Part shown: piece after piece, positions 1 to 38,508 of the stretch
Layout: every line of letters starts with the position of its first letter
How positions within the stretch are numbered: position 1 is the first letter of the stretch
DNA from: a virus
Strand: one strand, 5' to 3'
IMG/VR virus record: IMGVR_UViG_3300008108_000147
Location: 1 to 38,508 of that record
DNA length: 38,508 nucleotides
Made by a program: the position numbers and the translations under genes
Notes under the pieces: generated by a model
What the model was told of the DNA's origin: nothing
What the model saw: only the letters and a program-made list of their open reading frames with translations
Databases searched by the model: none

Positions 1-2
1 AG

Positions 3-1235
3 ACGAATGCTGGCTCTGCTGACTATGCGTATGAATTATCCATTGGTGATGCGGCTGCAACGCAGAACCTTGGTTATGGTGGGTTTACTTACGGAACCAG
101 CACCTATGGCACCGCGCGCCCTGATGTATCGCCAACAGGTATCGCAGCGGCAGCGACATGGGCGCTTGATAACTGGGGCGAGTATCTGGTGGCTTGCCGG
201 TCTGACGATGGCAAGATTTACGAATGGGATTTGGATACCGCTGGCCGGGCTGATCTGATTTCCACCGCCCCCACGGGTAATTCTTCAATCCTGGTAACGC
301 CAGAGCGGTTTCTGTTCGCGCTTGGAGCGGGCGGTAATCCACGCAAGGTCCAATGGTGTGACCAGGAAGATAACACCGATTGGACGCCATCAGCGACAAA
401 CCAGGCGGGGGATTTCGAGTTATCTACATCCGGCAAGGTGATCTGTGGCGAGCGCACTCGCTACGGGTCTTTGTTGCTGACCACGGTTGATGCTCACTTG
501 GCGACGTACCAAGGCCCGCCATTCGTTTATGGGTTTGAGCGTGTTGGTTATGGTTGCGGGGTGATCAGCGCCCAGGCTTCTGTCAGCATGGATACTGGCG
601 TTGCTTGGATGTCTGACGGTTCGTTCTATGTGTTTGATGGCGCCGTGAAGCCTTTGCGGTCTGATGTGTCGGACTATGTGTTCTCCGACTTCAACTATAA
701 CCAGGCTTCCAAGGTGAATGCGGTTCTTAATATCGAGTTCTTTGAGGTGATCTGGTCTTACCCGTCCGCCGCGTCCAATGAATGTGACCGCTATGTAATC
801 TGGAACTACCGTGAGAATACTTGGTCCATTGGTTCTTGGGCGCGAACAACTGGTGTGGCGGCTGGCGTGTTTGATTATCCCATTCTGATTGATCCCTCTG
901 GTTATGTGTATGATCATGAGGTGGGGTGGAACTACGATGGCGCTTCGCCGTATGCGGAGACGGGGCCGCTGGAAATGGGGAATGGGGACCGGATTATGGT
1001 AGCCCGCCAAGTGGTGCCGGATGAGAAAACGCAGGGCCAGGTAAACGTCAGCTTCAAGACTAGATTCGCGCCAGAGGGTACGGAGAGTACCTTTGGACCT
1101 TACACTATTTCTTCCAAATATACCGATGTCCGTTTTTCAGGGCGCCAGGTTTCCTTCAAGGTAACGGGCGTTCAGTTGGCGGATTGGCGGGTTGGTAACT
1201 TCCGTCTTGAAGCGGTGCCTGGGGGACTTAGGTGA
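3..1235 (+). CDS. Phage tail / DNA stabilisation protein (P22 gp10-like), 5' truncated
   Basis: The frame is open from position 3, so the gene enters from the left edge; 410 codons are visible and the start is missing. An internal ATG at 189 is not the start, because the upstream frame reads as sensible protein. Motifs such as KVQWCDQEDNTDWTPSATNQ, YGCGVISAQASV, DGSFYVFDG and DRYVIWNYRENTW recur in podoviral proteins annotated as packaged-DNA stabilisation or tail hub proteins, rich in beta strand. It would act in the virion at the head-tail junction. It overlaps the next gene by GTGA, and ejection-type genes follow. The family assignment is from motif memory; the structural role is fairly safe. 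Confidence 0.7.
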   Translation, partial: TNAGSADYAYELSIGDAAATQNLGYGGFTYGTSTYGTARPDVSPTGIAAAATWALDNWGEYLVACRSDDGKIYEWDLDTAGRADLISTAPTGNSSILVTPERFLFALGAGGNPRKVQWCDQEDNTDWTPSATNQAGDFELSTSGKVICGERTRYGSLLLTTVDAHLATYQGPPFVYGFERVGYGCGVISAQASVSMDTGVAWMSDGSFYVFDGAVKPLRSDVSDYVFSDFNYNQASKVNAVLNIEFFEVIWSYPSAASNECDRYVIWNYRENTWSIGSWARTTGVAAGVFDYPILIDPSGYVYDHEVGWNYDGASPYAETGPLEMGNGDRIMVARQVVPDEKTQGQVNVSFKTRFAPEGTESTFGPYTISSKYTDVRFSGRQVSFKVTGVQLADWRVGNFRLEAVPGGLR

Positions 1236-1438
1236 GATTGCCCCCAGCCACCAACTCTTATGATAGTTCTAACGAGCAGACAGCCCGCGCCTTGTTGGAG
1301 CGGGCTGATGATGAGAACCACAAGAAGAACCGCGATCTGGAGGTAAGCCCAGGCCGGTTGATCTTGAAATCCCCTGACGGAACACGGTGGAGCATCACTG
1401 TGGATAATTCAGGGGTGGTGGCTGCTACAGCGCTATGA
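1232..1438 (+). CDS. Small conserved phage tail-region protein
   Basis: A 68-residue protein starting with GTG inside the stop of the previous gene (GTGA overlap). The first half is polar and probably helical (EQTARALLERADDENHKKNR). The second half is a short beta-type segment with GRLILKSPDGTRW and a VDNSGVV turn, typical of small proteins beside podoviral tail genes. It is translationally coupled on both sides, so it is very likely expressed with the virion module. Its biochemical role is unknown. Confidence 0.65.
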   Translation: MRLPPATNSYDSSNEQTARALLERADDENHKKNRDLEVSPGRLILKSPDGTRWSITVDNSGVVAATAL

Positions 1439-1812
1439 CCCTGTTCGAAGCTGAGTTCGAGAGGTGTTCAAAGTGGCTTCAAGATGCGCTTGATTATGCG
1501 GGTAATACGCATGATCTCCATCATGTAGCCAAGGGCATCAAAGAAGGGCATTTTCAGTTCTGGCCCGCCCCTGAAGCGGCGATTGTCACAGAACTTATTT
1601 ACTATCCGAAGTTCACCATTCTCCATGCTTGGCTGGTTGGCGGTCAGTTGGAACAGGTGATCGAGATGATCCCATCATTGGATGCTTATGGGCGTGCTTT
1701 TGGGTGTTCTAAATTAACAGGGTGCGGGCGCGCAGGGTGGGTTCGTGCTTTGAAGCGGCATGGTTTTGAAGGTATAATGACCACAGTTTCTAAGGAGATA
1801 CGCCATGTCTAA
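1435..1812 (+). CDS. Conserved phage protein, virion module, function unknown
   Basis: A 125-residue protein whose ATG overlaps the previous stop. The centre (AAIVTELIYYPKFTILHAWLVGGQLEQV) and the C-terminal GCSKLTGCGRAGWVRALKRHGF pattern resemble a family found beside internal virion protein genes in podoviruses. The hydrophobic strand followed by a GR-GW motif faintly recalls an acetyltransferase fold, but no cofactor-binding loop can be assigned. The last codons overlap the start of the next gene at 1805. The CDS is secure; the function is not. Confidence 0.65.
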   Translation: MTLFEAEFERCSKWLQDALDYAGNTHDLHHVAKGIKEGHFQFWPAPEAAIVTELIYYPKFTILHAWLVGGQLEQVIEMIPSLDAYGRAFGCSKLTGCGRAGWVRALKRHGFEGIMTTVSKEIRHV

Positions 1813-2683
1813 GGGCGGCGGGACATCGACGCAGACGCAATCCAGCCAACTTGACCCCGATGTCAAGGAACGGATGCTGGCGAATTATGACTTCGCCCTG
1901 GACGTTGCTAATCGTGATTATCAGATTTACCCCTATCAGCGGATAGCGGGCTTCACGCCGTTGCAAGAAGCGTCCTTCCAGCGGGTGGGTGAAGTGGCGG
2001 GTTCTGCCCAGCAGCCGATTACTCAGGCCCAGGCTTTAGCCCGCCAGGCTGGCGCCTATACGCCGGGCACCATTGCTTCAGGGATGGCGGCTTACCAGAA
2101 CCCGTACACGCAACAGGTGATTGATACTACGCTGGCGGATATTGATCGTTCACGCCAGATGGCAAACCAGCAAACCGCCGCGCAGGCAGTGAGGGCGCGG
2201 GCGTTTGGCGGTTCACGCCAGGGTGTGGCGGAAGCCGAGACTAACCGGGCGGCGATGGAGCAAGCGGCCCGCACTGCCGCGCAATTGCGTTCCCAGGGCT
2301 TCCAGCAGGCGGGCGAAATGGCTGGCCGTGACATTGGTTACGGGTTGCAGGGGAACCAGCAGGCCCTTGCCGCTGCCCAGCAGCTTGGCGCCCTTGGCGC
2401 CCTTGGTCAGACGGCTGGGCTTACCGGCGCGCAGGCTATGTTCCAATCTGGCGAACAGCAGCGCGGGTTGACCCAGGCGAATATGACGCAGGCTTATGAG
2501 GACTTCCTGCGCCAGTTCCAGTATCCGGTGGAGCAGTTGCGGATTCGCCAAAGTGCGCTTGGGATGGCTCCGATGGGGCAGACCACCACGACGGAAACCA
2601 CGCCTTCCTTCTTGCAGCAAGTTGGCACCATTGGTCAGGCTGCTGGCGGCTTGGCTAATGCCTTTAATCTCCTGTTCCGGTAA
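1805..2683 (+). CDS. Putative internal virion / DNA ejection protein A
   Basis: A 292-residue, Gln- and Ala-rich, largely helical protein. It carries the hallmark segments YQNPYTQQVIDTTLADIDR and ARAFGGSRQGVAEAE seen in ejection or internal core proteins of marine and environmental podoviruses, and it ends in a hydrophobic Gly/Ala helix (VGTIGQAAGGLANAFNLLF). Such proteins are packed in the head or portal and pass into the cell envelope with the DNA. It overlaps the preceding gene and lies directly before two larger virion proteins, the usual three-gene ejection set. The family call comes from motifs seen here; the role in ejection is inferred. Confidence 0.7.
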   Translation: MSKGGGTSTQTQSSQLDPDVKERMLANYDFALDVANRDYQIYPYQRIAGFTPLQEASFQRVGEVAGSAQQPITQAQALARQAGAYTPGTIASGMAAYQNPYTQQVIDTTLADIDRSRQMANQQTAAQAVRARAFGGSRQGVAEAETNRAAMEQAARTAAQLRSQGFQQAGEMAGRDIGYGLQGNQQALAAAQQLGALGALGQTAGLTGAQAMFQSGEQQRGLTQANMTQAYEDFLRQFQYPVEQLRIRQSALGMAPMGQTTTTETTPSFLQQVGTIGQAAGGLANAFNLLFR

Positions 2684-2694
2684 GGAGCCGCGCA

Positions 2695-4455
2695 ATGTCT
2701 GAATTTCTATCGCGTCTTTTTGGTGGCGGGGAACCGACAAGCGGGGGTGATCCGGTGCCGGATCAGAGTCCTTATGCTGATCTTTCCCCGGACCAAAGGC
2801 GCCTTTTAGGCATTGCCGCCATGCAGGACGCTTTTGCTGCCTTGGCTGGCCAGCGGGGCGGGGCGCTTCAGAGCGTGATGCCCGTCACCAATATGTTGCA
2901 ACAGCAGCAAAACCAGCGGCGCTATCAAGAGGCTGTAAGTCGGTTTGCTTCTGGCGGTGAGCCGACAAGCACGGCAGCGGCAGCAGCCGCCGCAGGGGCA
3001 GCGGCTCCGTCTGCTGCGCCGGTACGGGCGCCTGCATCTGCTGACGAAACCAATGGACCGTTTAGCCGTGCTGCGATTGGTCGCGCGCTGGATGTTCTTG
3101 GCCGAGCCGAAGCCCGTGGTCCTGGTGTCGTCAATTCTCAGGGCTATGCGGGGCAATATCAGATTGGTGCGCCTTTGGCTGCTGATGCTGGTGTCTATCG
3201 TCCTGCGCCTGGCGAAATCAGTCGCCGGGGTGAATGGAACGGGCAATGGGGTGGCACTTTCAACATCCCCGGTTTTGAGAATGTCCGTACATTGCGTGAC
3301 TTCTTGGAAAACCCAGACGCCCAGCGTCGTGCTGCTGAATTGGCGATGCAAGTTCAGGCTGGCCGCATGACTTCTATGGGGCTTCCGGGTGCAATTGGGC
3401 GTAATGTTGGTGGTAACGAAGTGACGCCAGAGGCTCTTTTGCAGGGCGCTTGGCTCGGCGGTCCTGGCGGGGTTCAGGCGCTTGTTGAGCGTGGCGAAGA
3501 TAGGCGCGATGTTCTGGGAACGCCTGTTAGCCGCTGGATGGGCTTGCGGGGTGCCCAGGCACAAGCGCAACCAACCAGTGCCCAAGCGGCTCCCACTCAG
3601 GCGCAGCCAGCCCCAGCCGGGCAACCTACTTCTGGTGCGCCGTCACTCCGTCCGATTTCTGCTGAAGAACGCCGTTTGTTGGCTTCGCTTCCGCCAGAGA
3701 TTGGCTGGCGTATTCTGGCTGAACGGGCGAACCCGACGCGGGTTGGTTTGCAGCCGGTGATGGTGGAAGAACCTGGCCCCAATGGCGAGCGTGTTGTGGT
3801 ACCGTACTTCCCGACACAAACGGGTGAATTGCGGCGCGGTCAACTTCCGCCGGGCGCGCGGGTTGCGGAGGGGATTCGTACGGTTGATATGGGGACAGGA
3901 ACAGGTATTCTTGGTGGGCGTACTGGCACCCCAATGGGGGTGGTTCCACGTGATACCGCAGGACGGGAACGTGAAGAACGAGTGGGCCAAGCCCAAGGGA
4001 TTGATATTGCAAAAGCCCCTGAAATTATATCAACTTCAAATAGAAGTATTTCCCAAATTAATGAGGTTCTAAATCATCCAGCATTTAGTACGGCATCTGG
4101 TGTTTTGTCGCCGCTGCAAAATATTCCCGGTACATCAGCTTATGATTTCGGGCGACGTTTGGAACAATTGCAGGGCGTAGCATTTTTACAAGCGTTTGAT
4201 TCTCTTAGAGGAGCGGGCGCGGTTAGTAACCGTGAAGGTGAAATTGCCCAAGCTGCGATTGCCAGAATCAAGGCTGGTCTTTCTCCGTCAGATTTACGCA
4301 AAGCGCTTGATGAATTACGGATGATTGCTGAAGCTGCTAAAGAAAAAGGACTTGCAGCAGCCCAAGGCAGGCCAGCACCAGCTTTGCAAGAACCAAGCCC
4401 GCAATCACAACAACCACGCCTTCGCTACAATCCCGCAACCCAAAGGGTTGAATAA
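2695..4455 (+). CDS. Virion protein with transglycosylase-like motif (ejection protein B)
   Basis: A 586-residue protein. Residues 1-95 are a structural head, 96-118 an Ala/Pro linker, and about 130-290 hold a segment with Glu139 in GRAEARGP followed by YAGQYQIG (151-158). That recalls the catalytic Glu and G-x-YQ pattern of lysozyme or transglycosylase folds. After another Ala/Gln/Pro linker (300-320), a C-terminal domain (about 435-545) has DSLRGAGAVSNREGE, a pattern common in phage virion proteins. The expected role is local wall digestion during DNA entry, as for T7 gp16. Base composition becomes clearly AT-richer from about 3990, suggesting that the C-terminal domain was exchanged. Enzymatic activity is an inference. 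Confidence 0.65.
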   Translation: MSEFLSRLFGGGEPTSGGDPVPDQSPYADLSPDQRRLLGIAAMQDAFAALAGQRGGALQSVMPVTNMLQQQQNQRRYQEAVSRFASGGEPTSTAAAAAAAGAAAPSAAPVRAPASADETNGPFSRAAIGRALDVLGRAEARGPGVVNSQGYAGQYQIGAPLAADAGVYRPAPGEISRRGEWNGQWGGTFNIPGFENVRTLRDFLENPDAQRRAAELAMQVQAGRMTSMGLPGAIGRNVGGNEVTPEALLQGAWLGGPGGVQALVERGEDRRDVLGTPVSRWMGLRGAQAQAQPTSAQAAPTQAQPAPAGQPTSGAPSLRPISAEERRLLASLPPEIGWRILAERANPTRVGLQPVMVEEPGPNGERVVVPYFPTQTGELRRGQLPPGARVAEGIRTVDMGTGTGILGGRTGTPMGVVPRDTAGREREERVGQAQGIDIAKAPEIISTSNRSISQINEVLNHPAFSTASGVLSPLQNIPGTSAYDFGRRLEQLQGVAFLQAFDSLRGAGAVSNREGEIAQAAIARIKAGLSPSDLRKALDELRMIAEAAKEKGLAAAQGRPAPALQEPSPQSQQPRLRYNPATQRVE

Positions 4456-4457
4456 CC

Positions 4458-6152
4458 ATGCCCATCGTCACGCTCCCTTCCGGCCAAGAAATCGAGTTTC
4501 CAGAAGGTATGTCGCCAGACGCCATGGCGTCCGCCATCAGGCGGATGCAGGCTGGAGGCGCAGAGCCTTCAACCACCATGGGTTCTATTGCCCAAGGGGC
4601 CTTCGATCCAATCCAAGGGGGCGCGCAGGCACTCACGCAAATGTTGCCGCGTGGTGTTGTTGAAGCGGTTAATGCGGCTACTGGTGCGGTGAACAGGGCG
4701 CCGGTTATTGGCCCGATTACTCGCGCGCTTGGTATGACGCCAGCAACGCCAGAAGACATCCAACAGCAGACAGTGGCGCGGGAGCGGGCTTACCAACAGT
4801 CTCGCGTGGCTGCTGGTGATACAGGTGTCGATCTTCCCCGTATGGCGGGCAGTTTGGTTCCTGCTACGGCTTTGGCCTTGGCTACACGCAATCCGCAATC
4901 TTTGGCTGGCTCTATTGGGGTTGGTGGTTTGCAAGGTGCGGCTCTTGGTCTTGCGGAGCCGGTAACTTCTGGCGAGTTCGCGGAGCAAAAGCCGCAACAG
5001 GTCGGCACGAGCGCCATGCTTGGCGCTATTGGCGGTCCTCTTGGTTATGCGCTTGGTCGCGCCATTGCGCCGAAGCTTCCGGCTGGGGTTCAAGAGTTGG
5101 CGGCTGAAGGTGTTCAAATGACGCCCGGCCAGGTAATGGGGGGCATTCCCCGTTCTATTGAAAGCGCGCTGACTTCTGTTCCGGTGCTTGGCCCGCGTAT
5201 TGCGGGCGCCATGCGTGAATCTGTTGAGACATTCAACACAGCGGCGGCTAATCGGGCGCTAGAGCCGATTGGGCAAAAGATCGTTTCTGGCCCGGTTGGT
5301 CGTGAATTAATTGACACTGTTGGTGGCATCATTTCCAACAGGTATGATGACATCATTTCTCGCGCTTCGCCTTTAGCGCCTGACCAAGAGTTAGGGCGCG
5401 ATCTGGCGAATGTGATGCGAACCAATCTGACGCCGGAAATGTCAGGGCTTTTGCGCCGCGAGTTGGATGATAAGTTGATCAGCCAACTGCAAAGCGGGCA
5501 ACTTACAGCGGATCAATACAAAAACATTGTAAGCGATATGCGGAAGCTTGGCGAAAGCTACAGCGGCTCCGCCATGGCTTCTGAACGTAGTTTGGGTGAC
5601 GCATTCAAGAAGGTGCGTAGCGCCATGCAAGATTGGTTTGAACGCACCAATCCGAACTTGGCGCCTGATCTTAAAAAGGCTGATGAGGCTTACGCCAACT
5701 TCATGCGGGTGAACCGTGCCGCTGCAAGCCCAGGCGCGGTTGAGGGGGTGTTTAGTCCAGCGCAACTTTCCGCTGCCGTACGGGCTGGCGATGCGTCTGT
5801 AAACCGTGGACGCTTTGCCCGTGGCGAAGCACTGATGCAAGACCTATCAGATCGTGCGCGTGGTGTACTGCCGCCTACTGTCAATGACTCAGGGACGGCA
5901 ACACGCCAAGCCGTGGGCGGCGCCCTTACTGGTGGCGCGGGGTTCAGTTATCCAATCCCTACGCTTATGGCTCTCGCTGGCTTGTATGGCGCCTATACGC
6001 CAGCAGCCCGCCAAGCTTTCCAGCGGGCGATGGTGGCACCACGCGGCCCTGCGATGCAGGCGCTTGGGCAAAATGTGGCTGGTGCCGGTGGGGCGATGCT
6101 ACAGCCCGCCCTTAATCCATTGGTAAATCCGCAAGAAAGCCTCTTGCAATAG
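4458..6152 (+). CDS. Putative DNA ejection protein C, membrane-interacting
   Basis: A 564-residue protein starting 2 bases after the previous stop. The first 30 residues (VTLPSGQEIEFPEGMSPDAM) form a small module often found at the N-terminus of phage ejection proteins. Residues 120-200 are Ala/Gly-rich with amphipathic or hydrophobic helices, and another such stretch lies near 490-550, suiting passage through or into a membrane. The middle (about 240-420) is helical and charged. As the third of three consecutive virion proteins it fits the large ejection protein position (P22 gp16 or T7 gp16 analogue). No enzymatic motif was seen. Confidence 0.65.
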   Translation: MPIVTLPSGQEIEFPEGMSPDAMASAIRRMQAGGAEPSTTMGSIAQGAFDPIQGGAQALTQMLPRGVVEAVNAATGAVNRAPVIGPITRALGMTPATPEDIQQQTVARERAYQQSRVAAGDTGVDLPRMAGSLVPATALALATRNPQSLAGSIGVGGLQGAALGLAEPVTSGEFAEQKPQQVGTSAMLGAIGGPLGYALGRAIAPKLPAGVQELAAEGVQMTPGQVMGGIPRSIESALTSVPVLGPRIAGAMRESVETFNTAAANRALEPIGQKIVSGPVGRELIDTVGGIISNRYDDIISRASPLAPDQELGRDLANVMRTNLTPEMSGLLRRELDDKLISQLQSGQLTADQYKNIVSDMRKLGESYSGSAMASERSLGDAFKKVRSAMQDWFERTNPNLAPDLKKADEAYANFMRVNRAAASPGAVEGVFSPAQLSAAVRAGDASVNRGRFARGEALMQDLSDRARGVLPPTVNDSGTATRQAVGGALTGGAGFSYPIPTLMALAGLYGAYTPAARQAFQRAMVAPRGPAMQALGQNVAGAGGAMLQPALNPLVNPQESLLQ

Positions 6153-6159
6153 GACCATC

Positions 6160-7179
6160 ATGGTAGCCAAGACAGACCGCGCCGCCATCAAGGCGGCTTA
6201 TGAAGCGGTAGCGAAGCACGGCTCCGTGATGGTAGCTGCGAAAGCAAACGGGCTACCGTATGAGACAATGCGGAGCCGTTACCAGCGCGCCATGCAGTTG
6301 TACAACAAGCCAGACATTCGCAGTTCAGCCCGCAGCCTGGCGCGCGAGCCGATCAGCAAGCCATGGTCTGAGAGTGAGGAACACAACAGCGCCCTGGTGA
6401 TGGAGGTTCCCGCCATCAAGGACGGGGTGGGAATAGTATTTTCGGACTGCCACTGGCGGTCATTAAGCCAACCGCGCAGCTTGTCACATGAAGCCCTTTT
6501 GATTCTAGCCCGGCACATAAAGCCGGGCTTTTTGTTTTGTAATGGCGATGCGCTGGATATGGGGTCTGTCTCCCGCCATCCGCCGCTGATGTGGGCAGAC
6601 AACCAGAAGCCCAATGTAGCGGAGGAACTCGCCGCCGGGCAGACCCACTTACGGGAGTTAAGGGAAGCCGCTGGCGATCCCACTTGTTACTGGATCAGGG
6701 GCAACCATGATGACCGTTACGATAAATATCTTGCTGCCCATGCTGCCGCTTTTGAAGGGATGGGTGCCTTTAGTCTTCAGGACCAGTTTATAGATTGGCC
6801 TATGACCTATCGCCTTGATGTGGGGGACGTTTCTTTTGTCCACCGCTACCATGGCGGAATCCACGCGGGATATAACAATGCCAGCCGCAGCGGCAGAACC
6901 ATTATATCCGGCGACACCCATGCCCTGGATGTGCGCCCTCTGAACCATTGGTCTAAGCGCCTTTATGGCGTTCAAACCGGGATGCTGGGCGATCCTAATT
7001 GGCCACAGTTCAACTATCGCCTGGGCATCCCAGGGCACCAGCAGCAGGGCTTTGTGGTGCTTACTTGGCGCGATGGCGCCTTGGCACCGCCAGAGACTTG
7101 CGAGGTAGTGGATGGTGCCGCATGGTTCCGGGGCCAGGTGATTTGCGGGCGTGTACGGATCAAAGCCGGACGGGGGTAG
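6160..7179 (+). CDS. Calcineurin-like metallophosphoesterase with N-terminal HTH
   Basis: A 339-residue protein. Residues 8-45 form a helix-turn-helix-like segment (GSVMVAAKANGLPYETMRSRY). A metallophosphoesterase core follows with the usual metal-ligand motifs in order: SDCHW (95-99), NGDALD (128-133), GNHDDR (181-186), HRYHGG (228-233) and GDTH (251-254). All expected ligands are present, so a two-metal phosphohydrolase is likely; the substrate is unknown, and DNA or a nucleotide is plausible given the HTH. It lies between ejection and lysis genes, so it should be expressed late. An intrinsic-terminator-shaped sequence lies inside the coding region at 6507-6538. Confidence 0.88.
   Translation: MVAKTDRAAIKAAYEAVAKHGSVMVAAKANGLPYETMRSRYQRAMQLYNKPDIRSSARSLAREPISKPWSESEEHNSALVMEVPAIKDGVGIVFSDCHWRSLSQPRSLSHEALLILARHIKPGFLFCNGDALDMGSVSRHPPLMWADNQKPNVAEELAAGQTHLRELREAAGDPTCYWIRGNHDDRYDKYLAAHAAAFEGMGAFSLQDQFIDWPMTYRLDVGDVSFVHRYHGGIHAGYNNASRSGRTIISGDTHALDVRPLNHWSKRLYGVQTGMLGDPNWPQFNYRLGIPGHQQQGFVVLTWRDGALAPPETCEVVDGAAWFRGQVICGRVRIKAGRG
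6507..6538 (+). terminator. Terminator-like hairpin inside the phosphoesterase gene
   Basis: AGCCCGGC (6507-6514) pairs perfectly with GCCGGGCT (6522-6529) around a 7-base loop, and a T-rich tract (TTTTTGTTTT) follows. This is the classic intrinsic terminator shape, yet it lies within codons for ARHIKPGFLFC of the metallophosphoesterase. It could attenuate expression of the distal half and of the lysis genes downstream when translation lags. Confidence 0.55.
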
Positions 7180-7181
7180 CC

Positions 7182-7430
7182 ATGAGACGGATAAAGATCG
7201 TCGATTCGGATGCGCCAGGGGAACACCACGAGGTGTCCTTTGCCGAAGCCGCCCAGCAGATGATTGCAACCGCCCTGGCGGATGGTGCGGTGGCAATCAT
7301 GGTTACTTGGGAGACACCATCCGGCTACAAGTATGCAGCAGTTCCCTACTCCCATGCGGTGCTGCGTGGTCTGTCGGATCAGGCATATTCGGAACTTTGG
7401 ATTAAGCCCGAAGAAACGGAGGATGATTAA
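7182..7430 (+). CDS. Small hypothetical protein before the holin
   Basis: An 82-residue acidic protein. Its ATG at 7182 comes 2 bases after the phosphoesterase stop, preceded by GGACGGGGG-type purines, and its stop overlaps the holin start. It looks like a compact alpha/beta domain (strand IKIVDS, helix EAAQQMIATALADG, strand AVAIMVTW, then YKYAAVPYS) with an acidic tail. No recognised motif. Its position suggests co-expression with lysis genes; the function is unknown. Confidence 0.6.
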   Translation: MRRIKIVDSDAPGEHHEVSFAEAAQQMIATALADGAVAIMVTWETPSGYKYAAVPYSHAVLRGLSDQAYSELWIKPEETEDD

Positions 7431-7822
7431 TGTTCGCGGCTTTGCTGCCTGTACTGGCGCCGATTCTGGGAGATGTAATTCGCCGCCTTGTCCCTGATCA
7501 GGGAGAGCAGGGGCGAATCGAGGCTGAACTATCCATCGCCCTGATGCAACGCGCCCAGGAGATCGAGACTGCCGCTGCTGATATTGTGAAGACGGAGGCG
7601 GCTTCTGAACATTGGCTAACCGCCACTTGGCGCCCGGTGGTCATGCTGGTGCTGACGGCGTTGATTGTGGCCCGGTGGCTTGGGTATAGCGCCCCAGGTA
7701 TCTCAGAGGCGGAGGCGCTGAAGCTATGGTCTATCGTGGAGATTGGCTTGGGCGGTTACGTCATTGGGCGATCCGCCGAAAAGATAGCCCCAGTAATGGC
7801 GGAGGCAATGAAGCGCCGGTAG
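7430..7822 (+). CDS. Holin, 3TM family (GTA holin-like)
   Basis: A 130-residue protein. It has an N-terminal hydrophobic segment (MFAALLPVLAPILGDVI), a charged amphipathic helix with QGRIEAELSIALMQ, the family signature ASEHWLTATWRPVVMLVLTA (about 62-81), and a further hydrophobic stretch (LWSIVEIGLGGYVIGRS). This matches the holin_3TM superfamily common in alphaproteobacterial phages and gene transfer agents. It would form holes in the inner membrane to release the endolysin. Its start overlaps the preceding stop, and the endolysin follows immediately in another frame. Confidence 0.88.
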   Translation: MFAALLPVLAPILGDVIRRLVPDQGEQGRIEAELSIALMQRAQEIETAAADIVKTEAASEHWLTATWRPVVMLVLTALIVARWLGYSAPGISEAEALKLWSIVEIGLGGYVIGRSAEKIAPVMAEAMKRR

Positions 7823-8331
7823 ATCGGTTTCTACCATGCCTGAAGATTATTCTACACCATGAGGGCGGCTGGGCAGACCATCCAAAAGACCCTGGCGGCG
7901 CAACTATGCGGGGTGTTACTCTAGCGACGTATCAGAAGTTCCTTGGCCGGAAAGCCACCAAAGACGAACTCAGGAGAATCAGCGATGGCGAGTTGGAAGC
8001 GATTTATCGAAGTTATTACTGGGAGCCTGCTGCTTGTGGCCGGATGCCTAGTGGCGTTGATCTGGTTGTTTTTGATATGGCCGTTAACGCAGGCGTTAAA
8101 CGCGCTATCCGCATATTGCAAGAAAGTGTGGCTTGTGCAGCGGATGGAATCGTGGGGCCGCAAACTGTGGCGGCGGTGGCGAAACAAGACCCACTATTTC
8201 TAATTCGTCAGTATTCAGATGGGCGCCGGGCTTTCTACCAGGGGCTGGGCGCTTACGTCACATTCGGCAGGGGCTGGCTTCGCCGTGTCGATGAGGTGGA
8301 AGCCGAAGCCATCAAAGGAGCGAAGAAATGA
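7726..8331 (+). CDS. Endolysin: GH108 N-acetylmuramidase with PG-binding domain
   Basis: The core begins with VDRFLPCLKIILHHEGGW, where the HEGG Glu is the expected catalytic residue, followed by DHPKDPGGATMRGVT and YYWEPAACGRMP. The C-terminal half (GRMPSGVDLVVFDMAVNAGVKRA through the ADGIVGPQT motif) fits the peptidoglycan-binding domain paired with GH108. It would cleave glycan strands after holin opening. The only standard upstream start is ATG 7726, deep within the holin gene, which adds about 31 residues unlike the family. The family-like N-terminus begins at a GTA codon (7819), so the true start is unresolved. It overlaps the next gene by ATGA. Confidence 0.85.
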   Translation: MVYRGDWLGRLRHWAIRRKDSPSNGGGNEAPVDRFLPCLKIILHHEGGWADHPKDPGGATMRGVTLATYQKFLGRKATKDELRRISDGELEAIYRSYYWEPAACGRMPSGVDLVVFDMAVNAGVKRAIRILQESVACAADGIVGPQTVAAVAKQDPLFLIRQYSDGRRAFYQGLGAYVTFGRGWLRRVDEVEAEAIKGAKK

Positions 8332-8486
8332 AACCGACTAAGGCTGACAAGAAGATTTCCAAGGTGATGCGCGAGTATGGCGCGGGCAAGTTGCACTCTG
8401 GCAGCAAGAAAGGCCCGGTGGTGAAATCAGAAAAGCAGGCTATGGCCATTGCGCTTTCTGAGGCTGGTAAATCACGAAAGAAGTAA
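8328..8486 (+). CDS. DUF6496-like small basic protein
   Basis: A 52-residue, Lys-rich protein whose ATG overlaps the endolysin stop (ATGA). The pattern KKISKVMREYGAGKLHSGS followed by KSEKQAMAIALSEAGKS matches the DUF6496 family of short phage proteins as I remember it. It is the last gene before the convergent terminator. The high charge suggests nucleic-acid or virion binding, but no function is known. Confidence 0.75.
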   Translation: MKPTKADKKISKVMREYGAGKLHSGSKKGPVVKSEKQAMAIALSEAGKSRKK

Positions 8487-8498
8487 TTATATTGCGCT

Positions 8499-8520
8499 TG
8501 CCGGGTATCTCCCCCCGGCA
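8499..8520 (+). other. Hairpin downstream of the late genes
   Basis: TGCCGGG (8499-8505) and CCCGGCA (8514-8520) form a perfect 7-bp stem with an 8-base loop just after the last late gene and before the main terminator. There is no T-tract, so it may protect the mRNA 3' end rather than terminate transcription. Confidence 0.4.
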
Positions 8521-8547
8521 GGGTAGTTTCCTCTTGCGACAAACTAA

Positions 8548-8577
8548 AACCCCGGCCTAACGCCGGGGTTCTTTTTT
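8548..8577. terminator. Intrinsic terminator between convergent operons
   Basis: AACCCCGGC (8548-8556) pairs with GCCGGGGTT (8562-8570) around a 5-base loop, and CTTTTTT follows on the plus strand. On the minus strand the hairpin is followed by a weaker T-rich run. It separates the rightward late genes from the leftward operon, and the stop codon of the last minus-strand gene (8557-8559) lies in the loop. Confidence 0.85.
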
Positions 8578-8922
8578 GTGACCACTATTGCCATATCCGC
8601 CAGGTTCATAAGGTGTGTCTGCTGGCCGGTGGCTTTTGCATCTGATGCACCGCCGATTATGCGGCCCTTCACTCCAAAACATTTCGCCGCATGATAAGCA
8701 CTTTCGCTCTTTATCGAAGACGTTTTCATACTTGGTTGAATGGTGTGTTTTATTCCACCATCGCTTTACTGTCTCGGTATCCACCTCAAAATGCGCGGCG
8801 ATCTGGTGGAAGGTTTCGCCGCGTTGCAGGGCTTCGCCAATGTAGGCTTCCCGCGCCCTTCTCACTTCCGGGTGAATAGCGCGGCCAGGTCCGTAGCGTA
8901 AGGGGACGCGGGGTTTGGTCAT
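8557..8922 (-). CDS. HTH plus zinc-ribbon DNA-binding protein
   Basis: A 121-residue protein. Residues 35-55 form a helix-turn-helix (ETFHQIAAHFEVDTETVKRW). A C-x2-C-x13-C-x2-C cluster (CLSCGEMF ... RRCIRCKSH) follows, suiting one zinc-ribbon knuckle. The basic N-terminus (MTKPRVPLRYGPGRAIHP) is typical of this phage family. It is the last gene of the leftward operon; its ATG overlaps the previous stop, and its final codons form part of the terminator stem. Probably a small regulator; targets unknown. Confidence 0.75.
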   Translation of the reverse strand: MTKPRVPLRYGPGRAIHPEVRRAREAYIGEALQRGETFHQIAAHFEVDTETVKRWWNKTHHSTKYENVFDKERKCLSCGEMFWSEGPHNRRCIRCKSHRPADTPYEPGGYGNSGHKKEPRR

Positions 8923-9257
8923 TCCTTCTCTCCCAGCGCCGCGCGAGCGATTGCTACAGTTTCTTCTTCATAGGCTCGCTCGGAAACGATCTGAGTATCG
9001 CCTGCTATTGGTCCTGCCCATTCCAATAAACCGCGCAGCGCCGCCCGCAGCTTTTCGATTTCACCTCTGGCTTCTTGGTAATCAGATAGATAAGCATGGT
9101 TTGAGGCGGCGAATTTCGCGTTCTCCGCCTGCAACTTTTCAATTTCGTCGGCGGCTTCCTGGCGCGCCAGCCGTATCATGTGTCCTACCTTTGCCGCCGC
9201 ATCTGCGCCGAGCGTCAGTCCGGTGGCTGCGTAGATTTTATCTGCGATGTCAATCAT
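8919..9257 (-). CDS. Small coiled-coil protein with ALGEKE tail
   Basis: A 112-residue protein. I start it at ATG 9257, which sits after GGGAGAAAAAGA and overlaps the upstream stop (ATGA), rather than at the longer ATG 9302, which lies inside the upstream gene. Residues 30-85 form a probable coiled coil (DEIEKLQAENAKFAAS, EIEKLRAALRGLL). It ends in IARAALGEKE, a tail shared with two operon neighbours. LRAALR plus this tail also occurs in the protein encoded at 9658-9864, so the two look paralogous in part. Function unknown. Confidence 0.7.
   Translation of the reverse strand: MIDIADKIYAATGLTLGADAAAKVGHMIRLARQEAADEIEKLQAENAKFAASNHAYLSDYQEARGEIEKLRAALRGLLEWAGPIAGDTQIVSERAYEEETVAIARAALGEKE
8920..8945 (-). 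repeat. Operon junction repeat, copy A
   Basis: Same arrangement as the copies at 9255 and 9659: it encodes the ALGEKE tail of the gene at 8919-9257 and carries the ribosome binding site for the HTH/zinc gene. Confidence 0.7.
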
Positions 9258-9661
9258 TCTTTTTCTCCCAGCGCCGCCGTTGCCAGTAGCGCGGCGGCGC
9301 ATAGGGCTAGTGCTGGGGTGGCTGCAACGGTGCCTCTAGTCCATATTCCACGACCGTCCCACATTCGACAAAGCGCCCTGCGAGCGCCGCTATTGCCTTG
9401 TCGTAATTCATAGCCCCACCCTTCCGGCACCAGCGTAACCGCCGCGTCTAGGCTGGCGGTGAATGATGGCGGAAAATTATGCCATCCATCATATCCAAGC
9501 TGTTGCCCTTTTGGATTACGCCACCAAGCAATACGCTGTCGGCCTTTCTTTTCGCGCGTATAGCCAATAGCCAGCGCAATCTCAGCATCCAATTCCCTAT
9601 CCGGCCCGGCTGCCTGTTCGCAGCGTTCCGCAAGGGCGAGTAGGGTGGTGAGATCGCTCAT
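9254..9661 (-). CDS. Conserved alphaproteobacterial phage protein, ALGEKE tail
   Basis: A 135-residue protein. The N-terminus (LTTLLALAERCEQAAGPDRELDAEIALAIG) and the later SFTASLDAAVTLVPEGWGYEL plus ATPALALCAAALLA segments match a family I recognise from phages and prophages of alphaproteobacteria. It has no known function. The start overlaps the stop of the upstream gene by ATGA, and it ends in ATAALGEKE, whose codons also contain the ribosome binding site for the next gene. Probably an early host-interaction protein; that part is guesswork. Confidence 0.72.
   Translation of the reverse strand: MSDLTTLLALAERCEQAAGPDRELDAEIALAIGYTREKKGRQRIAWWRNPKGQQLGYDGWHNFPPSFTASLDAAVTLVPEGWGYELRQGNSGARRALCRMWDGRGIWTRGTVAATPALALCAAALLATAALGEKE
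9255..9280 (-). repeat. Operon junction repeat, copy B
   Basis: Shares CTCCCAGCGCCGC (plus-strand sense) with copies at 8920 and 9659. Read on the minus strand it encodes the C-terminal ALGEKE of one gene, then supplies the purine-rich ribosome binding site and ATGA start of the next. Confidence 0.7.
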
Positions 9662-9864
9662 TCCTTTTCTCCCAGCGCCGCGCGGGCAACAGCCTGTGCG
9701 TTTTCTTCATCGCCTTCTGGTTGGCGCGCTATATCGCGCAGCGCCGCCCGCAGCATATCTCGCTCCTTAGCAATGGAACGCAGAAGATCAGCACCTTCAC
9801 GCATACCCGCTGCCAAAAATGACAGATAAAACGCACTTACCTCCGCGCTATTTGTGTCGCTCAT
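9658..9864 (-). CDS. Small helical protein with ALGEKE tail
   Basis: A 68-residue protein starting at ATG 9864, with GGAG upstream and the previous stop overlapping (TGATG). A longer ATG at 9888 lies inside the upstream gene and is less likely. It is mostly helical (FYLSFLAAGMREGADLLRSI, ERDMLRAALRDIA) and ends in VARAALGEKE. The DNA encoding AALR is near-identical to that in the gene at 8919-9257, pointing to an origin by duplication. Function unknown. Confidence 0.65.
   Translation of the reverse strand: MSDTNSAEVSAFYLSFLAAGMREGADLLRSIAKERDMLRAALRDIARQPEGDEENAQAVARAALGEKE
9659..9684 (-). repeat. Operon junction repeat, copy C
   Basis: Nearly identical to copy A, including the GCGCG extension. 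It encodes the ALGEKE tail of the gene at 9658-9864 and the start region of the gene at 9254-9661. Confidence 0.7.
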
Positions 9865-10106
9865 CACTCCACCCTCCAAACCGTACACCCGCGCGGGGTG
9901 CTGCGAACTGTAAATTTCTTTGGCGCCAGGGCGCGGTTAAAGCGCGACACCATTGAGAAAACAGAAGCCGGTTTCACCGCATCTGCTGAAATGCGGAAAC
10001 TTTGTCCCACCGACAGGCGGGCAATTGGATACTTACTAGACCCCTTCGGTCTGCCCCGCTTTGCCGGTGGCGGGATCGGCTTATCGTCACTGATCTGAAT
10101 CTTCAT
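9864..10106 (-). CDS. Small conserved phage protein (DUF7303-like)
   Basis: An 80-residue basic protein. A disordered Pro/Lys N-terminus (DKPIPPPAKRGRPKGSSKYP) contains an AT-hook-like RGRPK. A compact domain follows: YPIARLSVGQSFRI, VSRFNRALAPKKFTVRS and a final CTVWRVE. The later part matches a common short phage family, which I believe is DUF7303. RGRPKGS suggests minor-groove DNA contact. Its start lies 20 bases inside the upstream gene. Confidence 0.68.
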   Translation of the reverse strand: MKIQISDDKPIPPPAKRGRPKGSSKYPIARLSVGQSFRISADAVKPASVFSMVSRFNRALAPKKFTVRSTPRGCTVWRVE

Positions 10107-10344
10107 CTGTCCATGTCCCCTTAATTTGGTTTTTCACTGCGCTGATTGCTTGCCACAGAACCCGGTCCTGGTCGGAGAGTCGCACCCATACGTCCCAGTT
10201 TGACCGCAAGGCGTCGAACTCCAGCGGCTTGTTGTTGGCTTTGATCAAAGCCCGCTTCATTAATCCTTCTTCCGCCAATATCATCGCGGTATTCAGCAGG
10301 CGCATTCTTTCGCGCTGTTGCGGTGTCACGGCTGTAAACTCCAT
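10087..10344 (-). CDS. Small helical phage protein, function unknown
   Basis: An 85-residue protein from ATG 10344. The sequence reads as a natural helical protein from its first residue (FTAVTPQQRERMRLLNTAMI, then SNWDVWVRLSDQDRVLWQ). Codons upstream of 10344 in this frame look random. It overlaps most of the C-terminal half of the gene at 10121-10522 in another frame, an unusually long overlap. No motif was recognised; it belongs to the leftward early operon. Confidence 0.55.
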   Translation of the reverse strand: MEFTAVTPQQRERMRLLNTAMILAEEGLMKRALIKANNKPLEFDALRSNWDVWVRLSDQDRVLWQAISAVKNQIKGTWTDEDSDQ

Positions 10345-10522
10345 TGCTTCCGACGACGTAGGTAAAGCCTTCCTCCTGTAGCCACTTCGCCGCCGCCTTG
10401 ATGCTGGCGAAGGCGGCGAGAGGGCGCCAGGCTGGTTGGCTGATGTCATCCACCTCAACAAACAGATCAGTTTGCGAAGGGATGTTGCTGGTCATTTTGA
10501 TGGACACGCGGACGGTGTTCAC
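10121..10522 (-). CDS. Small phage protein, C-terminus out of frame with next gene
   Basis: It starts with GTG at 10522, overlapping the upstream stop (GTGA), the usual junction in this operon. Residues 1-62 look real: VNTVRVSIKM, PAWRPLAAFASIKAAAKWLQ, EEGFTYVVGSNGVYSR. After about residue 62 the sequence becomes low-quality and Arg/Gln-rich while the gene at 10087-10344 reads well in another frame. Probably the original stop was lost by a small indel or the two genes were fused. Only the first half is trusted. No function known. Confidence 0.5.
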   Translation of the reverse strand: MNTVRVSIKMTSNIPSQTDLFVEVDDISQPAWRPLAAFASIKAAAKWLQEEGFTYVVGSNGVYSRDTATARKNAPAEYRDDIGGRRINEAGFDQSQQQAAGVRRLAVKLGRMGATLRPGPGSVASNQRSEKPN

Positions 10523-10734
10523 GGGCCAGGCTCCCCGCTGGCCGTCGCAATGCCTGCCGCCTTCTGGCGGGCAGCGGCTTCTGCTTCCATGAGTTCCCAT
10601 TTCAGTTCATCCCGCACTTTGGCGAGGGCGTCATAAGCGCCATTACTGAAACAGAAATCATCCGCATATTGAATGCGAACCAGTTCATTCTCCGCTATCG
10701 CCAACTTGGCGCGCAGGGTTTCTAGGTCGATCAA
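10519..10734 (-). CDS. Small coiled-coil early protein
   Basis: A 71-residue protein with ATGA overlap at its start and GTGA overlap at its end. It is mostly a single heptad-like helix (LETLRAKLAIAENELVRIQY, then ALAKVRDELKWELMEAEAAA) with a short loop containing Cys and Phe. Unknown function; coupled translation within the leftward operon makes it credible. Confidence 0.62.
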   Translation of the reverse strand: MIDLETLRAKLAIAENELVRIQYADDFCFSNGAYDALAKVRDELKWELMEAEAAARQKAAGIATASGEPGP

Positions 10735-10964
10735 TTCAAATCCTCCTTCACAAGATGCTGAATGGCATCCGTCAGCAAATCTGCTGACCGCTTTGCGACG
10801 TTGTTCTCTGTTCCATGGTCCGTAACATCGTAGATGAAACAGGCTAGAGCCATGGTGGCAGCGAATATGACATCACTCACATTTTCGCCGTTGCCAATCT
10901 TGAAGATTGCGCGCTTCATTTTCTCAGACACCTCGGACAGGTGTTCCGCCTTGGCGTCGCTCAT
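10731..10964 (-). CDS. Small early protein, function unknown
   Basis: A 77-residue protein starting at ATG 10964, which overlaps the stop of the upstream membrane peptide (ATGA). The longer frame back to 11162 passes through the promoter and that peptide, so it is rejected. Helical, with KMKRAIFKIGNGENVSDVIF, ALACFIYDVTDH and AKRSADLLTDAIQHLVKE. No recognised family. Confidence 0.62.
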   Translation of the reverse strand: MSDAKAEHLSEVSEKMKRAIFKIGNGENVSDVIFAATMALACFIYDVTDHGTENNVAKRSADLLTDAIQHLVKEDLN

Positions 10965-11077
10965 GCGCCAGCCATCGCGAACAAGATGATCAGCAGCAGG
11001 AAGAAGGCAGCAAAGCCAAGGCCCTGCAAGATTGCCAGTATCCACCAGGCGGCGGAGCGATGTTTCAAGTATTGCAT
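10961..11077 (-). CDS. 38-residue single-pass membrane peptide
   Basis: A short ORF from ATG 11077 to TGA 10961, with a strong AAGGGGA ribosome binding site about 7 bases upstream and an ATGA junction to the next gene. After MQYLKHRSAAWW come about 22 hydrophobic residues (ILAILQGLGFAAFFLLLIIL), so a single transmembrane helix is nearly certain if expressed. The basic N-terminus predicts a cytoplasmic N-terminus. As the first gene after the leftward promoter it may act on the host envelope early; that is inference. Confidence 0.65.
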   Translation of the reverse strand: MQYLKHRSAAWWILAILQGLGFAAFFLLLIILFAMAGA

Positions 11078-11112
11078 GATAGTTCCCCTTGCGGCTTGAT
11101 TGCCTGACATGA

Positions 11113-11141
11113 CGATAAACCCACGCAGAAAATAACGTCAA
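11113..11141 (-). promoter_or_regulatory. Leftward early promoter
   Basis: On the minus strand TTGACG (11141-11136) and TTATCG (11118-11113) are separated by 17 bases. The -35 is good and the -10 mediocre. It would start transcripts about 25-30 bases upstream of the first leftward gene (ATG 11077). Confidence 0.5.
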
Positions 11142-11160
11142 GGGAAAAAATGCGCTTGAC
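11137..11160. promoter_or_regulatory. Candidate operator: inverted repeat over both -35 boxes
   Basis: GTCAAG (11137-11142) and CTTGAC (11155-11160) are inverted repeats with a 12-base A-rich spacer, overlapping the -35 elements of both divergent promoters. A dimeric repressor bound here could control both directions at once. The two halves could simply be the two -35 boxes, so operator function is inference. Confidence 0.4.
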
Positions 11161-11184
11161 ACGAATTTTTTTCACGCCTAGGGT
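11156..11184 (+). promoter_or_regulatory. Rightward promoter, predicted leaderless transcript
   Basis: A perfect TTGACA (11156-11161), a 17-base spacer and TAGGGT (11179-11184). The ATG of the HTH gene is at 11192, only 7 bases after the -10 box, so transcription should begin at or next to the start codon and give a leaderless mRNA. Confidence 0.6.
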
Positions 11185-11191
11185 TTCAATC

Positions 11192-11473
11192 ATGGATCAC
11201 CTCCCTTACCGAAAGCTGCTTCAGCAGAACGGCTACACCCTGCGCGATCTCGCCGAAGCGGCTGGCGTATCAACCGCCACTGCTAGTCGGTGGCTGATCT
11301 GGCTGACGTATCGCGGTGAATATGGGGGTATTGCGCCGCCTATCGTGCGGCTGATACCAGTGATCAGAATGTGTAGCACCCCAGAGGTGCCAATGAACGA
11401 GATTTGGGCGCATATCTGTACCGGCAACCGGCATGGACATCTGCCCGAAAAGGCTGCGCGCGATGGTAACTAG
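11192..11473 (+). CDS. Small HTH regulator (Cro/CI position)
   Basis: A 93-residue protein. Residues 6-29 form a clear helix-turn-helix (LQQNGYTLRDLAEAAGVSTA, then TASRWL). The remainder (APPIVRLIPVI, NEIWAHICTG) has no recognised oligomerisation domain. The ATG at 11192 is preferred to one at 11150 because the predicted -10 lies between them. The gene begins the rightward operon opposite the leftward one, the classic place for a Cro-type switch protein. There is no second repressor gene, so this is not a full lambda-like switch within the window. Confidence 0.72.
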   Translation: MDHLPYRKLLQQNGYTLRDLAEAAGVSTATASRWLIWLTYRGEYGGIAPPIVRLIPVIRMCSTPEVPMNEIWAHICTGNRHGHLPEKAARDGN

Positions 11474-11612
11474 CCTCCCAACCATTGCGCGCCCGGAAGC
11501 CTGGCGCGACGACTACGAACCCGCGACGGGCTTCCGGTTAAATCCGCACGGTGCGGATACCCCCGCCAGCACTTTCAATATCCCCTCCCGAACTGTGCTG
11601 GCGGGGGTCTAA
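11463..11612 (+). CDS. Possible 49-residue protein overlapping a hairpin region
   Basis: An open frame from ATG 11463, overlapping the end of the HTH gene, to TAA 11612, 2 bases before rusA. It reads MVTSLPTIARPEAWRDDYEP, with an aromatic/acidic middle. The last 20 codons coincide with two strong inverted repeats, so base pairing may constrain that part instead of protein. No family was recognised. The tight spacing to rusA supports a real small gene, but weakly. Confidence 0.4.
   Translation: MVTSLPTIARPEAWRDDYEPATGFRLNPHGADTPASTFNIPSRTVLAGV
11543..11608 (+). repeat. Two hairpins just upstream of rusA
   Basis: TCCGCAC/GTGCGGA (11543-11557, one-base centre) is followed by a perfect 14-bp inverted repeat, ACCCCCGCCAGCAC (11559-11572) with GTGCTGGCGGGGGT (11595-11608), around a 22-base loop. 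The second stem ends 6 bases before the rusA GTG. It could be an attenuator or a translation-control structure. Confidence 0.6.
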
Positions 11613-11614
11613 CC

Positions 11615-12013
11615 GTGAGAACCTGTATCACCATCCCCATCGAACCCGTCGCCAAGGGTCGCCCCCGATTCGGGAAGCACGGCGCCTATACGCCAGCCAA
11701 GACCCGGCAGGCAGAGGAAACAATTCGGGCATTTATTTCACCTTTCGATTCCTTTGGCTCCGTGCCGATCTGTGTTGATTTGATGGTGCTAATGCCAATC
11801 CCCAAATCCTGGCCAAAGAAAAAGCAGGAAGCGGCGCTTGCGGGCGACATCGAACACACAGGCAAACCCGATCTGGACAACCTGGCGAAGTTGGTCCTGG
11901 ATGCCGCCAACGGCATCCTTTGGGACGACGATAGCCAGATCATCAAGCTACACCTTTCCAAGATGTACAGCGGGAAACCGGGCTACATCCTAATCATCGA
12001 GGCAAACCCGTGA
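11615..12013 (+). CDS. rusA: RusA-like Holliday junction resolvase
   Basis: A 132-residue protein starting with GTG 11615. It shows the family pattern PVAKGRPR near the start, PIPKSWPKKK (61-70), the acidic signature KPDLDNLAKLVLDAANG (84-100) and WDDDSQI (103-109). The acidic residues of the PDxDN and DDD motifs are the expected metal ligands. It cleaves four-way DNA junctions, helping to resolve replication or recombination intermediates before packaging. It overlaps the next gene by GTGA and belongs to the rightward replication operon. Length is normal for RusA. Confidence 0.93.
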   Translation: MRTCITIPIEPVAKGRPRFGKHGAYTPAKTRQAEETIRAFISPFDSFGSVPICVDLMVLMPIPKSWPKKKQEAALAGDIEHTGKPDLDNLAKLVLDAANGILWDDDSQIIKLHLSKMYSGKPGYILIIEANP

Positions 12014-12774
12014 CCGATCCTTTTGCGACACATGGCATTGGCCATTTATCCGCCAGCAGCCTGAATACCTACGCGGCGCAGCCCGCCGCCTGGGCCATGT
12101 CCTACCTGTTGAAGCGGCGCCTGCCGGTGGGGGCTGCTGCCCATCGCGGTTCCGCCATCGAAGCAGGCGTGTCGGCTGGCCTATTCAATCCCGAAAAGCC
12201 GGTGGATGATTGCATCGCTATCGCCCTGGCTGAATATGACCGGTTAACAGCACTCTCAAGTGATCCCCGGCGGGAAGCCCAGCGTAAAGTGGTACAAGAC
12301 ACTGTTCCGGTGGCACTGGCAGAACTTCGTCAATATGGCGTCCCGACAGCGCCAGAAGAGGGCCAGCATCAGCACAAGATCAGCAAGGCGCTGGGCGAGG
12401 GCCTGCCCGATCTGGTGGGGTATCTGGATTTTTACTGGCAGGAACACGGGCTGGTGCTGGACCTAAAGACCACGGAACGGGTGCCGGGGCAGATTTCCAG
12501 CAGCCATGCGCGCCAGGGCGCTGGGTATGTGGTGAACACCAACCAGATGTGCCGATTCGCGTATTGCAGCCCGAAGAAGGTGGCGGTGTATCAGCTTGAA
12601 GGGGTTGCCGATCATTGGGCGCACCTACAAGCTATTGCTAACCGGCTGCGCCGGTTCCTGGCGATCTCGGCGGATAAGAATGAATTGATCAGTTTGCTGG
12701 TGCCGGATGTAGATAGTTTCTACTGGTCCGATCCAGCAGCAGAAGCAGCCCGTAAGGAAATCTACGGGATGTAA
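12010..12774 (+). CDS. PD-(D/E)XK nuclease (RecB/Cas4-like)
   Basis: A 254-residue protein with a GTG start in the rusA stop. The fold markers are LSASSLNTYAAQP near the N-terminus, HRGSAIEAG (45-53), GYLDFYW (137-143), VLDLKTTERVP (149-159) and SHARQGAGY. GYLD plus DLK-T is the metal-binding and catalytic core of RecB-type nucleases. Such phage enzymes usually act as DNA-end exonucleases in recombination with an SSB or annealing partner. The following gene looks SSB-like, which supports that. No cysteine cluster of the Cas4 iron-sulfur type was seen. Confidence 0.85.
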   Translation: MTDPFATHGIGHLSASSLNTYAAQPAAWAMSYLLKRRLPVGAAAHRGSAIEAGVSAGLFNPEKPVDDCIAIALAEYDRLTALSSDPRREAQRKVVQDTVPVALAELRQYGVPTAPEEGQHQHKISKALGEGLPDLVGYLDFYWQEHGLVLDLKTTERVPGQISSSHARQGAGYVVNTNQMCRFAYCSPKKVAVYQLEGVADHWAHLQAIANRLRRFLAISADKNELISLLVPDVDSFYWSDPAAEAARKEIYGM

Positions 12775-12832
12775 GCAGCAAGCGCCACGCTGCCGAAATG
12801 TGGTGCATTCTTATGGAAAACAGAGGTTTATC

Positions 12833-13504
12833 ATGGGCTTAGGTCTTAACATCAATAGCGGTTCCGGCGGCGGCGGGTCTTTCTTGCCGCGCATGGAATA
12901 CAACGCCAAGGCCGGGAGGATGAAGTTTAGCGAGCGCGTCGAAGTGAATGGGATGTGGGAAACCCAGGAACAGGACGTTTCGTTTCAGCAGCCTGCCTTT
13001 GTTGCAGACATGGCAACTATCCAAGTTGGCTGGTTGATGTTCAAAAAGGGTACTCCGCCAATACGCGCGCTGGTGACAATCGGTGAGGAATTTCCGCCGT
13101 GTCCTGTAGGTGATTATGGGGTGGATGAGCGTGGTAGGGCCGCGAAGCCAAAGAAAGGTTTCGTAATGCGGGTGCTTGATAGCAATCGCACAGTGCGCGA
13201 GTTCAGCAGCAGCGCCAGTTCAGTTGCGACTGCTATTGATCTACTGCACGACGTTTACATAGCAGCACCGGAATCCAAGCAGGGAATGTTGCCGGTGATA
13301 CAATTTACGGGAGCAAAGGAGGAAAAAAGCAATTATGGCGTAAATTATGCCCCGAACTTCGCGATCATTAAGTGGGTACCGCGTCCGGCAGAACTGCCTG
13401 CGCCTGGACCGATTGGCGCGCAAAGTGTGGCAACACCTATCGCCCAGAGCGCGGCTCCGCTACCTCCGCCAACGCCGCAAGCTGCTAAACCCCTACCGTT
13501 CTAA
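12833..13504 (+). CDS. Putative ssDNA-binding protein of phage recombination module
   Basis: A 223-residue protein starting at ATG 12833; an upstream ATG at 12800 adds unlike sequence. After a Gly/Ser-rich N-terminus the body resembles conserved alphaproteobacterial phage proteins placed beside RecB-like nucleases (YNAKAGRMKFSERV, FVADMATIQVGWLMFKKG). The tail is Pro/Ala-rich and ends KPLPF, recalling the hydrophobic C-terminal tip (IPF) by which single-strand binding proteins recruit partners, but without the acidic residues. It would coat single strands during replication. The assignment rests on context and the tip. Confidence 0.55.
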   Translation: MGLGLNINSGSGGGGSFLPRMEYNAKAGRMKFSERVEVNGMWETQEQDVSFQQPAFVADMATIQVGWLMFKKGTPPIRALVTIGEEFPPCPVGDYGVDERGRAAKPKKGFVMRVLDSNRTVREFSSSASSVATAIDLLHDVYIAAPESKQGMLPVIQFTGAKEEKSNYGVNYAPNFAIIKWVPRPAELPAPGPIGAQSVATPIAQSAAPLPPPTPQAAKPLPF

Positions 13505-13689
13505 TGAGGGTTAAGCCCCCCCGCGACATCACCTGTGCGAACTGTCAGTGGTACGTCCCCGCTGACAGCCGATCCGGTGAATGCCGCCTTACACCATCAC
13601 ACTCCGGCTACCGCTGGGTCATGATGAAGCCGCATGATTGGTGCAGCCAGGCCAAAGAAGCCAAGGCAAAGCCAGAGACGGAAGAATAA
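13504..13689 (+). CDS. Small zinc-knuckle-like protein
   Basis: A 61-residue protein whose ATG shares a base with the previous TAA. Cysteines at CANCQWY, GECRL and WCSQ give four possible metal ligands, suggesting a small zinc-binding fold. The C-terminus is a charged Lys/Glu tail. It is the last gene before a terminator-like hairpin. No family name; possibly a DNA-binding accessory factor. Confidence 0.62.
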   Translation: MRVKPPRDITCANCQWYVPADSRSGECRLTPSHSGYRWVMMKPHDWCSQAKEAKAKPETEE

Positions 13690-13696
13690 TAAATAG

Positions 13697-13727
13697 GGCG
13701 GCAATTTAAGGATTGCCGCCTTTCCTT
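13697..13727 (+). terminator. Terminator or attenuator hairpin
   Basis: GGCGGCAAT (13697-13705) pairs perfectly with ATTGCCGCC (13712-13720) across a 6-base loop, followed by TTTCCTTTC. A moderate intrinsic terminator between the recombination genes and the methyltransferase-like gene. Confidence 0.6.
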
Positions 13728-13748
13728 TCGCAAGAGAACGAGGAAACA

Positions 13749-14594
13749 ATGATAGCCGCATTATATGTCGAAAAAGGCGGGACGTACTTCAACCTAGAGA
13801 ACGTGGAGCCTTGGGATATTGATAAAGACGCGCGCCAATACGAAGGCCCCTGGCCCGTAGTGGCTCATCCGCCATGCGAGCGGTGGGGACGGTTCTGGCA
13901 CGGAAGCCCGCGCAAACCCCACCAATTCAAACTAGGCGACGATGGCGGGTGTTTTGAGGCTGCGCTGTATGCCGTGCGCCGCTGGGGCGGAGTGCTGGAA
14001 CACCCCGCCGACAGCCACGCATGGCGCACCTTTGGCTTGAACCGGCCCGCCAGGTCTGGCGGGTGGATCAAGGCAGATCAATTTGGTGGGCTGACCTGTT
14101 ACGTCGAGCAGGGGCACTATGGGCACCAAGCGCGTAAGGCTACTTGGCTGTACGCCTGCGGGTTTGAGCCACCAGAATTGAAATGGGGGCAGTTGCCACA
14201 ACGCCTAGACCCGAAGATGGTTGAGCGCCACGGCTACGAATATGCCAGACGGAAAGGGCTAGTCAGTATGATTGGAGGCAAACACAAGAAGGCGATTCGC
14301 AACGCCACGCCAATCGAGTTTAGAAATCTGTTGATTTCATTAGCCGAGGCGACAAACAATACCCGCCGCATCGACGCTGAACCCGTGCTGCGCCAGGACC
14401 GGGCGCAAGGTGTCGATGGTGTCATCCAGGGCGAAGCTGTTGGACAAGGAACCATCAGCCTTAAAGAGCGCCAAACGCTCCGGGCGATCAGCGCGGCGGC
14501 TGATGAAGCCGACAGCACCAACCGGCAAAGCCGGGATGGAAACCGGATGGGAAGACAGGGAGGGGATGGAAGTGCGCTTGCTCATAAAGCATAA
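13749..14594 (+). CDS. DNA cytosine methyltransferase-like protein
   Basis: A 281-residue protein starting at ATG 13749 after GAGGAAAC. ALYVEKGGTYFNLENVEPWD stands where the first cofactor-binding motif would be, AHPPCERWG (39-47) matches the PPC motif holding the catalytic Cys of C5 methyltransferases, and VLEHP (82-86) fits the ENV/ENP position. It ends the conserved part near 200 with a polar tail of low complexity. I recognise the family from alphaproteobacterial phages, where it is usually unnamed. If active it would modify phage DNA against host restriction. No target-recognition domain is obvious, so activity is uncertain. Confidence 0.6.
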   Translation: MIAALYVEKGGTYFNLENVEPWDIDKDARQYEGPWPVVAHPPCERWGRFWHGSPRKPHQFKLGDDGGCFEAALYAVRRWGGVLEHPADSHAWRTFGLNRPARSGGWIKADQFGGLTCYVEQGHYGHQARKATWLYACGFEPPELKWGQLPQRLDPKMVERHGYEYARRKGLVSMIGGKHKKAIRNATPIEFRNLLISLAEATNNTRRIDAEPVLRQDRAQGVDGVIQGEAVGQGTISLKERQTLRAISAAADEADSTNRQSRDGNRMGRQGGDGSALAHKA

Positions 14595-14613
14595 AATAGA
14601 GGAGATGGAATTA

Positions 14614-14712
14614 ATGTCAATGACAAAAAATCATAGACGAAAAATAAATTGCATCCCACTCAAAGACCCAGAGTACCCGCCACACACGGAATATCCGGGG
14701 AAGAAGCCATGA
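14614..14712 (+). CDS. Small ORF coupled to the primase-helicase gene
   Basis: A 32-residue frame from ATG 14614, preceded by AGGAG at 9-base spacing. Its stop overlaps the next ATG (ATGA at 14709). It has a basic N-terminus (MTKNHRRKINC) and a Pro/Tyr-rich end (DPEYPPHTEYP). The ribosome binding site and coupling favour translation; it may mainly serve to couple ribosomes into the downstream gene. No homologue recalled. Confidence 0.45.
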   Translation: MSMTKNHRRKINCIPLKDPEYPPHTEYPGKKP

Positions 14713-16763
14713 GCCTGACCGCACCAAGCCTATCAGCGCCCGCCAAAGAATGGGCGCTATATTACCTACGGCGCGGGTGGTCCGTGGTGCCCGTACGGCG
14801 GGGCGAAAAAATCCCCGCCATTCCCTGGCACCAATTCCAAAACAGACGCGCCACCGAAGCCGAGATTCAGGATTGGTTTGCCGATCCCACCATGGGGGTC
14901 GGGATCGTTACCGGCGCCATCAGTAACCTCACTGTGGCGGATTTCGATGGCGACATTGGCGCCGCCACAGAACAGGACATCTTGCCCCGACTCGGGGCTG
15001 GCCCGGTGGCACTGACCGGGGGTGGCGGGTGCCACAGGTTCTTTTCCCATCCTGGGAAGAAGGTTCCCACCAGAAAAGGTATCCTGCCGGGCATGGATAT
15101 CCGGGGCGATGGTGGCTTTATTGTCGCGCCGCCTTCGGTCCACGCCAGCGGGCGCCAGTACTCCTGGGACGTTGATGCCCATGTGGATGATCTGGGGCTA
15201 CCTAGCCTGACCGAATCGATGGTGGAACTGATCTGCCAGGATGTGATCCATGGCACGGGTTCTGTAAGCCCTGTAACCCATGCAACAGGGCCGCTGGGCT
15301 TGCCGGGCCAGATTACCGATGGCCGCGAGCAATACATGCGGAACACCATTCTGGCGGTAGTCTCAGACCTATACCGACAGTTAGGGCGCATCCCCACCGA
15401 AGAAGAGGTGGTGGCGGAAGGCTGGCCACAGTACGCCAGCAAAGTGGATTTCAGCAGACCTGGCCGGGGCGAAGCCGAGTTCCGCATGAAGGTGAGATAT
15501 ACGCTGGACCGGGCTAACAGGGGTATCATCAAGCTGGAAGCACCGAAGCCCCAGGCACCCGCCACACAGGCGCCCAGCGCCACCACAGAGGGCCAGAAAG
15601 CCCTCTGGCATGACCAGGGCGCCTTTGCAGGGGGAGAGATACCCAAGCGGCCCTGGCTGGTGCAAGGCTACCTACTGCGCGGGGCGGTCACAGTTCTCAG
15701 TGGACAGGGTGCCGGGGGCAAATCGTCCATGGTGGTTGGCTGGACACTAGCCGGGGCGCAAGGCAAACCCTTCGGCGCCTTCAGGCCAGAAACACCACTT
15801 ACCATCATTAACTACAACGTCGAGGACGACAAAGACGAACAGCGCCGCCGGTACGCCGCCGCCATCAAAGCCCAAGCCGCTGACGGGGGCGCCATGCAGC
15901 GGATCATCCGGTGCGGTCCATACAATGTGGGGACACTGTTCGCCCGTGATCCACATACCGGGCAAATCAATCCCACCCAGGCTATGCAGGAACTTGAACG
16001 CATCTGTATGGAAGAGCAGGCCGATCTGCTGGTGTGCGATCCGCTAGCCGAACTCCACGACAGCGAAGAAAACGACAATACCGCCATGCGCCAAGTGGTC
16101 GCGGCTTTCCGGTCACTGGCGCAACGGCTAGATATGGCGGTACTGATCCTGCACCATGACCGCAAAGGCACCAGTACGCCCGGCGACATGGACCGGGTGC
16201 GCGGGGCTTCCTCAATCAGCGGGGCAGTCCGGGTCATGCTGACACTAACCACCATGACCGCCGAAGAAGCAGGCACCTTCGGTATCCAGGCAGAAGAACG
16301 CCGGTCCTACCTACGGATAGACAGCGCCAAATCCAATTACGCGCCAGCCCAGGAAGCCGAATGGTACAAGCTGACCGCCATTGAGATTGAGAACGGTGAG
16401 ATCGTCGCCGCCGCCCTTCCCTGGACGCCGCCAGGCGTCTTCGGGGCACTCAGTATGGCAGACTGCGTGGGTATCCTGGAAACCCTTCAGCGGGGCTTCA
16501 TGGAGGAAGGCAAGCGGTACGCCTTCGCAGCAGACCCAAAAGCCAAGAAAGGGGTGGCGTGGGAAGTACTAACGAACACCGGCAAAGCCACCAAAGAGCA
16601 GGCCAAGAACATCCTAAAGACCTGGGAAGACGAAGGAACCATAGTCAAAGAACTAGGCCCTTCACCATCAAGCAGGCATCCGAGGGACAACTATAGCGTG
16701 TGTCATGAGCGGCTAGCGCAGATGAAATTAGCTGCACCAAAACCCATTATTGAGGAGTTTTGA
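14709..16763 (+). CDS. Prim-pol / RepA-type helicase fusion (replication initiator)
   Basis: A 684-residue protein from ATG 14709, after GGGGAAGAAG. Residues 10-175 form a bifunctional primase-polymerase domain: VADFDGD (76-82) with metal-binding acids, GGGGCHRFF (104-112), GMDIRGDGGFIVAPP (128-142). Residues 315-560 form a RecA-like ATPase of the RepA/DnaB group: Walker A SGQGAGGKSS (331-340), Walker B ADLLVCDPLAEL (438-449), and LHHDRKG (481-487). A winged-helix-like tail follows. It would prime and unwind at the phage origin. A block of repeats directly downstream is the obvious candidate site. Confidence 0.9.
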   Translation: MSLTAPSLSAPAKEWALYYLRRGWSVVPVRRGEKIPAIPWHQFQNRRATEAEIQDWFADPTMGVGIVTGAISNLTVADFDGDIGAATEQDILPRLGAGPVALTGGGGCHRFFSHPGKKVPTRKGILPGMDIRGDGGFIVAPPSVHASGRQYSWDVDAHVDDLGLPSLTESMVELICQDVIHGTGSVSPVTHATGPLGLPGQITDGREQYMRNTILAVVSDLYRQLGRIPTEEEVVAEGWPQYASKVDFSRPGRGEAEFRMKVRYTLDRANRGIIKLEAPKPQAPATQAPSATTEGQKALWHDQGAFAGGEIPKRPWLVQGYLLRGAVTVLSGQGAGGKSSMVVGWTLAGAQGKPFGAFRPETPLTIINYNVEDDKDEQRRRYAAAIKAQAADGGAMQRIIRCGPYNVGTLFARDPHTGQINPTQAMQELERICMEEQADLLVCDPLAELHDSEENDNTAMRQVVAAFRSLAQRLDMAVLILHHDRKGTSTPGDMDRVRGASSISGAVRVMLTLTTMTAEEAGTFGIQAEERRSYLRIDSAKSNYAPAQEAEWYKLTAIEIENGEIVAAALPWTPPGVFGALSMADCVGILETLQRGFMEEGKRYAFAADPKAKKGVAWEVLTNTGKATKEQAKNILKTWEDEGTIVKELGPSPSSRHPRDNYSVCHERLAQMKLAAPKPIIEEF

Positions 16764-16770
16764 GGGTGTG

Positions 16771-16932
16771 CAACTTGGTGTTGGAAAACACCATTTTGCT
16801 GCACAAGTTGGACACATTTTTTGTGTGCAGCAACAAAAAGTCCCTAGGCAGGGGATTATCTGCACGCGCAGTTGCTTAAGCACAGCAACTGCACGCGCAG
16901 AGTAAGATAATCCACTGCTGACCTAGGGACTT
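16771..16932. other. Repeat-rich structured element, origin candidate
   Basis: About 160 noncoding bases between the helicase and the next gene, packed with paired sequence. Hairpin 1: GGTGTT/AACACC with GGAA loop (16777-16792). Hairpin 2: TTGCTGCACA (16796-16805) with TGTGCAGCAA (16824-16833). Large element: AAGTCCCTAGG (16838-16848) with CCTAGGGACTT (16922-16932), GGATTATC (16853-16860) with GATAATCC (16906-16913), and GCAGTTGCT (16868-16876) with AGCAACTGC (16884-16892). Two identical direct repeats CTGCACGCGCAG lie at 16860-16871 and 16889-16900. Iterons plus palindromes beside a prim-pol/helicase suggest a replication origin; a structured RNA or attenuator is the alternative. Confidence 0.6.
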
Positions 16933-16969
16933 GCCGCTTGTAGCACCACAACTAGTAGGGGAAGAAGTA

Positions 16970-17515
16970 ATGGCGAATGAAGAGGTATTAGCCCCGCTGA
17001 CTGAAGCGAATGGCGAATGGGTATGGCGATCTCGGATGGCGGGTGCGCTGGATACGCTGGTGGCGGGGCTGGAAAGAGAATGGGGGTTCGATAGGCTTCC
17101 GTTGCTGGTGTCCACGGCGACTAGGGAGCGGTTCCAGGCGGCAGAGGATATGCACCGGCAAGCGACAGTGGCGGGAGAGGATATGGCGGAACTGGACGCC
17201 ATGATGATGCGGGCCTGGAAAGCATTGGCCGCTGAAGCACTGGCGGCTGGGTATGAACCGCTTCCGGGGCCGCTGATGACCGTGCAGGCCGATGAGGCGG
17301 AACGGGGCACCATCTGCATCTGTCAGGATGACACCCATGCACAGGCGGTCCTGGCGCGGGCTAAGGCCGAAGGGTGGAACGCGGAAGCCTGGACGGTGGA
17401 AGAGGTGGGTAGGGTTCTGAAAGGAGCTTCGCCTATCGCAGAGATCAAGGCTGCATTTCCGAAGGCGAAGGTGGTAAGACGGGGGCAATTGATCGCGGAC
17501 GAAATCCCGATCTAA
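16970..17515 (+). CDS. Hypothetical protein after the repeat element
   Basis: A 181-residue acidic protein from ATG 16970, preceded by AGGGGAAGAAG. The N-terminal half is helical and Trp-containing (GEWVWRSRMAGALDTLVAGL, TRERFQAAEDMHRQ). The C-terminal half looks alpha/beta: TICICQDDTHAQAVLARAKA, WTVEEVGRVLKG, ending KVVRRGQLIADEIPI. The second half could hold a nucleotide-binding or nuclease-like fold, but I see no diagnostic motif. It is in the replication operon. Confidence 0.62.
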   Translation: MANEEVLAPLTEANGEWVWRSRMAGALDTLVAGLEREWGFDRLPLLVSTATRERFQAAEDMHRQATVAGEDMAELDAMMMRAWKALAAEALAAGYEPLPGPLMTVQADEAERGTICICQDDTHAQAVLARAKAEGWNAEAWTVEEVGRVLKGASPIAEIKAAFPKAKVVRRGQLIADEIPI

Positions 17516-17523
17516 GATTGACC

Positions 17524-17904
17524 ATGAGCCGGAACTTCGAGGCAGAACGCATAGACTTCGGGCCGGATATTCAGGAAGGCGATATAACGGTGTCTGAGCG
17601 GTTCTGGGCGCCCGACGCTATGTTGGCGAGGGGCATGATTAGTGAGGCGCTGTATGCCGCTGCAAAGCGGTTTAGGGACGATTACTACGCCGGGCAGGCT
17701 GGGAGGCTTGGGGCGCGTGAGGCGTTTACACGGGCTTCTAGGGCGGTTGGTAACACTGCTATGCCTGCGCTGGCTTGGACGGTTCTCAGTCACGGCACGG
17801 TGACGGGCTGGGCTGAGTGTAAGGGGATTGAGGTGGTAAAGGCGGCTGGCCAAGTGGTGCAGGCGCTGGAACGGTTGAACCGATTTTATGGAGCGAAAGT
17901 GTGA
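17524..17904 (+). CDS. Conserved early protein with duplicated tail
   Basis: A 126-residue protein from ATG 17524. N-terminal part: FEAERIDFGPDIQEGD, then a Tyr-rich helical middle (RFRDDYYAGQAGRLGAREAF). The C-terminal half (LAWTVLSHGTVTGWAECKGI, then EVVKAAGQVVQALERL) occurs again, out of context, at 18226-18351. Its stop overlaps the GTG of the ParB-like gene (GTGA). Resembles phage proteins near replication genes but no function is known. Confidence 0.65.
   Translation: MSRNFEAERIDFGPDIQEGDITVSERFWAPDAMLARGMISEALYAAAKRFRDDYYAGQAGRLGAREAFTRASRAVGNTAMPALAWTVLSHGTVTGWAECKGIEVVKAAGQVVQALERLNRFYGAKV
17766..17891 (+). repeat. Duplicated segment, copy 1
   Basis: 126 bases that align without gaps to 18226-18351 (offset 460), about 85% identical by eye. 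The first 75 bases have only a handful of changes. This copy is the natural 3' part of the gene at 17524-17904. Confidence 0.85.
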
Positions 17905-18200
17905 AAAAATTTTGGCCGGCTGAAAAAATTGAAATGCGGCAGTTGGATAAGTTGATCCCTTACGCCCGCAATTCCAGGACCCATTCGGATACCCAGGTGG
18001 CGCAAATAGCGGCATCCATAAAAGAATGGGGGTGGACCACTCCAATTCTGGTGGATGAGGAAGGCACGATCATTGCGGGGCATGGGCGCACCTTGGCCGC
18101 TAGGAAATTGGGGCTGGCTGAAGTACCTGTGATGGTGGCAAGGGGATGGAGCGAAGCCCGGAAGAAGGCTTATGTCATAGCCGACAATCTTTGGCCATGA
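17901..18200 (+). pseudogene. ParB-like nuclease domain protein, frameshifted and truncated
   Basis: The 99 codons from GTG 17901 cover a whole ParB/Srx-type domain: LIPYARNSRTHSDTQVAQIA, SIKEWGWTTPILVDEEG, TIIAGHGRTLAARKLGL, AEVPVMVARGWSEARKKAYV and IADN. In family members the text continues into a helical segment (like KLAxNAGWDxELLAL) and often a DNA methyltransferase. Here the frame ends NLWP-stop, while the expected continuation AMNAGWDTELLAL is present in another frame, so about one base was lost near 18187-18192. Whether the short domain alone still binds DNA is unknown. Confidence 0.75.
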
Positions 18201-18358
18201 ATGCAGGCTGGGACACTGAATTGCTTGCGCTGGCTTGGACGGTTCTCAGCCATGGTACGGTGACGGGCTGGGCTGAGTGTAAGGGGATTGAAGTGGCTAA
18301 GGCGGCTGGCCAGGTGGTTCAGGGGCTTGAAAGGCTCCAAGCCCATTATGGCTCCTGA
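18197..18358 (+). pseudogene. Chimeric remnant: ParB-gene continuation joined to duplicated tail
   Basis: A frame from ATG 18197, overlapping the ParB stop as ATGA, reads MNAGWDTELLAL and then switches to AWTVLSHGTVTGWAECKGIE, the tail of the gene at 17524-17904, ending QAHYGS. The join lies in a shared TGCGCTGGC, a likely microhomology crossover. The 53-residue product could still be made by coupling, but it looks like debris of illegitimate recombination. Confidence 0.65.
18226..18351 (+). repeat. Duplicated segment, copy 2
   Basis: Second copy of 17766-17891. It follows the broken ParB-like gene and keeps its reading frame open through to the stop at 18358. Confidence 0.85.
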
Positions 18359-18367
18359 AATCCTAAT

Positions 18368-18432
18368 CGGCAGTTTTGGTACAACCGGATCGATTGATTT
18401 CCAAATCCGGCATGAGCATTTTGGGGAAAGTG
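18368..18432 (+). repeat. Imperfect direct repeat, copy 1
   Basis: Begins CGGCAGTTTTGGT and contains GATCGAT and TTTCCAAAT, then CATGAGCATTTT. Matches copy 2 at 83-base spacing with scattered substitutions. Confidence 0.65.
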
Positions 18433-18450
18433 AGAGCCGAAAAAACTAAA

Positions 18451-18514
18451 CGGCAATTTCGGTCTGACCTGATCGATCAGTTTCCAAATGCGATATGAAC
18501 ATTTTCAGGAAATG
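18451..18514 (+). repeat. Imperfect direct repeat, copy 2
   Basis: Begins CGGCAATTTCGGT. It contains a perfect 12-base palindrome CTGATCGATCAG (18469-18480) where copy 1 has a degenerate version, then TTTCCAAAT and ATGAACATTTT. Confidence 0.65.
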
Positions 18515-18581
18515 CGCTTGCGGATCATGGGCTTGGCCTTGGTTGTGGAAATGTCAAAGATGCAAGCGCAATGCCAGAAAA

Positions 18582-18599
18582 AGCCCGAAAAGCCGGGCT
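18582..18599 (-). terminator. Short hairpin, terminator-like on the minus strand
   Basis: AGCCCG (18582-18587) pairs with CGGGCT (18594-18599). On the minus strand it is followed by TTTTTC, giving a weak terminator shape; on the plus strand only A/T-rich sequence follows. It could stop antisense transcription. Confidence 0.35.
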
Positions 18600-18625
18600 G
18601 AAAAATAATTTTGATCAGCGCATTT

Positions 18626-18653
18626 TTGTGCTTGTATTTTTCGTCAAGATTAT
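18626..18653 (+). promoter_or_regulatory. Possible promoter for the pre-late small genes
   Basis: In an AT-rich stretch, TTGTGC (18626-18631) and GATTAT (18648-18653) are 16 bases apart, upstream of the 23-residue peptide gene. Both boxes deviate from consensus, so this is tentative. Confidence 0.25.
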
Positions 18654-18705
18654 TCACCTTTGTTGTGTCGCGTGATCATGCGCGCATCGCAAAGAGGATA
18701 AGACA

Positions 18706-18777
18706 ATGTCTTTCAAAGCTGATCTAGGGGTTTGCGCTTTCTTTCTGGGGCTTTTTGTTTGGCTTTTGGTGTTTTGA
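18706..18777 (+). CDS. 23-residue hydrophobic peptide
   Basis: A very short frame from ATG 18706 with AGAGGATAAG upstream. After MSFKADLG the rest is hydrophobic (VCAFFLGLFVWLLVF) and ends at TGA 18777, right before a run of nine G. It would be a minimal membrane peptide if translated. The ribosome binding site and the clean hydrophobic pattern support it, but such a short ORF may be chance. Confidence 0.4.
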   Translation: MSFKADLGVCAFFLGLFVWLLVF

Positions 18778-18793
18778 GGGGGGGGGAAAGAAA

Positions 18794-19075
18794 ATGCCTT
18801 ATATCGCAGAATATACGGATACCTTTGGTGGAGAGGCTAATTATTCTTGGGTTAAACGCCGCACTATTGATGACGCGCCTTGGGAGCATTTCAAGGATTG
18901 GGATGGGAATGGGCGCAGAGAACCCAAGGCCTATCAGCGCACCATTATGCGCCGCGCCAAAGCTGCAATGGGTTTGTCTGGCGTGCGTGGTGTTACTGCC
19001 AGCTTAGGCGATGGTTACGAGTTCCGCCCCTATGGCATGGCTACTGTGCTTTTCGTTACCTATTCGGAGGCCTAA
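18794..19075 (+). CDS. Conserved small protein, function unknown
   Basis: A 93-residue protein starting at ATG 18794 behind an unusual ribosome binding site: nine G (18778-18786) then AAAGAAA. YIAEYTDTFGGEANYSWVKR at the start and MRRAKAAMGLSGVRG in the middle match a conserved family in alphaproteobacteria and their phages. Probably a compact alpha/beta domain. It starts a cluster of four small genes between the replication and packaging regions. Confidence 0.65.
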   Translation: MPYIAEYTDTFGGEANYSWVKRRTIDDAPWEHFKDWDGNGRREPKAYQRTIMRRAKAAMGLSGVRGVTASLGDGYEFRPYGMATVLFVTYSEA

Positions 19076-19078
19076 GCC

Positions 19079-19333
19079 ATGCTTACACCATACCAGATTG
19101 CCGAACGCGCAGAACGCTATGAGGGCCGCGCCAATATCGCAGCGATTAATCGCCTATTCCGTCGACAGGATGAAAGCCATCTTTGGCCTATCAATGGGCG
19201 TTTCGATGCTACGGAACGCGCCATTAGGCGCTTGCGGCGCTTAGCACGCGAGGGCGCTTGCATTGAACCCGGCCTTGAATATGCGCTGGCGCTGTATGCG
19301 GAACTAAGCGCCATTGTGAATGGAGACTATTGA
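19079..19333 (+). CDS. Small Arg-rich helical protein
   Basis: An 84-residue protein starting 3 bases after the previous stop, with GGAGGC upstream. Helical and basic (TPYQIAERAERYEGR, ERAIRRLRRLAREGA), ending in an aliphatic/acidic segment (LEYALALYAELSAIV). No recognised family; charge suggests nucleic-acid or protein binding. Confidence 0.6.
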   Translation: MLTPYQIAERAERYEGRANIAAINRLFRRQDESHLWPINGRFDATERAIRRLRRLAREGACIEPGLEYALALYAELSAIVNGDY

Positions 19334-19366
19334 TCGGCGCGGGCTTCAAGCCCCGCCTCCCGATCA
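19331..19366 (+). other. Nested hairpin between small genes
   Basis: TGATCGG (19331-19337) pairs with CCGATCA (19360-19366), enclosing GGGC/GCCC around TTCAA. No T-tract follows, so it is more likely an mRNA-stability or processing structure than a terminator. The rest of the 85-base gap adds only short imperfect pairs. Confidence 0.4.
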
Positions 19367-19418
19367 TGTCATTGCGGCATGATCCGGTGGCGATACCGCC
19401 AAACATGGGGACAAGATT

Positions 19419-19673
19419 ATGCTTCAAGCTATTGTGACACGTTATCACGGCCCGACTAATTACAAGGGTTCGCGCGTATCGGCCAGGGCAGATGCTGGCC
19501 GCATTATCCTGCCTTGGGATTACGCGTTGAACGTCGACGAAAACCATGCGGCAGCAGCGCACGCGCTTGCGGATCGCCTGGGCTGGAAAGAGGCCATTGG
19601 CTATCCCGCGCTCGTCGGCGGCGCACTGCCGGGCAATGCCGGCTATTGCTTTGTTATGGCGCGGTATGCGTAA
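19419..19673 (+). CDS. Conserved small protein, function unknown
   Basis: An 84-residue protein from ATG 19419 with GGGGACA upstream. It contains ITRY-type strand VTRYHGPTNYKGSRVSARAD, then NHAAAAHALADRLGW and the C-terminal GGALPGNAGYCFVM. I recognise the pattern of GPTN-x2-GSR followed by NH-x2-AA from small bacterial and phage proteins with no assigned function. Probably a single alpha/beta domain. Confidence 0.65.
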   Translation: MLQAIVTRYHGPTNYKGSRVSARADAGRIILPWDYALNVDENHAAAAHALADRLGWKEAIGYPALVGGALPGNAGYCFVMARYA

Positions 19674-19676
19674 ATT

Positions 19677-19988
19677 ATGAAAAACAACACCTTAAAACGT
19701 GGCGCACCAAAACGCGGCCTAGCGGTGCATCCGGCAGTTATAGCGGCGCAGGCGGGCTATTCGGATGTTATCGCCGGGCGCCAATTCGAGGCTTGGCGGT
19801 TTACGGATCAGGTGGGGCAGTGCAATTACGAGCTAGGCAGATTATGGGCGCTGAACATAAAAAACGCCGGAATAAATCCGCCAATATGGCCAAGGGGGAA
19901 GAATATACCTTCAATTGTGCAGTTCATGATTAAGCAAAGCTTTCTCTTGGTGGGGGATTGCCAGCCCAGAAAATACGGCCGCGAATAG
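19677..19988 (+). CDS. Hypothetical protein before TerS
   Basis: A 103-residue protein starting 3 bases after the previous stop. N-terminus basic (NTLKRGAPKRGLAVHP). The middle reads AGYSDVIAGRQFEAWRFTDQ and then YELGRLWALNIKNAG, a Tyr/Arg/Trp pattern seen in small phage proteins of the Y-x-GR-x-A type. No known role. A strong terminator follows, so it closes the pre-late group. Confidence 0.55.
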   Translation: MKNNTLKRGAPKRGLAVHPAVIAAQAGYSDVIAGRQFEAWRFTDQVGQCNYELGRLWALNIKNAGINPPIWPRGKNIPSIVQFMIKQSFLLVGDCQPRKYGRE

Positions 19989-20009
19989 CCCGAATAGGCA
20001 CCAAAATAG

Positions 20010-20035
20010 GCCCGGCTTCATGCCGGGCTTTTTTT
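20010..20035 (+). terminator. Strong intrinsic terminator before the late genes
   Basis: GCCCGGC (20010-20016), loop TTCAT, GCCGGGC (20022-20028), then seven T. It separates the early and middle genes from the terminase operon and implies a separate late promoter, or an antitermination step, downstream. Confidence 0.9.
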
Positions 20036-20064
20036 ATGGGCTTGGATTAGGTATCCTTTGGCTT

Positions 20065-20583
20065 ATGCCATATCCGCCCAAATATGACCCTGAAAAATAC
20101 ATTCCCGAATTACTGCGCCGTGTTGGTAATGGGGAATTGCTTTGTGACCTATACGGGAAGGATGGCTTCCCTTCTAGCTATGTGGTGCATGGCGAATTGA
20201 CGCGACTAGATGGGCGATGGCAGCAAGCATACGCGCGCGCCCGTGAACAACAAGCCCATGCAATCGCGGAAAAAGCCGTTCGGGATGTTGAAAAAACGAT
20301 AGACCCCGAACAGGCGCAGCTTGCGCGCTTGAAATTCGACGCAAGGCGCTGGCTTGTCGGGAAAATAGCGCCCCGAATATATGGAGACAAAACAACGCAC
20401 ACACTAGAAGTAGGGGAGAGCTACGTTGAAGCGCTCAGGCTGGCCAATGACAAGATGCGCCAGAAAGAACGGGAAGCCCGGCGCATTATTGACGTTGACC
20501 CTGAGACGGGAAACGAGGTTAAAAAACTAGGAAACAATGCCGATAGGCGTAAACGCAAGAATGTAACCATATCAGACACTTAG
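20065..20583 (+). CDS. terS: Terminase small subunit (Sf6-like TerS)
   Basis: A 172-residue protein from ATG 20065; upstream ATGs run into the terminator hairpin. N-terminal helix-turn-helix region: YIPELLRRVGNGELLCDLYG, then SYVVHGELTRLDGRWQQAYA. The central helices (AREQQAHAIAEKAVRDVE, EQAQLARLKFDARRWLVGKI) and APRIYGDK fit Sf6/P22-type TerS, in which the DArKW...APk-YGDK segment is typical. It recognises the packaging site and stimulates TerL as a ring oligomer. The C-terminal tail is basic. TerL follows after an unusual 200-base spacer. Confidence 0.88.
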   Translation: MPYPPKYDPEKYIPELLRRVGNGELLCDLYGKDGFPSSYVVHGELTRLDGRWQQAYARAREQQAHAIAEKAVRDVEKTIDPEQAQLARLKFDARRWLVGKIAPRIYGDKTTHTLEVGESYVEALRLANDKMRQKEREARRIIDVDPETGNEVKKLGNNADRRKRKNVTISDT

Positions 20584-20785
20584 CGAGTATTTTTACATAA
20601 TGGGCCTTATGCGGTTCCAGGCCAGGCGCCCCGAAACTGGTACCCCCGGCCCAGCCCCCCCCTTCGAAAAGCGGCGGGGGCGGGCTGGCGGTGGCATATA
20701 TGTACTTACCCCCCCGTGGGGTGGGGGCAAAAAGGCAAAACGTCCCTTTACCCCCGATGAAAAATTTTGGTAGGCTGTAACTCTC
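20584..20785. other. GC-tract spacer between terS and terL, packaging-site candidate
   Basis: A 202-base gap with no gene. It holds CCAGCCCCCCCC (20651-20662) pairing with GGGGGCGGGCTGG (20676-20688), with one bulged base and a loop containing TTCGAA. There is also a palindrome CATATATG (20695-20702) and a second C-run/G-run pair near 20709-20727. Such tracts are absent elsewhere in the window. Location suggests a cos/pac element or regulatory structure for terL; that is inference. Confidence 0.4.
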
Positions 20786-22348
20786 ATGGCAGGCAGACCC
20801 AAGCGGCGGGCTAGATTAGCAGCGGAGGCAGCGGCGCGAGCCGCTGCCGAAGCGGAGGCCAATGGTGGCGCCCCACCAGCCGAAACCATTTTCCTGACAT
20901 CAGGAAAATGGTCTGAAGCACCCCCACCCCCTTCTGCCCCCGCCACCCCGACACCCGAAGAACAGGCCGCGATCATCGAGCAACTGGCGACAGACCCGGT
21001 GTTGTTCGTCGAATCCATGCTTGGCGCTACCCCGCAAAGGTGGCAGGCGGACGCTCTTAGGGCCATCGCCAGTAATGACCGTGTGGCGATTCGCTCCGGC
21101 CATGGCGTAGGCAAAACAGCGTTCTTGTCCTGGCTGGTGTTGTGGTGGTTGCTTACCAGATTGCCAACCAAGGTCGTCTGCACCGCCAACACTGCGCACC
21201 AGTTATCTGATGTCTTGTGGTCTGAGATCGGGAAGTGGCACCGCAAGCTGCCCGAGGGAATGCGGCGCCTGCTGGAGATCAAATCAGACAAGATTGAGTT
21301 GGCTGGCGTCCCCGATAGCTTTGCGGTGGCGCGCACCAGCCGAAGGGAGCAGCCGGAAGCCTTGCAGGGGTTCCACAGTGAGAACCTTCTCTTTGTGATT
21401 GACGAGGCGTCTGGCGTTCCCGACATCGTGTTTGAGGTTGGCCAGGGCGCGTTATCTACCGAAGGCGCCAAGGTGGTAATGACCGGGAACCCCACCAGAA
21501 CCACAGGCTATTTCTATGATGCGTTCAACAAGAACCGCAAGCGGTGGTGGGGTAAGAAGGTCAGTTGTCACGATGCGGATACGGTGGACAAGGCTTTCTT
21601 AGAGGACATGGTGGCGCAGTATGGTGATGGGTCAAATCAGTATCGTGTACGCGTTCTTGGAGAGTTTCCTGCTGGAGATGATGATGCTCTTATTGCGCGA
21701 CATCTTATAGAAACTGCCACCACGCGCCAGGTTGCGCCAAGCCAAACGGCGCCTATGGTGTGGGGCTTGGATGTGGCGCGGTTTGGCGATGACAGTACCA
21801 CCTTGGCCAAGCGCCGGGGCAATGCGATCACCGAACCAATCAAGATGTGGCGCGGCAAAGACCTGATGGAAACGTGTGGTTTGATTAAGGTCGAGTGGGA
21901 TGCGACGCCGGGCAATATGCGCCCCCAGGAAATCTTGGTCGATGTGATTGGTCTTGGTGCGGGTGTGGTGGATCGGCTTAGAGAACTCAATCTCCCCGTC
22001 CGTGGGATCAATGTGGCGGAGTTGCCCGCCTTGGATGGGCACCGGTTCAGCCGGTTAAGGGATGAATTGTGGTGGAAGGCCAGGGAGTGGTTTGAGGCGC
22101 GGGATTGCACCATTCCGAATGATGAGGCTTTGGTGGATGAGTTGTGTGGTCCGCTGTACACGGTGACGAGTGCGGGCAAAATACAGGTCGAGCCGAAGTC
22201 TCAGATGAAGCGGCGGTTAGGGCGCAGCCCCGACAAGGCGGACGCCTTCTGTCTTACCTTCGCCACCACGGCGGCGGTGGTCAGTGGTGGTGGGTATTCT
22301 TTGAAGTGGGGCCAGCCATTGCGGCGCAATGTGAAGGGGGTTGTGTGA
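20786..22348 (+). CDS. terL: Terminase large subunit
   Basis: A 520-residue protein with an Ala-rich N-terminus. The ATPase domain has Walker A SGHGVGKT (104-111) and Walker B LLFVIDEASG (201-210) with the catalytic Glu, plus the coupling-type GNP (VVMTGNPTR). The RNase H-like nuclease domain has acidic residues in WGLDVARFGDD (326-336), ILVDVIGLGAG (383-393) and SPDKADAF (481-488). It pumps DNA into the prohead and cuts concatemers. The ribosome binding site is poor, and a 28-base hyphenated palindrome lies in its first codons (20885-20912). The stop overlaps the next GTG start. Confidence 0.95.
   Translation: MAGRPKRRARLAAEAAARAAAEAEANGGAPPAETIFLTSGKWSEAPPPPSAPATPTPEEQAAIIEQLATDPVLFVESMLGATPQRWQADALRAIASNDRVAIRSGHGVGKTAFLSWLVLWWLLTRLPTKVVCTANTAHQLSDVLWSEIGKWHRKLPEGMRRLLEIKSDKIELAGVPDSFAVARTSRREQPEALQGFHSENLLFVIDEASGVPDIVFEVGQGALSTEGAKVVMTGNPTRTTGYFYDAFNKNRKRWWGKKVSCHDADTVDKAFLEDMVAQYGDGSNQYRVRVLGEFPAGDDDALIARHLIETATTRQVAPSQTAPMVWGLDVARFGDDSTTLAKRRGNAITEPIKMWRGKDLMETCGLIKVEWDATPGNMRPQEILVDVIGLGAGVVDRLRELNLPVRGINVAELPALDGHRFSRLRDELWWKAREWFEARDCTIPNDEALVDELCGPLYTVTSAGKIQVEPKSQMKRRLGRSPDKADAFCLTFATTAAVVSGGGYSLKWGQPLRRNVKGVV
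20885..20912. promoter_or_regulatory. Perfect 13-bp inverted repeat inside the start of terL
   Basis: ACCATTTTCCTGA (20885-20897) and TCAGGAAAATGGT (20900-20912) are perfect inverted repeats separated by CA. It lies within codons for ETIFLTSGKW of TerL. A site of this length suits a dimeric DNA-binding protein; TerS binding (packaging site) or an operator are possible roles. Confidence 0.55.
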
Positions 22349-22950
22349 GGTATTATTGTATCTCGCTGCGTGAGACGCCTGAGCGCACGGCGCGTGTGAA
22401 ACAAGAATTTGAGCGCGAAGGTGTCCCAATCAATTGGGTCTGGGGCATCTACGGCAAGTCGATGCAGATCAAGTCTGAGATACCGATGCACTCGGATTAC
22501 TTTGTGACGCGTGGTGCTACGGCTTTGGTGTTGAGCCATCACATGGCGTGGAACCTGGCGGAGCATGACCAAGCGGACGAGTTTATGGTGTTCGAGGATG
22601 ATGTAGTATTACCGGAAAACTTTCTGGAAAGGTGGGCTGCTATCCGCGCCAAGGTGGATGATGATGTGGATGGGGTTTACTTGCAGAGTTGCTGCGTGGA
22701 TGACCAGAAGTGGAAGCGCAAGCACAGGGATGAATTGTGGGATGTGCGGTATCCGCTTTGCACGGCGGCTATTTGGTGGCGCGCCAGGGCCATTCCGACG
22801 TTGATTGAGCATACCAAGCCAGCGAATACACCGGTTGATATTTTGCTGGAGCAGAAGGTGTTGCCTAAGTTGAAGGTGCTGACGGTGTTGCCCGAACTGG
22901 TCAGTCAGTTGACGTTGCAGGGTAAAATGTCGAGCGAGGTTCACGCATGA
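22345..22950 (+). CDS. Glycosyltransferase family 25-like
   Basis: A 201-residue protein starting with GTG 22345 in the terL stop (GTGA). The GT25 pattern is clear: YCISLRETPERTARV at the start, ALVLSHHMAWNLAEH (60-74) and the metal/nucleotide-sugar binding FEDDVVLP (83-90). Later text includes YPLCTAAIWWRARAIPTLI. Such enzymes add sugars to lipopolysaccharide or to proteins. Here it would work in the infected cell, perhaps altering host surface glycan or decorating the virion. It is the first of three coupled carbohydrate-type genes between terminase and portal. Confidence 0.85.
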   Translation: MRYYCISLRETPERTARVKQEFEREGVPINWVWGIYGKSMQIKSEIPMHSDYFVTRGATALVLSHHMAWNLAEHDQADEFMVFEDDVVLPENFLERWAAIRAKVDDDVDGVYLQSCCVDDQKWKRKHRDELWDVRYPLCTAAIWWRARAIPTLIEHTKPANTPVDILLEQKVLPKLKVLTVLPELVSQLTLQGKMSSEVHA

Positions 22951-23507
22951 ACGAGATGGCGCATTTGGGCGGCTACTATGAGGAAGGCGACGGGCACACG
23001 TTCACGCCGGATATCTGGGGATGGCTGCTGCTGGAGTATGGCGTTGAGTCTGTGATTGATGTCGGGTGTGGAACGGCGGTCAATCTGAAGTGGTTCCAGG
23101 ACATGGGGTGTCGGGTGCTGGGGGTAGAGGGGCACCCCGACGCTATTTTGAAGGCGAAGTGCGGCCCGATTATCTTGCATGATTACACCAAGGGACCGCT
23201 GGACATTGGGCAGCGGTTTGACTTGTGTATATCGACGGAGTTCGTGGAACACGTTGACGCCAAGTATGAGGATAACTGGTTTGCTACCATGCGGTGTGCG
23301 GATCGGGTGTTGATGTGTCATGCGGTGCCGGGCCAGGGCGGGCACCATCATGTAAATGAGCAGACGGCGGAATACTGGATAGAGAAATTTGGCCAGCATG
23401 GTTTCCGTAATCTGGTGGTGGAAACGGCGATGTTTCAGGAGACAACGCGGCGCAAGCCAGCCCCTTGGGGCCGGAATACGCTGATGTTGTTCGAGAAGGT
23501 GGCATGA
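22947..23507 (+). CDS. Class I SAM-dependent methyltransferase
   Basis: A 186-residue protein with ATGA overlap at both ends. The SAM-binding motif I is VIDVGCGTAVNLKWF (36-50) with the acidic residue of motif II in VLGVEGHPD. EFVEHV (98-103) and HHVNEQTAEYWIEKFG fit the Methyltransf_11/23 group that methylates small molecules or sugars. There are no DNA target-recognition features. Its place between a glycosyltransferase and a glycan-type beta-propeller suggests methylation of the sugar product. Confidence 0.85.
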   Translation: MNEMAHLGGYYEEGDGHTFTPDIWGWLLLEYGVESVIDVGCGTAVNLKWFQDMGCRVLGVEGHPDAILKAKCGPIILHDYTKGPLDIGQRFDLCISTEFVEHVDAKYEDNWFATMRCADRVLMCHAVPGQGGHHHVNEQTAEYWIEKFGQHGFRNLVVETAMFQETTRRKPAPWGRNTLMLFEKVA

Positions 23508-24397
23508 TTTTAAGCCAGTTTCCTGGCGCGGAGCGTGTGGAGATCAAGCTGCCGACTAAGTTGGCGGCTTGTAATCCTTCGATTGCGTGGGATGGGGACA
23601 AGATCAGGGCGGTGGTTCGCACGTTGAACTATCGTCTTCTGCCCAGTGGCTCTATTTGGATCAAGGGCAGCGCGCCGGATACGGTAAATTGGCTGGTGGA
23701 GATGGATACCGCCAGCTTGGTGCAATTATCGGCGGTCCAGATCGACGATACGGAGATCAGGCAGTCCCCCGTCTGCAAAGACGGCTTGGAGGATATGCGG
23801 CTGTTTGCCTGGAAAGGGGGCTGGTGGGGTTTGGCCAGCGGGCATTCCAGCCGAAATGATGCAAACACGATGGTTTTGGCGCCAGTTTCCCCGGTTATGA
23901 CGGAGAAACAGGTGCTTTTGTCGCCAAATGGCGAGAAAAAGGAAAAGAACTGGGGTATTTATGTAGATGGGCAAGATTTGAAGCTAGTGCATTGGTTTTG
24001 CCCGGTTTCTGTGTACAAGTTTGGTGGTAGCCCGGTGTTAGAACCCATGTTTTACGGGGATGGTCGGGCAGATTTGGTGGGGTGGAGTGGTTCCAGCCAG
24101 ATTGTACCGCATAAGGGCCGTTTGGTTACCTGTTTGCACCGCCGGATGGGCGAGAAAAATGGCAAGAAGCCGATTTATTACGCGCACCGGCTGGTGGAGT
24201 ATGATGCGGATACTTGGGATGTGACCAGGGTATCTCCCATTTTCTTGTTTGAGGCGGAGCAGATAGAGTTCAATTCGGGGTTGGTAATTACCCCGGAAAA
24301 TGTGTTATTTAGCTACGGGGTCATGGATGCGGCGGCGGTTGTGTTGCGGTTGCCGATTGGGGCCTTGGACATGATTTTTGAGGGCTGCAATGTCTGA
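23504..24397 (+). CDS. Five-bladed beta-propeller, GH43/GH130-like
   Basis: A 297-residue protein from ATG 23504, overlapping the previous stop. Repeated blade patterns and motifs NPSIAWDGDKIRAVVRT (24-40), GLEDMRLFAWKG (94-105), EKNW (147-150), GLVITPENVLFSYGVMDAAA (about 263-282) resemble glycosidase/phosphorylase-like propellers (GH43, GH130) and their glycosyltransferase-linked relatives. The EDxRLF and EKNW acids are candidate catalytic or binding residues. It probably handles a host or phage glycan together with the two genes before it. Exact family and activity unproven. Confidence 0.7.
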   Translation: MILSQFPGAERVEIKLPTKLAACNPSIAWDGDKIRAVVRTLNYRLLPSGSIWIKGSAPDTVNWLVEMDTASLVQLSAVQIDDTEIRQSPVCKDGLEDMRLFAWKGGWWGLASGHSSRNDANTMVLAPVSPVMTEKQVLLSPNGEKKEKNWGIYVDGQDLKLVHWFCPVSVYKFGGSPVLEPMFYGDGRADLVGWSGSSQIVPHKGRLVTCLHRRMGEKNGKKPIYYAHRLVEYDADTWDVTRVSPIFLFEAEQIEFNSGLVITPENVLFSYGVMDAAAVVLRLPIGALDMIFEGCNV

Positions 24398-24989
24398 AAC
24401 GGTTGATCCACGGCAGAGGTTCTTATTTTCTATCCTGCCTGGGTTGTTGAGTCAGGCTTATGATTATGTGCGGTCTAATCCGTTGCAGGCTACAGCGGAT
24501 GTCGCTCAAGCAGTAACTCCGGGTGGCGCTTTGCAGGATGCCTTAGCGGGTTCGGAACAGATCAGCAGATCGGCCCTGCGTGGTGATATTGGCGGCATGG
24601 TTGGCGGTGCTGGCGCCATGGGGGCGGGGTTGCTGGGGGCCATTCCTATTGCGGGGATGGTTGGGCGCGGTATCCGAGATGCCCAGCGCATGAGAGAGGC
24701 TTATGCGTTGGATGATGCTATGATAGCGCAAGTAAATGCGGCTCGCGCCAGACCTAATTTGCGTCAACAGGATGTAGATAGATTAGCTGCTGATTTAGCT
24801 GACAATCCTATGCGAAGCACTGATGAATTGTCTCTTTTAAGAGAAAAAGAAGCAATGCGTCAGGCCAGTAAAAATCTCGCTGAAGATTTATCTGATAATC
24901 CATTCTCATCTATTTTAAAGCGTTTTGGCCTGCTTGGCACTGTTGGCGCTGGCGCCGCGATGGCGGACGCCCAGGAGATGCAGCAATGA
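24390..24989 (+). CDS. Hypothetical protein with membrane-like glycine helix
   Basis: A 199-residue protein from ATG 24390, overlapping the previous gene by 8 bases. A Gly/Ala-rich hydrophobic centre (GGMVGGAGAMGAGLLGAIPI) suggests a membrane-inserting or glycine-zipper segment. The C-terminal part contains two related units, LAADLADNPMRS and LAEDLSDNPFSS, and this stretch is distinctly AT-richer than its surroundings. Possibly a minor virion or ejection-type protein; no family recognised. Confidence 0.6.
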   Translation: MSETVDPRQRFLFSILPGLLSQAYDYVRSNPLQATADVAQAVTPGGALQDALAGSEQISRSALRGDIGGMVGGAGAMGAGLLGAIPIAGMVGRGIRDAQRMREAYALDDAMIAQVNAARARPNLRQQDVDRLAADLADNPMRSTDELSLLREKEAMRQASKNLAEDLSDNPFSSILKRFGLLGTVGAGAAMADAQEMQQ

Positions 24990-25294
24990 AATCCCCAGCC
25001 TGGACGCGGGAAGCCGGAAAGAACCCCAGTGGTGGTTTGAATGAGGCTGGCCGTCGTTCTTATGAGGCGGCTAATCCGGGTTCTAATTTGAAGGCGCCGG
25101 TGAAGGCGGGGGACAATCCCCGCCGGGCTAGTTTCCTGGCGCGCATGGGTAATATGCCGGGACCGGAGCGTGATGCGAAGGGTGAACCGACGCGCCTGCT
25201 GAAATCATTGCAGGCGTGGGGCGCTTCCAGTAAGGCGGATGCCAAGGCGAAGGCCAAGGCTATTTCTGCCCGGAACGAGGGAAAGAAGAAATGA
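24986..25294 (+). CDS. DUF6321-like basic protein
   Basis: A 102-residue protein starting in the previous stop (ATGA). SPAWTREAGKNPSGGLNEAG, RRSYEAANPGSNLKAPV and ASFLARMGNMPGP match DUF6321, a short, basic phage family found beside portal genes. The Lys/Ala tail ends KKK. Function unknown; probably associated with DNA or the virion. Confidence 0.8.
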   Translation: MKSPAWTREAGKNPSGGLNEAGRRSYEAANPGSNLKAPVKAGDNPRRASFLARMGNMPGPERDAKGEPTRLLKSLQAWGASSKADAKAKAKAISARNEGKKK

Positions 25295-25446
25295 AGAAGC
25301 CTGTTTGGGAAACCAAAGACCCGACGAAGGGCGACAAAAAGATGTCGCCCAAGCAGAAGGCTTCCGCCAAGGCGATGGCGAAGGCGGCGGGGCGCCCTTA
25401 TCCTAATCTTGTGGACAATATGCGCGCCGCGAGGAAGAAGAAATGA
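25291..25446 (+). CDS. 51-residue Lys-rich phage protein
   Basis: A short frame from ATG 25291 overlapping the previous stop and the next start (ATGA at both ends). KKPVWETKDPTKGDKKMSPK, then AKAMAKAAGRPYPNLVDN is a pattern I recognise from podoviral genomes directly next to DUF6321-type genes. Highly basic, probably nucleic-acid binding. Function unknown. Confidence 0.75.
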   Translation: MKKPVWETKDPTKGDKKMSPKQKASAKAMAKAAGRPYPNLVDNMRAARKKK

Positions 25447-25760
25447 GCCGCCAGCTAAAGGACGATACGGGGCACGTTATTCATCAGGTTTTTGAGATGA
25501 ATGGTGTCCATGTGATCAATAACCCAAGCACCAGCACACAAACCTCCGCTTTTGGGGCGCAGACAACGGCTATCCGTGTGGCGACAACGGGGAACCATGT
25601 GCATATTTCTATTAATGATAACCCTACAGCTACGGACCAATCCTCTCTTTTACCCGCCAACTGGGTTGAGATTTTTGCTGTAAAGCCTGGCTGGAAGTTG
25701 GCGGCGATTAAGGGCGGTGGTGCGGGTAACCCGATTATTTCGGTTACGGAGTTGGTTTGA
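25443..25760 (+). CDS. Small beta-rich virion-module protein
   Basis: A 105-residue protein from ATG 25443, coupled at both ends. Thr/Asn-rich strands (STSTQTSAFGAQTTAIRVAT, NHVHISINDNPTATDQS), then LLPANWVEIFAVKPGWKLAA, read as a small beta sandwich. Similar proteins lie before portal genes in environmental podoviruses and may be decoration or head-fibre proteins; that role is inferred. Confidence 0.62.
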   Translation: MSRQLKDDTGHVIHQVFEMNGVHVINNPSTSTQTSAFGAQTTAIRVATTGNHVHISINDNPTATDQSSLLPANWVEIFAVKPGWKLAAIKGGGAGNPIISVTELV

Positions 25761-26218
25761 TGCAGTGCCCGAAGGCAACCTATGATCTTGAAGAGAATGT
25801 GGAGTACCGTGATCGGGCGTTTAAGGACTTTGGTTATGGTCCTGCGAACCCGAATAGCGAGGATGACTTCTTCTGGAAACTCCGGGCGCAGGAATGGAAT
25901 ACGTCTGCTGATGAGGCTAAGACGATGCGGTGTGGTAATTGCGCCGCGTTCATCCAGACCCCGGAAATGATGGCTTGTATTGTTAAGGGCATCCAGGGGG
26001 AAGAGAGCAACGATGAGACGTATGCGCCCGAAGTATCTAAGGCGGCGAACTTGGGCTATTGTGAATTGTTGGAGTTCAAATGTGCGGCATCGCGCACTTG
26101 TAGCGCGTGGTTAGTTGGTGGGCCGATTACCAAGCCGATGACCAAGCGCCAGCGCGAGACGGTTTTGATGGCGAAGGTGATGTTGCCCCAGGGCGACGAT
26201 GAAGAGGAAGATAGCTGA
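25760..26218 (+). CDS. Cysteine-rich phage protein, possible metal-binding
   Basis: A 152-residue protein from ATG 25760 (previous stop overlaps). Six clustered cysteines: MRCGNCAAF, MACIVK, GYCELLEFKCAASRTCSAW. The C-x2-C ... C ... C-x6-C-x5-C spacing resembles small high-potential iron-sulfur or zinc proteins encoded beside phage portals. It ends in an acidic tail (GDDEEEDS). Metal identity and function unknown. Its stop overlaps the next start. Confidence 0.65.
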   Translation: MQCPKATYDLEENVEYRDRAFKDFGYGPANPNSEDDFFWKLRAQEWNTSADEAKTMRCGNCAAFIQTPEMMACIVKGIQGEESNDETYAPEVSKAANLGYCELLEFKCAASRTCSAWLVGGPITKPMTKRQRETVLMAKVMLPQGDDEEEDS

Positions 26219-27747
26219 TGTCTGATACTTGGTCCTGGCAGTTCAATCCGCTTCTTCGCCCTGTTGCGACGTATGATGCGCCTGGCGAGCATCGCTTCTT
26301 TCAGCCGATGCGGACGCGCCCTGAAGCGCCTCCTGTTTTAAATGAGGACCAAAGGTTTTGGGAAAACAGTGATGGGGAGTGGTTGCCAACCACGGTTGGG
26401 CGAGGTGCTATAACTAGCACTGGTGATCCTGTCCGTGACTTCGAAATGATAACGAACGACTCCGGCACCATGAATGCGCTTATGGCACTGGCTACGGGTC
26501 CGGTTGGTGCGGTCAGTATTGCGCTTGGAACTCTTCTTAATCAGGCGGCGGGTGTTCCGGGTGTGAACTCTCTTGGCGGGTTCTTGTTGGATCGTGCCCG
26601 CGAATTGGATTTGACGCCAGAACAGGTCACTGCGTTGCGTGAGTCCCAGCAGGGACAATACAACACGCAACAGCGCCTTAGTGATGACCGCCAGACAACG
26701 CGAGAAGATTTGGCGCCCATCAGTAGTACGCTGAACCCCAATGTTACCTCTTTGTTGGATACGACGGGTCAGACGGCGACTAATGTTGCTTCTACGGCGG
26801 ATACGGGGAACCTTACCAAAACGGGTTCTGATGTTACCTCTTTGTTGGATACGGGTGCTACCGATCTGACTACTTCTAAGGGGACAGACACCACCGCAGC
26901 CACCACAGACACGGGCGCCATCACCAAGACACTGACTGATTTGGGTAATGTGGTGAACCCGAACATTACTTCGCTGTTGGATGTTTATCCGGCTGATGGT
27001 GAAGACGCTACTGGCGTTACGGGCGACTTTGGCATGGGTGAGCAGGCTGCTGGTTTTGCGACTGATGTTGCTGAAGGTCGCATGACCCAGCAAGAAGCGT
27101 TGAACGCCATGGCTGCAACGGTGTCTGATTTGACGGGGGTTCCGGCTGCTGATTTGGCCGCGATGGCGGACCAGCTTGGCCGCGATGTTGCTGAAGGCAA
27201 GGTTGGCTTGAATGAGGCGATTGCTTCAATGATGGCTGACGTTACGGCTGCTGCGCCAGCCGCGCCTTCTGCCCCATCTGATGAAGACACAGACGACGAA
27301 GCCGCCGCTCAATCAGTAGCGGACGCCATGGCGGAAGCCCAGGCAGCGGCAGACGCGGAAGCGGCGGCAGAAGCAGCGGCGGCAGAAGCAGCAGCGGCGG
27401 AAGCAGCGGCAGCAGCGGACGCGGCGGCTTCTGATGCTGGTGAAGGCGAAGGGGATGGCGACGGAGATGGGGATGGGGACGGAGACGGCGACGGCGGCGA
27501 CGGTAGCGGAGATGGCGACGGTGGTGGCGGCGATGGCGGCGGCGGAGACGGCGGTGGCGACGGTGGCTACCGGAAGGGTGGTTTGGTAAAGGGCAAGAAG
27601 AAGAATGCCCCGGTCAAAACCACGGTCCATGTCGGTGAATATGTCATGCGCCCGGAAGCCGTTAATATGTATGGCTTGGGCTTGTTGAATGCTATTAACG
27701 AGCAGCGTATTCCGAAACGCCGGTTCACCGGCTTGCTGGGTGATTAA
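26218..27747 (+). CDS. Low-complexity structural-type protein with Asp-Gly repeats
   Basis: A 509-residue, strongly acidic protein. Residues 160-265 hold three VTSLLD-type units (NPNVTSLLDT, GSDVTSLLDT, NPNITSLLDV) in Thr-rich linkers. Residues about 360-405 are an Ala/Glu tract, and about 408-452 an Asp-Gly repeat encoded by a 6-base period. The C-terminal 60 residues (YRKGGLVKGKKK, VHVGEYVMRPEAVNMYGLGL) form a domain found at the ends of several phage proteins before portal genes. The DG tract might bind calcium. Probably a virion or assembly protein; the role is unproven. Confidence 0.65.
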   Translation: MSDTWSWQFNPLLRPVATYDAPGEHRFFQPMRTRPEAPPVLNEDQRFWENSDGEWLPTTVGRGAITSTGDPVRDFEMITNDSGTMNALMALATGPVGAVSIALGTLLNQAAGVPGVNSLGGFLLDRARELDLTPEQVTALRESQQGQYNTQQRLSDDRQTTREDLAPISSTLNPNVTSLLDTTGQTATNVASTADTGNLTKTGSDVTSLLDTGATDLTTSKGTDTTAATTDTGAITKTLTDLGNVVNPNITSLLDVYPADGEDATGVTGDFGMGEQAAGFATDVAEGRMTQQEALNAMAATVSDLTGVPAADLAAMADQLGRDVAEGKVGLNEAIASMMADVTAAAPAAPSAPSDEDTDDEAAAQSVADAMAEAQAAADAEAAAEAAAAEAAAAEAAAAADAAASDAGEGEGDGDGDGDGDGDGDGGDGSGDGDGGGGDGGGGDGGGDGGYRKGGLVKGKKKNAPVKTTVHVGEYVMRPEAVNMYGLGLLNAINEQRIPKRRFTGLLGD

Positions 27748-27749
27748 GC

Positions 27750-29942
27750 ATGGACCCGAAGATTTCTGACTTGGTTTCCGATATCACGCAGCAGATGCAA
27801 GACTCGGAAGTTGACGCTGGCATGGATGCCGATCTTCCTGATGAGATCGATATTCAGGCTATTGTTACTGGCGAGATCGAAGATGCGGTTGATTATATCG
27901 ACAGCACCATTTCGCCATTGCGCGCCGTTGCTACTGAGTACTACCGTGGGATGCCATTCGGGAACGAGGAAGATGGTCGTTCTCAGGTGGTTAGCCGCGA
28001 TGTGCGTGACACGGTGCAAGCTATCTTGCCGAGCCTGATGCGTGTGTTTTTCGGTAGTCAGAAAATTGTCGAGTTCGCCCCGAATGGCCCTGAAGATGTG
28101 GCGATGGCGGAGCAGGCTACGGACTACATCAATTATGTGCTGACCCGTGATAATCCGGGCTTTGAGATTTTCTATTCCGCCTTCAAGGATGCCTTGGTTT
28201 GTAAGACCGGGATTATCAAGTTCTATTGGGACAATCAGACCGAAATCCAGACTGTGGATATGAGTGGTTTGGATGATACGGGTTTGGCGGTTCTGAACTC
28301 TGATCCGAACTGCGAAGTTCAGGTGACGGTGGCTTACCCGGGTGATGTTGATCCGACTACGGGGATGCCTGGCCCAAACATGTATGATGTGCGTGTTGTT
28401 CGTCGCTGGGACAAGGGCCGCTTGAAGATTGCGGCGGTTCCGCCGGAAGAGTTGCTGGTGGCGCGGGCTGCTATTAGCTTGGATGATTCTTCCATTGTCG
28501 CGCATCGCCGCATTTTGACGGTAAGCGAACTGGTGGCGATGGGGTACGATAAGGACGAGATTGAGCCTTACGCCAATGAGGTGGACGAACTAGAGGACAA
28601 TGAAGAGCGGTTTATTCGTAACCCGCAAGCCACCATTGATATGGCTAATCGGTCTGATGTCGCGGCGAAAAAGGTTCTGTATGTCGAGTCTTATGTGAAG
28701 ATCGACATGGATGGCGACGGCATTGCGGAACTCCGCCGCGTTTGCACGATTGGCCAGGGGTATGAGGTGGTGCGGAACGAACCGGCGGACATGATCCCGT
28801 TTGCGGTGTTCTGCCCGGACCCGGAGCCTCACACGTTCTTCGGTTTGTCTGTTGCTGATCAGGTGATGGATATTCAGCTTATCAAATCCAACATTCAGCG
28901 GAATATGCTGGATAGTCTGGCGCTGGCCATTCATCCGCGTGTGGGTGTGGTTGAAGGCCAGGTGAATGTTGACGATGTGCTGAATACGGAAGTTGGTGGT
29001 GTAATCCGTATGCGGGCGCCGGGGATGGTTCAGCCGTTCTCTATGCCATTCGTGGGGCAGCAGGCTTTCCCGATGCTGGATTACATGGACGGCATGAAGG
29101 AAAGCCGCACTGGCATTACCAAGGCGGCGGCTGGCTTGGCGGCGGATAGCCTGCAATCATCTACCCGCGCAGCGGTGGCGGCTACGGTATCAGCGGCCCA
29201 GCAGCGAATTGAGTTGATTGCCCGCATCTTTGCTGAAGGCGGTATGAAGCGGCTGTTTACGGGCTTGTTGAAGTTGGCGGTCCAGAACCAGCAGGCCGAG
29301 CGCATGATCCGCTTGCGTGGTCAGTTTGTGCCGGTTGATCCCCGTAGTTGGGATGCGAATATGGATGTTGTGGTGAATATCGCCTTGGGTGGTGGCACCG
29401 AACAGGACAAGATACAGGTTCTTACTAACATCTTGCAGAAGCAGGAGCAGATATTGCAACTGGCGGGGATGAATAATCCGCTGGTTACGCTGGCGCAGTA
29501 TCGCAATACTCTGGCGCAGATTGTGTCGCTGGCGGGCTATAAGGACGCCAGCCAGTTCTTCAATGATCCGGCGCAGATGCCACCGATGCCTCCGCAACCT
29601 CCGAAGCCTTCGCCGGAAGAAATGCTGGCCCAGGCGCAGATGGCGGCGATCCAGGCTGACATTCAAAAGAAGGCGGCTGAACTAGAGTTGCGCCGTGAAG
29701 AAATGGTCCGTAAGGACGACTTAGAGCGTGACCAGATGGAAGCTGATTTGGTGTTGAAGATTGCCGAGATGCGGGCGAAGTATGGCGCCCAGGTGGATGT
29801 GGCGGCGATCCGGGCTGACATGGAGCGGGATCGTGAGATGATGCGCCAGGTTCAGCAGGCGCAGCGCCAGCAGATGATGAATCCGCCCCAGGTGATGGGT
29901 GCTAATATGGCGCCGGGTGGAATGGGAGGCCCGTTTGGTTGA
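27750..29942 (+). CDS. Portal protein (P22-like family)
   Basis: A 730-residue protein, normal for P22-type portals. Typical portal text near the N-terminus: RAVATEYYRGMPFGNEEDGR, SQVVSRDVRDTVQAILPSLM and RVFFGS; later CPDPEPHTFFGLSVADQVMD and GITKAAAGLAADSLQ. The C-terminal part (about 620-720) is a long charged helix with Gln/Met-rich tail, matching the barrel region. It forms the dodecameric vertex ring through which DNA is packed and released. It sits directly upstream of the scaffold and capsid genes. Confidence 0.93.
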   Translation: MDPKISDLVSDITQQMQDSEVDAGMDADLPDEIDIQAIVTGEIEDAVDYIDSTISPLRAVATEYYRGMPFGNEEDGRSQVVSRDVRDTVQAILPSLMRVFFGSQKIVEFAPNGPEDVAMAEQATDYINYVLTRDNPGFEIFYSAFKDALVCKTGIIKFYWDNQTEIQTVDMSGLDDTGLAVLNSDPNCEVQVTVAYPGDVDPTTGMPGPNMYDVRVVRRWDKGRLKIAAVPPEELLVARAAISLDDSSIVAHRRILTVSELVAMGYDKDEIEPYANEVDELEDNEERFIRNPQATIDMANRSDVAAKKVLYVESYVKIDMDGDGIAELRRVCTIGQGYEVVRNEPADMIPFAVFCPDPEPHTFFGLSVADQVMDIQLIKSNIQRNMLDSLALAIHPRVGVVEGQVNVDDVLNTEVGGVIRMRAPGMVQPFSMPFVGQQAFPMLDYMDGMKESRTGITKAAAGLAADSLQSSTRAAVAATVSAAQQRIELIARIFAEGGMKRLFTGLLKLAVQNQQAERMIRLRGQFVPVDPRSWDANMDVVVNIALGGGTEQDKIQVLTNILQKQEQILQLAGMNNPLVTLAQYRNTLAQIVSLAGYKDASQFFNDPAQMPPMPPQPPKPSPEEMLAQAQMAAIQADIQKKAAELELRREEMVRKDDLERDQMEADLVLKIAEMRAKYGAQVDVAAIRADMERDREMMRQVQQAQRQQMMNPPQVMGANMAPGGMGGPFG

Positions 29943-30192
29943 TTTCGCAACTCAGATAGCGGCGGGGAACGACGCTCTTAGGCTGATGAATGATCCGACG
30001 CTGAAGGCGGCGGTAGCATTGGTTGAAGAGCAGTTGTTTGATGAGTGGAAAACCGCCAAGTTTGAGGCTGACCAGAAATACATCCACGCGACAATGCGTG
30101 GGATGCACGAGTTCTTGCGGGCACTTCAAGCCGTTATTGATAATGGCAAAGTGGCTGCTTCCATCGCCGAGAGGCGTTTTGAGAGAGGATAA
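29935..30192 (+). CDS. Small protein between portal and scaffold
   Basis: An 85-residue protein best started at TTG 29935, which overlaps the portal stop and follows GGGAGG. The ATG at 29899 would overlap the portal further and adds unlike residues. Helical: FATQIAAGNDALRLMNDPTL, ALVEEQLFDEWKTAKFEADQ, then MRGMHEFLRALQAVIDNGK. Small proteins in this place are often assembly accessories. Function unknown. Confidence 0.65.
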   Translation: MVDFATQIAAGNDALRLMNDPTLKAAVALVEEQLFDEWKTAKFEADQKYIHATMRGMHEFLRALQAVIDNGKVAASIAERRFERG

Positions 30193-30198
30193 TTTTTG

Positions 30199-31215
30199 AT
30201 GTCTGAATCATCCGGCACCCCCGCCCAAGGCGGGATCGGAATCCACCAGGCACAAGATGCCATAGCCGATATTCTGGCCGCTGATGACAGCGATACCCAG
30301 GTCGGTGAGGCGCAGCAGCCCGAAGCGCAAGCCCAGGGCGCCGAGACGGAGGCACCAGTAGCGCAAGCTGCTGCTGAAGCCGTTGAGGAAACCGCTGAAG
30401 ATGATGACCAGACACAGGTCGAAGAGCAGCCTCGTGAAAGGCTTCCGCAAGCCGTCAAAGTAAAGGTGGCGGGCGAAGAAGTTGAGGTGACGCTGGACGA
30501 ACTGGCGCGCGGGTATTCAAGGACGGCGGACTATAGCCGAAAGACCCAGCAACTCGCGGAAGAGCGCAAGGCGTTCCAAGCGGAAGCTGAAGCCATTCGG
30601 CAAGAGCGGGCGCAGTACGCCACTCTTCTAGGGGCGCTACAGCAGCAGTTGCAGAATGTCGCTCAAGTTGAAGCAGAGCCGGATTGGGATCGTCTTTATG
30701 AAGAAGACCCCCAGAACGCCATTCGCTTGGAGCGGCAGTGGAAGAAGGTGCAGGAAGACCGTGTGGCGAAGTTTCAGGCTATTGAAGCCGAGAAGCAGCG
30801 CCTTACGCAGGCTTTCCAGCAGCAGCAAACCGAGCAACTGAAGGCGACGCTAACATCTGAGGCGCAGAAGCTACAAGAGATCATTCCAGCTTGGAAGGAT
30901 GCGAAGGTAGCGCAGGGCGAAAAGAAGATGTTGCGCGATTGGTTGATGGAGAATGGTGCGTCTGAGCAAGACATTAATGGTCTTACAAAGGCGCAACACG
31001 TTGCCATCCTCCGCAAAGCCATGCTGTATGATCGTGGTCAGCAGAAAGCGCAGGCTGCGGTCAAACCACAGGTTTCCGCGACAAGGCCGGTGAAGCCCGG
31101 CCCCGTGCAATCTGTACCCCAAAGGAATGTGACGGACCTAACCCGTGCAAAGCAGCGTCTCGCTAAAACCGGGACTGTCAACGATGCCGCTAGTGTCCTA
31201 GCGGCTCTTCTCTGA
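30199..31215 (+). CDS. Capsid assembly scaffold protein
   Basis: A 338-residue protein from ATG 30199. The N-terminal third is acidic and disordered (AAEAVEETAEDDDQTQVEEQ). KVKVAGEEVEVTLDELARGY and SRTADYSRKTQQLAEERKAF follow, a well-known signature of phage scaffolds, then a long coiled coil (to about 230) and a basic C-terminus for capsid binding. It directs procapsid assembly and leaves before or during packaging. Placement between portal and major capsid genes is classic. Confidence 0.9.
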   Translation: MSESSGTPAQGGIGIHQAQDAIADILAADDSDTQVGEAQQPEAQAQGAETEAPVAQAAAEAVEETAEDDDQTQVEEQPRERLPQAVKVKVAGEEVEVTLDELARGYSRTADYSRKTQQLAEERKAFQAEAEAIRQERAQYATLLGALQQQLQNVAQVEAEPDWDRLYEEDPQNAIRLERQWKKVQEDRVAKFQAIEAEKQRLTQAFQQQQTEQLKATLTSEAQKLQEIIPAWKDAKVAQGEKKMLRDWLMENGASEQDINGLTKAQHVAILRKAMLYDRGQQKAQAAVKPQVSATRPVKPGPVQSVPQRNVTDLTRAKQRLAKTGTVNDAASVLAALL

Positions 31216-31228
31216 AAGGATATAGGAT

Positions 31229-32194
31229 ATGGCTATCGTTGCTAATACCTTCACGCGCTATGATGCCAAAGGCATCCGTGAAGACCTGGCGAATGTGATC
31301 TACAACATCTCGCCGGAAGAAACCCCGTTCCAGTCTAACACTGCCCGCGTGAACGTGAAGAACACGTTCTTCGAGTGGCAGACGGACGCGCTGGCGGCGG
31401 CTTCCACCACCAATGCGGCGCTGGAAGGTGATGACATCACCTCTTTCGCCGCTGTCACGCCAACGTCTCGCCTGGGTAACTACACGCAGATCAGCCGTAA
31501 GACGGTTGTGATCTCCGGCACCCTGGAAAGCGTGGACAAGGCTGGCCGTCGTTCTGAACTTGCCTATCAGATGGCGAAGAACGGCGCCGAACTGAAGCGC
31601 GACATGGAAGCCACTCTGTTGGCGTCCAAGGCCGCGAATGCTGGTGACAACACCACGGCGCGTCAGACGGCTGGCTTGCCTGCCTTCCTTCGCACCAACA
31701 CCAACAAGGGCGCTGGCGGTTCTGATCCGACGATTTCCAATGGTGTGGTGAACGCCACTCGCGTTGACGGTACGCAGCGTACCTTCACGGAAACCATTCT
31801 GAAGGACGTTATTGCCCAGGTTTGGACCGAAGGCGGTACGCCGAAGATTCTGATGGTCGGCCCGTTCAACAAGCAGACCGTCAGCGGCTTCGCTGGCATT
31901 GCCGAAATCCGCTACAACCAAGCCACTCCGAAGCCGACTGTGATCATTGGCGCCGCCGATGTTTATGTGTCTGACTTTGGCGCGGTGTCTGTGGTGCCGA
32001 ACCGCTTCCAGCGTGAGCGCGATGCTTTCGTGCTTGACCCGGAATACGCGGCTACGGCGATCCTCCGCCCGATCCAGACGATGGACCTGGCGAAGACCGG
32101 CGATGCGGAAAAGCGCATGATGCTTTGCGAATACGGCTTGATGGTCCGCCAGGAAGCCGCGCATGGTATTGCTGCTGACCTGACGACTTCGTAA
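31229..32194 (+). CDS. Major capsid protein (SU10-like, DUF5309 type)
   Basis: A 321-residue protein from ATG 31229 with AAAGGATATAGGAT upstream. YNISPEETPFQSNTARVNVK, FFEWQTDALAAAS, YTQISRKTVVISGT, ESVDKAGRRSELAYQMAKNG and ELKRDMEATLL are characteristic of the SU10-type major capsid family with an HK97 fold. It forms the icosahedral shell. The gene has strongly favoured codons and is followed by two hairpins, in line with very high expression. Confidence 0.93.
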   Translation: MAIVANTFTRYDAKGIREDLANVIYNISPEETPFQSNTARVNVKNTFFEWQTDALAAASTTNAALEGDDITSFAAVTPTSRLGNYTQISRKTVVISGTLESVDKAGRRSELAYQMAKNGAELKRDMEATLLASKAANAGDNTTARQTAGLPAFLRTNTNKGAGGSDPTISNGVVNATRVDGTQRTFTETILKDVIAQVWTEGGTPKILMVGPFNKQTVSGFAGIAEIRYNQATPKPTVIIGAADVYVSDFGAVSVVPNRFQRERDAFVLDPEYAATAILRPIQTMDLAKTGDAEKRMMLCEYGLMVRQEAAHGIAADLTTS

Positions 32195-32201
32195 CAGCAA
32201 C

Positions 32202-32240
32202 GGGGCTGGCGGGTGACTGCCAGCCCCACCTTAAAGGTGG
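32202..32240 (+). promoter_or_regulatory. Two overlapping hairpins after the capsid gene, one hiding a ribosome binding site
   Basis: GGGGCTGGC (32202-32210) pairs with GCCAGCCCC (32219-32227). Then CCACCTT (32226-32232) pairs with AAGGTGG (32234-32240), which is the ribosome binding site of the gene starting at 32244. The two stems share bases 32226-32227, and the second has a one-base loop as drawn, so it would open by a pair or two. The first could end or protect the capsid mRNA, while the second could limit translation of the next gene. Confidence 0.5.
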
Positions 32241-32243
32241 CTT

Positions 32244-32549
32244 ATGGCTGACAAGGTTTTCAATATTGATCCGGTGAGTGGGATTACTTCTTACTGGCAT
32301 TATGATGAGGGCACGGATACGGCGCTGATTGAAAAGCGCCAGGATGTGTCTAGTATTATTGAAGCCAATAAGGCGCAGTTTAATGAAGACCACGGGCGCT
32401 ATGGCGAATGGAACAAGGTGGCTTCCATCCCCATGGCGGTCTTTTATGATTTGAAGATGAAGGGCATCGTGGATGACCCGGTAGCCATGAAGAAGTGGCT
32501 GAATGATCCTTCGAATAGGTTCTTCCGTACCAGGCCGGGACGCGTTTGA
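32244..32549 (+). CDS. Small virion-module protein
   Basis: A 101-residue protein from ATG 32244 behind AAGGTGG. FNIDPVSGITSYWHYDEGTD, YGEWNKVASIPMAVFYDLKM, VAMKKWLNDPSNRFFRT match a conserved protein between capsid and adaptor genes in podoviruses. Likely a head-completion or decoration-associated factor; not proven. Its stop overlaps the next ATG. Confidence 0.68.
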   Translation: MADKVFNIDPVSGITSYWHYDEGTDTALIEKRQDVSSIIEANKAQFNEDHGRYGEWNKVASIPMAVFYDLKMKGIVDDPVAMKKWLNDPSNRFFRTRPGRV

Positions 32550-33175
32550 TGCCCGCCATTGTTTCTGTCTGTGTCCCCTGCCGCGATGTGGTGGATAGTG
32601 GGTTTGCCTTTGACCTAGCCCGGTGCGTTGCGGCCCATACGGCGGCAACCAAGGACCGGGTGCTACTGTTCCAGAACCAAGGGACGCTGATTGTAAACCA
32701 GCGGCAGGAATTGGCCCAGGCTTCCTTGGATGCTGGCGCCACCCATGTCCTGTTTGTTGATGCCGATATGCGGTTCCCCAAGGACAGCATCCGGCAGCTA
32801 TTGGCGCGGGATGAGGATATTGTTGCTGCTAATTACAGTACGCGCAAATTACCTCTCCAGCCGGTGGCTTTCCGTGACGATCTGACCAGCGAGCGGGTTT
32901 ATACGGAAGAGTGGTGTACTGGGCTGGAAGAGGTATCCGCCATTGGTATGGGGCTGATGCTGATTAAGGCTGAAGTTTTCCGCAAGATGGCGAAGCCTTG
33001 GTTTCACATACACTACCAAAATGGTGTATATAGCGGCGAGGACATCTGGTTCTGCCGGTCAGCCAGGGAAACAGGGTTTAAGGTGATGTTGGACCACGAT
33101 ATTAGCCATCATGTGCGCCATATCGGGGCTTTCGAGTTTTCCTGCGCCCATGCGGCTGCTTCTAGGGGTGAATGA
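32549..33175 (+). CDS. GT-A fold glycosyltransferase (family 2-like)
   Basis: A 208-residue protein from ATG 32549 (TGATG overlap). It has AIVSVCVPCRDVVDSGF at the start, a metal-binding VLFVDADMRFPKDS (67-80), a GMGLMLIK strand (133-140) and SGEDIWFC (162-169) carrying the likely catalytic acid. These fit GT2-type enzymes that move a sugar from a nucleotide donor. Located among head genes, it may glycosylate a capsid or tail protein, or a host component. The donor and acceptor are unknown. No membrane segment was seen. Confidence 0.85.
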   Translation: MPAIVSVCVPCRDVVDSGFAFDLARCVAAHTAATKDRVLLFQNQGTLIVNQRQELAQASLDAGATHVLFVDADMRFPKDSIRQLLARDEDIVAANYSTRKLPLQPVAFRDDLTSERVYTEEWCTGLEEVSAIGMGLMLIKAEVFRKMAKPWFHIHYQNGVYSGEDIWFCRSARETGFKVMLDHDISHHVRHIGAFEFSCAHAAASRGE

Positions 33176-33177
33176 AT

Positions 33178-33804
33178 ATGGCGATTACCAGCTATTCCAC
33201 CCTGCAAACCTCTATAGGCGATTGGCTTAACCGGGCTGATTTGACGGCGGTTATCCCTGATTTCATCACTTTGGCGGAGGCCCAGTTCAACCGGAACATC
33301 CGCCACAGGAAGATGGTGGAGCGGGCTACGGCTACGTTGGATAGCGAGTATAGCGCGGTTCCGGGCGATTGGCTGGAAAGCATCCGTTTTCAGATTAACA
33401 CCAATCCCATCACGGTGATGGAGTTCGTTTCCCCAGATCAGGCGGCGATGCTGAAGGGGGCTAACAGCGCGAGCGGCAAGCCGATCTATTACACGCAGAT
33501 TGGCCAGCAGTTTCAGGTGATCCCGGCGCCGGATAGCGAATCTGCCTATACGGGTGAGTTGACCTATTACGCCAAGATTCCCGCTTTGACGGTATCCAAT
33601 ACGAGTAATTGGCTTCTGGTGGAGGCGCCAGACTTGTACCTTTATGGCTCGCTTTTGCAGGCGGCGCCCTATTTACAGGACGATCAGCGCATCACGGTAT
33701 GGGGCGCTTTATATGATCGTGCAGTGAGCGATTTAAAGGTTTCGGATGAGCGAAGCCGTATGTCCACCTCTGCCCTTCGGATGCGAGCAAGGAGTTTCGG
33801 CTAA
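33178..33804 (+). CDS. Head-tail adaptor protein (SU10-like)
   Basis: A 208-residue protein; ATG 33178 gives the family-like MAITSYSTLQTSIGDWLNRA, though ATG 33172 overlapping the previous stop is also possible. DLTAVIPDFITLAEAQFNRN, IRHRKMVERATA and YSAVPGDWLESIRF are the usual adaptor pattern, and FQVIPAPDSESAYTGELTYY follows. It would sit beneath the portal ring and link it to tail components. Overlaps the next start by one base. Confidence 0.85.
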   Translation: MAITSYSTLQTSIGDWLNRADLTAVIPDFITLAEAQFNRNIRHRKMVERATATLDSEYSAVPGDWLESIRFQINTNPITVMEFVSPDQAAMLKGANSASGKPIYYTQIGQQFQVIPAPDSESAYTGELTYYAKIPALTVSNTSNWLLVEAPDLYLYGSLLQAAPYLQDDQRITVWGALYDRAVSDLKVSDERSRMSTSALRMRARSFG

Positions 33805-34196
33805 TGACCACTAACGCCTTCACCAATTATCTTGAAAACAAGATAATGGCTTATGTGTTCTCTGGGACGGCTTATTCTTCGCCGTCTGGGAGCCTTTATG
33901 TTGGGCTGTTCACCGCTGCCCCTGGCGAGGGTGGTGGCGGTACGGAAGTTTCCGGCAATGGTTACACCCGCAAGCAGGCGACGATGACCACCAGCGGTAA
34001 CGCCAGCACCAATAGCGGGGCTATTGAGTTCGATACTGCAACGGGTTCCTGGGGCACAATTACCTATGTTGGTATTTTTGATGCTTCCACATCTGGGAAC
34101 CTGTTGGCTTACGGGGAACTGACCACCAGCAAGACCATTGGCACGGGCGACGTTTTCCGCATTCCGGCTGGCGATCTCGACATTACCCTGGAGTAA
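33804..34196 (+). CDS. Tail fibre-like or decoration protein
   Basis: A 130-residue, beta-rich protein. FTNYLENKIMAYVFSG, then SLYVGLFTAAPGEGGGGTEV, and GNGYTRKQATM with IEFDTATGSWGTITYVGIFD match a widespread phage family annotated as tail fibre or head decoration protein. Residues after 100 (GDVFRIPAGDLDITLE) form its conserved end. Exact location in the particle is uncertain. Confidence 0.75.
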   Translation: MTTNAFTNYLENKIMAYVFSGTAYSSPSGSLYVGLFTAAPGEGGGGTEVSGNGYTRKQATMTTSGNASTNSGAIEFDTATGSWGTITYVGIFDASTSGNLLAYGELTTSKTIGTGDVFRIPAGDLDITLE

Positions 34197-34201
34197 TCTA
34201 A

Positions 34202-34690
34202 GTGGCTGGTTATGGCAGCGGCTTATATGGGCGAGGTAATTACGGCATAGACCCCAAAGAGGGGGCGTCTGTAATTGACGCCATTGCTGCCTTAACGGCT
34301 GCTGGAACCGGCACTTTTAACGGCGCCACCAGCATAGAGGGTGTTGCGTCTGTAACCCCTTCTGGCGCCATTGTTTATTTGGGCGCGGTCCAGATAGATG
34401 CGGTTGGCGAGGTCACGGGTGATGGCGTTATCTACCGTCAATCCGGTGTAAACATTGAGGCTTCGGGCGATCTGACGGCTTCAGGGGAAGCGGTCTATGT
34501 ATCTGGGGTGGCGATGACTGCCACCTCTAACTTGGACGCTACCGCCCTGGCTATTCGTAATTTTTCGGTCCAAATTGGGGCGTCTAGCGAGTTTGTGGCT
34601 TCGGCCATTCTGAAGTGGGAGCAAATCCCAGATGGCACGAAAACATGGACGCCGTTGGTTGATTCCTCTACAATATGGACGCAAATCTAA
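34202..34690 (+). CDS. Beta-repeat tail protein
   Basis: A 162-residue protein with a GTG start at 34202. Gly-rich N-terminus (GYGSGLYGRGNYGIDPKEGA), then repeated beta units of about 20-30 residues (ATSIEGVASVTPSGAIVY, VQIDAVGEVTGDGVIY, VNIEASGDLTASGEAVY, VAMTATSNLDATALAI). It ends in a Trp-rich segment (KTWTPLVDSSTIWTQI) typical of such tail proteins. Structural role in the tail or fibre is likely. Confidence 0.68.
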   Translation: MAGYGSGLYGRGNYGIDPKEGASVIDAIAALTAAGTGTFNGATSIEGVASVTPSGAIVYLGAVQIDAVGEVTGDGVIYRQSGVNIEASGDLTASGEAVYVSGVAMTATSNLDATALAIRNFSVQIGASSEFVASAILKWEQIPDGTKTWTPLVDSSTIWTQI

Positions 34691-34718
34691 GTGTCCCAGC
34701 ACAGGCGAGGGTTTCTAA

Positions 34719-35582
34719 ATGGCTGATACGACAACCACCAATTTAGGGCTTACTAAGCCAGAGGTTGGCGCGTCTGCTGATACCTGGGGCACCAAGTTAA
34801 ACAACGACTTGGATTCTATTGATGCGCTGTTTGCCGGGGCTAGTGGCGGCGCCTTGGTGGTGGCTAGTGGGGGCACTGGCGCCAAGACGCTATCGGGTAT
34901 TGTTAAGGGGAATGGCACTTCGGCTTTTACAGCGGCAACGGCTGGGACGGACTATCTGGCGCCCCCGAGTGGTACGGCTATCTTGAAGGCTAATTCCGGT
35001 GGGGCTTTGGCGAATGCTACGGCGGGGACGGATTACCTGGCGCCGCCAAGCGGTACGGCTATTCTGAAGGCTAACTCCGGTGGCGCCTTAGCTAACGCCA
35101 CTGCTGGTACGGATTATGTCGCGCCAGGTACGGCTACCACGTTTACGGCGGCGCAGACGTTCAATGGTTCTTCTAGCGTGTTGGCGGCGGTGCTGGCTAA
35201 CGCGGCGGAGACAGCTACGGTATCTGCTACGGCTGCTACTGGCACCATTAACTATGATGTCACCACGCAAAGCGTGATTTACTATACGTCCAATGCTTCG
35301 GCTAACTGGACGGTGAACTTCCGCGCTTCCTCTGGCACTTCGCTAAATACGGCGATGTCAACCGGCCAGGCGATCACGGTGGCTTTCTTGGTGACGCAGG
35401 GTAGCACGGCTTATTACAACAACGTGGTGCAAGTGGATGGTTCTTCGGTTACGCCGAAGTACCAAGGTGGCACGGCATGGGCTGCTGGCAATGCCTCTGG
35501 TATTGATGTCTATACTTACACCATCATTAAGACCGGCAGCGCCGCGTTCACGGTGTTTGCTTCTCAGACGCAGTTTAAGTGA
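34719..35582 (+). CDS. Tail fibre protein with tandem repeat
   Basis: A 287-residue protein. The N-terminus [20 protein letters not shown] and [15 protein letters not shown] is a common tail-fibre start domain. Residues 75-128 are two near-perfect 27-residue repeats ([19 protein letters not shown]...), with a third partial unit. The C-terminal domain (about 150-287) is beta-rich ([20 protein letters not shown]) and probably binds the receptor or a chaperone partner. Part of the adhesion module. Confidence 0.82.
34941..35102 (+). repeat. Two 81-bp tandem repeats in the fibre gene
   Basis: Units 34941-35021 and 35022-35102 encode the same 27 residues with silent third-position changes, and a partial third unit follows. 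Repeat number could vary and change fibre length. Confidence 0.85.
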
Positions 35583-35591
35583 GGTAGTTTA

Positions 35592-37535
35592 ATGCCAACC
35601 GTAATTACCCAAGGCGCCGCATCTGCAAAGGGCTACGGTTTTGGTGCGCGGGCAACCGCCGCCAACTACATCGAAGATGTGTTCTCGACGTATCTTTATA
35701 CGGGGACAGGCGGGTCACAAACCATCACGAACGGCATTGATCTTTCTACAAAAGGTGGGATGGTTTGGATTAAAAGCCGCTCTGATGCTACTAATAATTT
35801 TCTTTTTGATACTGCACGCGGATCACAAAAGGAAATCAATAGCAACACCACTGACGCAGAAGTTTCGCTTCCTTACAGTCTTGGTCCTTTCAATACAAAT
35901 GGGTTTACCATAGGAAATGCAACTGGAATTGGCGTTGGTGCCGCAACATACGCCTCCTGGACCTTCCGCAAGCAGGCGAAGTTTTTTGATGTTGTGACTT
36001 ATACGGGGAATGGTGTATCTGGCCGCACAATAAGTCACAATTTAGGATCAGCCCCAGGTTGCATAATTATTAAATCCACTTCAACAGCCGGAGAATACTG
36101 GGCCGTTTATCATAGGTCTATAGGTGCAACAAAATACTTGTGGCTACAGGATACTATTGCCGCTTCAACATCTTCAACGTATTGGAATGATACCTCACCG
36201 ACATCCTCAGTTTTTAGTGTTGGCAATGATGGTTCGGTTAATGGTAACGGTAAAACCTACGTCGCCTATCTCTTTGCCCATGATGCAGGCGGCTTTGGCG
36301 CCACTGGCACGGACAATGTGATTAGCTGTGGGTCGTTTACGAGTAGTGGAAGCGACATAGCCACTATCGATCTTGGGTATGAGCCGCAACTTGTTATTAT
36401 GAAAGCATCCAGCACAACAGGTCACTGGTGGATGGCTGACAATATGAGGGGCTTTACTGTTAGCGGCGAGCAATATTTATTGGCAAATAGCTCCGGTGCT
36501 GAAGCATCTGGGACAAACATTCGTTTGACAAATACTGGCTTTTATCAAAATTCGACAACTGGTTCAGCCACCACCTACATTTACATCGCCATCCGCCGTG
36601 GCCCGATGAAGACGCCGACTACGGGGACGAGTGTGTTCAGTCCGATTGCGTCAAGTGCGGCTACTGGCACGAAGCTGACCACTAATTTCCCGGTTGATTT
36701 TTTGCTTACTAAGTATCGTTCGGGAGCAGCCAATAATGCTGTTGTTGATCGTCTTAGGGGAGTAAGCACTAACGCAACTGAAAAAGGTTCTGTTATATAC
36801 ACCAATTCAACGGCAGCAGAATCTGGGACTGCGGGGGAATCTTTATTTTGGGACAACACCGGATTTCAGGTGCCTTCAAATTGGGGCGGGCCTTCAAATG
36901 TGTATGAAGCTTTCCGTCGCGCCCCCGGCTTCTTTGATGTGGCGTGCTATACGGGGGACGGTGTTGCAGGGCGTACAATCACGCATAATTTAGGTTCTGC
37001 GCCTGAATTAATGATTATTAAGTCCCGAAATAATAGCGCAAATTGGGCAGTTTATCACGGCGAACCAACTAAATACATGTTCCTTAATTCCACAAATGCC
37101 ACGACTGTAAGTTCAGGCTATTGGAATAATACTGCGCCGACATCATCTGTGTTTACAGTAGGGGGTGTAAGTGCAGTAAATGTTAGCGCCGCGTACACCT
37201 ACGTCGCCTACCTCTTCGCCACAGTCGCAGGCGTATCCAAGGTCGGTTCTTACACCGGCTCTGGCACCACCAAGCAAATCGACTGCGGCTTTACTAGCGG
37301 CGCACGCTTCGTCCTAATCAAGCGCACCGACAGCACGGGTGATTGGTATGTTTGGGACAGCGCGCGTGGGATTGTGGCGGGTAATGACAGCTATTTGCTT
37401 TTGAACTCAACGGCTGCTGAAGTGACGAATACAGATTATGTGGATACGTATTCGGCAGGCTTTGAGATAAGTTCGACCGCCCCTGCTGCCATTAATGCTA
37501 ACGGCGGTTCGTTCATATTTTTTGCGGTGGCCTGA
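35592..37535 (+). CDS. Modular tail fibre/adhesin with duplicated domains
   Basis: A 647-residue, Ser/Thr/Gly-rich beta protein. Two related modules begin near residues 130 and 445 (FFDVVTYTGNGVSGRTISHN and FFDVACYTGDGVAGRTITHN), each followed by a LGSAP...IIIKS strand, a YH motif and an SSVFxVG ... YVAYLFA ending, as in DUF7483-type fibre domains. Extra units with WDNTGFQVPSN and YSAGFEISST occur between and after. Parts of the gene (35740-35940, 36000-36560) are AT-richer, indicating patchwork exchange. It likely determines host binding. Confidence 0.82.
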   Translation: MPTVITQGAASAKGYGFGARATAANYIEDVFSTYLYTGTGGSQTITNGIDLSTKGGMVWIKSRSDATNNFLFDTARGSQKEINSNTTDAEVSLPYSLGPFNTNGFTIGNATGIGVGAATYASWTFRKQAKFFDVVTYTGNGVSGRTISHNLGSAPGCIIIKSTSTAGEYWAVYHRSIGATKYLWLQDTIAASTSSTYWNDTSPTSSVFSVGNDGSVNGNGKTYVAYLFAHDAGGFGATGTDNVISCGSFTSSGSDIATIDLGYEPQLVIMKASSTTGHWWMADNMRGFTVSGEQYLLANSSGAEASGTNIRLTNTGFYQNSTTGSATTYIYIAIRRGPMKTPTTGTSVFSPIASSAATGTKLTTNFPVDFLLTKYRSGAANNAVVDRLRGVSTNATEKGSVIYTNSTAAESGTAGESLFWDNTGFQVPSNWGGPSNVYEAFRRAPGFFDVACYTGDGVAGRTITHNLGSAPELMIIKSRNNSANWAVYHGEPTKYMFLNSTNATTVSSGYWNNTAPTSSVFTVGGVSAVNVSAAYTYVAYLFATVAGVSKVGSYTGSGTTKQIDCGFTSGARFVLIKRTDSTGDWYVWDSARGIVAGNDSYLLLNSTAAEVTNTDYVDTYSAGFEISSTAPAAINANGGSFIFFAVA

Positions 37536-37536
37536 G

Positions 37537-38013
37537 ATGACTCGCGATAAATTCCGCCAAGGATACACCAGAAGCAAAGCAGACGCTAAAAGGCGTGGCA
37601 TTGAATTCCTATTTACTTTCGAAGAATGGCGCGAATGGTGGATTGCAACCGGCAAATGGGAACTTCGCGGGCGTAAAGCAGGCTGCTATCAGATGTGTAG
37701 AAAGGAAGACCAAGGGCCGTACGCTTTGTGGAACGTCTATTGCGACACCATCGAGGCAAACAGCGGCCTTCCGCATCTTGGAACTACACGCTCAGAAGAA
37801 TGGGTTTCTAAGATTTCCGATGCTTTGCAAGGCAAACCCAAAACGCTATCTCACGCAAAGGCTCTTGCAGCAACGAAGTTAGGCAAGAAGTACGTCACTC
37901 CAAAGGGCGTTTTCGATACATCCGCTGAATGTGAATACGCCACCGGAGTGAAACGTGCTACAGTCATGTGGCGGTGCAAACACAATTACCTTGGCCAATG
38001 GTCATACACATAA
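37537..38013 (+). CDS. HNH/NUMOD-like putative homing endonuclease
   Basis: A 158-residue basic protein from ATG 37537. Residues 5-75 have FTFEEWREWWIATGKWELRG, then CYQMCRKEDQGPYALWNVYC, a pattern of small HNH-like phage proteins. The C-terminal part (VTPKGVFDTSAECEYATGVK, RATVMWRCK) resembles a NUMOD-type DNA-binding helix. Together this suggests a free-standing homing endonuclease or its derivative. No classic HNH triad is obvious, so it could be inactive. It separates the fibre gene from the tail chaperone gene, and its composition is AT-richer than the neighbours. Confidence 0.65.
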   Translation: MTRDKFRQGYTRSKADAKRRGIEFLFTFEEWREWWIATGKWELRGRKAGCYQMCRKEDQGPYALWNVYCDTIEANSGLPHLGTTRSEEWVSKISDALQGKPKTLSHAKALAATKLGKKYVTPKGVFDTSAECEYATGVKRATVMWRCKHNYLGQWSYT

Positions 38014-38022
38014 GAGGGCATC

Positions 38023-38508
38023 ATGGAACTCCGTATTCGATCCACTGGCGCCGTGATGTTCGAGAGCGAACTGCGCGCCTATCTGCTGGCCAATGGTGGT
38101 CCGTCTTACGAAACACTCACGCCAGAGGTGATGGAAGCCATTGGCGTTGATCCTGTGTTTGAGGGGGCGCAGGCTACCGGCGGCACGGTGTATCAGTACT
38201 CAATGCGCCAGGGTGTTGAGCAGCAGGCTGACGGCAAGTGGTACACCAAGCACATCTTGGGGCCGATCTTCACCGATACGCCAGAAGCCACCGCTGCCCA
38301 GCAAGAAGCAGCCTATAAGGCGGCGAAGGATGCGGAGCAGGCTAAAGCGGTGCGGGCTGACCGGGCTGCGCGTTTGGCGGAGAGTGATTGGACACAGCTT
38401 GCGGATGCCCCGGTGGATGATTTGGTCTGGGCAGTTTATCGCCAAGCGTTGCGCGATATTCCTACCCAAACCGGGTTCCCATGGAATATAACCTGGCCAG
38501 CAAAGCCC
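38023..38508 (+). CDS. Tail assembly chaperone-like protein, cut by the right edge
   Basis: 162 codons from ATG 38023 with no stop before the window ends. N-terminal part ELRIRSTGAVMFESELRAYL; coiled middle (EATAAQQEAAYKAAKDAEQA). The C-terminal signature ARLAESDWTQLADAPVDD, YRQALRDIPTQTGFPWNITW is the phage tail assembly chaperone family (Phage_tail_APC). Such proteins usually end within a few residues of WP, so little is missing. They help fibre folding or attachment. Confidence 0.85.
   Translation, partial: MELRIRSTGAVMFESELRAYLLANGGPSYETLTPEVMEAIGVDPVFEGAQATGGTVYQYSMRQGVEQQADGKWYTKHILGPIFTDTPEATAAQQEAAYKAAKDAEQAKAVRADRAARLAESDWTQLADAPVDDLVWAVYRQALRDIPTQTGFPWNITWPAKP

Follow-up and report, generated by a model that had tools for sequence, protein, structure and literature searches.

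In SaPI, the iteron origin lies just downstream of rep and is read by the C-terminus of Rep, and some SaPI Reps combine a primase with a helicase (as summarised in PMC7581432). The pRN1 protein ORF904 consists of a prim-pol, an SF3 helicase, and a wHTH, and a stem-loop of ~100 nt located 3' of rep is required for replication, its structure being kept while its sequence diverges; pRN1 was reported without iterons, and a pRN1-like stem-loop has also been proposed for Bordetella phage BIP-1 (PMC4234260). RSF1010 (IncQ) relies on separate parts, namely the RepA helicase, the RepB' primase, RepC, the oriV iterons, and the ssiA/ssiB hairpins (as summarised in PMC4234260). In the PLE replicon of Vibrio cholerae satellites, the DNA-binding domain of the initiator and the iteron origin co-vary and are swapped as a module, the selective pressure being an origin-directed nuclease (PMC8263062). 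The locus compared with these systems here lies in a 38,508-bp virus record, the whole of which is referred to as the window.

The replication initiator gene of the window (rep, 14649-16763, + strand), recognised by its Pfam and PDB matches and predicted fold, encodes a product of 704 residues (Rep) in which a Prim-Pol domain (aa 36-176, PF09250, E 9e-31), an AAA_25 helicase domain (aa 327-508, PF13481, E 8e-34), and a winged helix (wH) are joined in one reading frame. The sole PDB match of Rep was RSF1010 RepA (1g8y/1nlf; phmmer E 2.7e-12, aa 456-574), and the helicase appears to be of the RSF1010 RepA type, with a predicted hexameric ring. The winged helix was predicted by AF2 for aa ~591-704 (pLDDT 82, H-H-H-E-E topology); its best structural matches (VIA-align) were largely winged-helix proteins (Z 6-7.7), including PadR, MarR, RTP, and RecQ RQC, and at Z < 8 they indicate the type of fold but no specific family. 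The C-terminus of the relative L028, which is unrelated to that of the window, is likewise predicted to be a winged helix. Based on the AF2 model, the fold comparison, and a drop in identity that accompanies iteron type (see below), the wH coding part (16419-16760, +) is proposed to specify an iteron-reading domain and to form the 5' part of an exchangeable cassette. Upstream of rep, a RusA Holliday-junction resolvase gene (11615-12013, +; PF05866, E 1.6e-29) is directly followed by a PD-(D/E)XK nuclease-like gene (12010-12774, +), the two forming a recombination module.

Between rep and the next gene lies a gap of 206 bases (16764-16969), which we annotate, with no strand assigned, as a putative intergenic replication origin on the basis of its repeats, its folding relative to shuffles, and the arrays of its relatives. 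An earlier note, made from the letters of this DNA alone, had described the region as noncoding, and noncoding it is, the next start being the ATG at 16970, which is preceded by a purine-rich RBS-like stretch. All of the inverted repeats that it had claimed at 16771-16932 are present at that place, including the outer 11-bp pair with a spacing of 73 nt: AAGTCCCTAGG (16838-16848) pairs perfectly with CCTAGGGACTT (16922-16932) and forms the outer stem of a bulged hairpin of 95 nt (16838-16932, no strand assigned). The two identical, near-palindromic 12-mers also exist (CTGCACGCGCAG at 16860-16871, + strand, and 16889-16900; 10/12 positions palindromic), but inverted-repeat analysis places them as arms of the inner stem of this hairpin, the first copy being the left arm, rather than as tandem iterons. 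Other inverted repeats span 16859-16901, 16848-16918, 16766-16815, 16770-16799, and 16796-16833. Overall, the gap holds the 95-nt hairpin and, to the left of it, two smaller inverted repeats.

Iteron-like sites were recognised at 16766-16777 (- strand; core AGTTGCAC at 16768-16775, matching a ACTAGCAC copy in the relative L011), at 16795-16804 (TTTGCTGCAC, +) and, weakly, at 16808-16815 (TTGGACAC, +), both aligned with ACTAGCAC in L011, and at 16824-16834 (GTTGCTGCACA, -; inverted-repeat and site analysis). Within the hairpin, such sites occupy 16871-16883 (GTTGCTTAAGCAC, +; inner stem/loop, site analysis) and 16887-16900 (AACTGCACGCGCAG, +; right arm of the inner stem, inverted-repeat and site analysis). 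The window has a degenerate word, approximately GTTGC(n)GCAC, which taken alone would be insufficient evidence for iterons: in a count of exact 6-mers in the window array, CTGCAC occurred four times, which is not above shuffles (maximum 5). The repeat density of the array was reached by only 0.26% of the 177-nt stretches of the window. Folding, a check that the earlier note had suggested, gave a clear signal for 16764-16970 as + RNA (-91.3 kcal/mol, z -6.2), as - RNA (-93.8 kcal/mol, z -8.4), and as DNA (-51.7 kcal/mol, z -6.8), and 0/200 shuffles were as stable. Another reading takes the palindromes for an intrinsic terminator or for functionless products of chance. One terminator-like site was called at 16776-16793 on the + strand, shuffles averaging 1.0 such site, whereas the z values of -6 to -8, an architecture kept in many diverged relatives, and T-tracts that are not kept in relatives make this explanation extremely improbable.

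Relatives were collected by a protein search of viral contigs (64 loci) and a profile search (63 loci, many on the same contigs). Most of them carry their own word of 7-10 bases directly 3' of rep in 4-10 direct and inverted copies, compared with at most 2-3 copies per word expected from shuffles. In 30/48 distinct loci, one 8-mer was present in at least four copies, and 200 shuffles per locus never gave more than three. The word differs by lineage, the forms observed being CGTAACAC, TGCAACA, CGCAACAC, ACTAGCAC, CCGACGCA, ATCGGGG, GCTCCAGTAA, GCGACAGTAA, AATCCGGC, GATTTGCA, GCATCAAA, GCATCGAA, AGAAGTGCGG, GTGGCGCA, AAGTGGCGC, AAACCCTGTG, ACCCACGC, GCGTCACTCC, CCCCGGAA, AACTGCGC, and ACTTGCAC. 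In the L054 record (41.7 kb), 9/9 copies of GCGACAGTAA fall inside 266 bp beside rep, i.e., at a single place. A DNA-level search of phage records gave a single match of 59 bp, which lay outside the region, and isolated phages were therefore reached by protein search. Two cultured phages have arrays of the same kind, consisting of CTGCTACAAC 0.3-0.6 kb behind repA in Rhodoferax phage P26218, where the iterons occupy 2660-3000 of locus L067, and of GACTGGCGCA in Microcystis phage Mae-Yong1326-1. No iterons were found 3' of the helicase gene in the isolated phages RHph_X2_26 and vB_Yen_X1, or 3' of rep in the remote relatives L061-L066, L109/L110, and L120. Scans of viral contigs with the window hairpin word and the CGTAACAC array yielded 15 and 11 stretches, respectively, and provided no sign of an origin lacking rep; when eight of the stretches were checked by tblastn, five kept the wH coding sequence and three began within ~60 bases of the match.

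Several individual relatives are also of note. One remote relative is a prophage in Rhodovarius crocodyli. In L106, the first ~200 bases behind rep contain two words, TGCGACCTAA and GGGCGCAA, with three copies each in one array, which is perhaps a composite origin. L014 and L050 are the two ends of one contig (IMGVR_UViG_3300032220_000304, 35301 bp); since these ends hold overlapping parts of one rep gene (aa 122-704 and, opposite, aa 1-161), the contig probably represents a complete genome that is circularly permuted or end-redundant.

Comparison of close relatives indicates that the copies of a word change in concert. Measured from the rep stop, the nine copies of L054 occupy the same positions as the nine of L049 (with a one-base shift in one case), and every copy reads GCGACAGTAA in L054 and GCTCCAGTAA in L049. 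Similarly, CGTAACA in L028 corresponds to TGCAACA in L031 across the arrays, and GTTGC..GCAC in the window corresponds to ACTAGCAC in L011 at matching places. One and the same word is thus found both in distinct hairpins and in direct copies that are unpaired, and all of its occurrences change together. Because base pairing alone requires only that each arm match its partner, the presence of an identical new word throughout points to a single protein as the probable reader of all copies.

The words change with the last ~110 residues of Rep, i.e., the predicted wH, whereas they do not follow the helicase or the genes downstream. Among pairs whose helicase cores are at least 85% identical, those sharing a word had a wH identity of at least 0.80 (n=95), while those with different words had at most 0.73 (n=85); these pairs are not independent, and among close relatives the word was counted as having changed separately at least three times (window/L011, L028/L031, and L049-L052/L051-L054). 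L051 has a core nearer to that of L052 (0.87) and a wH nearer to that of L054 (0.84), in agreement with the word of L051. Compared with the window Rep, that of L011 shows 93-100% identity along most of its length up to residue 560 and 90% up to residue 600, and identity then falls to 67% and 59% over the last 100 residues; the word of L011 is also different. L013, on the other hand, has a middle part of 77-88% and last 140 residues of 84-100% identity to the window Rep, together with a window-type array, and in L015-L017 an L013-like middle is joined to the C-terminus and the word of L011. The earlier note had proposed binding of the repeats by the N-terminal domain of the helicase, whereas these comparisons of sequences point to the C-terminal domain.

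The same exchange is visible in the DNA. Between L011 and L015, identity of 97-100% is confined to a stretch from ~-500 to +300 relative to the rep stop, the flanks being 68-92% identical over most of the compared region out to +800; past +300, identity is 78-92% to +800, followed by a second near-identical stretch. Between L013 and L015, a trough of 49-63% (-200 to +200) separates a part with 80-97% over most of -1500 to -400 from one with 98-100% identity. L028-L038 have a replaced helicase and C-terminus over their full length (roughly 7-25% identity) along with a replaced origin, but remain related in the prim-pol (mostly 72-99%) and in the downstream gene. The downstream gene of the window (16970-17515, +) is largely kept in relatives with a different origin, in which DNA identity amounts to 35-56% over 0 to +200 and then mostly to 77-98% over +200 to +700. 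It appears from these alignments that the winged helix and the repeats are exchanged as a cassette of ~0.8 kb.

These data also bear on a partition or centromere site (parS), which might be suspected since parS sites consist of short repeats and a gene for a 99-residue protein with a ParB_N domain (17901-18200, +; PF02195, E 3.4e-7) lies ~1 kb behind the candidate origin. However, the repeats track the winged helix of Rep rather than this gene, and in L029 the stretch at +1000 to +1300, where part of the ParB_N gene lies, matches the window at 92-97% identity, yet the repeats of L029 are wholly different. We therefore consider a parS site read by that protein to be highly implausible.

A structured RNA in the rep transcript (a leader, an attenuator, or a riboswitch-like element) that controls the downstream gene had been offered in the earlier note as the alternative to an origin, and part of that idea stands: the fold is strong on either strand, and the covariation looked for in relatives was found. 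In the hairpin of the window and L011 groups, two-sided changes affect 18/35 consensus pairs, among them outer-stem pairs that lie outside the iteron words; base pairing as such thus seems to have been preserved, as it is in the stem-loop of pRN1 (PMC4234260). On the other hand, with about 39 two-sided changes against only three one-sided ones (G-U) in rows that are few and related, there is little of the wobble expected of an RNA. Moreover, pairing does not require the joint change of a word shared by separate hairpins and unpaired direct copies, an Rfam 15 covariance-model search of the window gave 0 matches at the gathering score, and the terminator scan revealed no conserved terminator. 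A search for tRNA and tmRNA genes was negative. An RNA element is further disfavoured because the element follows the 3' end of the upstream gene, being replaced together with it, and not the downstream gene, which stays mostly 80-98% identical. We thus regard an RNA element as unlikely, and weaker than an origin.

A short palindromic core recurs independently of the iteron word, often followed by GGGAAA. CTATAG was present in 10/37 loci compared with 0.6 in shuffles, and CCTWWRGG in 12/37 loci compared with 0.8 in shuffles; the window form, identified by this recurrence, is the palindrome CCTAGG at 16843-16848 (no strand assigned). Our guess is that this core serves as a melting or priming point.

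Many initiators also autoregulate. The iterons could accordingly be operators through which the wH regulates rep, early genes, or copy number while replication starts elsewhere, and the same data that argue for binding at an origin would fit such a role. However, the array lies 3' of rep and not at the rep promoter, no sigma-70-like promoter was found in 16500-17300 (the promoter/terminator scan being uninformative overall), and an operator would need neither a large conserved hairpin nor a core independent of the iterons, so that a purely regulatory array seems quite unlikely. An operator role is compatible with an origin role, and the iterons could serve autoregulation besides, or instead of, initiation.

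In view of the lineage-specific iterons, their concerted change, their linkage to the wH, and the single site per genome, the repeat-rich stretch just behind rep is very probably the phage replication origin, and the origin proposed in the earlier note is thus well supported. A minimum of cumulative GC skew, which that note would have expected here, is absent from the site in the window, where only a break of slope (~17000) was seen; the slope also breaks near the candidate origin in G001 and G003, a minimum lies at the site in G002 only, and G004 has none at its candidate origin. Such changes are confounded by a gene-module boundary and were not counted as proof of an origin. The joint best explanation of the data, to which we assign a probability of about 0.85, is that 16764-16969 is an iteron and hairpin origin bound by the C-terminal wH of Rep, where opening and priming take place. 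We infer that Rep binding, melting, priming, and the start of replication occur here in infected cells, possibly as follows. Rep, the product of the gene just upstream, would bind the iterons via its C-terminal winged helix and thereby place the RepA-type ring helicase at the origin; the strands would open at or beside the CCTAGG/CTATAG core; the exposed arm of ~95 nt would fold; the N-terminal prim-pol would lay the first primers; and a phage or host polymerase would extend from them.

If so, the ~20 natural pairs of wH and DNA word among the relatives offer access to a recognition code of initiators, and a change of origin specificity becomes directly testable, especially as some pairs differ by few residues (L051/L052 and L049/L055). 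For uncultured phages of this type, a simple rule for locating the origin also follows, namely to inspect the region just behind rep. A further question is how a fused DNA-binding domain would load a ring helicase of the RepA type. A broader view, which we hold only tentatively and consider possible rather than probable, is that a widespread group of phages possesses a one-polypeptide initiation machine of the RSF1010 type, whose specificity resides in a detachable cassette of wH, iterons, and hairpin that is traded to escape origin-targeting competitors, satellites, or nucleases, with the CTATAG-type core as the common melting or priming point.

Compared with the described systems, the locus resembles SaPI in its array 3' of rep, in a word that appears coupled to the Rep C-terminus, and in a putative helicase initiator, but its helicase matches PF13481 and RSF1010 RepA and not the Rep/Cch2 (D5-type) family of SaPI, its origin adds a hairpin of ~95 nt and a CTATAG-type core, and it belongs to phage genomes rather than satellites. 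With pRN1 it shares an N-terminal AEP prim-pol (PF09250, E 9e-31) joined to a helicase, a predicted C-terminal winged helix, and a stem-loop of ~100 nt 3' of rep; however, the helicase is of the AAA_25/RSF1010 RepA type and not SF3, and most relatives of the window have clear iterons. The likeness to RSF1010 comprises a RepA-type helicase (by sequence match), a specialised primase, iterons, and a hairpin, whereas three separate proteins there correspond to one polypeptide here, with a wH in place of RepC, and an ssi-like use of the window hairpin is putative. As in PLE, a DNA-binding domain and an origin are exchanged together, but the PLE domain is a RepA_N domain at the N-terminus with no prim-pol/helicase fusion, and an origin-directed nuclease is the pressure identified for PLE. 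A literature search of incomplete coverage found no description of such an arrangement for a RepA-type helicase. The window system fits none of SaPI, pRN1, RSF1010, and PLE by all defining features; it joins features of all four in one polypeptide with an adjacent origin.
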